From: Acidobacteriaceae bacterium
GTDB lineage: Bacteria; Acidobacteriota; Terriglobia; Terriglobales; Acidobacteriaceae
Reading direction: 5' to 3'
Assembly (NCBI GenBank): GCA_003139095.1
Contig: PLHW01000044.1
Span: 248,538-290,304 of the forward strand
Length of the DNA stretch: 41,767 bases
Notes under the pieces: generated by a model
The model's input: the letters and a program-made list of their open reading frames with translations, nothing else
Told to the model about the DNA's origin: nothing
Databases searched by the model: none
Program-made: the position numbers and the translations under genes
In this document: positions 1 through 41,767 of the stretch, one piece after another
Numbering within the stretch: the first letter of the stretch is position 1
How the letters are laid out: each line of letters opens with the position of its first letter

Positions 1-774
1 GGCGACGTTGCCGCCGCCGATGACGAGGACGTTGCGACCAATGGTGAACTTGTATCCGAGATTGACGTTGAGGAGGAAATCGACACCGCGATGAACGCCA
101 TCGAGGTCAACGCCGGGGATGGTGAGATCGCGGCTGCGGTGGGCGCCGATGGCCAGAAGAACGGCGTTGAATCCCTGCTGGCGGAGTTCGGAGATTTGAA
201 AGTCACGGCCGGCGCGGTAATTGAGTTTCAAGTTGATGTCGCCAGTGGAAAGAATCTCGCGGACCTGGGCTTCGACGACGTCGCGGGGGAGACGGTACTC
301 GGGGATGCCGAGATAGAGCATGCCGCCGGCGACGGGAGCGGCCTCGAAGATAGTGACGGAATAGCCCATGAGGGCGAGGTCGTGGGCGGCGGCGAGCCCG
401 ACCGGGCCAGCGCCGACGACAGCGACTTTGAAGGGCAGTTTGGTTTTGACGGCGCCGGCGTTCACGTCGATGTGACGCTTGGACTCGGGCCCATAACGCT
501 CGGTGAGAAAACGCTTGAGGGCGCGGATGGAAATGGGTTTGTCGATTTGACCGCGGCGGCAGGCGGTTTCGCAGGGATGAGCGCAAACGCGGCCGCAGAT
601 ACTGGCAAGAGGGTTGGGGCCGCGGGCGTACTTATACGCTTCTTCGAAACGGCCCTCGGCAATGAGGCCGACGTAACGACCTGCGTTGGTGTGCGCAGGG
701 CAGGCCATCATACAGGGGAAGTTAGTATGGAGCCAGTCCTCATCCACCCGCTTTTCTAAGAAGCGCTTCAGCAT
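1..774 (-). CDS. GltD-like NAD(P)H-dependent flavoprotein (glutamate synthase small subunit family), 3' end cut by window edge
   Basis: Reading the minus strand from ATG at 774 gives 258 codons open to the window edge. The N-terminus carries the cysteine-rich Fer4_20-type domain of GltD and dihydropyrimidine dehydrogenase: a CMMACPAHTNAGRYV stretch near residues 21-35, then CGRVC, HPCE and ACRRG, which in the family ligate two [4Fe-4S] clusters. A Rossmann FAD motif (VAVVGAGPVGLAAA) follows near residue 110, and a second dinucleotide motif (VLVIGGGNVA) lies right at the edge. The family moves electrons from NAD(P)H to a partner such as the glutamate synthase large subunit. No partner is visible, so a different partner oxidoreductase is possible. 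The frame stays open upstream of 774, but the chosen Met begins the conserved MLKRFLEKR segment. No strong SD is seen. Confidence 0.85.
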   Translation of the reverse strand, partial: MLKRFLEKRVDEDWLHTNFPCMMACPAHTNAGRYVGLIAEGRFEEAYKYARGPNPLASICGRVCAHPCETACRRGQIDKPISIRALKRFLTERYGPESKRHIDVNAGAVKTKLPFKVAVVGAGPVGLAAAHDLALMGYSVTIFEAAPVAGGMLYLGIPEYRLPRDVVEAQVREILSTGDINLKLNYRAGRDFQISELRQQGFNAVLLAIGAHRSRDLTIPGVDLDGVHRGVDFLLNVNLGYKFTIGRNVLVIGGGNVA

Positions 775-914
775 GAAATGTTCCCGACGCCGGTTTGGAG
801 CAGGTTGCGAAATGTCTGGAGGGCGGGCAATTGGCGCGCCCTCCGTGGGCTTGGAGTTAGTTGCTTCGTGCGTGTTTCATAAATACCCTTACAACTCGAC
901 GCGTTCGTCCCGCA

Positions 915-968
915 GGGGCTAAAGCCCGCATTCTTCCAAGCCCTAAACGGCACGGCTAAAGCCGTGCC
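915..968. repeat. Tandem hairpin intergenic repeat
   Basis: Two inverted repeats sit side by side between the flavoprotein and the cupredoxin genes. The first pairs GGGCT (916-920) with AGCCC (923-927). The second is a perfect 8-bp stem, GGCACGGC (949-956) with GCCGTGCC (961-968), around a TAAA loop. Both share a GGCTAAAGCC core. This looks like an interspersed REP-type element rather than a factor-independent terminator, because no T tract follows on either strand. Confidence 0.6.
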
Positions 969-1028
969 CTACCAAAAAGCGATTCATGACAACATGCTCT
1001 AGTTACTTGCTAGCGTTACTTACTAGCA

Positions 1029-1616
1029 TTATTTGCTTACTGTGAAATCGGCTTTGGAGTCGCCGGATACTGCGACTGCCTTGGTGGAGGCCTTGGCGCC
1101 CTCATGCCAGGCCACGACGTTGTATTGGCCGTCGGGAACGTTTTCGATTTTGTAGTCGCCGCTCTTGTCGGTCTTTGCGAAGTATGGAGTGGGCGAGACG
1201 ACGATGTATCCGGCCATTTCCGGGTGAACGTTGCAAAGAAGCGAGGCGACACCGGGCTGATCAAATTTGAAAGGACGCTTTTCACCCTGGGGCCAGGTTC
1301 CGAGATTTTTGCCGGGGAGTTTTTTGGATCCCTGCATGACGGATGGCCAGAAAACGTTGTGGGCGACCTTGTCGCTATTGAGGAAATCCACGGTCGTTCC
1401 GGCCTGGACGATCATAATATGCGGGGAAAAAAGCAGACCCTTCTGATCCATGACGGGATGGTCGGCGGGGGCGGGGAACGTTTTTCCGGCGATGGTGTCA
1501 ACGTAAACGACGGACTCGCCGTTCACGCCTGAGACTTTTCCGCTGATGCTGCCGGCACTAGCAGCGATGGCGAGTGCCAATACGACGGTGAAAATTGCTA
1601 CGAGATTGCACTTCAT
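1029..1616 (-). CDS. Secreted cupredoxin with C-terminal carboxypeptidase-regulatory-like domain
   Basis: 195 residues. The chosen ATG at 1616 is preceded by a good SD (AGGAGA) and begins a signal peptide (about residues 1-21, ending ...AIAASA). A plastocyanin-like copper domain follows, with all four type-1 ligands in order: His86 in KVAHN, then Cys128, His131 and Met134 in CNVHPEM. Residues 145-195 (DKSGDYKIENVPDGQYNVV) resemble a carboxypeptidase regulatory-like beta-sandwich. A blue-copper protein like this acts as a periplasmic electron shuttle. It lies 61 nt downstream of the cytochrome-porin gene on the same strand, so co-transcription is likely and the two may be electron-transfer partners. 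The frame is open further upstream, but those residues overlap the preceding gene and lack SD support. Confidence 0.85.
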   Translation of the reverse strand: MKCNLVAIFTVVLALAIAASAGSISGKVSGVNGESVVYVDTIAGKTFPAPADHPVMDQKGLLFSPHIMIVQAGTTVDFLNSDKVAHNVFWPSVMQGSKKLPGKNLGTWPQGEKRPFKFDQPGVASLLCNVHPEMAGYIVVSPTPYFAKTDKSGDYKIENVPDGQYNVVAWHEGAKASTKAVAVSGDSKADFTVSK

Positions 1617-1677
1617 GATTTCTCCTTGTCCGAGTTGCGTGCTTAGTTTCGTGTACGACGGAAACGTGTGAGACAAA

Positions 1678-3171
1678 CTAATAGACCCATTCCAGGCCAG
1701 CGATAGCTTGATTTGTGCGGAACGGGTTGGAGAGCGCATTGCCGGCACCATCATAGATTCGTTGCTGCGGCCTCACCTGATACTCAAAGGAGGCTTTGAT
1801 GTTGGCGTGAATCAGGAACTGGATACCGGGGCTGATACGGTTGCGGGTGGAGCTGGCGGGCGAGAAATAATTGGTGCTGCCACCGACCTCCGCGTTATAG
1901 AGGTCGGCCTCAGACTGAACGCGGTCGTAACGCATGATGGCCATCAGCCAGGGGAGCGCGAGGTAATCGGTCTCAAGAAATCCGCCGCTGAAATGCGCGG
2001 GAGAACCGTTCACGAAGCCAGTACCAGTGCTGTTGTAGAAGAGATCTTTGTCGTGTCCGTACATGTAAAGGCCGAAGAAGTTGAAGGTGCGGTAGTTGAA
2101 GCTGAAGTCGCCGCCGGTGCGGTAGAAGGGCTCCTGGGCGGTGAGGACGCCATTTTCCGCGGTCACGTGCTGAGCAGAGCGTCCGTAAAAGTAGTAGGTA
2201 CCGAGCTGGAGATAGGTGTGATCGCGCGGGCCATTTGGTCCGGCAGCCTGAACATCGTTGCGGCTGGTCGTATCCTGCTCGAGGTTGAAGCGATATTGGA
2301 CGCGGCCGTAGATGTCTTTAAAGTTTGAATCGGAAAATATTCCGACCTCAGGACTGACGTTGGGCGCTGGGTTCGTTGTTCCCGAGGTGTTTTGATTGAG
2401 GATGGCGAGAGAGTAGTGATAGCCACCGTAGTTGTGGCCGCCGCTGATTTCGACTCCCTGCCCCGCGGAGGAAAAGGCAAAGGTGTTGGCGACGCCGGGC
2501 AGGCCGTTGGCGGCGCCAAAGTTCGCCTGATCGTAGATGTCCCACCCGCTGAGGTTCCAAGTGCGAGCCTGGCTGAAGGGCAGGTCAATCTCGAATTGCC
2601 CGATGCGCAAACTGAGGGAGTCGGTGGGCAGCTTGAAGAGGCGGCCGAGGTTGACGAACTTGAGATAGCCATCTCCCAACTCGCCGTTGGCGTTTAATCC
2701 GCCGACGCTGATGTCGTCGTCAACCCAGAAGGCGATGCCATCGCCGAAATTGCCGGCGGTAAAGATGCTGAAGAGGCCGGGCTGAAAGTCGGTTCGAGGA
2801 ATGTAGGGTCCGGTGGTACCGGCGTTGAAGTTGTTCGCGTTTTTGGAATAGACCTGAAAAAAAGTATTGAAGCGGAGGCCGATCTGGGGCATGCCGGGGA
2901 TGGTGCCGGGCCAGATGGTGTGGGGAAACATTTCTTTTTGCGCGGGGGCGCCGAGCATGACGGGCGGGACTTTTATGAAATCCTCGTCGTTCTTGGGGAA
3001 TTTGAAGCCGGCGTCTTTGAAAGCTTTGCCAAAGTCGTTGAGCTTGGGGAAATCGATGTGGCAAGTTGTACAGGACGTGCCGTACTGGCGCGAGAAGGCG
3101 GGAATGGCGAAAGTGTTTTGCGACACGACAAACAGGAACCCGACAAGAACCAGCAAGGCGGCATTTCGCAT
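1678..3171 (-). CDS. Cyc2-like outer-membrane monoheme cytochrome-porin
   Basis: 497 residues from ATG 3171, which has SD GAGGAG upstream. Residues 1-22 are a signal peptide (LLVLVGFLFVV). The mature N-terminus AIPAFSRQYGTSCTTCH contains one c-type heme site (Cys34, Cys37, His38), followed by FPKLNDFGKAFKDAGFKF. This closely matches the signature of Cyc2 iron oxidases: a PxFxRQ-G segment, then CxxCH, then FPxLxxFG and FK. The remaining 430 or so residues alternate aromatic and polar stretches with many Tyr, Asn and Gly and end in ...GLEWVY, as expected for an outer-membrane beta-barrel with a C-terminal aromatic. Length fits fused cytochrome-porins. Known Cyc2 proteins take electrons from Fe(II) at the cell surface. 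Assignment here rests on the motif and architecture only, so another donor or a different role is possible. The cupredoxin gene follows directly. Confidence 0.75.
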   Translation of the reverse strand: MRNAALLVLVGFLFVVSQNTFAIPAFSRQYGTSCTTCHIDFPKLNDFGKAFKDAGFKFPKNDEDFIKVPPVMLGAPAQKEMFPHTIWPGTIPGMPQIGLRFNTFFQVYSKNANNFNAGTTGPYIPRTDFQPGLFSIFTAGNFGDGIAFWVDDDISVGGLNANGELGDGYLKFVNLGRLFKLPTDSLSLRIGQFEIDLPFSQARTWNLSGWDIYDQANFGAANGLPGVANTFAFSSAGQGVEISGGHNYGGYHYSLAILNQNTSGTTNPAPNVSPEVGIFSDSNFKDIYGRVQYRFNLEQDTTSRNDVQAAGPNGPRDHTYLQLGTYYFYGRSAQHVTAENGVLTAQEPFYRTGGDFSFNYRTFNFFGLYMYGHDKDLFYNSTGTGFVNGSPAHFSGGFLETDYLALPWLMAIMRYDRVQSEADLYNAEVGGSTNYFSPASSTRNRISPGIQFLIHANIKASFEYQVRPQQRIYDGAGNALSNPFRTNQAIAGLEWVY

Positions 3172-3208
3172 ACGCAAACGTCTCCTCAAAACTGAGATGA
3201 CCAAGACT

Positions 3209-3240
3209 TGTATACCCCAGCGGGATCGGGGAATTGTCAA
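3209..3240 (-). promoter_or_regulatory. Candidate promoter of the cytochrome-porin gene with unusually long spacer
   Basis: On the minus strand a consensus -35 (TTGACA, 3240-3235) is followed 20 nt later by TATACA (3214-3209); shifting the -10 to GTATAC gives 19 nt. The spacer contains an inverted repeat with CCCC and GGGG arms. Long spacers carrying a dyad are typical of MerR-family-activated promoters, but this is inference only. It lies 38-69 nt upstream of the start codon at 3171. Confidence 0.4.
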
Positions 3241-3282
3241 GGAAAGGTAAACTCATTGGCAGTGCGCTCAGTCACAGCCGAA

Positions 3283-3298
3283 TGTGACATTGATCACA
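3283..3298. promoter_or_regulatory. CRP/FNR-family-like operator palindrome
   Basis: TGTGACATTGATCACA is a perfect TGTGA-N6-TCACA palindrome, the consensus of CRP-type regulators. It lies 112-127 nt upstream of the cytochrome-porin start, centred about 75-90 nt upstream of the probable transcription start. A second overlapping dyad (GTCACA 3271-3276 with TGTGAC 3283-3288) shares its left arm. No regulator gene is nearby, so the factor is unknown. Confidence 0.5.
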
Positions 3299-3510
3299 CG
3301 AGGCCAGGAGAGGGTGGGGCCGGGGAGAACCAAGGAGGGTCGTGAGAGACCGTCACATCTCCGAGTATTCAGAGGGAGAGTGATTCAAGACAATGTAAGC
3401 GGGGTGCCATTCATCTTTCTGAACGCGAGTAAAATTTCGTTTTGCCGGTTGTGCGGGATCAGGGTAGGCTTTGGGGAAGAATTCGGCGACTGGCGAAGGA
3501 GACGGAAGGC

Positions 3511-3939
3511 ATGGCGGAGAACAAGACTAAACCCACCAAATTAAGCGTGGCTGCATTCATCGATGGCATCACGGACCAGAGCAGGCGCGCGGACACCAAG
3601 GCGCTCGTCAAATTGATGCAACGCGCGACAGGGGAAAAGCCGGTGATGTGGGGACCGTCGATTATAGGATTCGGCAGCCGCCACTACCGGTACGCGAGCG
3701 GGCGCGAGGGCGATATGCCGCTGATTGGTTTTTCGCCGCGTAAGGCCGCAATTGTTCTGTATAGCTTGATGGGGTTCAGCGACGCGAACGCGCTGCTCGC
3801 AAAGCTCGGCAAGCACACGATGGGGAAGGGCTGCCTCTACATCAAAAAGCTCGCCGATGTGGACCAAGAGGTGTTGGAGGACATGGCCGTGAAATCGCTT
3901 GCTGCCAAGCGGGCGCGACAGCCAGGCAGCACCGATTGA
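3511..3939 (+). CDS. DUF1801 (YdhG-like) domain protein
   Basis: 142 residues from ATG 3511, which has AAGGAGA about 9 nt upstream; an in-frame extension to 3442 lacks support. The sequence runs FIDGITDQSRRADTKAL, then MWGPSIIGFGSRHYRYASG, PLIGFSPRKAAIVLY and CLYIKKLADVD, the recognisable blocks of DUF1801 proteins with their conserved GFG.HY...G segment and C-terminal LYIKKL. The biochemical role of this small cytosolic family is not established. The gene stands alone, diverging from the cytochrome-porin gene with 339 bp between the start codons that hold the CRP-like site. Confidence 0.85.
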   Translation: MAENKTKPTKLSVAAFIDGITDQSRRADTKALVKLMQRATGEKPVMWGPSIIGFGSRHYRYASGREGDMPLIGFSPRKAAIVLYSLMGFSDANALLAKLGKHTMGKGCLYIKKLADVDQEVLEDMAVKSLAAKRARQPGSTD

Positions 3940-4020
3940 GATGGCGCGTCGAGGCCGGGCAAGGAAAGAGAGAGTCTGGCACAACCAAGAAGGCAAAATT
4001 CCGGGCACAGCGACGAAAGA

Positions 4021-4509
4021 GTGATCCCCCGGCCGCCTGGAGAGTTTCGGTGTGGGCTAAGAATTAACAAACTACGAAGGTATCTACTAAACCCCATTAT
4101 CGGTGAGGGTTGCCGCAACGAAATCAGTCATTCGACCCTCATTTCTCCGCACCGGGCTGCTGAGATTGTGGGGGAGTTCTCCAAGGTGCTCGTTCGCTTG
4201 CTGAATGCGATCTCGTGCTTGAGACGATTCCGGCTGTTTGTTGCTCTCACCCTTGAGAACAACGGAACCTCCTGGACAGCCAACGGCAAGTTGCTTCGTG
4301 GGTCAAATCTGCATCATCCAACAGCCACGATGGTGCTTAGAGCGCCGCCGCTAACCAGACACGTCGCTGTCATCGTTGATACGGCTGTGATAGCGAATGT
4401 AGGCCCGCTAATCGAGGTCGTATTGTCTCAGAAAGGTGACTGGGATGTGTACAAGATTTATAACAAGCTCGGCGAGAAGGGAATCGAGTTTGAGTTCATT
4501 CCAAATTGA
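4021..4509 (+). CDS. Doubtful hypothetical ORF
   Basis: A 162-codon open frame from GTG 4021. No family is recognised. The last 50 or so residues (DTAVIANVGPLIEVVLSQK, then GDWDVYKIYNKLGEKGIEF) look protein-like, while the N-terminal half does not. There is no convincing SD. The stretch is less GC-rich than the DUF1801 gene before it and lies just beside a broken group II intron, so it may be a gene remnant in a decayed mobile segment. Confidence 0.25.
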   Translation: MIPRPPGEFRCGLRINKLRRYLLNPIIGEGCRNEISHSTLISPHRAAEIVGEFSKVLVRLLNAISCLRRFRLFVALTLENNGTSWTANGKLLRGSNLHHPTATMVLRAPPLTRHVAVIVDTAVIANVGPLIEVVLSQKGDWDVYKIYNKLGEKGIEFEFIPN

Positions 4510-4659
4510 AGATTCTTCCCAAGCCGAATCGGTTATGTGAACATGCCCACAATCATCTGTTTTTGAGCCGCTGCCCGTCACTGGTTGGATCCTTTATGAA
4601 TCAAGTATTTAGGCAAATGCCATTGCAAGGGTTTTTGGGCAAGTCTCTGAAAAAGTCAG

Positions 4660-4851
4660 GTCGGCTCCTGCGCTCAGCGTTCACTCACGTTATGGCCTGT
4701 ACGCTCGCCAAGTCGCCTTAGCAACCCTCTACACCGGAGGCTTCCACGGCTTCGTTTCCTCCACCACCGCTCCGATTGCTTCCGGGTGGAACGAACCAGT
4801 TCCCGGGCGGGACTTTCACCCGTAGTGGACCAACGCCTTTTCACGGCGCAC
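4660..4851 (-). ncRNA. 5' fragment of a group II intron
   Basis: Read on the minus strand from 4851, the sequence begins GTGCGCCGTGAAAAGGCG, fitting the group II 5' splice-site consensus GUGYG with an opening GCGCC/GGCGU stem. It continues with GGGTGAAAGTCCC (around 4820-4808), a block characteristic of bacterial group II intron domain I. Further structured-looking sequence (GAGGAAACGAAGCC, TAAGGCGACTTGGCGAGCG) runs to about 4660. No reverse transcriptase/maturase frame and no domain V follow, so only a 5' piece survives. The assignment is from pattern recognition; the lower boundary is approximate. Confidence 0.65.
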
Positions 4852-4922
4852 GAGCTATCGAGATTTAACGTCAACTATAGGGCCAGACTCCGAGTGGCCG
4901 CCGACCCACCCGGAATCGTCGT

Positions 4923-4962
4923 TTGACAGAAAAACAGCCAAGTTGTATGCTGCACTGCAGCA
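4923..4962 (+). promoter_or_regulatory. Sigma70-type promoter with overlapping dyad, upstream of the hydrolase gene
   Basis: TTGACA (4923-4928), a 17-nt spacer, then TATGCT (4946-4951): a perfect -35 and a four-of-six -10. Transcription would start about 45 nt before the GTG at 5005. A perfect dyad, TGCTGC-ACT-GCAGCA (4948-4962), overlaps the -10 and start point and could be an operator. Confidence 0.5.
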
Positions 4963-5004
4963 ATCTGACGATTGAAATCTCATCGCTAAAGGGGCAAGGC
5001 GGCT

Positions 5005-6264
5005 GTGACTAAGGCGTCCAACATTCACCATTCTGCCGCCTTGATAGGGTTCGGTCGCTTAACGACTGATGCCATTACGGGATTGACTGACGTGGTAGAG
5101 GCCGTACACCGCCAGATTGCGTTTTCCTCTCGGGACGCGGCGTCGCCGTGGGCACAAAGTTCCGCGGGTCTTACTGCGCTCGTCTATGGCAGCATCCGCG
5201 GGGTCACCGGATTGGTCGATCGTGGCCTCGCTGAATTGGCGCCGCTAGCGTCTCCGGTAGACGAGAGGCCGTTGTCACCGGCGCACGAGGCCGTAATAGC
5301 TACTCTCAACGGTGTCGTCGGGGACTACTTGGCCCGAACACTCAATCCGCTAGCGATCTCCATGTCTCTGCGCCGTCATGGCCAGCCACTTGAGATCGAA
5401 AGGCACGCCCTGCAGGCGACCATACCGCAGGTCACGGGTAGAGTGCTCCTGCTGGCGCACGGTCTCTGCCTTAACGACCTGCAATGGAAGCGGAAAGGAC
5501 ACGACTACGGAGAGGCGCTGGGCGGCGAGTTCGGTTACACGCCGGTGTATCTGCACTACAACAGCGGTTTGCACGTGTCTGAAAACGGGCGGCTGCTTGC
5601 CGACTTGCTTGAGACCCTCTTCCACCAATGGCCGGTTCCGGTGGAGGAACTGGCGATCATTGGCCACAGCATGGGAGGACTGGTATCACGGAGCGCCTAC
5701 TACTATGGTGAGGAGGCAGTCCACGATTGGCCTCGGCATCTGGAACGACTCTTGTTCCTGGGAACGCCCCACCACGGTGCGCCGCTGGAGCGGATAGGGA
5801 ATTGGGTGAACACAACCTTGGAAGTCAGCCCTTATTCTGTCCCATTCGCTCGTCTCGCAAAGATCCGCAGTGCCGGCATCACCGATATGCGGTACGGTAA
5901 CTTGCTGGACGATGACTGGGAAGGGCGCGATCGCTTTGCCCGCGCAGGAGACCTCCGCGTTCCTCAGCCTTTGCCACCAGGGGTGCAGAGCTACGCCATC
6001 GCCGCCACCACCAAGCGACACGCAAAAGGAAGTCCCAGACTCGACTTGTTCGGAGACGGCCTCGTACCGGTGAACAGCGCCTTGGGACGCCATCGGACTC
6101 CCGGAATGAGCTTGCAGTTCAGCGAGTCCCGTCAATGGATCGGTTATGGCATGAACCACTGGGATCTCCTCAGCCATCCCGCGATTTACGAGCAAATCAG
6201 GCGCTGGTTCGGCTTGCAGTCCTCAAAGCTGGTTGCGGGCGAGTCACGCGCAAACCGAAATTGA
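5005..6264 (+). CDS. Alpha/beta-hydrolase (lipase/esterase-like)
   Basis: 419 residues from GTG 5005, consistent with the promoter just upstream. Residues 146-160 (RVLLLAHGLCLNDLQ) hold the HG oxyanion-hole segment. The nucleophile elbow is GHSMGG (220-225, Ser222), followed by LERLLFLGTPHHGAPLE, typical of triacylglycerol-lipase/PGAP1-like hydrolases. Asp351 in LFGDGLVPV and His385 in GMNHWDLL complete a plausible triad. The first 130 residues are a helical-looking N-terminal region with no clear signal peptide. Substrate is unknown. The gene stands alone within accessory DNA; neighbours give no pathway clue. Confidence 0.85.
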   Translation: MTKASNIHHSAALIGFGRLTTDAITGLTDVVEAVHRQIAFSSRDAASPWAQSSAGLTALVYGSIRGVTGLVDRGLAELAPLASPVDERPLSPAHEAVIATLNGVVGDYLARTLNPLAISMSLRRHGQPLEIERHALQATIPQVTGRVLLLAHGLCLNDLQWKRKGHDYGEALGGEFGYTPVYLHYNSGLHVSENGRLLADLLETLFHQWPVPVEELAIIGHSMGGLVSRSAYYYGEEAVHDWPRHLERLLFLGTPHHGAPLERIGNWVNTTLEVSPYSVPFARLAKIRSAGITDMRYGNLLDDDWEGRDRFARAGDLRVPQPLPPGVQSYAIAATTKRHAKGSPRLDLFGDGLVPVNSALGRHRTPGMSLQFSESRQWIGYGMNHWDLLSHPAIYEQIRRWFGLQSSKLVAGESRANRN

Positions 6265-6615
6265 GTGTTGTAAACACGATGTCATAAGCTTGCGGCCTTC
6301 CATTCGCCTTTTCGAAGGTCGATGAGCGATACAGAGATGGGGATTTATCGTCAACGATGTATGAACGCACTTGACAAAACCACCTTCCCTGACCGACAGC
6401 ACCTCTGCTTTAATCCAAAAGGGAACTCTCTAAGTTGCCGCGTCACAGCTACGCGTGATAACAGCCCTTGACGGTCCATTTTCCCGAGTAAGACAATTTC
6501 AGGTATCGGCACTGGTTGCGCCGTCTCCCAAGCGCCAAGCAGCCAATGCACCTAGCTGGGCGCCTACCTCCCTCGCGAGTCTTAGTGCATCGCCAAGTCG
6601 CGGAGCTTGCGCGAC
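6265..6615. other. Intergenic region with 5'-UTR hairpin
   Basis: No coding region is supported here. A TTGACA occurs at 6371-6376 without a good -10. The clearest element is a stem-loop, GTCGCG (6597-6602) with CGCGAC (6610-6615), whose 3' arm abuts the GGAGG SD (6616-6620) of the next gene and might affect its translation. Confidence 0.45.
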
Positions 6616-6627
6616 GGAGGATTTCTA

Positions 6628-8538
6628 ATGACTAATCCACGAACTTTTGGGCTGTTTACTTTTGTATCTGTATCCCGGCGAAGCCGGAAAAGTGACAGGC
6701 GCGGGGAGATTTGGCTGAGAATGGCTTGCATGGTCCTTACGTTTTGCCTCGCGACGGCGATGGCCGCGCCGACGCAGACCTTCACCGTTCTCTATGACTT
6801 CAATATCAATAACGGGAGCAGTGTCGGCAATCCCGTTGGGTCTGTGGTGCAGGGCAGCGATGGGAATTTCTACGGAGTGGGTACGTCCTACTATGGCACG
6901 GTCTACAAAATGACGCCGGAGGGCACGGAGACCACGCTTTACAGGTTTTGCTCGCAACCTAACTGCACGGACGGCGAATACCTCGCGGCAGGGGTATTTC
7001 TGGCAAACGACGGGAATTTCTACGGCACAACCGAGGAGGGCGGGACGGGCCTCTATGGCACGGTCTACAAAATGACGCCGGAGGGTACGCTGACCACGCT
7101 TTACAATTTTTGCTCCCAACCTAATTGCACCGATGGGGAAAGCCCCATGGCAGCGCTAATTCAAGCCAGCGACGGAAATCTTTATGGGACGACCGCTTTC
7201 GGCGGGAGCAACGGCTGGGGCACGGTCTTCAGAGTTACTTCCGGGGGCACCCTGACCACGCTTTACAATTTTTGCTCGCAACCTAACTGCACCGACGGCA
7301 GCGATCCTTCTACAGGGCTGATACAAGCCAGCGACGGGAACTTCTACGGGACAACTGCGGGCACGGTCTTCAAAATCACTTCTGGGGGCACGCTGACCAC
7401 GCTCTACAGGTTTTGCTCGCAACCTAAATGCACCGACGGCTCGGGGCCTAAAGGAGCACTGATTCAAGCTACCGACGGGAGCTTTTATGGGACAACGAAT
7501 GTGGGCGGGGTCGGCAGTCCTGACTGCCAGGGCCTGTCCCAGGGCTGTGGCACCGTCTTCAAAATCACGCCGCAGGGCGCGCTGACCACGCTCTACAGCT
7601 TTTGCGCTCAGGCGAACTGCGCCGATGGCGTTTACCCGGCGGCGGGGCTGGTGCAAGGCAGCGATGGGAACTTCTACGGGACAACTTCCTATGGGGGAAT
7701 CGGCTACGACAAGAGCTATCCGTTGACCGGCAACGGAACAATATTCCAAATCACCTCGGGGGGCACGCTAACGACGGTGCACAGCTTCACCGGCACCGAC
7801 GGCGCGAATCCGCTGGGCGGGCTGCTGCAAGCCAGCAACGGAACGTTCTACGGGACGACCTCTGGGGGCGGTGAGGATTATGGAACCTTCTTCAGCCTGT
7901 TGATGGGGGTGGGCGGCCCGGCGATCACGCTCTCGCCCACAGCGCTGAACTTCGGCGATGAGATTCGCGGCGAACCAAGCGCCGCACTGACGGTGACGGC
8001 GACCAACACCGGCTCGGCCACGCTGGACATCGACAGCATCACCATCAATGGCGATTTTGCAATTTTCGCGAACACGTGCGGAGCCACCTTGGCCCCGGGC
8101 GTGATCTGCAATGTGAGTGTTACCTTCACGCCCCAAGCGCTCGGCCTGCTGACGGGAACGCTCACCTTTACCGACAATGCTCCTAACAGCCCGCAGGGGG
8201 TGGCACTATCGGGTACGGGTGTCAAAGTAATGCCGGCGACGCTTACGCCGGCCACGGCAAAGTACGCGAAGCAGAAGGTCGGCACGACCAGTAAGCCGAA
8301 GACGTTCACCTTGACGAACAAACAGATTGCAACGTTGACCGACATCGCTATCTCGACGACCGGAGACTTCGCGGTGTCCGCGACGACATGCGGGACGAGC
8401 CTGGCGGCGAAACAGAAATGCACGATCAGCGTGACGTTCACGCCGACGCAGACGGGTACGAGGACGGGGGAACTGAGCGTGAGCGACAGCGCCGGCAACA
8501 GCCCGCAGACGGCAAGCCTAACCGGCACGGGCGATTAG
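6628..8538 (+). CDS. Secreted GloVer-repeat protein with two C-terminal choice-of-anchor/HYDIN-like domains
   Basis: 636 residues from ATG 6628 with SD GGAGG 7 nt upstream; an upstream TTG at 6607 is less likely. An N-terminal Arg-rich stretch leads to a hydrophobic segment (MACMVLTFCLATAMAA), consistent with export. Residues 60-420 or so hold about seven tandem units of roughly 50 residues, each with GTVFKIT..GTLTTLY.FCSQPNCTDG and a DGNFYGTT core. This is the Gloeobacter/Verrucomicrobia (GloVer, TIGR03803-type) repeat, predicted to form beta-propeller-like blades. Two Ig-like modules follow (LSPTALNFGDEIRGEPS..., then the ATLTPATAKYAKQKVGT module), each with CGATLAPG/CGTSLAAK and VTFTP blocks of ASPM-SPD2-Hydin type. 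Function is unknown; these are cell-surface proteins common in Acidobacteriota. A hairpin terminator follows. Confidence 0.85.
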   Translation: MTNPRTFGLFTFVSVSRRSRKSDRRGEIWLRMACMVLTFCLATAMAAPTQTFTVLYDFNINNGSSVGNPVGSVVQGSDGNFYGVGTSYYGTVYKMTPEGTETTLYRFCSQPNCTDGEYLAAGVFLANDGNFYGTTEEGGTGLYGTVYKMTPEGTLTTLYNFCSQPNCTDGESPMAALIQASDGNLYGTTAFGGSNGWGTVFRVTSGGTLTTLYNFCSQPNCTDGSDPSTGLIQASDGNFYGTTAGTVFKITSGGTLTTLYRFCSQPKCTDGSGPKGALIQATDGSFYGTTNVGGVGSPDCQGLSQGCGTVFKITPQGALTTLYSFCAQANCADGVYPAAGLVQGSDGNFYGTTSYGGIGYDKSYPLTGNGTIFQITSGGTLTTVHSFTGTDGANPLGGLLQASNGTFYGTTSGGGEDYGTFFSLLMGVGGPAITLSPTALNFGDEIRGEPSAALTVTATNTGSATLDIDSITINGDFAIFANTCGATLAPGVICNVSVTFTPQALGLLTGTLTFTDNAPNSPQGVALSGTGVKVMPATLTPATAKYAKQKVGTTSKPKTFTLTNKQIATLTDIAISTTGDFAVSATTCGTSLAAKQKCTISVTFTPTQTGTRTGELSVSDSAGNSPQTASLTGTGD

Positions 8539-8555
8539 CACTTGATGGGCTAACA

Positions 8556-8588
8556 GATAAGCCGCGCATCGCTGCGGGGCTTATCTTT
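8556..8588 (+). terminator. Probable factor-independent terminator
   Basis: GATAAGCC (8556-8563) pairs with GGCTTATC (8578-8585), followed by TTT. It lies 18 nt after the stop of the GloVer-repeat gene. The short T run makes it moderate rather than strong. Confidence 0.5.
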
Positions 8589-8635
8589 GCTGGGCTAAAG
8601 TGGTTTGCGCGTAACTTTTGTTACTAGGTCAGCAT

Positions 8636-8650
8636 GACCGGAGTCCGGTC
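8636..8650. repeat. Short perfect dyad
   Basis: GACCGG-AGT-CCGGTC is a perfect 6-bp inverted repeat in the gap between the convergent GloVer-repeat and secreted hypothetical genes. It has no flanking T tract. It could be a protein-binding site or chance. Confidence 0.3.
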
Positions 8651-8831
8651 ACAACGAAGGATGAAAAGAGGTTCCCCGCCAACCACCTGGTTGCAGTGAG
8701 TTGCGGCTCTTTTCTAGGGAGGCGATGTCGCAAGCGTGCGCTGTTTGTTCGCCTTTTTCGCAGCTCTATCCATGCGCGCGGGCAACTGGTGTGTCTGTTG
8801 CCGAGAAGACGTCTTATCTTCCCTTCGTAAG

Positions 8832-9842
8832 TTACCCAATCGGCACGGCATAGGCTCGGACTTGGTAGCCTGTGCACGATCCGGGCGCGCCGCAAGCGAC
8901 GATCGCTGTGCTCACCGTGATCGCGGCAGAACCATTGGTGTTGACTGCATAAGTTCCCGCTGCAAAGGCCGTTCCACCGGTGGTAAAACTCATACTCGGG
9001 GAGAGTGTACCCAGGCCACTGACGAGCGACACCTTAGCCGCAGAGATGGCTTGGGACTGGTTGTTCGTGTAATTTAATTCGACCTGCAAAGCGCCAGGAC
9101 CAACCGTGGTACAGCCAGTGCCCGTCTCGTTTGCGTAGATCGAAACCAAGTACGTCCCAGCAGGGCAGTACGTGGTCGAGCACAACGTCTGCGTCGAGAC
9201 TATTCCAGTCTGCGTCCCGGAAAAATAGGTATGGTTGCTGTCGCCGCTAAACGAGCAGGTTTCAGTCCCTGAAGAGTTCGTGCAGCCTTTGACCCCACTC
9301 GCCGCGAGCGGCGGCTGATTCTCGGTGATCGGAGAAGTTGCTGTGACATTTTCGAGCAAGTAGGTTGCCCCGCTCGTGTTGCCGTTTGCGAGACCAACTG
9401 TGCCGCTGGAGGTCGCATTCTTGCCGAAGACTGGCGTAGTCGTCTCGGTCCATGCGCCGGAGACCCCGGCGACGATCCCACCGTCCGTCTCTGCGATGGA
9501 CATTCCCCACGCGCTTGATCCGCCGTATACGGCAATGCCAGCCGCATTGGGCCAGGTCATCGAACCGGAACCGCCGCCGCTCATTGCCGACCAAGAGCTG
9601 CCGTTGTATCCGCACAACACCAAGTTCGAGCCGCCTCCAGTTGAGCAATCCGTCGAGGAAGCACCGTCCGTGACGGTGACCGTTGCTCCTTTACCGAAGG
9701 AGGTCCAGAGCGATAGCTTCCCAACCGTCGTAATCGGGGGCACGCCAAAACCGATGGCCCCAGAGCCAGAGCCCCCGAGAGTTTGGGCACTGGCAGATAC
9801 GACGAGCATTAGCAGTAGCGAACCGAAGATGTACACTTTCAT
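8832..9842 (-). CDS. Secreted hypothetical protein, tail-fibre-like composition
   Basis: 336 residues from ATG 9842 with SD AGGAGA upstream; a longer in-frame start at 9947 adds a charged leader without SD. Residues 1-19 are a signal peptide (VYIFGSLLLMLVVSASAQ). The body is rich in Gly, Ser and Thr with few charged residues, and contains MTWPNAAGIAVYGGSSAWG, a block that resembles collar or tail-spike-type proteins annotated in Acidobacteriota. Several Cys pairs (CSTGGGSNLVLC, CSTTYC, CGAPGSC) suggest disulfides outside the cytoplasm. No enzymatic motif is visible. It lies between the GloVer-repeat gene and the recombinase remnant, so it may belong to an integrated element. Confidence 0.75.
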   Translation of the reverse strand: MKVYIFGSLLLMLVVSASAQTLGGSGSGAIGFGVPPITTVGKLSLWTSFGKGATVTVTDGASSTDCSTGGGSNLVLCGYNGSSWSAMSGGGSGSMTWPNAAGIAVYGGSSAWGMSIAETDGGIVAGVSGAWTETTTPVFGKNATSSGTVGLANGNTSGATYLLENVTATSPITENQPPLAASGVKGCTNSSGTETCSFSGDSNHTYFSGTQTGIVSTQTLCSTTYCPAGTYLVSIYANETGTGCTTVGPGALQVELNYTNNQSQAISAAKVSLVSGLGTLSPSMSFTTGGTAFAAGTYAVNTNGSAAITVSTAIVACGAPGSCTGYQVRAYAVPIG

Positions 9843-10142
9843 GGCGTTGGTTTTCTCCTGAGTGCCCCAAATTTGGAGCCGACGTAGTCGGGCAGCGCTG
9901 AGTTCGCGCCGCTTCATCAGCACTCGGATTCCCATGGGCTCGTTCACCTTTGCCCCGCATCGCCTTCGGAGGTAAGGTCGTTCCCGCTAGCCTCCCGTTC
10001 GGCTCTCTGGATCTTCTCAATGGCCTCCCTGCGCCACGGGGGCAGGTAGAGCCTTGGTATCATCGGCAGACTGAAAGCGCCGTTTGACACTTTCGCCCTG
10101 CTTCTTGCCTGCCTCGGACGCAGGAGCGAGGAGGCTGTTCCG
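9843..10142. other. Intergenic stretch without supported gene
   Basis: Apart from the SD of the secreted protein (about 9850), nothing convincing is seen. Short frames on both strands (for example a minus-strand one ending in a basic/acidic helix-like peptide near 9955-10065) lack SDs and homologous-looking blocks. The missing N-terminal half of the recombinase is not detectable here. Confidence 0.5.
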
Positions 10143-10661
10143 TTGCAGCCCCATGATCTCGACGACAACTGCGTACTTCACTTTCGACGCATCATTTGCA
10201 AACGCCGAGTGGAGGAATTGAAAGAGCACGAGCAAATCCACATGCCGCTCGATCCAGTCGAGCACGCGGAACTGATTCAACGTTTGCGTAAGCTGGGCGA
10301 GGGGAAGAAATGGATTTTCCAGAACCGTGCGGGAACACCTATCGACCATAACAACGGTCGTAGGCGCTACCTCAAACCCGCAGCAGCGGCGGTCGGTGTC
10401 CAGATCGGTGGTTGGCACGATTTCCGCCACACTCTGTCGCGCACTTTGCGTCGTGCTGGCGTCCATCCGGTCGTGATCAAGGACACCCTCCATCACAGCA
10501 AAGTCGATCTGGCGATGAACGTGTACGACAAAGCCAGTACCGAGGACATCCGTGCGGGTCTGAGAATAGCGAGCAAAAAGCTGTTGGGCAGCGATTTGCT
10601 ACCAAAGGATTTGCTACCAGCCACTCCGAAGCAGTCTGAGGCAGGCGAGAGTGCGGCTTAA
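10143..10661 (+). pseudogene. Tyrosine recombinase (phage-type integrase), C-terminal fragment
   Basis: About 172 codons, with only a TTG as possible start. The C-terminal catalytic half is present: LRKLGEGKKWIFQNRAGTPI, then WHDFRHT (His92-x-x-Arg95), the second His in TLHHSK (117-118), and the nucleophile Tyr128 in MNVYDKAS. The N-terminal DNA-binding domain and the first catalytic Arg are missing (family members have about 350-400 residues), so it should be inactive. The stop lies 22 bp from the 3' end of tRNA-Lys, the usual attachment position for integrases, so this is probably a remnant of an island inserted at that tRNA. Confidence 0.8.
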
Positions 10662-10683
10662 GTCCCGTGCTTGCAATGAAAGA

Positions 10684-10759
<76 letters not shown>

Positions 10760-10785
10760 GACGGACGGTCGAGAGATGAAGGGTG

Positions 10786-10794
10786 ATTATATCA
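10786..10794 (-). promoter_or_regulatory. Extended -10 promoter of tRNA-Lys
   Basis: On the minus strand TGATATAAT (10794-10786) is a perfect TATAAT preceded by TGN, about 27 nt upstream of the mature tRNA 5' end. No good -35 is seen at the normal distance, which fits an extended -10 promoter. Confidence 0.6.
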
Positions 10795-11388
10795 TTCGCT
10801 GGTTTGTGGCTCCTTGATTGCCCTTCAGCGGTAGTGTCCTAATGTTGCGATGCCGCAAAGACGGGCGCGCGTCAGCGGGTAGTCGGCGTGCGAGGTGAAT
10901 GATCGCAGATTCGCAAGTGCGAGGGTGGGAGGCAAGGGGCGGCAAGAGCGGGGGGCAGAGGTTGCAAGTTTGCAATGTCCTGGCTCCATGAAGCGACGTT
11001 GGACGGCGTGGCGAATTGCTCTTTTTTCATTGTTTCGTAGGCTTTTGACAATCGCGCGCGGGCCGCGTGAGGAAATCTGCGGCCGCGCAGTGGCGTTTGA
11101 TGGGAACCAGATATTAGAGCCGGCAGTCGTTGTTGTCTGCGCGTGGCGGTTGCCGCTCGCGACAACGAACCAAAGAACGAACGCCCCACCATACGTCGAT
11201 GCCAAGCGCCCCCCCATAACTTCCGATTCGCTATACGTACACTTTATTGCGATTAAAACTCCGATCACTGTCTGCATGTGAGATGCCTCGTCGCGACCTT
11301 TCGTTGGGCTCCAAAACCGCGCTTCCGCCGGGCCGCAAAAGCAAGTCACAAAGATAGGTGATCCGAGTCACTGAAGGGATGTGATCTC
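10795..11388. other. About 600 bp without a supported gene
   Basis: Open frames exist on both strands (minus 10825-11349, plus 10895-11281) but show Arg/Ala/Pro-rich composition, no recognised family and no good SD. The minus one has an internal Met near 11278 followed by a hydrophobic stretch, so a small membrane protein cannot be excluded. A GTCACA-containing AT-richer patch near 11345-11375 belongs to the regulatory region of the next gene. Confidence 0.4.
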
Positions 11389-11404
11389 TGTGCGATAAGT
11401 CACA
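11389..11404. promoter_or_regulatory. CRP/FNR-family-like site
   Basis: TGTGCGATAAGTCACA matches TGTGA-N6-TCACA with one mismatch. It lies 103-118 nt upstream of the ATG at 11507, a distance like that of the perfect site at 3283-3298 from the cytochrome-porin gene. Nearby GTCACA (11345) and GTGATC (11381) words add partial half-sites. Confidence 0.35.
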
Positions 11405-11506
11405 GCTAGGAAATTCGATTGGGCGGCGCTCTCCAGACCGCTTTCGCCGCCAGGACGGACGCTTTAAGTCAATGCTTTCAAGACTTGATGCGCCGGAGGT
11501 GCATCG

Positions 11507-11857
11507 ATGAACGGCTTCGCGGTCATTCAGCAGCAGCTCCTACTCTCCTTCTTCCTTGTGGCCTTCTCCTGGCTTAAGTGGCGGACAAGGGTGCTCCGCA
11601 CGATCGCCGTAGGACGCGCGTTCGGGAGCGGGATCGACATTCTCCGCACGCCGCTCTTATTGCTCTCCGCGTTCCATTCGCAGCAGCAAAAGGCCCCGCT
11701 GTTGCCCGACAACTTGCCCAGTTCCACCGGCATCGGGAGATCCTCTACTAAAAGTCGGCCCTCCATTTCGGCTGACTGGATCGCGCCCGTCATCGTGTGG
11801 TTTCTGCTCATAATGATGGCCTTCGCAATCGTGGGCTTCTTGCTGGGCGAAAGGTAA
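11507..11857 (+). CDS. Small membrane protein, unknown function
   Basis: 116 residues from ATG 11507 with SD GGAGG about 9 nt upstream. Two hydrophobic segments are visible, at about residues 8-24 (QQLLLSFFLVAFSW) and 93-113 (APVIVWFLLIMMAFAIVGFLL), with a polar Ser/Pro-rich middle. No family is recognised. A 27-residue membrane peptide gene follows after 31 nt, so the two may form an operon under the CRP-like site upstream. Confidence 0.5.
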   Translation: MNGFAVIQQQLLLSFFLVAFSWLKWRTRVLRTIAVGRAFGSGIDILRTPLLLLSAFHSQQQKAPLLPDNLPSSTGIGRSSTKSRPSISADWIAPVIVWFLLIMMAFAIVGFLLGER

Positions 11858-11888
11858 GACGTAAACCTATGCACGCCGAGGAGACAAT

Positions 11889-11972
11889 ATGGTCATTCTA
11901 ACGATCATCTTTACTGTCGTACTGATGAGTCTGTTGTTGAGCGCCACGATGTACTGCTTGCTGAAGCGCTAG
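11889..11972 (+). CDS. 27-residue single-TM miniprotein
   Basis: ATG 11889 has an ideal SD (GAGGAG, 11878-11883) 5 nt upstream and encodes 27 residues, starting MVILTIIFTVVLMSLLL and ending YCLLKR before TAG. Nearly the whole peptide is one transmembrane helix with a positive C-terminus. Size and build resemble accessory subunits such as KdpF or CydX, but no specific similarity is recognised and no such complex is encoded nearby. It lies 31 nt after the 116-residue membrane protein gene and is probably co-expressed. Confidence 0.5.
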   Translation: MVILTIIFTVVLMSLLLSATMYCLLKR

Positions 11973-12037
11973 CAACCTTTTCTCATGCATCGGGCGGCGT
12001 GGATAGTTGCGCCAGCGCGGCGAATTTCGGCCGGCGC

Positions 12038-13357
12038 CTACAGATTTGCTACGCGGCGCTGCACGACCAGGAAATAAAGAGCCAGCACAACCAGCAGCAT
12101 GCCATTGACGCCGAGCACGATGGGCACGGAGAAAATAGGGACGAGCCAACCGGAGAGCAGATTTCCCATGGGCATGCCGCCGCGAAAGGCGAAGTTGTAA
12201 ACGCTCATCACACGGCCGCGCATTTCGTTGGTGGTGATCAACTGGACGAGCGAATTCACATTCGCGAAAACGGCCATCATCGAGGCTCCGACAAGCACGA
12301 GCATGGTACCGCTGAACGGTAGCCATCGCGACCATGCAAAGCCCGATATGCCGACGCCGAGAGTCATGAGGGCGGTAAGGGCAAGGCGCCCCTTTCTCTT
12401 GATGTTGCCCATCCCGGCCACGCCGAGCGATCCGACGATTGAGCCGAGACCCATGAGCGCGAGAAGGTTGCCATAGGTTTCCGGGCCGCGATGGAAGATG
12501 TCCTTTACGAACACCGGGAAATAGGTGCGCATCGGCATGCTGAGGAACGTCATGCAGAAGGCGAGGAGGATAAGCGCTTCCATCGAAGGTTGATTACGGA
12601 CAAACTTGATGCCCTCTTTCAGGCTGGTGAAGACCGATTCCTTGGTTTTTTGCGGGAGGAAACGCGCAGTGATGATGGACAACGAAATGACTGGAGCCAG
12701 GAAGGAAACCGCGTTGAGGCCGAAGCACCAGGTCTCGCCAAGTTTGGCGAGCGCCTGTCCGGCCAAGGCCGGACCCACCATGACCGCCACGTTGAACTGA
12801 ATTGAGTTCAGGGCGATCGCATTGGGCATGTCTTCCTTATCCACGAGGGTCGGAATGAGGGCCTGATAGGCGGGTCCGCCGAAAGCCTGCGCCAAACCAG
12901 AAACGAATGAAAGGCAGAGGATGGGCCAGACGTGCGTCAGCCCCATGATGATCAGAATGGTGAGCAAGCCGGCGCTTGCCATCTGCACGTATTGCGAACC
13001 GAGGAGAATACGGCGGCGCTCGACACGGTCGGCAACTACGCCGCCGATCAAGGAAAACAAAAAGATGGGGATGCCGCCGAGAAACTGATCGAGAGCCAAT
13101 AGAAATGCGGAGTGGCTGAGGCGATAGATGAGCCAGCCCTGCGCGACGATCTGCATCCATGTGCCGATGCTGGACGTGCAGGCGCCGATCCACATCAGGC
13201 GAAAATCGCGATATTGAAATGCCTTAAAGACCCGGCGAAGCAATGGAGAGCCCCAAAAGAAGTCTCCGAGCAGCCTACCATGCCGATGGACGGCGCGACC
13301 GCCAGGGATGGGTTCGAGCGGCGACGCCGGCGGCGGAAGGGAATTCCCCAAAGCCAT
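12038..13357 (-). CDS. MFS transporter (MFS_3/EntS-like exporter family)
   Basis: 439 residues, about 12 transmembrane helices. The conserved start of the family (FQYRDFRLMWIGACTSSIGTWMQ) lies at about residues 46-68, followed by the loop motif GGVVADRVERRR between TM2 and TM3. The second half contains NEMRGRVMSVYNFAFRGGMPMGNLLSGW, typical of MFS_3 proteins related to the enterobactin exporter EntS. The proposed ATG at 13357 leaves a 45-residue Pro/Arg-rich leader that may be non-coding; no better Met precedes the conserved part. It diverges from the pseudouridine synthase gene with only 13 bp between start codons. Substrate unknown; siderophore, drug or metabolite export is possible. Confidence 0.85.
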   Translation of the reverse strand: MALGNSLPPPASPLEPIPGGRAVHRHGRLLGDFFWGSPLLRRVFKAFQYRDFRLMWIGACTSSIGTWMQIVAQGWLIYRLSHSAFLLALDQFLGGIPIFLFSLIGGVVADRVERRRILLGSQYVQMASAGLLTILIIMGLTHVWPILCLSFVSGLAQAFGGPAYQALIPTLVDKEDMPNAIALNSIQFNVAVMVGPALAGQALAKLGETWCFGLNAVSFLAPVISLSIITARFLPQKTKESVFTSLKEGIKFVRNQPSMEALILLAFCMTFLSMPMRTYFPVFVKDIFHRGPETYGNLLALMGLGSIVGSLGVAGMGNIKRKGRLALTALMTLGVGISGFAWSRWLPFSGTMLVLVGASMMAVFANVNSLVQLITTNEMRGRVMSVYNFAFRGGMPMGNLLSGWLVPIFSVPIVLGVNGMLLVVLALYFLVVQRRVANL

Positions 13358-13370
13358 TTAGCATAGACGG

Positions 13371-14147
13371 ATGAGGCGAGAGAAAGTTTGTGGGCTGGCG
13401 CGGGCGCTGTCGAAAATGGGCTGCTGCTCGCGATCGCAAGCCGGGGAACTGATTCAGTCGGGGCGCGTCGGTGTGAACGGGAGGACGGTTCGGGACCCGG
13501 AGTTTCGGGTGCGGCTTCCCGGGACCCGGATCGAGGTCGACGGGTTAGCTGCCGAAAAAAGGCCTGCCATTTACGTGGCGATAAATAAACCGCGCGGGGT
13601 GGTCACGACGGCGTCCGACGAAAAAGGGCGGCGCACGATTTACGATCTGCTTGCGCCCGAGACTCCGTGGGTGGGCGCAGTGGGCCGCCTGGACAAAGCC
13701 AGCGAGGGCCTGCTGCTTTTGACGAACGATTCGGAGTGGGCGGCGAGAATCACCGATCCGGCCAACCATCTGGATAAGATCTACCACGTGCAGATTGACC
13801 GTGTGGCCGATGACAGGCTGCTCGAAAGATTGACTGCGGGCTGCGCATTCGAGGGCGGGCGACTGCGCGCCAAGCGGGCACGTTTGGTGCGGGCGGGCGG
13901 TACGAACAGCTGGATTGAGATTACGCTGGACGAAGGAAAGAACCGGCAGATTCGGCGGTTGCTTGACGCTCTGGAAGTTCGCGTGTTGCGGCTGATTCGG
14001 ATTGCGATCGGGCCGCTGCAACTTGGGAAACTGAGAAAGGGCGAGATGCGGCGGCTGACGGCAGCGGAAAAGGGCACGCTTGACGGGGAGCTTGCGAAGA
14101 AAAAGGCCGGAAAAGACAACGAGCGCGTGCCGATAGATGTGGGGTGA
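13371..14147 (+). CDS. rRNA pseudouridine synthase, RsuA/RluB family
   Basis: 258 residues from ATG 13371. An N-terminal S4 RNA-binding domain (LARALSKMGCCSRSQAGELIQSGRVGVNG, residues 9-37) precedes the catalytic domain. The signature GRLDKASEGLLLLTND (105-120) supplies the catalytic Asp108. INKPRGVVTT (71-80) and the C-terminal EGKNRQIRRLLDAL block are also family hallmarks. The family converts a specific uridine in 16S or 23S rRNA to pseudouridine. RsuA, RluB and RluE cannot be told apart by eye; the S4 domain argues against RluE. Its start lies 13 bp from the divergent MFS gene. Confidence 0.9.
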   Translation: MRREKVCGLARALSKMGCCSRSQAGELIQSGRVGVNGRTVRDPEFRVRLPGTRIEVDGLAAEKRPAIYVAINKPRGVVTTASDEKGRRTIYDLLAPETPWVGAVGRLDKASEGLLLLTNDSEWAARITDPANHLDKIYHVQIDRVADDRLLERLTAGCAFEGGRLRAKRARLVRAGGTNSWIEITLDEGKNRQIRRLLDALEVRVLRLIRIAIGPLQLGKLRKGEMRRLTAAEKGTLDGELAKKKAGKDNERVPIDVG

Positions 14148-14316
14148 GGATGGCAACGGCACGCGCTCTATTAAGTTGAGGCCAGACTATGCCGAAGCGA
14201 GAGCGATGTCAAGATAAATCTTTCAGATACAGTAGTTTAGCGGCTTCGGCACAACGCCTAATTCGATTTTTTGGCAAGTGCATAGATCACAGTTCTGTGT
14301 GACAAGCCCGGATAGC

Positions 14317-14895
14317 TTATTGCCCGCGCCGGTCGGCCGTGTTTTGCTTTGCCGCAGACAGTCCGTGCTGGGCGAGATATTCCTTCGCTTGAAGAACTAC
14401 TTTGCGCTCGCCACTGTACGCCATTTGTTTCGCCGCGTCGTTGAGCGGCATCCAGCGCGCCTGTTTGACTTCGATGCGCATCTCGGGAGTTACATCGTCG
14501 ATTTCGCCGGACAGGTAGCGCATCAGATAAAAGCTCACGATTTTGAAAACGCGCGCGCCGTCGCCCCAGGTGCGAACGTAAACATAGCGGAGATCTACCA
14601 GTTTGGTGATCGCTTCGGCGCGGATGCCGGTTTCTTCGAATACTTCGCGAAGGGCAGCGGCCTCGGCTTTTTCGCCGGCATCTACAAGACCCTTTGGCAG
14701 GCACAACAGGGCGGGGCTGCGTTTGCGCGGAGTCTTGGCCGCGTTCTTCGGTTCAGTTTTCCCGGGCTCGTCTTTTTGCGGTTCGTCTTTCCGCGGTTCG
14801 TCTTTCCGCGGTTCAATGAGCGCGACGTACCACACCGAGTCGATTTCGCGCAGGACCACGCCGCCGGCCGAAATTTCTCGCGTCATCGCGCACAT
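14317..14895 (-). CDS. Nudix hydrolase with KDEP-repeat insert
   Basis: 192 residues from ATG 14895, four nt after the stop of the decarboxylase gene, with GGGGAG upstream; a Met three codons on is an alternative start. The Nudix box is complete: Gly and Glu, then REVFEETGI, within GLVDAGEKAEAAALREVFEE (about residues 72-91). Blocks before it (ISAGGVVLRE) and after it (VYVRTWGDGARVFKIVSFYLMRY) fit Ap4A/diphosphoinositol-type Nudix enzymes that cleave nucleoside-diphosphate derivatives. A charged loop of PRKDE-type pentapeptides at about residues 30-49, encoded by a 15-bp tandem repeat, is inserted before the box. It is the last gene of the methyltransferase-decarboxylase-Nudix run; the link to decarboxylation is unclear. 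Confidence 0.85.
   Translation of the reverse strand: MCAMTREISAGGVVLREIDSVWYVALIEPRKDEPRKDEPQKDEPGKTEPKNAAKTPRKRSPALLCLPKGLVDAGEKAEAAALREVFEETGIRAEAITKLVDLRYVYVRTWGDGARVFKIVSFYLMRYLSGEIDDVTPEMRIEVKQARWMPLNDAAKQMAYSGERKVVLQAKEYLAQHGLSAAKQNTADRRGQ
14750..14809 (-). repeat. Four tandem 15-bp units in the Nudix gene
   Basis: Four consecutive 15-bp units (14750-14764, 14765-14779, 14780-14794, 14795-14809). The last two are identical (GGTTCGTCTTTCCGC) and the others are degenerate. Being a multiple of three they encode pentapeptides of the PRKDE/PQKDE/PGKTE type, and copy number could change without a frameshift. Confidence 0.85.
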
Positions 14896-14899
14896 GCGA

Positions 14900-16339
14900 T
14901 CAGGACTCCCCGTCCGCAGTTTCACGCTGGATGCGCGCCCATGCCCGCTCCACATGGCGCGCCTGCGTATTGGTTTGCCCGACGCAGAAGCGAAGCGTCA
15001 ACTTTCCATCCAACTTTGTATGAGTGAGGAAAAGATCGCCGCTAGCGTTCAACCGATCCATCAGTATCTGGTTTTTCTCGTCTCCCGAGCGCAGCCGGAA
15101 ACAGACGAGGTTGAGTTTTGCGGGCGCGGCTAGTTCAAAGCGGGCGTCGCTGGCTACCCAGCCGGCAAATTGCTGGGCGAAGCGCACATGCTCGCGAATA
15201 TGGTACTGCAAGCCCTGGACGCCGTAATGGCGAATGACGAACCACAATTTGAGCGCGCGAAAACGCCGGCCAAGCTGGATATGCCAGTCGCGATAATCGA
15301 TGACGGCTCCCGACTCGGTTGCCTGATTGCGCAAATACTCGGGCAAAATGGAGAGCGTCTGGATGAGATGCTTGCGATCCGCCACATAAAAGCAATTGCA
15401 ATCGAAGTTGGTGAACATCCATTTATGAGGATTGAAGGTGTAGCTGTCGGCGAGGTCCAGGCCATCGTGGATGAAGCGGAACTCGGAACAGAGCGCGGCC
15501 GTGCCGCTCATGGCGGCGTCAACGTGCAGCCACGTTTTGTGCTCGCCGCAGATGCGGGCAATCTCGCGGATGGGATCGAAGGCATTCGACGAAGTGGTCC
15601 CGGCCGTGGCACAGACAAAGCACGGGACCAGTCTCGCTTCAACATCGAGCGCGATCTGGCGCTGGAGCGCATCGGGTCGCATGGCGAAGTTCTCGTCGAC
15701 GGCAATGTGCCGCAGGCTGTCGGACCCCATGCCGGCAATCTTCATCGCCTTCTCGATGGAAGAATGAGTTTGAGCGGAGCAATAGGCGACGAGGCGGCCG
15801 TCGCAGCCTTTGCGGTTGCTGGCAAAATGCGTGGCGCGCTCACGCGCGGCCAGCAATGCGCACAGAGAGGCGCTGGAGGCCGTATCCTGAATGACGCCTC
15901 CACCCGGGCCGGTGGAAAGGAATTTCTCCGGCAAGCCCAGCATGGGCACGAGCCAGTCGAGCACGTGCGTTTCCAGTTCGGTGCATGCCGGACTCGTTGA
16001 CCAGAGCATTCCCTGGACGCCCAGTCCGGATGACAGCAGATCGCCGAGGATTGCGGGGCCCGAGGCATTCGCCGGGAAGTATGCGAAGAAATTGGGCGAT
16101 TGCCAATGGGTGATTCCGGGGAGGATGATTCGTTCCACGTCGGCCAGGATTTGATCGAACGATTCGCCCTGTAGCGGCGCGGCTGGCGGCAACTTGGCGC
16201 GAATCTCTCCGGGCCGGACCCGCGACAAGACCGGAAGGCTTTCGATACGCGCCTGGTAATCGGCGATCCAATCGATGAGGGCGTGGCCGCGACGGCGAAA
16301 TTCTTCGGGAGGCAGGTGAAAGGATTTTGGGTCAGGCAT
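14900..16339 (-). CDS. PLP-dependent decarboxylase (aromatic-L-amino-acid/tyrosine decarboxylase-like, group II)
   Basis: 479 residues from ATG 16339. The frame runs 21 codons further up through AT-rich repeat DNA, which is unlikely to be coding. Family features in order: HWQSPNFFAYFPANAS (78-93), TGPGGGVIQDTASSA (143-157), His192 in AQTHSS (stacks on the cofactor), Asp274 in HVDAAMSG, and the PLP-binding Lys306 in FNPHKWM. Length fits DOPA/tryptophan/tyrosine decarboxylases, which yield amines and CO2. The exact substrate cannot be read from the sequence. The Nudix gene follows 4 nt downstream and a methyltransferase gene lies upstream beyond a repeat hairpin, so the three may share a transcript. 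The SD is weak. Confidence 0.88.
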   Translation of the reverse strand: MPDPKSFHLPPEEFRRRGHALIDWIADYQARIESLPVLSRVRPGEIRAKLPPAAPLQGESFDQILADVERIILPGITHWQSPNFFAYFPANASGPAILGDLLSSGLGVQGMLWSTSPACTELETHVLDWLVPMLGLPEKFLSTGPGGGVIQDTASSASLCALLAARERATHFASNRKGCDGRLVAYCSAQTHSSIEKAMKIAGMGSDSLRHIAVDENFAMRPDALQRQIALDVEARLVPCFVCATAGTTSSNAFDPIREIARICGEHKTWLHVDAAMSGTAALCSEFRFIHDGLDLADSYTFNPHKWMFTNFDCNCFYVADRKHLIQTLSILPEYLRNQATESGAVIDYRDWHIQLGRRFRALKLWFVIRHYGVQGLQYHIREHVRFAQQFAGWVASDARFELAAPAKLNLVCFRLRSGDEKNQILMDRLNASGDLFLTHTKLDGKLTLRFCVGQTNTQARHVERAWARIQRETADGES

Positions 16340-16345
16340 AGGAGA

Positions 16346-16454
16346 TTTGGAAATTGGGTAATTTTGTAATTGAGAAATTGGCGGCGCACAATTTGCGAGC
16401 ACGAATTAACTTTCTCAATTACAAAATTACAAGATTACTGAATTACAAAATTCC
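16346..16454. repeat. Octamer-repeat hairpin element between two genes
   Basis: The left arm is a run of 8-nt units (TTTGGAAA, TTGGGTAA, TTTTGTAA, TTGAGAAA; 16346-16377). The right arm is a run of complementary units (AATTACAA, AATTACAA, GATTACTG, AATTACAA; 16417-16448). Positions 16358-16377 and 16411-16430 form a perfect 20-bp inverted repeat around a 33-nt, partly GC-rich loop. The element fills the gap between the methyltransferase stop and the decarboxylase start. A relative lies at 33040-33140. Confidence 0.8.
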
Positions 16455-17216
16455 TCAGTCCAGTCTCGCATAGTAGACGCGCGTCTTGTACTCGAACTCG
16501 ACCTCGCCGTGTTTTGCGTGGGCATGAAAGAGGCGGCGCAGTTCTTGCATCATGGGCGCGTAACCGGGCTCGCCCGCGAGCGGCACATACGAGGAAGAGA
16601 GCAGCCTTCCCACCGCGCCTTCATAAACGAAACTTTGCCGCAAGCTGAAAACATGCTGCTTGCACCTGGCTGGAGCAAAAAACTCGTGAATCATCGCGGT
16701 CGTGCGCTCGTGCCGAACTTCCTTGTAGTCGGTGCCGTAGGCAAGAAGCATTCGCTCATACTCATGCAGAAAAGGAGTGCCCTCGGTGAGGCGCTCGTTC
16801 CAGATGAGGACGCACCATCCTTGCGGCCGTAGAATGCGGCAAAACTCTGCGCGCGCGCGCCGCAGATCGAACCAGTGCGCGGCCTGCGCGGCGGTCACGA
16901 AATCGACGGAGGCGGCGCCGAGCGTGGTCTCCTCGGCGGTGCCTGCCACCCAGACCACGCGGCTAAAATCCTCGAGCAGATGAGTCCCCATCTCGCGCAT
17001 CTCGGCGTTGGGCTCGACCGAAAAAACGGGGTTGCCATTTTCCAGAAGCATGCGCGTGAAAATTCCCGTGCCGGAAGCCACGTCGGCAACCACATGGCCG
17101 GGCTGCAACCCGCATTGCTCGCGAAGAACTCCGAGAACCTGCGGCGGATAGCCGGGGCGATAGCGCACATAATTTTCCACCCGATCGGAAAATCGAGCGG
17201 TTGAAGGCTTACTCAT
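16455..17216 (-). CDS. Class I SAM-dependent methyltransferase
   Basis: 253 residues from ATG 17216. Motif I is VVADVASGTGIFTRMLLE (about residues 42-59), with an acidic residue at the end of strand 2 (VFSVEPNAEM) and the post-motif TAAQAAHWFDLRRARAEFCRILRPQG typical of Methyltransf_11 proteins. The N-terminal RFSDRVENYVRYRPGYP is the usual start of this subgroup, so the start is well supported. Substrate is unknown; trans-aconitate-like or small-metabolite methyltransferases look similar. It heads the minus-strand run with the decarboxylase and Nudix genes. Confidence 0.88.
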   Translation of the reverse strand: MSKPSTARFSDRVENYVRYRPGYPPQVLGVLREQCGLQPGHVVADVASGTGIFTRMLLENGNPVFSVEPNAEMREMGTHLLEDFSRVVWVAGTAEETTLGAASVDFVTAAQAAHWFDLRRARAEFCRILRPQGWCVLIWNERLTEGTPFLHEYERMLLAYGTDYKEVRHERTTAMIHEFFAPARCKQHVFSLRQSFVYEGAVGRLLSSSYVPLAGEPGYAPMMQELRRLFHAHAKHGEVEFEYKTRVYYARLD

Positions 17217-17326
17217 GCCTATAAGTGTACCCCGTGCAATTCGCCCTCGGGGTACGCGATACTATTTCAATTGCCACTCAGACAGCCAGCGACGGTACGG
17301 GTGTTTGAGCGGGGCAAAGGAGTTCC

Positions 17327-19498
17327 ATGAACGTTTTGCCGAGTGCTGTTTTTTTTCTTTTTCTAATCTCTGCCAGCCTACAGGCGTTTGACAGAGCGCC
17401 TGAGGCTGCCTCCGAAACCGAATCGAAGGCGGCTCAAGCCCTCGTCATCAGCGGCTTTCGCGATGCGGCGCACGAGCAGGAACTGGAAAAGAAATTCATG
17501 GCCGTTCCCGATCCGAAACTGGCCGAGCAGCACCTTCGCATCCTGACGCAGGCGCCGCACATCGCCGGCTCTCCCGAGGACAAGGCGACCGCCGAGTACG
17601 TGGCCGGCAAATTTCGAGAGGCCGGGCTCGACACGACGATCTCCGAATACAGAGTCTGGTTCAACTATCCTTCCGAAATTCGCGTCGACCTGACCGCGCC
17701 GGCCGGCGTTTCGATGCACGGCCCGCAGCGCGAGCACGTGAGCGACGATCCTTTTCAGGATGATCCGCGGGTGGTCACTCCCTATAACTGCATGTCGCCA
17801 TCGGGCGACGTGGAGGCGGATGTAATTTACGCAAATTACGGTTCGCCCGAGGACTTCGACAAACTCAAGCAGATGAACGTGGATGTGCGGGGCAAGATTG
17901 TGATCGTGCGCTACGGCCAGAATTTCCGCGGGGTGAAGGCTTACGTTGCGCAGGAGCGGGGCGCAGCCGGAGTGATCATCTATTCCGATCCGAAGGATGA
18001 TGGGTACTATCGCGGGGACGCGTATCCCAAGGGTCCATGGCGGCCCGCCACGGGCGCGCAGCGCGGATCGATCGGATACATGTTCGAATTTTCGGGCGAT
18101 CCGACGACACCCGGAGTAGCGGCAACGACTTCTTTGCCCGACGCCAAGCGGATCCCTCCGGCCCAGTCAGAACAGTTGCCGAAGATTCCGGTCACTCCGC
18201 TCTCGTATGCGGATGCGTCGCCGATTTTGGAAAATCTCGGCGGCCCAGCCTCACCGCGCGAGTGGCAGGGCGCGTTGCCATTCACGTATCACGTGGGGGC
18301 CGGTCCGGCAAAAGTAAAGATGCACCTGAAGCAGGATTATCAGTTCCGCACGATCTGGGATGTGATCGGCAAAATTCCGGGAACTACCGCGGCGGATCAG
18401 TGGGTGGTGGCGGGCAACCACCGCGATGCCTGGGTTTACGGGGCGGTCGATCCCAACAGCGGCACGGCCGCCATGCTGGAATCGGTACACGGTATCGGCG
18501 AGTTGCTGAGATCGGGCTGGAGACCGAAGCGCACAATTGTTTTTGCCAGTTGGGATGCGGAAGAGGAAGGGTTGATGGGTTCGACGGAATGGGGCGAAGA
18601 GCATGCCGCCGAACTGGAGAATGCCGTCGCGTACTTCAACATGGATGTGGGCGTTTCGGGTAAGAAGTTTGGAGCGTCGGGTGTGCCCACACTGAAGGAA
18701 TTCATCCGCGAGATCGCAAAAGCCGTGCCGTCGCCTGAAGGCGGGACGGTTTACGATGCGTGGCGAAAAAGTAGCCGTCCGAAAGACGATACCCATCCGC
18801 AGGAAAATTCGCGGTTGCCGGCCGCGGATCTGTCGGGCGACGCGCCCGTCGGCGATCTCGGCAGTGGCTCCGACTACACGGTGTTCCTGCAACACCTGGG
18901 AGTGCCGTCGACGGACATCGGAACAACCGGTTCGTACGGGGTCTACCATTCCACCTTCGATGACTTTACCTGGTTCAAGAAATTCGCGGACCCGGACTTT
19001 GTTTACGAGCAGCAGATGGCGCGGGTGTATGGCCTGGAAGTGCTTCGCATGGCCGATGCGGACGTGCTTCCCTACGACTACGAAGTGTACGGGAAAGAAA
19101 TTCTGGTGTACCTGGATGCGGCCAAGATCAAAGCGCATGACAAGTTCGGAGACGCGGCTCCAAATTTCTCCGCCGCCATCGCGGGCGCGCGCCATTTGCA
19201 GGAGGCGGGCGCGAAGCTCTTGCAGAAGCAGCGCAAGATACCGGCTGACCCCGCGCGAATCAATGCTAAACTACGGGAAGCGGAACGGGCGTTGTTGATT
19301 CCCGAGGGGTTGCCGAACCGCCCGTGGTACCATCACGCCATCTACGCGCCGGGCGAATATACAGGATACGCGGCGGTCGTGATTCCCGGGGTCAGCGAGG
19401 CGATTGATCGGGGCGATCTTCGCCGGACTGAGCAACAGATCCTTGTCCTAGCGGCGGCTTTGAACCGGGCGGTGGTGGTTCTGGAGCAGGCCCGGTAG
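17327..19498 (+). CDS. M28B metallopeptidase, glutamate carboxypeptidase II (PSMA)-like, secreted
   Basis: 723 residues from ATG 17327 with AAAGGAG just upstream. Signal peptide at about residues 1-20 (VFFLFLISASLQA). Residues 120-300 hold a protease-associated domain (RGKIVIVRYGQNFRG..., AAGVIIYSDPKDDG). The M28 domain shows the two-zinc site: His365 in AGNHRDAW, Asp376 in DPNSGT, Glu412/Glu413 in DAEEEG, Asp440 in FNMD, and a late His in VYHSTFDDF. The C-terminal 130 residues match the transferrin-receptor-like dimerisation domain. The order and length are those of PSMA/folate hydrolase homologues, which remove C-terminal Glu/Asp or act as aminopeptidases in the periplasm. All metal ligands appear intact. 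It stands alone as a plus-strand gene. Confidence 0.92.
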   Translation: MNVLPSAVFFLFLISASLQAFDRAPEAASETESKAAQALVISGFRDAAHEQELEKKFMAVPDPKLAEQHLRILTQAPHIAGSPEDKATAEYVAGKFREAGLDTTISEYRVWFNYPSEIRVDLTAPAGVSMHGPQREHVSDDPFQDDPRVVTPYNCMSPSGDVEADVIYANYGSPEDFDKLKQMNVDVRGKIVIVRYGQNFRGVKAYVAQERGAAGVIIYSDPKDDGYYRGDAYPKGPWRPATGAQRGSIGYMFEFSGDPTTPGVAATTSLPDAKRIPPAQSEQLPKIPVTPLSYADASPILENLGGPASPREWQGALPFTYHVGAGPAKVKMHLKQDYQFRTIWDVIGKIPGTTAADQWVVAGNHRDAWVYGAVDPNSGTAAMLESVHGIGELLRSGWRPKRTIVFASWDAEEEGLMGSTEWGEEHAAELENAVAYFNMDVGVSGKKFGASGVPTLKEFIREIAKAVPSPEGGTVYDAWRKSSRPKDDTHPQENSRLPAADLSGDAPVGDLGSGSDYTVFLQHLGVPSTDIGTTGSYGVYHSTFDDFTWFKKFADPDFVYEQQMARVYGLEVLRMADADVLPYDYEVYGKEILVYLDAAKIKAHDKFGDAAPNFSAAIAGARHLQEAGAKLLQKQRKIPADPARINAKLREAERALLIPEGLPNRPWYHHAIYAPGEYTGYAAVVIPGVSEAIDRGDLRRTEQQILVLAAALNRAVVVLEQAR

Positions 19499-19560
19499 GC
19501 GTCTACACGCGTCGTTTTACACGGGATCCGGAAAGTGGAAGTGCCGGCTGTGGGGACAAT

Positions 19561-20703
19561 ATGGCTCTGGCACGTATCATTTCGAATTCACAGGAGTGTT
19601 CGCGAGAACTCGCTCTCAATTTGTTGGAGCGGGGGTACGCGGTCGAAATTGTGTCTCCTGACGCGATTCCGGATAACTTCGCGGACCTGGAATTGCGCAT
19701 CGAGTCCGATCCCTCGGAAACGTTAAAAGCCAGTGTGAAAGCTAACAACGGAGAGCGTTCCAAGACGCTCGAATTTGTTCACCATGTGAAGGGACCGTTG
19801 GGGGAATCTCATCGCAGGCTTGCCACGGCGAGCGCGCGAGTTCCGTCATTTTCAGAATCTGCAAACGGCAAACGTGAACATAGGGCGGGGGTTGAGCCAG
19901 AAGCGGCGCGTGAGGCCAGCGCGGGCGCCAGGCCGACGGTCTCCGCTGGTGCGCGTCCGGCTGCCAGGCCAAGCGTTGCGGCGAGGCCGGCCGTAGCGGC
20001 TGCACCCAGAGTGGCAGAGACGCACGCGCATCCGCTGCGAATGCCTTTACAAAATGTTTGGCGCGTCGAGGAGGCACCCCGTGCGAAGGCGGCGATGGCG
20101 GCACCAAAAACGGTGGCAATGCCGCCGTCGGTCGCGCGACCGGCGCAGACAAAACCCCAGTTTCTCAATCAGCATTTACTCACGACCGCCGCGCACAAGG
20201 CGAACTCGAAAGCGAAACTCGCGACAAGGCCGTTACGTCGATCGGAGGGCTGGTTCTGGCGCTCGGCCGGCGTTTTTGGAGGGATCGTGGCGGTTGCCGT
20301 GGTTCTTGGTTTTGGTTTGCGCGATCGCGGCGCCGCGGGACAGCCACTCTCCGGCAAAGATGCCGCTAGCCGCGGAGGCGTGGCAGAAATAGCAGCGGGA
20401 AGCGATGTTCCGGTATTCGCGAACCCGTCCTCTTTGGCAGAGGCGAGTGTATTCAATTTTTCTGTCGCAGATGGAAGCAGGCGAGAGAGTGAAAAACGGA
20501 ACTCTGCATCGAGAGGGAAAGTTCTGGCGATGCCGAGTGCGTCAACAAGCAAATCTCCTCGTGACGATCGTCGCGGGCACTCGAGTCACGGGGTCGCGAA
20601 TGATGTGGTTGCTCCCGACACCATCACCTACTTTGACCGGCCCAACGCCAAGCCCATTCCGATAAAAGTCGCCATTCGCGAGCGCAGACGTCCAAACCAA
20701 TAA
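19561..20703 (+). CDS. Single-TM hypothetical protein with low-complexity linker
   Basis: 380 residues from ATG 19561 with GGGGA 5 nt upstream. Residues 1-55 look like a conserved folded cytosolic domain (MALARIISNSQECSRELAL, then ERGYAVEIVSPDAIPDNF, then DLELRIESDP), reminiscent of a Rossmann/receiver-type strand-helix pattern. Residues 80-200 are a long Ala/Pro/Arg-rich linker. A transmembrane helix lies at about 236-253 (AGVFGGIVAVAVVLGFGL), and 125 polar residues follow, probably periplasmic, ending in TYFDRPNAKPIPIKVAIRERRR. No known family is recognised. The bipartite design could couple a cytosolic module to the envelope, but no function is proposed. Confidence 0.7.
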   Translation: MALARIISNSQECSRELALNLLERGYAVEIVSPDAIPDNFADLELRIESDPSETLKASVKANNGERSKTLEFVHHVKGPLGESHRRLATASARVPSFSESANGKREHRAGVEPEAAREASAGARPTVSAGARPAARPSVAARPAVAAAPRVAETHAHPLRMPLQNVWRVEEAPRAKAAMAAPKTVAMPPSVARPAQTKPQFLNQHLLTTAAHKANSKAKLATRPLRRSEGWFWRSAGVFGGIVAVAVVLGFGLRDRGAAGQPLSGKDAASRGGVAEIAAGSDVPVFANPSSLAEASVFNFSVADGSRRESEKRNSASRGKVLAMPSASTSKSPRDDRRGHSSHGVANDVVAPDTITYFDRPNAKPIPIKVAIRERRRPNQ

Positions 20704-20794
20704 AATATTGGCATAGTTGCAACCAGCGCGACCAAGTCCAAACTTGTTTTGTAACTGTCCGAGAAATGTGACGGGAAGAGGCTGCGCGGGAGTA

Positions 20795-21106
20795 TCAACT
20801 TCGTTTCGGGCGCAGTGCGGACATTGGCGGTTTCCGCGCCCCGTGGCGGACGTGGAGAACTTCGATTTCGCGTTTGGCATCGTGGACGCGGTAATAGACG
20901 AGGTATGGACTGTGTACGACTTTGCGGACGGAAGGCCGCTTCCGAACCAGGCCACCCATGCGGGGAAATCGAGTGAGTAGTTCAACGTGGGAGATCAGAG
21001 AGCTGCCAAAGCGAGAGGCAACCTGCGCGTCATCCTCGGCGATGTGGCCGACGATTTCGGCGAGATCGTTTAGCGCCTTTTGCGTGTAGACGAGGCGGTA
21101 GTCCAC
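20795..21106 (-). CDS. RelE/ParE-superfamily toxin
   Basis: 103 residues from ATG 21106. The sequence MDYRLVYTQKALNDLAEIVGHIAEDD, then FPRMGGLVRKRPSVRKVVHSPYLVYYRVHDAKREIEVLHVRHGARKP, has the ParE pattern: an N-terminal helical hairpin, then strands with the Y.VYYR and I.VLHVRHG.R blocks. ParE toxins inhibit gyrase and RelE toxins cleave mRNA; residues alone do not decide which applies. The start overlaps the antitoxin gene by 37 nt in another frame, supporting translational coupling. Confidence 0.88.
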   Translation of the reverse strand: MDYRLVYTQKALNDLAEIVGHIAEDDAQVASRFGSSLISHVELLTRFPRMGGLVRKRPSVRKVVHSPYLVYYRVHDAKREIEVLHVRHGARKPPMSALRPKRS

Positions 21107-21258
21107 TTTGGTAAGAGGCGTCGGACTTCTTCTGCGGGCACAGTGCGGCCGGCTTCCGCGTCCCGCATGCCTTCATCGATGGCGGCAAGGGTTTCCTCGT
21201 CTTCATCATCGGCGACGGGAGCGGGGTTTTCTAAGTTGAATTTTATCGGCTTCGCCAT
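21070..21258 (-). CDS. Antitoxin of ParE-type toxin
   Basis: 62 residues from ATG 21258 (MAKPIKFN start); an upstream in-frame Met at 21306 lacks SD support. The protein is acidic in the middle (VADDEDEETLAAIDEGMRDAEAGRTVPAEEVRRLL), with the helix-and-linker ending commonly seen in small antitoxins paired with ParE/RelE toxins (AGRTVPAEEVR), and a basic tail. It precedes and overlaps the toxin gene in the standard antitoxin-toxin order. It probably binds the toxin and autoregulates the operon. Confidence 0.82.
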   Translation of the reverse strand: MAKPIKFNLENPAPVADDEDEETLAAIDEGMRDAEAGRTVPAEEVRRLLPKWTTASSTRKRR

Positions 21259-21373
21259 GGGGTTAGAGTAGCACGAAAAGCTGGCCCAAGACGTTGAGTC
21301 GGGCATCCTCGCGATTTAAGTTAGGATGGGGCGTAGTGGCCGTGGATCCCCGGCGTAGTCGCCACGGAGAAGC

Positions 21374-21400
21374 CCACTTCTCGAAAACTGCGAGAAGTGG
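21374..21400. repeat. Perfect 10-bp hairpin
   Basis: CCACTTCTCG (21374-21383) pairs perfectly with CGAGAAGTGG (21391-21400) around a 7-nt loop. It lies between the toxin-antitoxin pair and the lipoprotein gene. No T run follows on either strand, so it looks more like an interspersed repeat than an intrinsic terminator, although it could end the lipoprotein transcript (minus strand). Confidence 0.5.
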
Positions 21401-21432
21401 TGCACCCGGCGCGAACCTGGGGCACAGGCGCG

Positions 21433-21687
21433 TCAGTGCTTTGACTCAATTACCGCGCTAGTTACACCCGCGAAGATATGATGACCGCTGTTATCCGTGA
21501 ATTCCACAATGAGTGTATTTCCCGCTGGCGTCACATGAGCGTCGCGGCAATCAGAAAAAGTCGAGTTCTTTCCGCCCATGCTCTCAGAGTAATAAATGGT
21601 AACCATTTCAGGTTTGGAGCTCGCGCATCCGGCTGGCAATGCGCAAACGATTATTGCGAGCACGAAAAGAAGGGAGAGGAATTGCAT
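21433..21687 (-). CDS. Small lipoprotein, unknown function
   Basis: 84 residues from ATG 21687. The hydrophobic leader (LSLLFVLAIIVCALPAGC) ends in a lipobox, LPAGC, with the modified Cys at position 21. The mature domain is about 64 residues with a conserved-looking core (SDCRDAHVTPAGNTLIVEFTD, then HHIFAGVTSAVIESK). No family is recognised. It lies between the toxin-antitoxin pair and thiC on the same strand, 36 nt upstream of... the thiC stop side, so it could be read through from thiC. Confidence 0.7.
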   Translation of the reverse strand: MQFLSLLFVLAIIVCALPAGCASSKPEMVTIYYSESMGGKNSTFSDCRDAHVTPAGNTLIVEFTDNSGHHIFAGVTSAVIESKH

Positions 21688-21722
21688 CGCACACCAATTG
21701 TTGTCCCGGCTGAGTTACCCAC

Positions 21723-23225
<1,503 letters not shown>

Positions 23226-23414
23226 TTATACCCGCGCATCGCGACGATCATGCCGCGTTTGTGCAGACCCGCGACGGCGAAAAAGCGGTCGGCCCCCAAA
23301 ATCGACATTTCGGGACAGGAACAAATGAATCCGAGAGGCAGCGTTGCGAATCTAGCGGAACAGTTGTTATAACGACAATTGGCGGGCCGCGGTCCGTCCG
23401 AGGAGACAACCGAA

Positions 23415-23846
23415 ATGAAACGACTTCTGAGCACCAGCAACGACGTGGCTCTCACGATCTTGCGGCTTGTTCTTGGTGTGGTCTTTTTTGCGCACGGCGC
23501 ACAGAAGATGCTGGGCTGGTTTGGCGGATACGGTTTTCACGGCACCATGGGGTTCTTCGGCCATTTGGGGATGCCTGCGTCGGTGGCGTTCCTGGTGATT
23601 TGCACGGAATTCTTTGGTGGCCTCGGGTTGATTGTGGGATTGCTGACGAGGATCGCGGCGCTCGGAATCGGCGTCGAGATGATCGGAGCGATTTTCATGG
23701 TCCACCTGCCGAATGGGTTCTTCATGAACTGGGCGGGTAACCAGAAAGGCGAAGGCTTCGAATATCATTTGCTGGCGATTGCCATAGCGGCAACGCTGCT
23801 ATTGCGCGGAGCGGGAAAGTTCTCGGCGGATGGTGCGTTGAGTTAA
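23415..23846 (+). CDS. DoxX family membrane protein
   Basis: 143 residues from ATG 23415 with SD GAGGAGA about 9 nt upstream (23399-23405). Four transmembrane segments are visible: VALTILRLVLGVVFFAHGAQKM, FFGHLGMPASVAFLVICTEFFGG, LIVGLLTRIAALGIGVEMIGAIF and EYHLLAIAIAATLLLRG. The HGAQKMLGWFGG and ICTEFFGGLGLIVGL blocks are those of DoxX/DoxD-type proteins. Members have been linked to thiosulfate:quinone oxidoreductase and to redox stress, but most are uncharacterised. Convergent with the FadN-like gene, 41 nt apart. Confidence 0.88.
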   Translation: MKRLLSTSNDVALTILRLVLGVVFFAHGAQKMLGWFGGYGFHGTMGFFGHLGMPASVAFLVICTEFFGGLGLIVGLLTRIAALGIGVEMIGAIFMVHLPNGFFMNWAGNQKGEGFEYHLLAIAIAATLLLRGAGKFSADGALS

Positions 23847-23887
23847 TAACAACCCGCCGAGAATGGGATGGAATGGCCGAAGGTCGC

Positions 23888-26311
23888 TCAGTTGCGGAGC
23901 GTCTTGCCGGTCTTCAGGGTGTACTGAATTCTCTCCTGCGTCTTTTTTTCGCCGCACAGCGATTTGAAAGCTTCTCGCTCGAGATCAAGGACATACTGCT
24001 CGCTAATTGGGGTGCCTGGAGTGATATTTCCACCGCAAAGCACCTCGGCGATCTTTGTACCCAGCTTCTGTTCGTGATCGCTGATGTACTCGCCCTGGCG
24101 CATGAGGTAGACGCCCATCTTCAGCGCGGCCAGAATGTTTTCTCCTGGCGCCGGAATATCGCTGCGCATCATCGGAGGCTCGTATCCTGCTTTGACCAGC
24201 TCGAGAGCACGCGCCTTGGCATCGGTCAGCACGCGTTCGCGGTTCATGGTGATCCGGTCGGAACTTGATAAGAAGCCGAATCCGCGCGCTTCGTTCGCCG
24301 AGGTCGCCACCTTCGCGGTGGCAATTGTTTCAAACGCCTTTTTCATCGCCTCCATCATCTCGACCGACTCGCCGCGACCATCGGGGCGAATGGAGGTCGC
24401 GCTGTCGACCGCGCGCAGCAGCATCTCCTTGCAGCCGCCGCCGCCGGGCAGCAATCCGACGCCGACTTCGACCAGACCCATGTACAACTCGGCATGCGGC
24501 TGCCGCGCCGGCGCATGCAATGACATTTCACAGCCGCCGCCCAGCGCCAGTCCAAAAGGCGCGATGACAACCGGCTTTGGCGAGAACTTGATGGCTTGCG
24601 TCATGCCCTGGAATTGCCGGATCGCCAAGTCGACTTCGTCCCATTCCTGTTCCTGGATGGACATGAGCAAAAGCATCAGGTTCGCGCCCACGGAAAAATT
24701 CTGCGCATCGTTGGTGATGACGAACGCGTCGAAGGCGTCGCCCGCGCCTCCGGGTTTCAGCGTTTGCAGAATGAGCGAGAGGATGTCCGCGCCGAGCGAA
24801 TTCATTTTCGAATGAAACTGAATGCAGGCCACGCCGTCGCCCAAATCCACCAGCGAGGCGCCGGAATTTTTCTTCACTACGCCGCGCGATTTCTTCGCCA
24901 CCTCGACTGACCAGACTCCAGCGGGCACATCGAGAGGCTTCATGCTGGCGCTGGCGAGGTCGAAGAAGCGCCTTCCCGATGCGGTCTTCGGGTCGTCTTC
25001 ATACCACGTCTTCTTGCCCGACGCGAGCAATGTTTCGACGTTCGGCGCAACGGGCCGGCCTTCCTTCTTCATGCGAGTCACGGTCGCTTCCACGCCGGCC
25101 GCATCCCACAACTCAAACGGCCCGAGTTCCCAATTGAATCCCAAGCGCATGGCGCGATCGATTTCGACGACCGAATCGGAAATTTCCGGGATGCGATTTG
25201 CGGAGTAAGTCCAGAGATCGGAGAGCGCATTCCACAGGAACTCAACAGCTTTGTCAGGCTTCTGCGGCGCGGCGCCGTCCAAGCCAAGCAGCATGCGCAC
25301 CCTCGCGCCGGTTTCGTCGACGTTCTTCGCCATTTCGAGCGCGGCGAACTTCGGCTTCGACCGCGGATGATACTCCAGCGTTTTCCAATCGAGGGCGAGC
25401 CTCTCTTCTTCCTTGCCGCCCGCCGACTTCGCCTTCTTGTAGAAGCCGCCCTTAGTCTTATCGCCGAGCCATTTGCGCTCGAGCATTTGCTGGAAGAAAT
25501 CCGGGATATGTAATTCGCTGCGTTCGTCACGCACGTTCTTCGTCATGTTTCCGACGACGTGCCCCAGAATGTCGAGGCCCACCATGTCGATGGTGCGGAA
25601 GGTCGCCGACCGCGGCCACCCAACGGCCTGCCCGGTGAGCGCATCGATGTCTTCAATGCTCAAGCCCATCTCCTGCATCAGGCGAATCACATTGAGCACG
25701 GAAAAAGTTCCAATGCGGTTGCCGATAAAGTTCGGCGTGTCCTTTGCGAATACCACGCCCTTGCCCAATTGCGCATCGCAAAAATGCGCGACCGCGTCGA
25801 TCGCCGTGCGGTCCGCCTCGGGCGTTGGAATCAGCTCCAACAGCCGCATATAGCGTGGAGGATTGAAAAAATGCGTGCCAAACCACGCGCGCCGGAAATC
25901 GTCAGAGAAACCCTCGGCGATTTTGGCCACCGGCAAGCCACTCGTATTCGTCGTGACGATTGTGCCGGGTTTGCGAATCGCCTCCACCTTTCGCAGCAGA
26001 GAGCGCTTGATTTCAAGGTTCTCCACCACGGCTTCGATAATCCAGTCCACGTCGACGAGGCGTTTCAAGTCGTCTTCGAAATTTCCGATCGAGACCTGAC
26101 GCGCCAGGGACGGCTCGAAAAACGCGGCCGGCTTTGATTTTTTCGTGGCTTCGAGACCCGCCGCGGCAATCTTGTTGCGCGCTGGCCCGTCCGCGTCCGG
26201 AGGAACAATGTCCAGCAGCAGCGACGGCACTCCTGCGTTAGCAAAATGCGCGGCAATCCGCGCTCCCATCGTTCCTGCCCCTAAAATCGCAACTTTATTG
26301 ATCCGTTTCAT
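23888..26311 (-). CDS. fadN: FadN-type 3-hydroxyacyl-CoA dehydrogenase / enoyl-CoA hydratase fusion
   Basis: 807 residues from ATG 26311, with GGGAG 11 nt upstream; a GTG three codons earlier sits too close to the SD. The NAD-binding 3-hydroxyacyl-CoA dehydrogenase domain comes first (VAILGAGTMGARIAAHFANAG, then TNTSGLPVAKIAEGF, GTHFFNPPRYMRLLELIP and KDTPNFIGNRIG), followed by the C-terminal dehydrogenase domain. An enoyl-CoA hydratase-like domain ends the protein (FVITNDAQNFSVGANLMLLL, GLALGGGCEMSLHA, EVGVGLLPGGGG). This order is that of FadN (about 790 residues), the reverse of FadB. It catalyses two middle steps of fatty-acid beta-oxidation. No thiolase or acyl-CoA dehydrogenase gene is next to it, which is unusual. 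Confidence 0.9.
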   Translation of the reverse strand: MKRINKVAILGAGTMGARIAAHFANAGVPSLLLDIVPPDADGPARNKIAAAGLEATKKSKPAAFFEPSLARQVSIGNFEDDLKRLVDVDWIIEAVVENLEIKRSLLRKVEAIRKPGTIVTTNTSGLPVAKIAEGFSDDFRRAWFGTHFFNPPRYMRLLELIPTPEADRTAIDAVAHFCDAQLGKGVVFAKDTPNFIGNRIGTFSVLNVIRLMQEMGLSIEDIDALTGQAVGWPRSATFRTIDMVGLDILGHVVGNMTKNVRDERSELHIPDFFQQMLERKWLGDKTKGGFYKKAKSAGGKEEERLALDWKTLEYHPRSKPKFAALEMAKNVDETGARVRMLLGLDGAAPQKPDKAVEFLWNALSDLWTYSANRIPEISDSVVEIDRAMRLGFNWELGPFELWDAAGVEATVTRMKKEGRPVAPNVETLLASGKKTWYEDDPKTASGRRFFDLASASMKPLDVPAGVWSVEVAKKSRGVVKKNSGASLVDLGDGVACIQFHSKMNSLGADILSLILQTLKPGGAGDAFDAFVITNDAQNFSVGANLMLLLMSIQEQEWDEVDLAIRQFQGMTQAIKFSPKPVVIAPFGLALGGGCEMSLHAPARQPHAELYMGLVEVGVGLLPGGGGCKEMLLRAVDSATSIRPDGRGESVEMMEAMKKAFETIATAKVATSANEARGFGFLSSSDRITMNRERVLTDAKARALELVKAGYEPPMMRSDIPAPGENILAALKMGVYLMRQGEYISDHEQKLGTKIAEVLCGGNITPGTPISEQYVLDLEREAFKSLCGEKKTQERIQYTLKTGKTLRN

Positions 26312-26486
26312 AGATGGCACCGCTCCCTTTTAGCAAGACCCTCATGATTGGAACAATTTATGGTCCGAACAATTATCCCAGAGGATTATCTACAATCCGG
26401 CGGTTCTTGCCAGTGACTTCCGCGAAATAGAAGGTGGGATGGTTGGCGGCGAATCGTTCCGCGAGATGAGGTTCCACGCTGCGAAT

Positions 26487-27629
26487 TTAATAGGTGAAGG
26501 ACTGAAGTTCACCATTGAGCGGCTGATCGACGAAGCCGCTGCGGTTGCCGGGATGCAGCGTGATGTGCTGTGTGACGAGGAAACTGAATCCGTTCATGGT
26601 TTCCTGGAGGTTGCCGTTGATGTCGTACACATAGATGGTGCTGCCGCTGGGCGCAGAACTCGAATACTGTTGGGCAACGAAGAAAAGCTTGTTGACGGGA
26701 TCGTACTCGACGTCGCCGCCACTGTAGAATTGCTGACCGCCCGATCCGGGCAATGTGACCTCGAAACCGGTTTGGGTTGCGAGAGTGTAAAACTCGACGG
26801 CCGCGTCGTCTTCGGTGGTGGTGCAGAAAATTCCGTCGGCGGAATCGACGGCGATGCCGTTGACAAAGCCAAAGCCGAAACCGGTGAACTCGTTGAAGGT
26901 GCCCTTGACGAGATCGGCGAGGCCGATGACGGGCAAGCAGCCAAAGCAGCCGTCGCCGCCGCCGAGAATGGCCTGATTGGTAACGGTGTCGAATGCCATG
27001 GGCGGAGGAACGCTGCCGAAATTGTAGGAGTCGGTAATGTGGACGACCCGCCCGAAGGTATTCTGCGCGACGTTCGACTCGAAAACATAGGGGATGAAGT
27101 TTCCGCTGTTGTCGAAGGCGAAAACCGCGGCCTCGGCCGATCCCTGGGTGGAAGTGACCTGATTGATGATGTGCTTTTTGCCGATGGGAGGTTTCCAGGA
27201 GCCGGTGAATGCGTTTTTGCTGAGCGGATTGAGCACATTGTAGGTCCGGCTCGACACGTAAATTCCCTTGACGTGCTCTTCTTCTACGAGACCAACACTG
27301 GTTCCAACCACTCCAAGAGTTATGAAGTCATCGCCATTGGTAAGCTTCTTTACGACTTTGAGAATTTTGCCGGTGGTCTGGTCGAAGGTCTCGACGGCAG
27401 CGAGATTTCCGCCGCCGACGATGGCTTCGCTGAGGACGCCTTCGGTGCCATTTTGATCGATGTCGTATCCGAAAATATCGCCGCCGAACTGGGCTTTCAC
27501 GACGACCTTGCCGGGACCGATGGGAGGCTGTTGCGCTGAGGCGGGCTTTGCAATTGCGCCGAGCACGGCGGCCAATATTGCAAAGAGAGCGAGTGCGAGA
27601 AATGTGTGTTTGTTTTGGCGAGTGCGCAT
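26487..27629 (-). CDS. Secreted hypothetical protein, beta-propeller-like
   Basis: 380 residues from ATG 27629, with GGAGT about 7 nt upstream. A signal peptide is clear (residues 1-32, FLALALFAILAAVLGAIAKPASAQ). The rest consists of repeated short beta-strand-like segments with GGDIFGYDIDQNG, VVGTSVGLVEEE, GGGDGCFGCLPVIGL, VNGIAVDSADGIFCTTTEDD and GGDVEYDPVNKLFFVAQ, suggestive of a six- or seven-bladed propeller of the NHL/WD type. No catalytic motif or named family is recognised. Probably a periplasmic or extracellular binding protein; function unknown. Confidence 0.78.
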   Translation of the reverse strand: MRTRQNKHTFLALALFAILAAVLGAIAKPASAQQPPIGPGKVVVKAQFGGDIFGYDIDQNGTEGVLSEAIVGGGNLAAVETFDQTTGKILKVVKKLTNGDDFITLGVVGTSVGLVEEEHVKGIYVSSRTYNVLNPLSKNAFTGSWKPPIGKKHIINQVTSTQGSAEAAVFAFDNSGNFIPYVFESNVAQNTFGRVVHITDSYNFGSVPPPMAFDTVTNQAILGGGDGCFGCLPVIGLADLVKGTFNEFTGFGFGFVNGIAVDSADGIFCTTTEDDAAVEFYTLATQTGFEVTLPGSGGQQFYSGGDVEYDPVNKLFFVAQQYSSSAPSGSTIYVYDINGNLQETMNGFSFLVTQHITLHPGNRSGFVDQPLNGELQSFTY

Positions 27630-27900
27630 GGACGGACTCCTCGATGGAACAATCTGTCTCGACCCGGTAGACGGTTTCGACTTAATCGAGGGTAAACGTA
27701 AACAGACGCCCGCCTTGTCACTTTTTTGTCAAATATTCGTGAAGGCTGCGAGAGGTGGGGTGCGACTGCGTATACGACACCGGTTGGCAGAGGCCGCGCT
27801 GGGCAGGTTATTTGACTGTATTTCGGCGTGGGAGCGGCGCATAATATTGTGTTGGTAGCTCCTCCCCCCTTTTTATCCCTTGCTCGCTGGGAGATTCGTC

Positions 27901-28929
27901 ATGACTCAATTCATATTTAAATTCAGCAATTGCTCTCGGGCTGGCTTGACGGCGATGACCGTGTTGTTTCTGTCCTTCGCGGCGCTGAATGCGCGGGCGA
28001 CTGTGTTCGCGAGTGGCGTGGCGGTGGCAGGACCGGATCGGCCGGCGGCTGTGCCGGAGGGTTACCTGATCACACCGTCGGGGTATTTTCATCCATCGTG
28101 CGTGCTTCGGATCGAGGAAGGAGAGAAGTTGCTGGCCGATGGACGGGTGGAACATGGGGATGGAACGGTAGAGACGAAAGCTGCCGTTTGCGCTTATCCG
28201 CATTACACACCGATGGGGATGCTGGTGACGGAGGATGGACGAGCGGGCGGCGCAGCGGTTGCAGCGGCGAGCGAAACGAAACAGGAGGAAACCACGCAGC
28301 CGATTATCAGGGGATGGCTGGAAAGCATCTATGCGATCACGAGCACATCGTACGGCGAAATCAGCGCGACCTGGACGGTGCCACCACAACCGAGTGCCAA
28401 CGACGGTCAGACGGTATTTTTCTTTCCGGGCTTTGAGGATACCAACGATTGGATCGCGATTGTTCAGCCGGTGTTGCAGTGGTATGCGCCGGGACCGTGG
28501 GCAGTGGCGAGTTGGAACTGCTGCCTTAAAGGCGTGGTGTGGGAGAGCCATCCGGTGAAAGTAAGTCCGGGCGATACGATTGTTGGGACGATAACTTCGA
28601 TGTGTAAGAAGGGACTAAGTTACTGCCCCGAATGGAAGATTATAAGTGAAGATGCGACTACGGGTAAGAAGACGACGCTGCGGAAGACTCCTGCGGCAGG
28701 GCAAGTTTGGAATTGGGGCTTTGGGGCCGTGCTGGAAGTTTATGGCATCGGACAATGCAGCGATTTTCCGGCGAATACAAGCGTTGAATTTACAGTTCAA
28801 CTTTACGACCAGAACCGGCAGCTGATTTCCAGTCCGGGGTGGATTGCGGACCCCGCAGCCGCGGGGACTTCGCCGGATTGCAACTACGGGTTGAACGTCA
28901 CGGCTACCCAGGAGACGGTGGAGTATTAG
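27901..28929 (+). CDS. Secreted protein with eqolisin (G1)-like fold features
   Basis: 342 residues from ATG 27901, with GGGAG 7 nt upstream. Signal peptide at about residues 1-33 (AMTVLFLSFAALNARA). The central part reads GEISATWTVPPQPS, TVFFFPGFEDTNDWIAIVQPVLQW, WAVASWNCC, SHPVKVSPGDTIVGTI. The order (a WTVPP strand, a surface segment, a Q-containing strand, an SPGD.I strand) recalls the beta-sandwich of peptidase family G1 and related secreted proteins. The catalytic Glu of G1 peptidases cannot be placed, because a WNCC segment stands where it is expected, so protease activity is doubtful. Several Cys suggest disulfides. The last gene before the dcw cluster, convergent with ftsW. Confidence 0.65.
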   Translation: MTQFIFKFSNCSRAGLTAMTVLFLSFAALNARATVFASGVAVAGPDRPAAVPEGYLITPSGYFHPSCVLRIEEGEKLLADGRVEHGDGTVETKAAVCAYPHYTPMGMLVTEDGRAGGAAVAAASETKQEETTQPIIRGWLESIYAITSTSYGEISATWTVPPQPSANDGQTVFFFPGFEDTNDWIAIVQPVLQWYAPGPWAVASWNCCLKGVVWESHPVKVSPGDTIVGTITSMCKKGLSYCPEWKIISEDATTGKKTTLRKTPAAGQVWNWGFGAVLEVYGIGQCSDFPANTSVEFTVQLYDQNRQLISSPGWIADPAAAGTSPDCNYGLNVTATQETVEY

Positions 28930-29128
28930 GCGGAACGCCCTTAGACGGGCTGAGTTTGTACCGAGGGCTCAACTTTTAGCGTATGGCCCCTCCATCTATC
29001 CATTTTGTCCTCACACGGAAAGTGTTTATCAGGAAATTTACTTGTGCCTGCCAAACGGCGGCATTATACGCTCACCCCCAGAGTTCGTGAGGAGCGACAC
29101 GATGGGGACACGGCATAATAAGGGCCCT

Positions 29129-30283
29129 CTACTCCGCTTGCTTGGTTATGTTTAATAGGACACCTACGCAAGCCAGGGTCACGAATAGGGAGGAACCCCC
29201 GTAGGAGACGAAGGGGAGGGGGATGCCTTTGGTGGGCATCAGGCCCAGGACTACGCTGATGTTGATGAAGGCTTGTAAGACGATCATGCTGGTGACGCCC
29301 ACGGCTAAGAAGCGGCCGAAATTATCTTGGGTGCGGAGGGCGGCGCGGGTGCCTCGCCAGAGGAAGATAGCAAATAAGACGATTACAGCTAACGCGCCTA
29401 CTAAGCCTAACTCCTCGGCAGTTACGGCGAAGATGAAATCGGTGTGGGGCTCAGGGAGATAGAAGAGTTTTTGCTTGCCTTCCATAAGGCCGACGCCGGT
29501 TACGCCTCCGGTGGAGACGGCGATCAGCGATTGAATAATGTGGAAGCCGAAGCCCTTGGGGTCGGCGTAGGGATTGAGGAAGGCGAGGATGCGGTCTTTG
29601 CGATAGGAGACGTGGAAGATGAGGAAATAGAGGGGAAGGATTGAGGCGGCGAAGGCGTATCCGAAGTAGCGGAGGCGGATACCGGCGACGAAGAGGATGC
29701 AGGCGGTGATGCCGGCGCACGCAATGGCGGTGCCCAGATCGGGCTGGAAGACGATTAGGCCGAGAAAGACTACGGTGGGGGCGATGGCGGGGATGAGGGT
29801 GTTGCGAAGGTCGTCGAAGGCGTTGGGACAGGCGTCAGATTCGGCCGACTTAGTCACTGACTTAGATTCCTGGTTCTTAGTTTGGGCGATCTTGCCTTGC
29901 AGGAACCAGGCTAAGAAGAGGATTAGTGCCGGCTTGGCTAACTCGGATGGTTGAAATGAGATTGGTCCTAAGTGGAACCAGCGATGCGTGCCGTGAGCGC
30001 GATCCAGGAAGAAGACGGAAATAAGGAACAGAGTTGTGAAGCCCAGGAGGCTGAAGACAAGCGCCGGGTGCTGGAGGCGCTTGTAGTCGACCTTCATGGC
30101 GACGATCATGACGGCGAGACCGGCGACGGCCCAGATGAGTTGCTTGGTGAGGAATTCGTAGGCGGAGCCAAAGCGCTCCTTGGCCATGACGGCGGAAGCG
30201 GAGAAGATCATGACGAGGCCGACGAAGACGAGCAGGGTGGTGACGGTGAACATCCAGCGATCGACACTAACGCGCTTAGCCAT
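29129..30283 (-). CDS. ftsW: Lipid II polymerase FtsW (SEDS glycosyltransferase)
   Basis: 384 residues from ATG 30283, about ten transmembrane helices. SEDS landmarks: LVMIFSASAVMA (21-32), RAHGTHRWFHLGPISFQPSELAKPALILFLAWF in the first half, FQPDLGTA, then EPHTDFIFAVTAEELGLVGAL and KGIPLPFVSYGGSSL near the end. FtsW polymerises septal glycan strands with FtsI. A polar insert (KIAQTKNQESKSVTKSAES) occupies a loop. The position at the end of the dcw cluster favours FtsW over RodA. About 900 bp of repeat-rich DNA and one small gene separate it from murD, so it may have its own promoter; no murG follows. Confidence 0.93.
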   Translation of the reverse strand: MAKRVSVDRWMFTVTTLLVFVGLVMIFSASAVMAKERFGSAYEFLTKQLIWAVAGLAVMIVAMKVDYKRLQHPALVFSLLGFTTLFLISVFFLDRAHGTHRWFHLGPISFQPSELAKPALILFLAWFLQGKIAQTKNQESKSVTKSAESDACPNAFDDLRNTLIPAIAPTVVFLGLIVFQPDLGTAIACAGITACILFVAGIRLRYFGYAFAASILPLYFLIFHVSYRKDRILAFLNPYADPKGFGFHIIQSLIAVSTGGVTGVGLMEGKQKLFYLPEPHTDFIFAVTAEELGLVGALAVIVLFAIFLWRGTRAALRTQDNFGRFLAVGVTSMIVLQAFINISVVLGLMPTKGIPLPFVSYGGSSLFVTLACVGVLLNITKQAE

Positions 30284-30432
30284 TGATTTATTTGATCACG
30301 GAGGGAGGAGAGCAGAGAGAGTTTACGGCGGGGAATGTCAGGCTGGGATAACTATGTTGGTTCCATTGGCAGGTTCGTATCTGCGCTTGGTATCGCCGGG
30401 CGTCTGGGGCGGCTATTGGTTTCTCCGAGGTA

Positions 30433-30459
30433 CCCCATACCCCCTACCCCCCTAGACCC
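30433..30459 (-). promoter_or_regulatory. G-quadruplex motif upstream of ftsW
   Basis: Read on the minus strand, the four G runs are GGG (30459-30457), GGGGGG (30452-30447), GGGGG (30444-30440) and GGGG (30436-30433), with loops of 4, 2 and 3 nt. This satisfies the G3+N1-7 rule. It lies 150 nt upstream of the ftsW start on the sense strand, so it could fold in DNA or in the leader RNA. Confidence 0.55.
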
Positions 30460-30460
30460 G

Positions 30461-30888
30461 GTATCTTAGAATCAAAGACTTAGCGGATCACTCCCGCCAG
30501 GTCTTTGAGGGATAAGGGCTTGCGGGTAAAGTCTTTATAAATCAAAGACTTGCGTGTCCCTCTCTGTGAATTCCTCCAAGGTCTTTCAGAAATAAGCACT
30601 TATCGGAAAAAGCCAACTACATCTTGGGTTTTCCTTTTCTGGTGGCCCACCCACCCCCCCCGCAAGCGGGTCTTTGAGAATCAAAGACTTAGCGACCATC
30701 TCCCGCCAGGTCTTTGGGGAATAAGGACTTACAGATAAAGTATTTATAAATCAAATACTTAGAAGCCTCGATTTGCTGGTGTTTCTCCAGGTCTTTGAGG
30801 AATAAGGACTTACTGAAAGGCTTGTGCGCACGACCGCTTGCGCCAAAACCACCTTCTCCGCAAAGTCTCATTTTCAAAGAACTTACAT
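30461..30888. repeat. Array of about nine degenerate 24-nt dyads
   Basis: Units follow the pattern GTCTTTGA-GAAT-CAAAGACTTA with variation, at about 30461, 30500, 30530, 30580, 30669, 30709, 30739, 30790 and 30862. Each is itself an imperfect inverted repeat. A higher-order direct repeat of about 145 bp (30462-30606 and 30669-30817, offset about 208) contains four units each, including shared TCCCGCCAGGTCTTTG and TTTATAAATCAAA blocks. Between them is an eight-C tract (30654-30661). No coding capacity is evident. The array occupies the region upstream of ftsW. Confidence 0.8.
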
Positions 30889-30889
30889 G

Positions 30890-30913
30890 CTGACTCCGCC
30901 TGGGCGGGGTCAG
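30890..30913. repeat. GC-rich hairpin at the end of the dyad array
   Basis: CTGACTCCGCC (30890-30900) pairs with GGCGGGGTCAG (30903-30913), 11 bp with one G-T mismatch and a 2-nt loop (effectively 4 nt once the closing pair opens). It follows the last array unit directly. There is no T run, so terminator function is uncertain. Confidence 0.45.
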
Positions 30914-31065
30914 GGGTTGGTATCACACCCCCTGATGAGATTCTTGGAGATGTGGTTCGCTAAGTCAAGGACTTCCTGGGCGGCGCTGTCGGGAAGGGGC
31001 CAGCGATTCCGGCGAAGGACGTTTCGGTTTCAGCGAAAGCTGGCGGCTTTGTTTTTTCCGAAGGT

Positions 31066-31195
31066 CTAGTGCTGGTGACCGCGAGATGTTTTCTACGAGG
31101 GGAGCGGCCGGGGCCGGACGCCCTCGGGACATCCGGCAAGATGCCGGCGCTACGCCTGGCTGGCTGCGGTAATGTTCTTGCGGTCACGGCACTAG
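31066..31195. mobile_element. MITE-like element of about 130 bp
   Basis: Imperfect 25-nt terminal inverted repeats at 31066-31090 and 31171-31195 match as CTAGTGC, then GTGACCGC, then AGA, with one 1-nt gap. Both ends carry CTAG, which may be a target duplication. The interior holds further hairpins (CCGGC...GCCGG near 31134-31148). No coding capacity. The right end supplies the TAG stop of the neighbouring small membrane protein gene. Confidence 0.55.
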
Positions 31196-31563
31196 TTGCC
31201 GCGGGCGGCGATGCGATGCGAGAGAAATGCGGCGCAAAGAAAAAGAATGCCGGGAGCAGCCAGCAAGAAGAAGAATACGCTTTGCGGCAAATGTCCGGAG
31301 CGGAGCAGATTCCAGATACAAAAGGCGATCAGGCAAGCCAAAGCCAAGGATCCGCCGACTTCCTCTCGGAACCAAGCCAGGACCAAGCCGATACAAACAC
31401 CGATCGGCCAGAGAGCGAGGCCGAGCCACTCTTGCGGAGTGGGCCGAGGGCCGGTGGCGTGCGCGATTTCGCCGACGGCGAATGCGAGGACGGCGAGGAG
31501 GCTGAGAATGCTCCAAACGCGGGCGATCCATCGGGTGGCGAGCGCGAACGAACCGGCTGACAT
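31192..31563 (-). CDS. Small four-TM membrane protein
   Basis: 123 residues from ATG 31563 with a GGGGG SD about 5 nt upstream. Four hydrophobic helices are visible: WSILSLLAVLAFAVGEIA, WLGLALWPIGVCIGLVLAWF, GGSLALACLIAFCIWNLL and VFFFLLAAPGILFLCAAFL. No named function is recognised. It lies 79 nt downstream of murD and is not a usual dcw gene. Its TAG stop lies in the terminal repeat of the MITE-like element at 31066-31195, so insertion may have replaced an original C-terminus. Confidence 0.75.
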   Translation of the reverse strand: MSAGSFALATRWIARVWSILSLLAVLAFAVGEIAHATGPRPTPQEWLGLALWPIGVCIGLVLAWFREEVGGSLALACLIAFCIWNLLRSGHLPQSVFFFLLAAPGILFLCAAFLSHRIAARGN

Positions 31564-31642
31564 GATGGCCCCCTTATTCGTGCAGAATTCCGCTCGGCTG
31601 TCTCGCGGCTTGGTTAATCTTACTCCCTAGCGTAACCAAGGT

Positions 31643-33031
31643 TCACGGAGTCGAACGGGCGGCCAGCGACTGCACTACTTCTTTAAATACGGTGCCGCGG
31701 TGCTCGTAATTCTGGAACTGGTCGAAACTGGCGCAGGCTGGGGCGAGCAGGACAACGTCGCCAGGGACGGCGGAGGCGGAGGCGCGCTGGACGGCGGTTT
31801 CGAGGGTTTCGGCGCGATCGATTTCGGTGGCGCCCTGGATTTGGGACTCGATCTTTGCGGCGGCGGCTCCGATGGTGTAGACGCGCTTGACGCGAGCGCG
31901 AAGCAGATCGTTGAGGACGGTGTAGTCGCTTCCTTTGTCTTTGCCGCCGAGGATGAGGTGAATGTTGGCGGGGAAAGATTCGAGAGCTTTGATAGTGGCA
32001 TCGACGTTAGTGGCTTTGGAGTCGTTGAAGTAATCGACGCCGGCGACCTGGGCGACGAATTCGAGGCGGTGCTCAACCGCTTTGAAGTTCTGGACGGCGT
32101 GGCGAATATGCTCGGGGGGACAGCCGGCTAGCATGCCGATGCAGATGGCGGCGAGGACGTTCTCGAGATTGTGCGCGCCTTTGAGGGGGGTTTCAGAGAG
32201 GGGCATGATTTCGACTTCGAGTCGTTGGTCGTTGGTCGTTCGTCGTTCGGGGCTCCGGAAGAAGATGATGCCGTTGCGGACGAAGGCTCCGGCGCCGACT
32301 TCCTTTTTGCGACTGAAGAGAAAACGTTGCGCGAGCGTGCGCTCGGCGAGGCCGACGGTGGTTGGATCATCGGCGTTCAATACGGTGAAATCCTCGGCGC
32401 GCTGATTTTCGAAGATGCGCGCTTTGGCGCCGATGTAGTTGGCAAAGGTCTTGTGGCGGTCAAGATGGTCGGGCGTGATGTTGAGGATCACGGCGATGCG
32501 CGGGCGGAAGTTGACGATGGTTTCGAGTTGGAAGCTGGAGACTTCGAGGACGATCCAGGTCTTCGCTGTAGCCTGATCGACAAAGCTGATGGCGGGCGTG
32601 CCGATGTTACCGCCTACGAGGACGGGGAGTTTGGAGGCGGCGAGAATTTCGCCGGCGAGCGCGGTGGTCGTGGTTTTTCCGTTGGCTCCGGTGATGGCGG
32701 CGATGGGGCCGGGAAGAAAGCGGGCGGCGAGTTCGATTTCGCCGATGACCGACTCGCCGAGACTGCGAGCCTGGACAAGCTGCGGGGAGTCGAAGGGAAC
32801 GCCAGGGCTGACCACGATCAAATCCTGATCGCGGAAGGTGCGGTCGCCGTGGCCGCCGGTTTCGACGGCGATGCCGTGCTCGAGGAGGAGCAGAATCTCG
32901 TTGCGCAGTTCGGCTTCGGGCTTGGAATCGGAGACGGTTACGCGGGCGCCATGCGCATTGAGAAAGAGAGCGGAGGCCACGCCGGATTTGCCGAGACCGA
33001 CTACGAGGGCGCGCTTGTCTTTGAGATCCAT
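31643..33031 (-). CDS. murD: UDP-N-acetylmuramoylalanine--D-glutamate ligase MurD
   Basis: 462 residues from ATG 33031. MurD adds D-Glu to UDP-MurNAc-L-Ala in the cytosol. The N-terminal Rossmann-like domain has RALVVGLGKSGVAS (7-20). The ATP P-loop is ITGANGKTTTT (113-123). NITPDHLDRH and the C-terminal DYFNDSKATNVDATIKAL plus LILGGKDKG blocks are MurD signatures. Residues about 261-270 (the ERRTTNDQRL stretch) are encoded by four 7-nt repeat units and lie in a loop before the LKGAHNLENVLAA block, an insertion relative to typical MurD. The gap to the upstream mraY stop is filled by an octamer-repeat hairpin. Confidence 0.96.
   Translation of the reverse strand: MDLKDKRALVVGLGKSGVASALFLNAHGARVTVSDSKPEAELRNEILLLLEHGIAVETGGHGDRTFRDQDLIVVSPGVPFDSPQLVQARSLGESVIGEIELAARFLPGPIAAITGANGKTTTTALAGEILAASKLPVLVGGNIGTPAISFVDQATAKTWIVLEVSSFQLETIVNFRPRIAVILNITPDHLDRHKTFANYIGAKARIFENQRAEDFTVLNADDPTTVGLAERTLAQRFLFSRKKEVGAGAFVRNGIIFFRSPERRTTNDQRLEVEIMPLSETPLKGAHNLENVLAAICIGMLAGCPPEHIRHAVQNFKAVEHRLEFVAQVAGVDYFNDSKATNVDATIKALESFPANIHLILGGKDKGSDYTVLNDLLRARVKRVYTIGAAAAKIESQIQGATEIDRAETLETAVQRASASAVPGDVVLLAPACASFDQFQNYEHRGTVFKEVVQSLAARSTP
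32221..32248. repeat. Heptamer repeat inside murD
   Basis: Four tandem units GTCGTTG, GTCGTTG, GTCGTTC, GTCGTTC. On the coding strand they give a TTNDQR-type peptide. The reading frame stays open through the repeat. The same heptamer occurs at 34298-34346 and, as inverted arms, at 41241-41312. Confidence 0.85.
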
Positions 33032-33039
33032 GTGGGCGA

Positions 33040-33140
33040 TTTGGTAATTGGGTAATTTTGCAATTGGGTAATTTACAATCGCACCCCGAGCACATCAGGC
33101 TTGGACTTTTAGATTACCCGATTACGAGATTACACAATTC
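33040..33140. repeat. Octamer-repeat element between mraY and murD
   Basis: The left arm has units TTTGGTAA, TTGGGTAA, TTTTGCAA, TTGGGTAA (33040-33071). The right arm has GATTACCC, GATTACGA, GATTACAC (33112-33135), broadly complementary to the left. The architecture matches that of 16346-16454, and again the element fills an intercistronic gap directly before a start codon. Confidence 0.78.
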
Positions 33141-33154
33141 TTTCTTTTATTCAC

Positions 33155-34288
33155 TCACCGTAATTTTAATGTCGTTAGAGCGAAGAGAGCGAATACCAGC
33201 GATGCGATCCAGAAGCGCACGATCACCTTCGACTCCGACCAGCCTAGCAGTTCGAAGTGGTGGTGGATGGGCGCCATTTTGAAAATTCGTTTTTTGCGCA
33301 GCTTGTAGGAGCCGACTTGGAGGATGACCGAGAGGGCTTCGATGACGAAGACGCCGCCGATGAAGGGCAGCAGGAGCTCCTGCTTGATCATGACGGCGAC
33401 GGTTCCGATTGCGCCGCCGAGCGCTAACGAGCCGACGTCACCCATGAAGATTTCGGCGGGATGCGCGTTGTACCAGAGGAAGCCGATGGAGGAGCCGACC
33501 ATAGCGCCGCAGAAGATGGTGAGCTCGCCGATCTGCGGCATGCGCTGGAGTTCGAGATACGCGGCGAAGGTGGCATGGCCGCTGAGGTAGGTGAGGACCG
33601 CGAGCGCGCCGGCGGCGATGACCGTGCAGCCGATGGCGAGGCCGTCGAGACCGTCGGTGAGATTGACGGCGTTGCTGGACCCGACGACGACAATCACCAC
33701 GAAGAATACAAATGGAAGAAAAGCTATGGGCCAGAGTTGCGGATTTTTAGCCCAACGTTCGATGACGAGATCGGGATGGACCTGCTTGAAAAATGGGACC
33801 ACAAGTTTGGTGGAGTATTCTCCGCGATGATCGAGAGCGATGAGGGCGATGGCGATGCCGACGCTGGAGGCGATCTGGTATCCGAGCTTGGCGCGGGCGG
33901 TGAGGCCGAGATTGCGGCGATGAACAACTTTGAGGTAATCGTCGGCGAAGCCGATGGCGGCGAAGGCGATGGTGGCGAAGACGGCGATCCAGACGAAGGG
34001 ATTGGTGAGGTCGGCCCAGAGAAGAGTGGGGACGAGAATTGCGATGGCGATGAGCAGGCCGCCCATGGTGGGAGTGCCGGCCTTTTTCTGGTGAGCCTGC
34101 GGGCCTTCTTCGCGAATATATTGGCCGATTTGGAATTCGCGCAAGCGCTGAATGACGATGGGGCCGACGATGAGGCCAGTGAAAAGGGCCGTCAGACTGG
34201 CGAAGGCGGTGCGAAAGGTGAGATAGCGGAAGATGCGGAATGGCGGGAAGTAATGGTAGAGCTTCAGGTATAAGAGCCAGTAGAGCAA
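33155..34288 (-). CDS. mraY: Phospho-N-acetylmuramoyl-pentapeptide transferase MraY
   Basis: 377 residues starting with TTG 34288, chosen because GAGGG lies 4 nt upstream and MLYWLLYLKLY... is the usual MraY opening. MraY transfers phospho-MurNAc-pentapeptide to undecaprenyl phosphate in the inner membrane, giving lipid I. Signatures: EEGPQAHQKKAGTPTMGGLLI, FADDYLKV (with the catalytic DD pair), SNAVNLTDGLDGLA, and MAPIHHHFELLGW near the C-terminus (HHH motif). About ten TM helices. The start lies 13 nt from the murF stop, and the SD borders the heptamer repeat. Confidence 0.96.
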   Translation of the reverse strand: MLYWLLYLKLYHYFPPFRIFRYLTFRTAFASLTALFTGLIVGPIVIQRLREFQIGQYIREEGPQAHQKKAGTPTMGGLLIAIAILVPTLLWADLTNPFVWIAVFATIAFAAIGFADDYLKVVHRRNLGLTARAKLGYQIASSVGIAIALIALDHRGEYSTKLVVPFFKQVHPDLVIERWAKNPQLWPIAFLPFVFFVVIVVVGSSNAVNLTDGLDGLAIGCTVIAAGALAVLTYLSGHATFAAYLELQRMPQIGELTIFCGAMVGSSIGFLWYNAHPAEIFMGDVGSLALGGAIGTVAVMIKQELLLPFIGGVFVIEALSVILQVGSYKLRKKRIFKMAPIHHHFELLGWSESKVIVRFWIASLVFALFALTTLKLR

Positions 34289-34297
34289 GATTCCCTC

Positions 34298-34346
34298 GTC
34301 GTCAGTCGTTCGTCGTCGGTCGTTCGTCGTTAGTCGTTCGTCGTTC
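34298..34346. repeat. Seven tandem heptamers at the murF 3' end
   Basis: Seven uninterrupted units of GTCGTTN type (GTCGTCA, GTCGTTC, GTCGTCG, GTCGTTC, GTCGTTA, GTCGTTC, GTCGTTC). They encode the last 14 or so residues of MurF (RRTTNDERPTTND), supply its TGA stop, and reach to within 10 nt of the mraY start. Confidence 0.88.
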
Positions 34347-35714
34347 GAGGATCGCGGCCTTCCAGGTTTCCAGGGCTTTTTCCAGCTTTACGCCGCGGGA
34401 GGCTTTTAACAACACCGCATCGCCGCCGCGTGTTTCGCGGGCCAGCCACTCACCGGCTTCTTCGGGCGTGGCTACGAATTTTGTTTTCACTTCGGCTGCG
34501 GCGGCAGCTTCAACCATCGAGATTGCATGGCCGCGCACTCCTAAAAGGAAATCTACTTTCTTGGCCGCCATATACCGACCGCACTCCGCGTGCAGTCGCC
34601 CGGCCGTCGGACCTAATTCAAGCATTTCACCTGCCACAACGATGCGGCGCTGGGCGGGCATTGCAGCCAGCGTGTCGACGGCAGCCAAAAGCGCCCTTGG
34701 ACTGGAATTGTAGCAATCGTAGAGAACTGTGATGTTGCCCACTTGAACGACCTCGCCGCGCTTATCGGCAGGAGCGAGTGCGGGGAGAGCCTCGGCAATT
34801 TCGGAGGGCGCGATGCCGTGATCCATCGCGACCGCAGCCGCCGCGAGAACGTTATAGACATTGTGTTGGCCGAGCAACGGGCTGTGTACGGGTTGACGCA
34901 TGCCATCGCAGATGAGGTCGAAGCGCGTGCCTTCAGTTCCGATGGCCTCGATGTTTTCGGCGCGGACATCAGCGATGGAATTGAGGCCGAAGAGTACGAC
35001 CTTGCCTTTGAAATCGCGGCCGAACTGGCTGACATACTCGTCATCGGCGTTGAGGAACGCGGTGCCGGTGGCGGGGAGGGCCTCGATCAGCTCGTACTTT
35101 GCGCGTGCGATGCCGGCGATGGAATCGAAGTATTCGAGATGCACGGGAGCGACGTTGGTGACGAGGCCCTGGTCGGGGCTCGCGATGCGGGCGAGGGCGG
35201 CAATTTCGCCAGCGTGGTTCATCCCCATTTCGACGACGGCAAAATCGTATTCCGGTTCGAGCGTGAGCAGGCCGAGCGGGAGACCGAAGTGATTGTTGAA
35301 GTTGCCCTTGGTGCGGTGGACGCGGTATTTGGTGGACAGCAGGTGCGCGACGGCCTCTTTCGTGGTGGTCTTGCCCATCGAACCGGTGATGCCGATGGCG
35401 GTTTTTCCCCACAATTTTCGGACAGCGGTGGCGAGGGTTTGGAGCGCGATGAGAGCGTCGTCAACGGCGAGCAGGTTTTTGGGATTGGAATAGCGCGCGA
35501 GTTGATCTTTGCGGACTACGGCTGCGAGCGCGCTGCGGGCGAGGGCGGCTTGAACGAAGTCGTGACCGTCGAGGCGCTCGCCTTTTACGGCAAAGAAGAG
35601 ATTGCCGGGTTGGACGGTGCGCGAATCGATGGAATATGCGTTGGCGATGCCGCGCGGGTCGTAGTCGCCGGAGGCCGCAATGAATTCGGCGATGCGCGAG
35701 AGCGGGAGTTTCAT
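34302..35714 (-). CDS. murF: UDP-N-acetylmuramoyl-tripeptide--D-alanyl-D-alanine ligase MurF
   Basis: 470 residues from ATG 35714, which overlaps the murE stop in an ATGA junction. MurF adds D-Ala-D-Ala to the UDP-MurNAc tripeptide. Blocks: SIDSRTVQPGNLFFAVKGERLDGHDF in the N-terminal domain, the P-loop ITGSMGKTTTKEAV, then FNNHFGLPLGLL, VVEMGMNHAGEIA and YDCYNSSPRALLAAVD. The C-terminal tail (after about residue 455) is encoded by the heptamer array and is not part of the usual MurF fold, so it is probably disordered. Confidence 0.96.
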   Translation of the reverse strand: MKLPLSRIAEFIAASGDYDPRGIANAYSIDSRTVQPGNLFFAVKGERLDGHDFVQAALARSALAAVVRKDQLARYSNPKNLLAVDDALIALQTLATAVRKLWGKTAIGITGSMGKTTTKEAVAHLLSTKYRVHRTKGNFNNHFGLPLGLLTLEPEYDFAVVEMGMNHAGEIAALARIASPDQGLVTNVAPVHLEYFDSIAGIARAKYELIEALPATGTAFLNADDEYVSQFGRDFKGKVVLFGLNSIADVRAENIEAIGTEGTRFDLICDGMRQPVHSPLLGQHNVYNVLAAAAVAMDHGIAPSEIAEALPALAPADKRGEVVQVGNITVLYDCYNSSPRALLAAVDTLAAMPAQRRIVVAGEMLELGPTAGRLHAECGRYMAAKKVDFLLGVRGHAISMVEAAAAAEVKTKFVATPEEAGEWLARETRGGDAVLLKASRGVKLEKALETWKAAILERRTTNDERPTTND

Positions 35715-37237
35715 GCCGGCGTCTCCGCGAGACTTGGCTTGTTTGCAGCACATTCATAGCCAATCGTGGCGAGGGTTTCGCGGGCCACTTTGACATCGTC
35801 GAAGGGGATGACTTTGCCGTTGGCAGCTTGCGTTTTTTCGTGGCCCTTGCCGGCGAGGAGAACGATGTCGCCGGGTTCGGCTTGGCCGACGGCGAGCGCG
35901 ACGGCTTTGCGGCGGTCGGGTTCGGTCACATACTTTGCACCGGACTTTTGAAGGCCGACCAATGCGTCGTTCATGATGGCGAGCGGATCTTCGGAGCGGG
36001 GATTGTCAGAGGTGAGAACAACGAAGTCACTTCCCTGGCCCGCGGCTTCGCCCATAAGCGGACGCTTGGCGCGGTCGCGGTCGCCGCCGCAGCCGAAAAG
36101 GGTGATGACTTTTCCTTTGAGTCCGGCTTGCGCGACGAAATCGCGGGCGAGAGTGGTGAGATTGCGGAGCGCGTCGTCAGTGTGCGCGTAGTCGACGACG
36201 ACGGTAAAGGGCTGGCCGCAATCGACGCGCTGGAAGCGGCCGGGGACATGGTTGAGGTTGGCGATGCCGCGAGCGATGGAGTCAGCGGGGCAGTTGCGCG
36301 CGTGGGCGGCGGCGGCCGCGGCAAGCACGTTGTAGACATTTACTTTACCGATGAGCGGGGTCCATATATCGAGTTGGCCGGCGGGTGTCGTCATTTGAAA
36401 GCGGCTGCCGCTCGCGGTGATTTCGAGATGCTCGACGTGGAAGTCACCGGTGGTCAGGCCGTAAGAGAAAACTGCGGAGCTTTTTTTGTTTGCGAGTTTG
36501 AGCAACTCGCGGCCGTATTCGTCATCGGTATTGAGGATCGCGGCGCGAGGGGGTTCGGTGCCGCAGCCTTCGAACAAAAGCCGCTTGGCGCGGAAGTAAT
36601 CGTCCATGGTGCCGTGGTAGTCGAGATGATCGCGCGTGAGGTTGGTGAAGACGGCGACGTCGAAGGGGATTCCGAATACGCGCTGCTGCGCGAGGGCGTG
36701 CGAGGAGACTTCCATTACGCATTCGGTGACGCCGAGGGCGAGACCCTCGGCGAGGAGTTGATTGAGCTCAAGGGCCTCGGGCGTGGTGTGGGGCGCGGGA
36801 AGAATTTTGCCGGCGACATGATATTCGATGGTGCCGATGAGAACGGTTTTGCGGGCGGCGGCGTTGAGGATGGATTCGACGATAAAGGCGGTGGTGCTTT
36901 TTCCGTTGGTGCCTGTGATGCCGGTATTGGCGACGCGCTCGGCGGGACGCTTGTAGAAATTTGCGCTGAGGCGGGCGAGGGCGCGGCGGCCGTGCGGCAC
37001 TTGCGCCCAGGCGACTGCGGGGCGCGGATTTTGCGCGGTTGAGTCGGTGACGATTGCAACGGCGCCAGCGGCGATGGCTTGGTCGATGAAACGATTGCCG
37101 TCGCTGGTTTCTCCTTTCATGGCTACGAAGACGGTGCCGGGATGGACGCGGCGGGAGTCGTAGTCTATGCCTTTGATCGGCGGATTTCCGCTTTGGGAGA
37201 GGATCTCGGCGCCATCGAGGAGTTGGAGGAAATTCAT
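35711..37237 (-). CDS. murE: UDP-MurNAc-L-Ala-D-Glu--meso-diaminopimelate ligase MurE
   Basis: 508 residues from ATG 37237 (MNFLQLLDGA). The frame extends 15 codons further but without SD. The ATP loop is ITGTNGKSTT (about 107-116), followed by EVSSHALAQQRV, FTNLTRDHLDYHGTM and VDYAHTDDALRN. DNPR (411-414) is the motif that selects meso-diaminopimelate, so the peptidoglycan is probably DAP-type. It couples translationally to murF by the ATGA overlap. A 174-bp gap separates it from ftsI. Confidence 0.96.
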   Translation of the reverse strand: MNFLQLLDGAEILSQSGNPPIKGIDYDSRRVHPGTVFVAMKGETSDGNRFIDQAIAAGAVAIVTDSTAQNPRPAVAWAQVPHGRRALARLSANFYKRPAERVANTGITGTNGKSTTAFIVESILNAAARKTVLIGTIEYHVAGKILPAPHTTPEALELNQLLAEGLALGVTECVMEVSSHALAQQRVFGIPFDVAVFTNLTRDHLDYHGTMDDYFRAKRLLFEGCGTEPPRAAILNTDDEYGRELLKLANKKSSAVFSYGLTTGDFHVEHLEITASGSRFQMTTPAGQLDIWTPLIGKVNVYNVLAAAAAAHARNCPADSIARGIANLNHVPGRFQRVDCGQPFTVVVDYAHTDDALRNLTTLARDFVAQAGLKGKVITLFGCGGDRDRAKRPLMGEAAGQGSDFVVLTSDNPRSEDPLAIMNDALVGLQKSGAKYVTEPDRRKAVALAVGQAEPGDIVLLAGKGHEKTQAANGKVIPFDDVKVARETLATIGYECAANKPSLAETPA

Positions 37238-37411
37238 TGGGGTTCTTCTATTGCACGGCCAGTGTGCGGAAATGTCAATCAACTCGGTGCGCTTTGCTCC
37301 GGCGGCGACTGTGATGGTAGAGATCCTGCACTCCGCGTGGCCCCGCTGCCTTCGGTCTCGCGGCGTTCAGGACGACAGCCTTCTTATTTTGCACCGCAGT
37401 TGATTCGACTT
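37238..37411. other. ftsI-murE intergenic region
   Basis: Nothing coding is seen. Positions about 37317-37375 read on the minus strand as a GTCGTCCTGAACGCCGCGAG ... GGATCTCTACC block, which resembles a dispersed repeat I associate with Acidobacteriota genomes. Only one copy is in the window, so this is tentative. The gap is unusual for a cluster in which neighbouring genes nearly touch. Confidence 0.35.
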
Positions 37412-39616
37412 CTACCTTCCGAAGTGCACGACGATGTGTGCGCCTGAGGCTACGCGGGCGCCAGGTAGCGGAGATTGTTCGCGGGCGATGCCGCTGCCGA
37501 GCGCGTCGATTTCGAGGCCAGCTTCTTCGGCGGATTCAAGGGCGCCGCGAAGATTTTTCCCGAGAAACGATGGGACTTCGATGCCACCTTCTTCCACGTC
37601 GAGGACGACTGTGCCGCTCGACGGCAGTTTGGTGGAAGGAGCGGCAGCCGCAGGCGACGAACCATTCGATCCGGTGGCGGAATTCGATGGAGGCAGAGAT
37701 TCCGTGCGCGTCAGGGCCGCGTTTACGACTTCGCTGCCACCGGGAGTTGACTTGGATGCGTCGGCGGTTTGCTCCGTAGCGGATTTGGGAGGCATGGCGG
37801 TTGCCTGCGCTTCGCTGGCCGCGATGTCGAGACTTGCGCCGAGGTGATCGGGCGAGCTCTCTTCGAGATTTTTGTCCGGGATGTTGCGTCGCGCGAAGAG
37901 GACTTGGTGGCTGGGCGGCAGTTCGACATCGTGCGGAACGTGCTCGTACTCGAGTACCTGCTGAACGATACGTTGGAAGATGGGGGCGGAAACCTGTCCG
38001 CCCTGATGCAGGCCGACGGCGGAATCGAGGATGACGACTACGGCAAGCTGCGGATTGTTGATGGGCGCGAAGCCGGCGAAGGAACCAACGTATTTTGTTT
38101 TTGAGTAGGCACCAGTGGCGGGGTCCACTTTTTGCGCAGTGCCCGTTTTGCCGGCGGAGCTGTAGCCTTCGAGAATGGCTTTGCGGCCGGTGCCGTGCAG
38201 CACGACGCCCTGGAGCATCTGGCGCATCTCGGCTGCGGTTATCGACGAAATTACGCGCGTGCCTTCGGCGGGCTGGAAGGCGATGGTTTGCGGACCATTC
38301 TGTGGAGCGATGGCTCCGGCGACAATGCGCGGGGGAACACGAACACCGTCGTTGGCGATGGTCGAAATCAGCGACGTGAGTTGCACTGCGGAGATGCCGA
38401 TTTCCTGGCCCATGGAGATGGCGGCGAAGGAAACCTTGGACCAGCGATCTACGGGCTTGGTCATGCCGCGCGTTTCGCCGGGGAGTTCAATGCCGGTCTG
38501 CTGGCCGAATCCGAAAGCGCGAATGTATTTGTAAAAGCGATCGTTGCCGAGGCGCATTCCGACTTTGATGGCGCCCACATCGCTGGATTCGGCGATGATG
38601 TCGGCGACGGAGAGCCAGCCGTGGGGCCTGCTGTCGCGAATGCGCATGCCGTTGATGACGATGGAGCCCATCTGGCAGTCGAACATTTCCTCGGGGGTGG
38701 TGACTTTTTCTTCGAGGCCAGCGGAGATGGTGACCATTTTGAAGGTTGAGCCGGGCTCGTAGATGTCGCTGACGGCGTGGTTTTTCAGGGTCTCAGGCTT
38801 GATTTCCTTGCGGTTATTTGGATTGAACGTGGGGCGATTCGTGAGGGCGAGAATCTCTCCGGTGTGGGGATTTTCGACAACAACGGTACCCGCGATGGCT
38901 TTGGTTTCTTCCATGCCGCGCTGGAGTTCGCGTTCGGCGATGGCCTGGATATTCTGGTCGATGGTGAGGACGAGGTTGTTGCCGGGCTTGGGCTCCTGCT
39001 CGACGCTGGCGAACCAGCGCTTGCGGGCGTCGACGGAGATCATCAGCTTGCCGGGCTTGCCCTGGAGCTGCGAGTTGAATTCGCGCTCGAGACCACTCAG
39101 ACCCTGATCTTCGGTGCCGACGTAACCGAGAACCTGAGCGGCGAGTTCGCGCTTGGGATAAAAGCGCTTCGGCTCTTTTTGAAAATGGATGCCCTGAAGA
39201 TTGAGGGCGCGGATACGCTCGGCTGTTTCAGCGTCGGCTTTGCGCGCAACCCAGCAGAAGGTTTTGTGGGCCTGACAGTCGGCGAGGAGCACGCGCGGAT
39301 CGTCGTTGGTGATGCGGGTGATGAGATTGATGACGTTGGGGAGATCGGGGGTTTCGCTGGGCACAAGGAAAGCTGACTCGACCTGGATCGACATCGCGAG
39401 TTCGTGGCCGGCGCGGTCGTAGATGACGCCGCGCTTGGCGGAGAGTTCGAAGCTGCGCTGCTGCTGATGCTGGGCGCGGCGCTCGAAGTCGCCGTAGCAG
39501 AAGATCTGCAGGTAGACGAGCCGGATGCAGATGACGACGAGCCAGAGACAGAGGAAGCCGGCGAGAAGGTAGAGCCGGAAACGCGCGTTGGAAGAGGAGT
39601 TTGCCGACACGTTCAT
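37412..39616 (-). CDS. ftsI: Septal transpeptidase FtsI (class B penicillin-binding protein) with C-terminal PASTA domain
   Basis: 734 residues from ATG 39616, with GAGGA just upstream. One TM helix at about 13-36 (LYLLAGFLCLWLVVICIRLVYL). The dimerisation domain follows (KRGVIYDRAGHELAMS). The transpeptidase active site is intact: STFK (290-293, catalytic Ser290), SSD (344-346) and KTGTAQ (490-495). After a low-complexity Ser/Ala/Pro-rich linker (about 600-670), one PASTA domain ends the protein (EVPSFLGKNLRGALESAEEAG...HIVVHFGR). FtsI crosslinks septal peptidoglycan with FtsW. The PASTA tail is like Spo-VD/PBP2x-type proteins of Gram-positives and is longer than in E. coli FtsI (588 residues). 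Confidence 0.95.
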   Translation of the reverse strand: MNVSANSSSNARFRLYLLAGFLCLWLVVICIRLVYLQIFCYGDFERRAQHQQQRSFELSAKRGVIYDRAGHELAMSIQVESAFLVPSETPDLPNVINLITRITNDDPRVLLADCQAHKTFCWVARKADAETAERIRALNLQGIHFQKEPKRFYPKRELAAQVLGYVGTEDQGLSGLEREFNSQLQGKPGKLMISVDARKRWFASVEQEPKPGNNLVLTIDQNIQAIAERELQRGMEETKAIAGTVVVENPHTGEILALTNRPTFNPNNRKEIKPETLKNHAVSDIYEPGSTFKMVTISAGLEEKVTTPEEMFDCQMGSIVINGMRIRDSRPHGWLSVADIIAESSDVGAIKVGMRLGNDRFYKYIRAFGFGQQTGIELPGETRGMTKPVDRWSKVSFAAISMGQEIGISAVQLTSLISTIANDGVRVPPRIVAGAIAPQNGPQTIAFQPAEGTRVISSITAAEMRQMLQGVVLHGTGRKAILEGYSSAGKTGTAQKVDPATGAYSKTKYVGSFAGFAPINNPQLAVVVILDSAVGLHQGGQVSAPIFQRIVQQVLEYEHVPHDVELPPSHQVLFARRNIPDKNLEESSPDHLGASLDIAASEAQATAMPPKSATEQTADASKSTPGGSEVVNAALTRTESLPPSNSATGSNGSSPAAAAPSTKLPSSGTVVLDVEEGGIEVPSFLGKNLRGALESAEEAGLEIDALGSGIAREQSPLPGARVASGAHIVVHFGR

Positions 39617-39626
39617 TCCTCAGAAA

Positions 39627-39689
39627 CTTGCGGCGGCCCCGGGGAGCCGCCGCAAGAAAAATCAAACGCGGCGGACAATGGTGTCCGCC
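39627..39689. repeat. Two strong hairpins between ftsL and ftsI
   Basis: Hairpin A is a perfect 11-bp stem (39627-39637 with 39646-39656, CTTGCGGCGGC arm). Hairpin B is a perfect 8-bp stem, GGCGGACA (39670-39677) with TGTCCGCC (39682-39689). In the transcript (minus strand) hairpin A ends 10 nt upstream of the ftsI start codon, next to its SD. No U tract follows, so regulation of ftsI translation or an RNA-processing site is more plausible than termination. Confidence 0.7.
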
Positions 39690-39698
39690 CTATAGCCG

Positions 39699-40157
39699 TT
39701 AGCGCACCGAGACAACTGCGACGGGCGTTGCGCTGGCCATGACGGGCGAGCCAACGTCGCCGGCCGCATCCATGCGGATGACCTGGCCCGGGTCGGGCGA
39801 TTGCAGACCGAGTTTGCGGGCCAGCGCATCGATGCGCTCGGGATCACGCAGCGAAGATTCTTCGAGCTGAAGCGCCTGGTTCATACCCCCGAGACCGTCG
39901 CGCTGAGCGCGAAGGGTTTCGATGCGATAGCCGTATTCGATGGCGCGAAAGTGTTGCAACGCGTAGGCCATGACAAGCAGAAAGAGGCAGACGAGCGCGG
40001 CGCTGAAGATGCGCATTTCGCGCTCGCGGCGCGGGTCTTCGACTTTGACGAGGCGCGAGTTGTCGATCGACTTCCGGAAATAAATTTCCGGCGTGCCCAA
40101 CCAGCAGGACTTGCGCCGATCGGGAGTGATTGCCTGCATTGCGACGGCCGCGCTCAT
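39699..40157 (-). CDS. ftsL: Cell division protein FtsL
   Basis: 152 residues from ATG 40157, with GGAG 10 nt upstream; a second Met at residue 7 is an alternative start. A basic cytosolic N-terminus of about 45 residues is followed by one TM helix (FSAALVCLFLLVMAYALQHF, about 50-69). The coiled-coil-like periplasmic region has IEYGYRIETLRAQRDGLGGMNQALQLEESSLRDPERIDALARKLGLQ and the DP.RI...A...LGL ending typical of FtsL/DivIC proteins. FtsL links the FtsQB and FtsWI parts of the divisome. The position between rsmH and ftsI is the standard one. Confidence 0.88.
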   Translation of the reverse strand: MSAAVAMQAITPDRRKSCWLGTPEIYFRKSIDNSRLVKVEDPRREREMRIFSAALVCLFLLVMAYALQHFRAIEYGYRIETLRAQRDGLGGMNQALQLEESSLRDPERIDALARKLGLQSPDPGQVIRMDAAGDVGSPVMASATPVAVVSVR

Positions 40158-40196
40158 AATTTCATTACTCCAAACTTAATTTTGCAGACTGCGGAT

Positions 40197-40364
40197 CTAT
40201 GCGACTTCAATCAGTTTCGAATCGTATTCAGCGTTGTCCTGGAGGGAAGCAAACCAGGAGTCGGATATCAGAGAAATGGGTCTTTCATGTTTGTCCAATT
40301 GCGCCGATTGCTCGGCCCGTTCGACGGTTGCGATCAGATCCTCGATCAAGCTGCCGGTGAACAT
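40197..40364 (-). CDS. 55-residue conserved-looking small protein in the dcw cluster
   Basis: Minus-strand ATG 40364 to TAG 40197, 55 residues: MFTGSLIEDLIATVERAEQS, then a short linker with KHERPISLIS, and a tail rich in acidic and aromatic residues ending in YDSKLIEVA. The N-terminal half is a plausible amphipathic helix; no TM segment. The SD is weak (GGCGGA about 12 nt upstream). It sits in the only large gap between rsmH and ftsL, on the same strand, 39 nt before the ftsL start. Codon-like composition and position argue that it is real. Function unknown; a division-related small protein is one possibility. Confidence 0.6.
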   Translation of the reverse strand: MFTGSLIEDLIATVERAEQSAQLDKHERPISLISDSWFASLQDNAEYDSKLIEVA

Positions 40365-40544
40365 TTGTTAGCGTCCGCCTTTGTTTTCGAGCCCGGCCTT
40401 GTTTTTTCCGCTTATTGGCCGATTCGAAATCACTCCACCACAGAGTCCGAAAACGTGCTTACCCCTCATAACCTTTACCCGGCGCGCCTAGCAATCACCG
40501 CACCGGGAGCCCGGCAGTTTCTCCGGACCAACTCAAATTCGTTT

Positions 40545-40566
40545 GCCGGCGAGATGCCGGCGCTAC
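40545..40566. repeat. GCCGGC hairpin repeat at the rsmH 3' end
   Basis: GCCGGC (40545-40550) and GCCGGC (40556-40561) flank GAGAT and are followed by GCTAC. The same GATGCCGGCGCTAC block occurs at 31140-31153 inside the MITE-like element, so this is a dispersed repeat. It provides the rsmH stop codon (40563-40565). Confidence 0.6.
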
Positions 40567-41576
40567 ATTCTTTCCGCCGCGCGCATTTTGGCGCTGCGCG
40601 AACGCGGGTTGCGATCGATCTCTTCTTCGGTCGCAATCACCGGCTTTTTTGTCAGCAGCCGGTACAGGCCTTGCTTCGCGCCATCGCGCATCGCATCCTT
40701 GACGATCCGGTCTTCGAGCGAGTGAAAACTGATGATCACCAGCCTTCCGCCCGGCTTCAGCACGCGAGGCGCCGCCTCCAGCAGTGCTTTCAGATCGTCC
40801 AGTTCACGGTTTACGAAGATTCGGAGAGCCTGAAAGGTTCGGGTCGCTGGATGAATTCGCCGCTCTGCCTTGTTCATGGGCCGAGCCGCGGCTGATATGA
40901 CGTCAACGAGATGCTTTGTCGTCTGTATCGGCCGCGACCGGACCAAGGCTCTGGCGATTCTCCGCGACCTCCTTTCCTCACCGAATTCGTAAATCACATC
41001 GGCAAGCTCGCGCTCGTCGAGGTGGTTTACCACTTGTTCGGCGGTTCGGCCCGACAGCGGGTTCATCCGCATGTCCAAAGGCCCATCCGCCTGAAAACTA
41101 AATCCCCGCGCTGGGTCGCCGAGTTGCAAACTGCTTACGCCCAGGTCGGCCAGAATTCCGTCGATGGCCGCTGTTGGCTGGTCGTGGGCAAGCTCTGCAA
41201 ACGATCCATGCAGCAACGTAATCGTCGGCCAGTCCTGGCTTGATCGCTGATCGTTGGTCGCCGGTCGTCCGGAATCAGTTTCGCTGACGACTGACGACTG
41301 GCGACTGTCGACCGGCGCAAGGTTCTTTTGAGCTACCGCCAGCGCCGCGGGATCTTTATCGAAGCCAATCAAATGTCCCAGTGCGCCGAGGCGTTTTGCT
41401 ATTTCGAAACTGTGCCCGCCCAGGCCCACCGTGGCATCCAGATAAGTTCCGCCACGCTGTACCGCTAAGAAATCGATCGCTTCTTTTAAAAGAACCGGAA
41501 CGTGGCCAACTGCCGCTTTTCCCGGCAAACCACGCCCACCCCGCTCGGGGGTGTCTTGTCCAAAATCCGTTTGCAC
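40563..41576 (-). CDS. rsmH: 16S rRNA (cytosine-N4)-methyltransferase RsmH (MraW)
   Basis: 337 residues from GTG 41576, whose G is shared with the mraZ TAG stop (TAGTG). RsmH methylates N4 of C1402 in 16S rRNA using SAM. Blocks: GHVPVLLKEAIDFL, YLDATVGLGGHSFEI, LIGFDKDPAALAVAQ, ADLGVSSLQLGDPARGFSFQADGPLDMRMNP, RTFQALRIFVNRELDDL and GGRLVIISFHSLEDRIVK. Residues about 88-112, between DKDPAALAVAQKN and ITLLHGSFAEL, are encoded by a 72-nt heptamer element with inverted arms (24 codons, in frame) and are absent from typical RsmH at this loop. Confidence 0.96.
   Translation of the reverse strand: MQTDFGQDTPERGGRGLPGKAAVGHVPVLLKEAIDFLAVQRGGTYLDATVGLGGHSFEIAKRLGALGHLIGFDKDPAALAVAQKNLAPVDSRQSSVVSETDSGRPATNDQRSSQDWPTITLLHGSFAELAHDQPTAAIDGILADLGVSSLQLGDPARGFSFQADGPLDMRMNPLSGRTAEQVVNHLDERELADVIYEFGEERRSRRIARALVRSRPIQTTKHLVDVISAAARPMNKAERRIHPATRTFQALRIFVNRELDDLKALLEAAPRVLKPGGRLVIISFHSLEDRIVKDAMRDGAKQGLYRLLTKKPVIATEEEIDRNPRSRSAKMRAAERM
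41241..41312. repeat. Heptamer element with inverted arms inside rsmH
   Basis: The left arm has four 7-nt units (TGATCGC, TGATCGT, TGGTCGC, CGGTCGT; 41241-41268). A 16-nt loop follows. The right arm has four units (TGACGAC, TGACGAC, TGGCGAC, TGTCGAC; 41285-41312) in the complementary orientation, so the element can fold into an imperfect hairpin. Its 72 nt are exactly 24 codons and leave the rsmH frame intact. Confidence 0.85.
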
Positions 41577-41767
41577 TAGATGCCCAAGTCGACGAGCGTC
41601 TTTGTGTCTTCATCCGTGAAGGGCTCTTTGATCTCCTTGTCGAGCGCTTCCAGGTTCCGGACCTCCAGGTAGGTCAGATTGCCGAGCACTGCCACATCGC
41701 CGCGAAGCTGCGCCGATTCGCGCAGAATCTGGGGAATGAGGAGACGCCCCTGCCCGTCCATCTCTAC
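41576..41767 (-). CDS. mraZ: Transcriptional regulator MraZ, N-terminus beyond window edge
   Basis: 64 codons are visible on the minus strand, open to the window edge, ending in TAG at 41576. The sequence VEMDGQGRLLIPQILRESAQLRGDVAVLGNLTYLEVRNLEALDKEIKE corresponds to the second AbrB-like repeat of MraZ (DGQGRLLIP with the following LR..A.L block). MraZ binds repeats upstream of its own gene and controls the dcw cluster in bacteria studied. Its position immediately before rsmH, with a one-base overlap, fits. The promoter region lies outside the window. Confidence 0.92.
   Translation of the reverse strand, partial: VEMDGQGRLLIPQILRESAQLRGDVAVLGNLTYLEVRNLEALDKEIKEPFTDEDTKTLVDLGI

Follow-up and report, generated by a model that had tools for sequence, protein, structure and literature searches.

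The window, a 41,767-nt stretch of an Acidobacteriaceae genome (G000), contained two adjacent genes, porinA and cupA, encoding a Cyc2-like monoheme cytochrome-porin and an exported type-1 copper protein. PorinA would be the outer-membrane end, and CupA the periplasmic end, of an electron conduit across the cell envelope, likely serving the Fe2+/Fe3+ couple and running inward; we put the probability of this reading at about one half. Both genes were read on the minus strand and were separated by 61 nt, with GAGGAG shortly 5′ of the porinA ATG and AAGGAG shortly 5′ of the cupA ATG. The features were as follows.

1678..3171, minus strand: porinA, Cyc2-like monoheme cytochrome-porin, 497 aa (ORF reading, AlphaFold2, Foldseek, orthologues)
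3109..3171, minus strand: putative hydrophobic N-terminal export signal of PorinA, residues 1–21 (by reading only; helix 2–15 in the model)
3082..3108, minus strand: AIPAFSRQY, with one departure (S for A) from the published Cyc2 motif AXPXFAR[Q/K][T/Y]
3058..3072, minus strand: CTTCH heme c site, residues 34–38, followed by PKL (Cyc2 PXL motif) (motif scan)
1684..2883, minus strand: predicted 16-strand outer-membrane barrel, residues 97–496 (AlphaFold2 and Foldseek)
1029..1616, minus strand: cupA, exported type-1 copper protein, 195 aa, cupredoxin with a CarboxypepD_reg-like C-terminus (Pfam, ligand reading)
1359–1361, minus strand: first copper ligand, His86 (ligand reading)
1215..1235, minus strand: copper loop C-N-V-H-P-E-M with Cys128, His131 and Met134 (ligand reading)
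1041..1193, minus strand: CarboxypepD_reg-like C-terminal beta domain of CupA (Pfam)
1..774, minus strand: 5′ part of a gene for a FAD/Fe-S NAD(P)-type oxidoreductase, PRK12771-like (Pfam/NCBIfam matches, conserved order)

The porin and its copper partner

PorinA (P0001) contained a single CXXCH, inside AIPAFSRQYGTSCTTCHIDFPKLNDFGKAF. A single CXXCH was also found in 67/67 orthologues extracted, and C34, C37 and H38 were invariant in an alignment of 65 rows (PorinA and 64 loci; L114, L124 and L156, truncated at contig ends, were omitted). PorinA departed from the published motif at one residue (FSR for FAR); assignment to the strict Cyc2 class was therefore rejected and the name “Cyc2-like” was used. 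The strict motif was kept in 22 of the 67 orthologues and failed in 45. Its relaxed form and a PXL four residues after CXXCH (PKL in PorinA) were present in all 67, counts that hold partly by construction, since the scan patterns covered both stretches; 13 of the 80 named loci, having no clean ORF with the heme motif and a suitable ATG, were omitted from the motif count. With its 497 aa PorinA exceeded the published Cyc2 minimum of 365 aa. It ended in Tyr, and a C-terminal Tyr or Phe was seen in 64/64 full-length orthologues counted.

AlphaFold2 predicted PorinA as a barrel (mean pLDDT 68.0, pTM 0.70) of 16 strands of at least 7 residues, counted by hand; the heme domain was modelled poorly (residues 17–83 and 85–94 below pLDDT 50). 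A Foldseek comparison with PDB returned general porins (DcaP at E 9.6e-11, PorB, OmpF, and OprO 4rjw at a TM-score of 0.50 by query length). Because TM-scores by query length were only 0.31–0.50 among the best 50 matches listed, the model supports a porin barrel and no particular porin. By sequence, PorinA matched no Pfam or NCBIfam model at E values up to 1, and nothing in PDB at values up to 10. A profile comparison of the PorinA family with six proteobacterial Cyc2-like proteins (all plasmid-borne, one from an A. ferrooxidans plasmid) gave a probability of 97.7 and an E of 1.8e-12, over 60 N-terminal columns only; similarity limited to the N-terminal domain is also published between Cyc2 groups. 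PorinA resembled Cyc2 of Mariprofundus PV-1 and Acidithiobacillus and Cyt572 of Leptospirillum in its one CXXCH in a short N-terminal domain followed by PXL, in its length, in its predicted 16-strand barrel and in having OprO among its PDB matches, but differed in FSR for FAR and in being joined to a Rieske/cytochrome b–NAD(P) row. At the six plasmid loci, whose gene tables are incomplete, c-type cytochromes were found nearby, once with a HiPIP, whereas the partner of porinA was a cupredoxin. An earlier note on this DNA had proposed a Cyc2-like cytochrome-porin, and this held good: one heme, the motif and PXL bar one residue, and a fold predicted as a barrel.

CupA passed Pfam Copper-bind (PF00127) with 30.0 bits against a cut-off of 21.2. 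An upstream His and C-x2-H-x2-M were found in 73/73 cupA orthologues downstream of the porin, bearing out the His/Cys/His/Met site that the note had described for this exported type-1 copper protein. The C-terminus scored 31.6 bits with CarboxypepD_reg, just below the cut-off of 32.3, and passed the related fn3_3 (30.4 over 24.4). A parallel with Cyc2 and rusticyanin had also been drawn; the copper partner was there, but “rusticyanin” holds by analogy only, as matches to plastocyanin/amicyanin-type models were weak and the loop of CupA is C-x2-H-x2-M. The rusticyanin copper loop has the spacing C-x4-H-x4-M, and membership of CupA in that family was rejected on this difference. G000 had four CupA-like places, only two of them adjoining Cyc2-like porins; another adjoined a 553-aa porin-like ORF without CXXCH (L074).

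The conserved gene row

cupA directly followed porinA in all 73 named loci whose contig ran on for 700 nt or more beyond the porin gene (the other 7 of the 80 ended too early to show the cupA slot), and chance adjacency of the two was rejected on this count. Two outcomes that the note had named as refuting it, a predicted fold other than a barrel and a cupredoxin gene never linked to the porin in related genomes, thus did not occur. After the pair came genes for an NAD(P)-type FAD/Fe-S protein, a Rieske protein, a split cytochrome b, an octaheme c, a monoheme c and a 526-aa protein of no recognised kind, the row continuing left of the window (Rieske to 526-aa protein at L003 14323–7960). The two-gene unit of the note was thus real as a pair, but was only the 5′ end of a longer conserved row with Rieske/cytochrome b and flavoprotein genes. 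No substrate-specific gene was seen among the identified genes of the row.

The FAD, Rieske, both cytochrome b, multiheme and monoheme genes were all present in 41 of 51 long loci, and a further 7 were linked to a multiheme cytochrome. In ten of the 51, the stretch between cupA and the gene of the 526-aa protein was missing in part or altogether (absence in these maps meaning no tblastn match to G000 proteins at the limit used), and therefore the porin and cupredoxin can dispense with the Rieske/b block. Distances of the porin, cupredoxin, cytochrome b and FAD protein correlated at 0.81–0.955 across 35 loci. PorinA matches above 300 bits were obtained in 21 of 61 genomes (G000 and 60 relatives), and the row order with a Cyc2-like porin recurs in Acidobacteriota, contrary to the view that this was not a usual module in such bacteria. 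Of the 80 named-locus records 79 were MAGs, and few carriers seem to be cultured. No description of a porin/copper-protein/Rieske-b row was found in the literature searched.

The octaheme c served as an independent bait and was found in 29/297 Acidobacteriota genomes, of which 20 were newly inspected, three (G000, G036 and G033) had been mapped earlier with porinA and six were left out. Two of the 20 ended at a contig edge before the porin slot. A Cyc2-like porin was present in 18/18 observable clusters (17 with an intact ORF, one with the motif and an internal stop); named loci and bait genomes overlap in part (e.g. L080/L041 and L085/L203), and the counts are not fully independent. In five of the 18 the porin was of a different Cyc2-like subfamily, AVPS[FY]ARQTG, which grouped with proteobacterial Cyc2-like proteins in a tree that carries a long-branch warning.

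For the orthologous row in G036 (L038), the closest NCBIfam model of cytochrome b was ExtP (262.3 bits, cut-off 290), and the octaheme c scored 97.9 bits with ExtS (cut-off 100); membership in the Geobacter ext group was rejected on these scores. With the SoxX model the octaheme c scored above the cut-off of 61 (146.4 as the sum of four stretches), a match that may reflect generic cytochrome c similarity; a sulfur role is possible. The row resembled Geobacter extHIJKLMNOPQS in clustering an outer-membrane porin-like protein, Rieske, cytochrome b and multiheme c, with its cytochrome b near the ExtP model, but ExtI has no heme whereas PorinA has a heme site, and no cupredoxin is listed for the ext cluster. 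An operon of Nitrospina, Kuenenia and Methylomirabilis is alike, by description rather than by compared sequence, in its Fe-S protein, split cytochrome b and atypical octaheme c; no porin or cupredoxin is named with it in the section consulted.

A rus-like second locus in the same genome

A second locus of G000 (L004), outside the window, had the order porinB–diheme c–cupB–(STAS)–coxB–coxA–coxC. The order porinB–diheme c–cupB–coxB–coxA was found in 16/16 loci, its own and those of 15 relatives, the latter hand-picked from weaker rows of the porinA genome search and not random. coxC was present in 14 of the 16, the other two ending early. porinB reached E 1e-30 in only 6/297 Acidobacteriota genomes. 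Through coxA, all 16 loci were alike in order to the published rus operon of Acidithiobacillus (cyc2-cyc1-cup-coxBACD-rus). Differences were a STAS gene inserted in the G000 locus, a CarboxypepD_reg domain in CupB together with no Copper-bind match at E 0.001, and no identified rusticyanin gene in a stretch ending soon after a coxD-like gene. CupB was named from its 37% identity to CupA and its C-x2-H-x2-M loop.

Fourteen places with cytochrome b (3), NrfD (7) or COX1 (4) matches were counted in G000, and the clusters of two were inspected. Because of these other matches, the Rieske/b complex of the row is not the sole respiratory complex of this genome. Neither RuBisCO (found in one of 24 genomes of the genus) nor CdhC had a match in G000, and therefore there was no obvious CO2 fixation needing reverse electron flow. 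A search for ATP-citrate lyase gave no match in any control genome.

Proposed electron path, rival readings and significance

The logic of extracellular electron transfer that the earlier note had seen in the pair is upheld as an interpretation. Gene content and order, their conservation, the cofactor motifs and the predicted barrel were observed; a single chain of these products, iron as its couple and inward electron flow are what we infer. The single heme c in the N-terminal domain of the 16-strand barrel would exchange electrons with a dissolved external couple, most likely Fe2+/Fe3+, and CupA would ferry them through the periplasm to the two c-type cytochromes of the row, octaheme and monoheme. 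From there they would reach the row's own dedicated Rieske/cytochrome b complex, at the quinone pool, with the NAD(P)-type FAD/Fe-S protein presumably on its cytoplasmic side. Net flow would most likely be inward: the proton gradient would drive electrons of Fe(II) uphill, through this complex, to quinone and NAD(P)+. The downhill branch to O2 would be the paralogous locus (porinB to coxA), a two-branch split like that between rus and pet in Acidithiobacillus ferrooxidans. In an apparently heterotrophic host, the conduit would supplement energy and not support autotrophy. The pet/bc1 uphill branch of A. ferrooxidans is alike by analogy, with a Rieske/cytochrome b module, a Cyc2-type entry and a separate oxidase branch, but the row differs in its split b6-like cytochrome b, octaheme c for c1/CycA, and FAD/Fe-S NAD(P)-type protein.

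In Rieske/b complexes electrons normally pass from quinol to cytochrome c, which counts against an inward direction. Also counted against it were the lack of a RuBisCO or CdhC match, the likeness to ExtP/ExtS, and a review presenting Acidobacteria as Fe(III) reducers. The departure from the strict Cyc2 motif, the low-confidence model of the heme domain, the ten long loci with an incomplete row, the lack of a Copper-bind match in CupB and the two of four CupA-like places without a Cyc2-like porin were counted against the model as a whole.

Fe(II) oxidation is favoured, and export to Fe(III) is a serious rival, possible if rather doubtful. The same conduit would then run outward: quinol or NAD(P)H would be oxidised by the Rieske/b complex, octaheme c and then cupredoxin would hand the electrons to the porin heme, and Fe(III) complexes or other soluble acceptors outside would be reduced there. 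The heterotrophic look of the host fits this, as does the resemblance of the cytochrome b and octaheme c to ExtP and ExtS, whose cluster acts in selenite/tellurite reduction in Geobacter. A Geobacter strain lacking extHIJKL reduced Fe(III) citrate at about 65% of the wild-type level in one study, but an extI mutant was unaffected in another, and ExtI is a heme-less porin. The review that presents Acidobacteria as Fe(III) reducers names Acidobacterium capsulatum and Acidicapsa among them, and describes a path proposed for A. ferrooxidans in which electrons leave the quinone pool and reach Cyc2 by way of bc1 and rusticyanin. Against export, iron oxidation in vitro has been shown for Cyc2 of Mariprofundus, and the two other Cyc2 clusters have members reported as verified. 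The rus-like locus with cox genes, kept in the same genome, also argues against it. To our knowledge, known electron exporters mostly use multiheme conduits, a further point against the outward direction.

It is improbable that the conduit serves another soluble couple (e.g. Mn, Cu, a sulfur compound, a phenolic/humic shuttle or a selenium/tellurium oxyanion), in which case a copper protein would have been selected for its higher potential. The substrate cannot be read from sequence; the likeness to the ext cluster, the SoxX-model match and the breadth of carriers fit a wider role, and Cyc2 homologues are present in many bacteria not known to oxidise iron. Among the identified genes of the row, however, none was specific for a substrate, and the rus-like locus suggests iron by analogy. 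Metal uptake or handling (copper or iron homeostasis), with a structural heme and no electron exit, is very unlikely: the CupA-like gene beside a porin-like ORF without CXXCH would suit it, but CXXCH was invariant in the 65 rows, the copper ligands were kept in 73/73, and 41 of the 51 long loci were joined to respiratory genes and 7 more to a multiheme cytochrome. A plain uptake porin was rejected on the invariant heme site and copper ligands.

Returning to inward iron oxidation, we suggest tentatively that many soil, peat and permafrost Acidobacteriota, held to be heterotrophs, might be fully equipped to use dissolved Fe(II) by two branches: a rus-like locus from outer membrane to oxidase, and a line in which Cyc2-like porin, copper protein and octaheme c lead directly into a Rieske/b complex that has an NAD(P) subunit of its own. 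If true, iron and NAD(P) would be joined by a reversible line whose parts are physically linked, of which no description was found for known iron oxidisers. The Cyc2 family is widened, as a published-database screen requiring PXFAR[Q/K][T/Y] would miss PorinA (45/67 orthologues fail the strict motif), and tests of reverse electron transport have a defined target in the NAD(P)-linked Rieske/b row. Acidobacteriota are among the most abundant soil bacteria, and bacteria of this group are not usually regarded as iron oxidisers. If the conduit uses iron, a major soil lineage would be drawing on iron for energy or for balancing its electrons, carbon–iron coupling in peat and permafrost would be affected, and the genes would serve as markers.

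The porin-copper gene pair and its row

The window, positions 248538–290304 of contig C28 in the draft genome G000 (5.53 Mb, 75 contigs), carried two minus-strand ORFs, porinA and cupA, 61 nt apart. The earlier note had taken a Cyc2-like porin and a cupredoxin as a candidate extracellular electron-transfer unit. The pair itself stood, but the unit was longer than the pair, with a same-strand row extending left of the window.

Genes of the row (window positions unless stated otherwise)
3171–1678, minus: porinA, ORF of 497 residues with a hydrophobic start and one CXXCH
1616–1029, minus: cupA, ORF of 195 residues with a Copper-bind match above cut-off
774–1, minus: start of a FAD/Fe-S NAD(P)-type protein, cut off where a two-N scaffold join coincides with the window edge
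Left of window, after the FAD/Fe-S gene, minus: Rieske protein
Left of window, after Rieske, minus: cytochrome b and a separate cytochrome b C-terminal subunit
Left of window, after the split cytochrome b, minus: c-type cytochrome with eight CXXCH
Left of window, after the octaheme cytochrome, minus: monoheme cytochrome with a Big_1-like domain
L003 (the G000 row left of the window) 7960–9540, last in the row, minus: exported 526-aa protein, familyless

Sequence searches gave no Pfam, NCBIfam or PDB match for porinA. CupA scored just below the cut-off for CarboxypepD_reg in Pfam, and its nearest solved relatives were plastocyanin, amicyanin and nitrite-reductase copper domains, all weak matches. 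The remainder of the FAD/Fe-S protein left of the window was PRK12771-like, below the model cut-off, with two further 4Fe-4S motifs. The 526-aa protein matched nothing in Pfam or NCBIfam, and the predicted structure of its orthologue at L081 seemingly comprised two similar alpha/beta domains (pLDDT 84.3). Palindromic elements GGGGCTAAAGCCC and GGCACGGCTAAAGCCGTGCC were seen at 915–968, inside the 254-nt gap between cupA and the FAD gene, as against 98 nt between the aligned parts of these genes in L038 (the orthologous row of genome G036). The L038 octaheme orthologue (6291–8366) scored above the NCBIfam SoxX cut-off (146.4 bits over four stretches vs 61); from this match a sulfur role may be possible, but the match may be generic.

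Published criteria for Cyc2 are a signal peptide, one CXXCH, AXPXFAR[Q/K][T/Y], PXL, at least 365 aa and a 16-strand barrel (PMC8406198). PorinA had the single heme site, PXL and the length, and its motif AIPAFSRQY was one residue off; the strict motif was kept in 22 of 67 orthologues. The barrel-like remainder proposed previously was supported by a predicted model (pLDDT 68.0, pTM 0.70, heme domain unreliable) with 16 strands of 7 or more residues by hand count, and by porin structure matches with TM-scores of 0.31–0.50 by query length (among the 50 matches listed). When its profile was compared with that of six plasmid-borne Cyc2-like proteins of Proteobacteria, 60 N-terminal columns aligned (probability 97.7, E 1.8e-12), and N-terminus-only alignment has also been published for comparisons between Cyc2 groups (PMC5566968). 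On these grounds porinA is designated Cyc2-like.

Conservation of the row

With porinA as query, 84,980 species genomes were scanned; 528 relatives were confirmed, and the 80 top-ranking loci among them were used. Of these 80, 79 had MAG titles and 79 were named as Acidobacteriota or taxa within; the exception by name, L119, was titled Ignavibacteria, had a porinA 78% identical to that of G000 in the best segment, and was probably misbinned, or a recent transfer. Seven loci ended too early to show the copper gene. In all 73 with at least 700 nt downstream, it came next after the porin (no more than 400 nt away in 72, and 427 nt away in L157, measured between aligned parts), confirming the expected linkage in related genomes, and histidine plus C-x2-H-x2-M was found in 73/73 CupA orthologues. 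Among 51 loci of at least 7.5 kb, 41 contained genes for the FAD protein, the Rieske protein, both parts of cytochrome b and the multiheme and monoheme cytochromes; after cupA, seven had only the multiheme, monoheme and 526-aa genes and two the 526-aa gene only, and one locus had the copper gene only. The 526-aa family was matched in 49 of the 51. Over the 35 loci in which all four proteins cleared the length filters, the distances of porin, cupredoxin, cytochrome b and FAD protein showed correlations of 0.81 to 0.955, consistent with joint inheritance. One or two copper genes directly preceded a multiheme cytochrome in L141, L142, L144–L152 and L157, loci in which Rieske/b was not matched, some contigs being short; in L157 an 11-CXXCH ORF came next, plus an ORF reading by eye as a b-type cytochrome.

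The L038 octaheme cytochrome was used as an independent bait against 297 genomes drawn across Acidobacteriota, and 29 matched at E 1e-60 or better, 20 of which were newly fetched for inspection. Rieske and cytochrome b were matched in 20/20 loci, the FAD protein in 19 (all except L216) and cupA in 19 (L215 starts past its position). L208 and L215 stop short of the porin slot, and 17 of the 18 observable loci had an intact Cyc2-like ORF. An in-frame stop directly behind the heme motif was seen in the L209 porin, a pseudogene or an assembly error.

In five loci the porin was of a second Cyc2-like type, AVPS[FY]ARQTG..C..CH, placed at the 3′ end of the row in three and at the 5′ end in two.

Heme positions of the second type (operon orientation)
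L204, 3′ end: 14307
L205, 3′ end: 7489
L206, 3′ end: 14147
L218, 5′ end: 5268
L219, 5′ end: 5321

In a 29-protein tree this type grouped with proteobacterial Cyc2-like proteins (100/100), and porinA, porinB (its G000 paralogue) and deeper acidobacterial porins fell on the opposite side, with a program warning of long branches. Two distant Cyc2-like subfamilies have thus probably taken the porin role in the row, an argument for selection on the function.

A rus-like second locus

One further porinA match was found in G000, porinB, in locus L004.

G000:C50 about 115280–123870 (L004 7281–15869): porinB, diheme c, cupredoxin-like protein (cupB), STAS-domain protein, coxB, coxA, two coxC-like genes, coxD-like gene

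The order porinB-diheme c-cupB-coxB-coxA was kept in 16/16 loci (G000 and 15 relatives hand-selected from porinA matches in related genomes), and it follows the gene order published for the Acidithiobacillus rus operon. CoxC was kept in 14 of the loci and coxD in 13, with two of the contigs running out early. CupB had the C-x2-H-x2-M loop in all 16 and was 37% identical to CupA, but gave no Copper-bind match at E 0.001, so the name cupredoxin is less secure for it. A porinA match above 300 bits was present in nine of the 16 genomes and absent at that level in seven. Across the phylum, porinB was rare at the strict limit (6/297 genomes). G000 had two more CupA-like places: one (L074 4290–6904) next to a heme-less 553-aa ORF with an adjoining 590-aa ORF, labelled by eye "porin-like" and "sensor kinase-like", and the other with no heme ORF nearby.

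Relation to known systems and direction of electron flow

Nitrospina, Kuenenia and Methylomirabilis have a known Rieske/split-b/octaheme operon; the paper concerned also considers cytochrome bc complexes in reverse electron transport (PMC3578206). Acidobacterial Cyc2 homologues near Leptospirillum Cyt572 (PMC10654088) and Cyc2 hits in four deep-sea Acidobacteria MAGs (PMC10367259) have also been published. Among the titles, abstract openings and passages of open-licence PMC papers that the searches listed, none described a porin-cupredoxin-Rieske/b row or a rus-like operon in Acidobacteriota. The new element seems to be the combination of Rieske/split-b/octaheme with a Cyc2-like porin and cupredoxin.

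The proposed chain would link a heme in the outer membrane, copper in the periplasm, multiheme c, a Rieske/b complex located at the quinone pool and an NAD(P)-type flavin/Fe-S protein. Outward flow through the same conduit is a serious rival. RuBisCO was not matched in G000 and was matched in only one of 24 genomes of its genus, and CdhC was not matched in G000. Fe(III) reduction has been reported in Acidobacteria, and an export path bc1-rusticyanin-Cyc2 proposed (PMC8790237). The cytochrome b is close to ExtP, which belongs to a Geobacter cluster with a role in selenite/tellurite reduction (PMC5877670). Two studies of that cluster disagree on Fe(III) citrate, whose reduction was unaffected by extI loss (PMC5877670) but stood at about 65% of the wild-type level when extHIJKL was missing (PMC6148476). 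Inward flow would mean Fe(II) oxidation with an uphill branch, and this direction is favoured, because Cyc2 acts as an Fe(II) oxidase where tested (PMC8406198) and G000 also has the rus-like locus.
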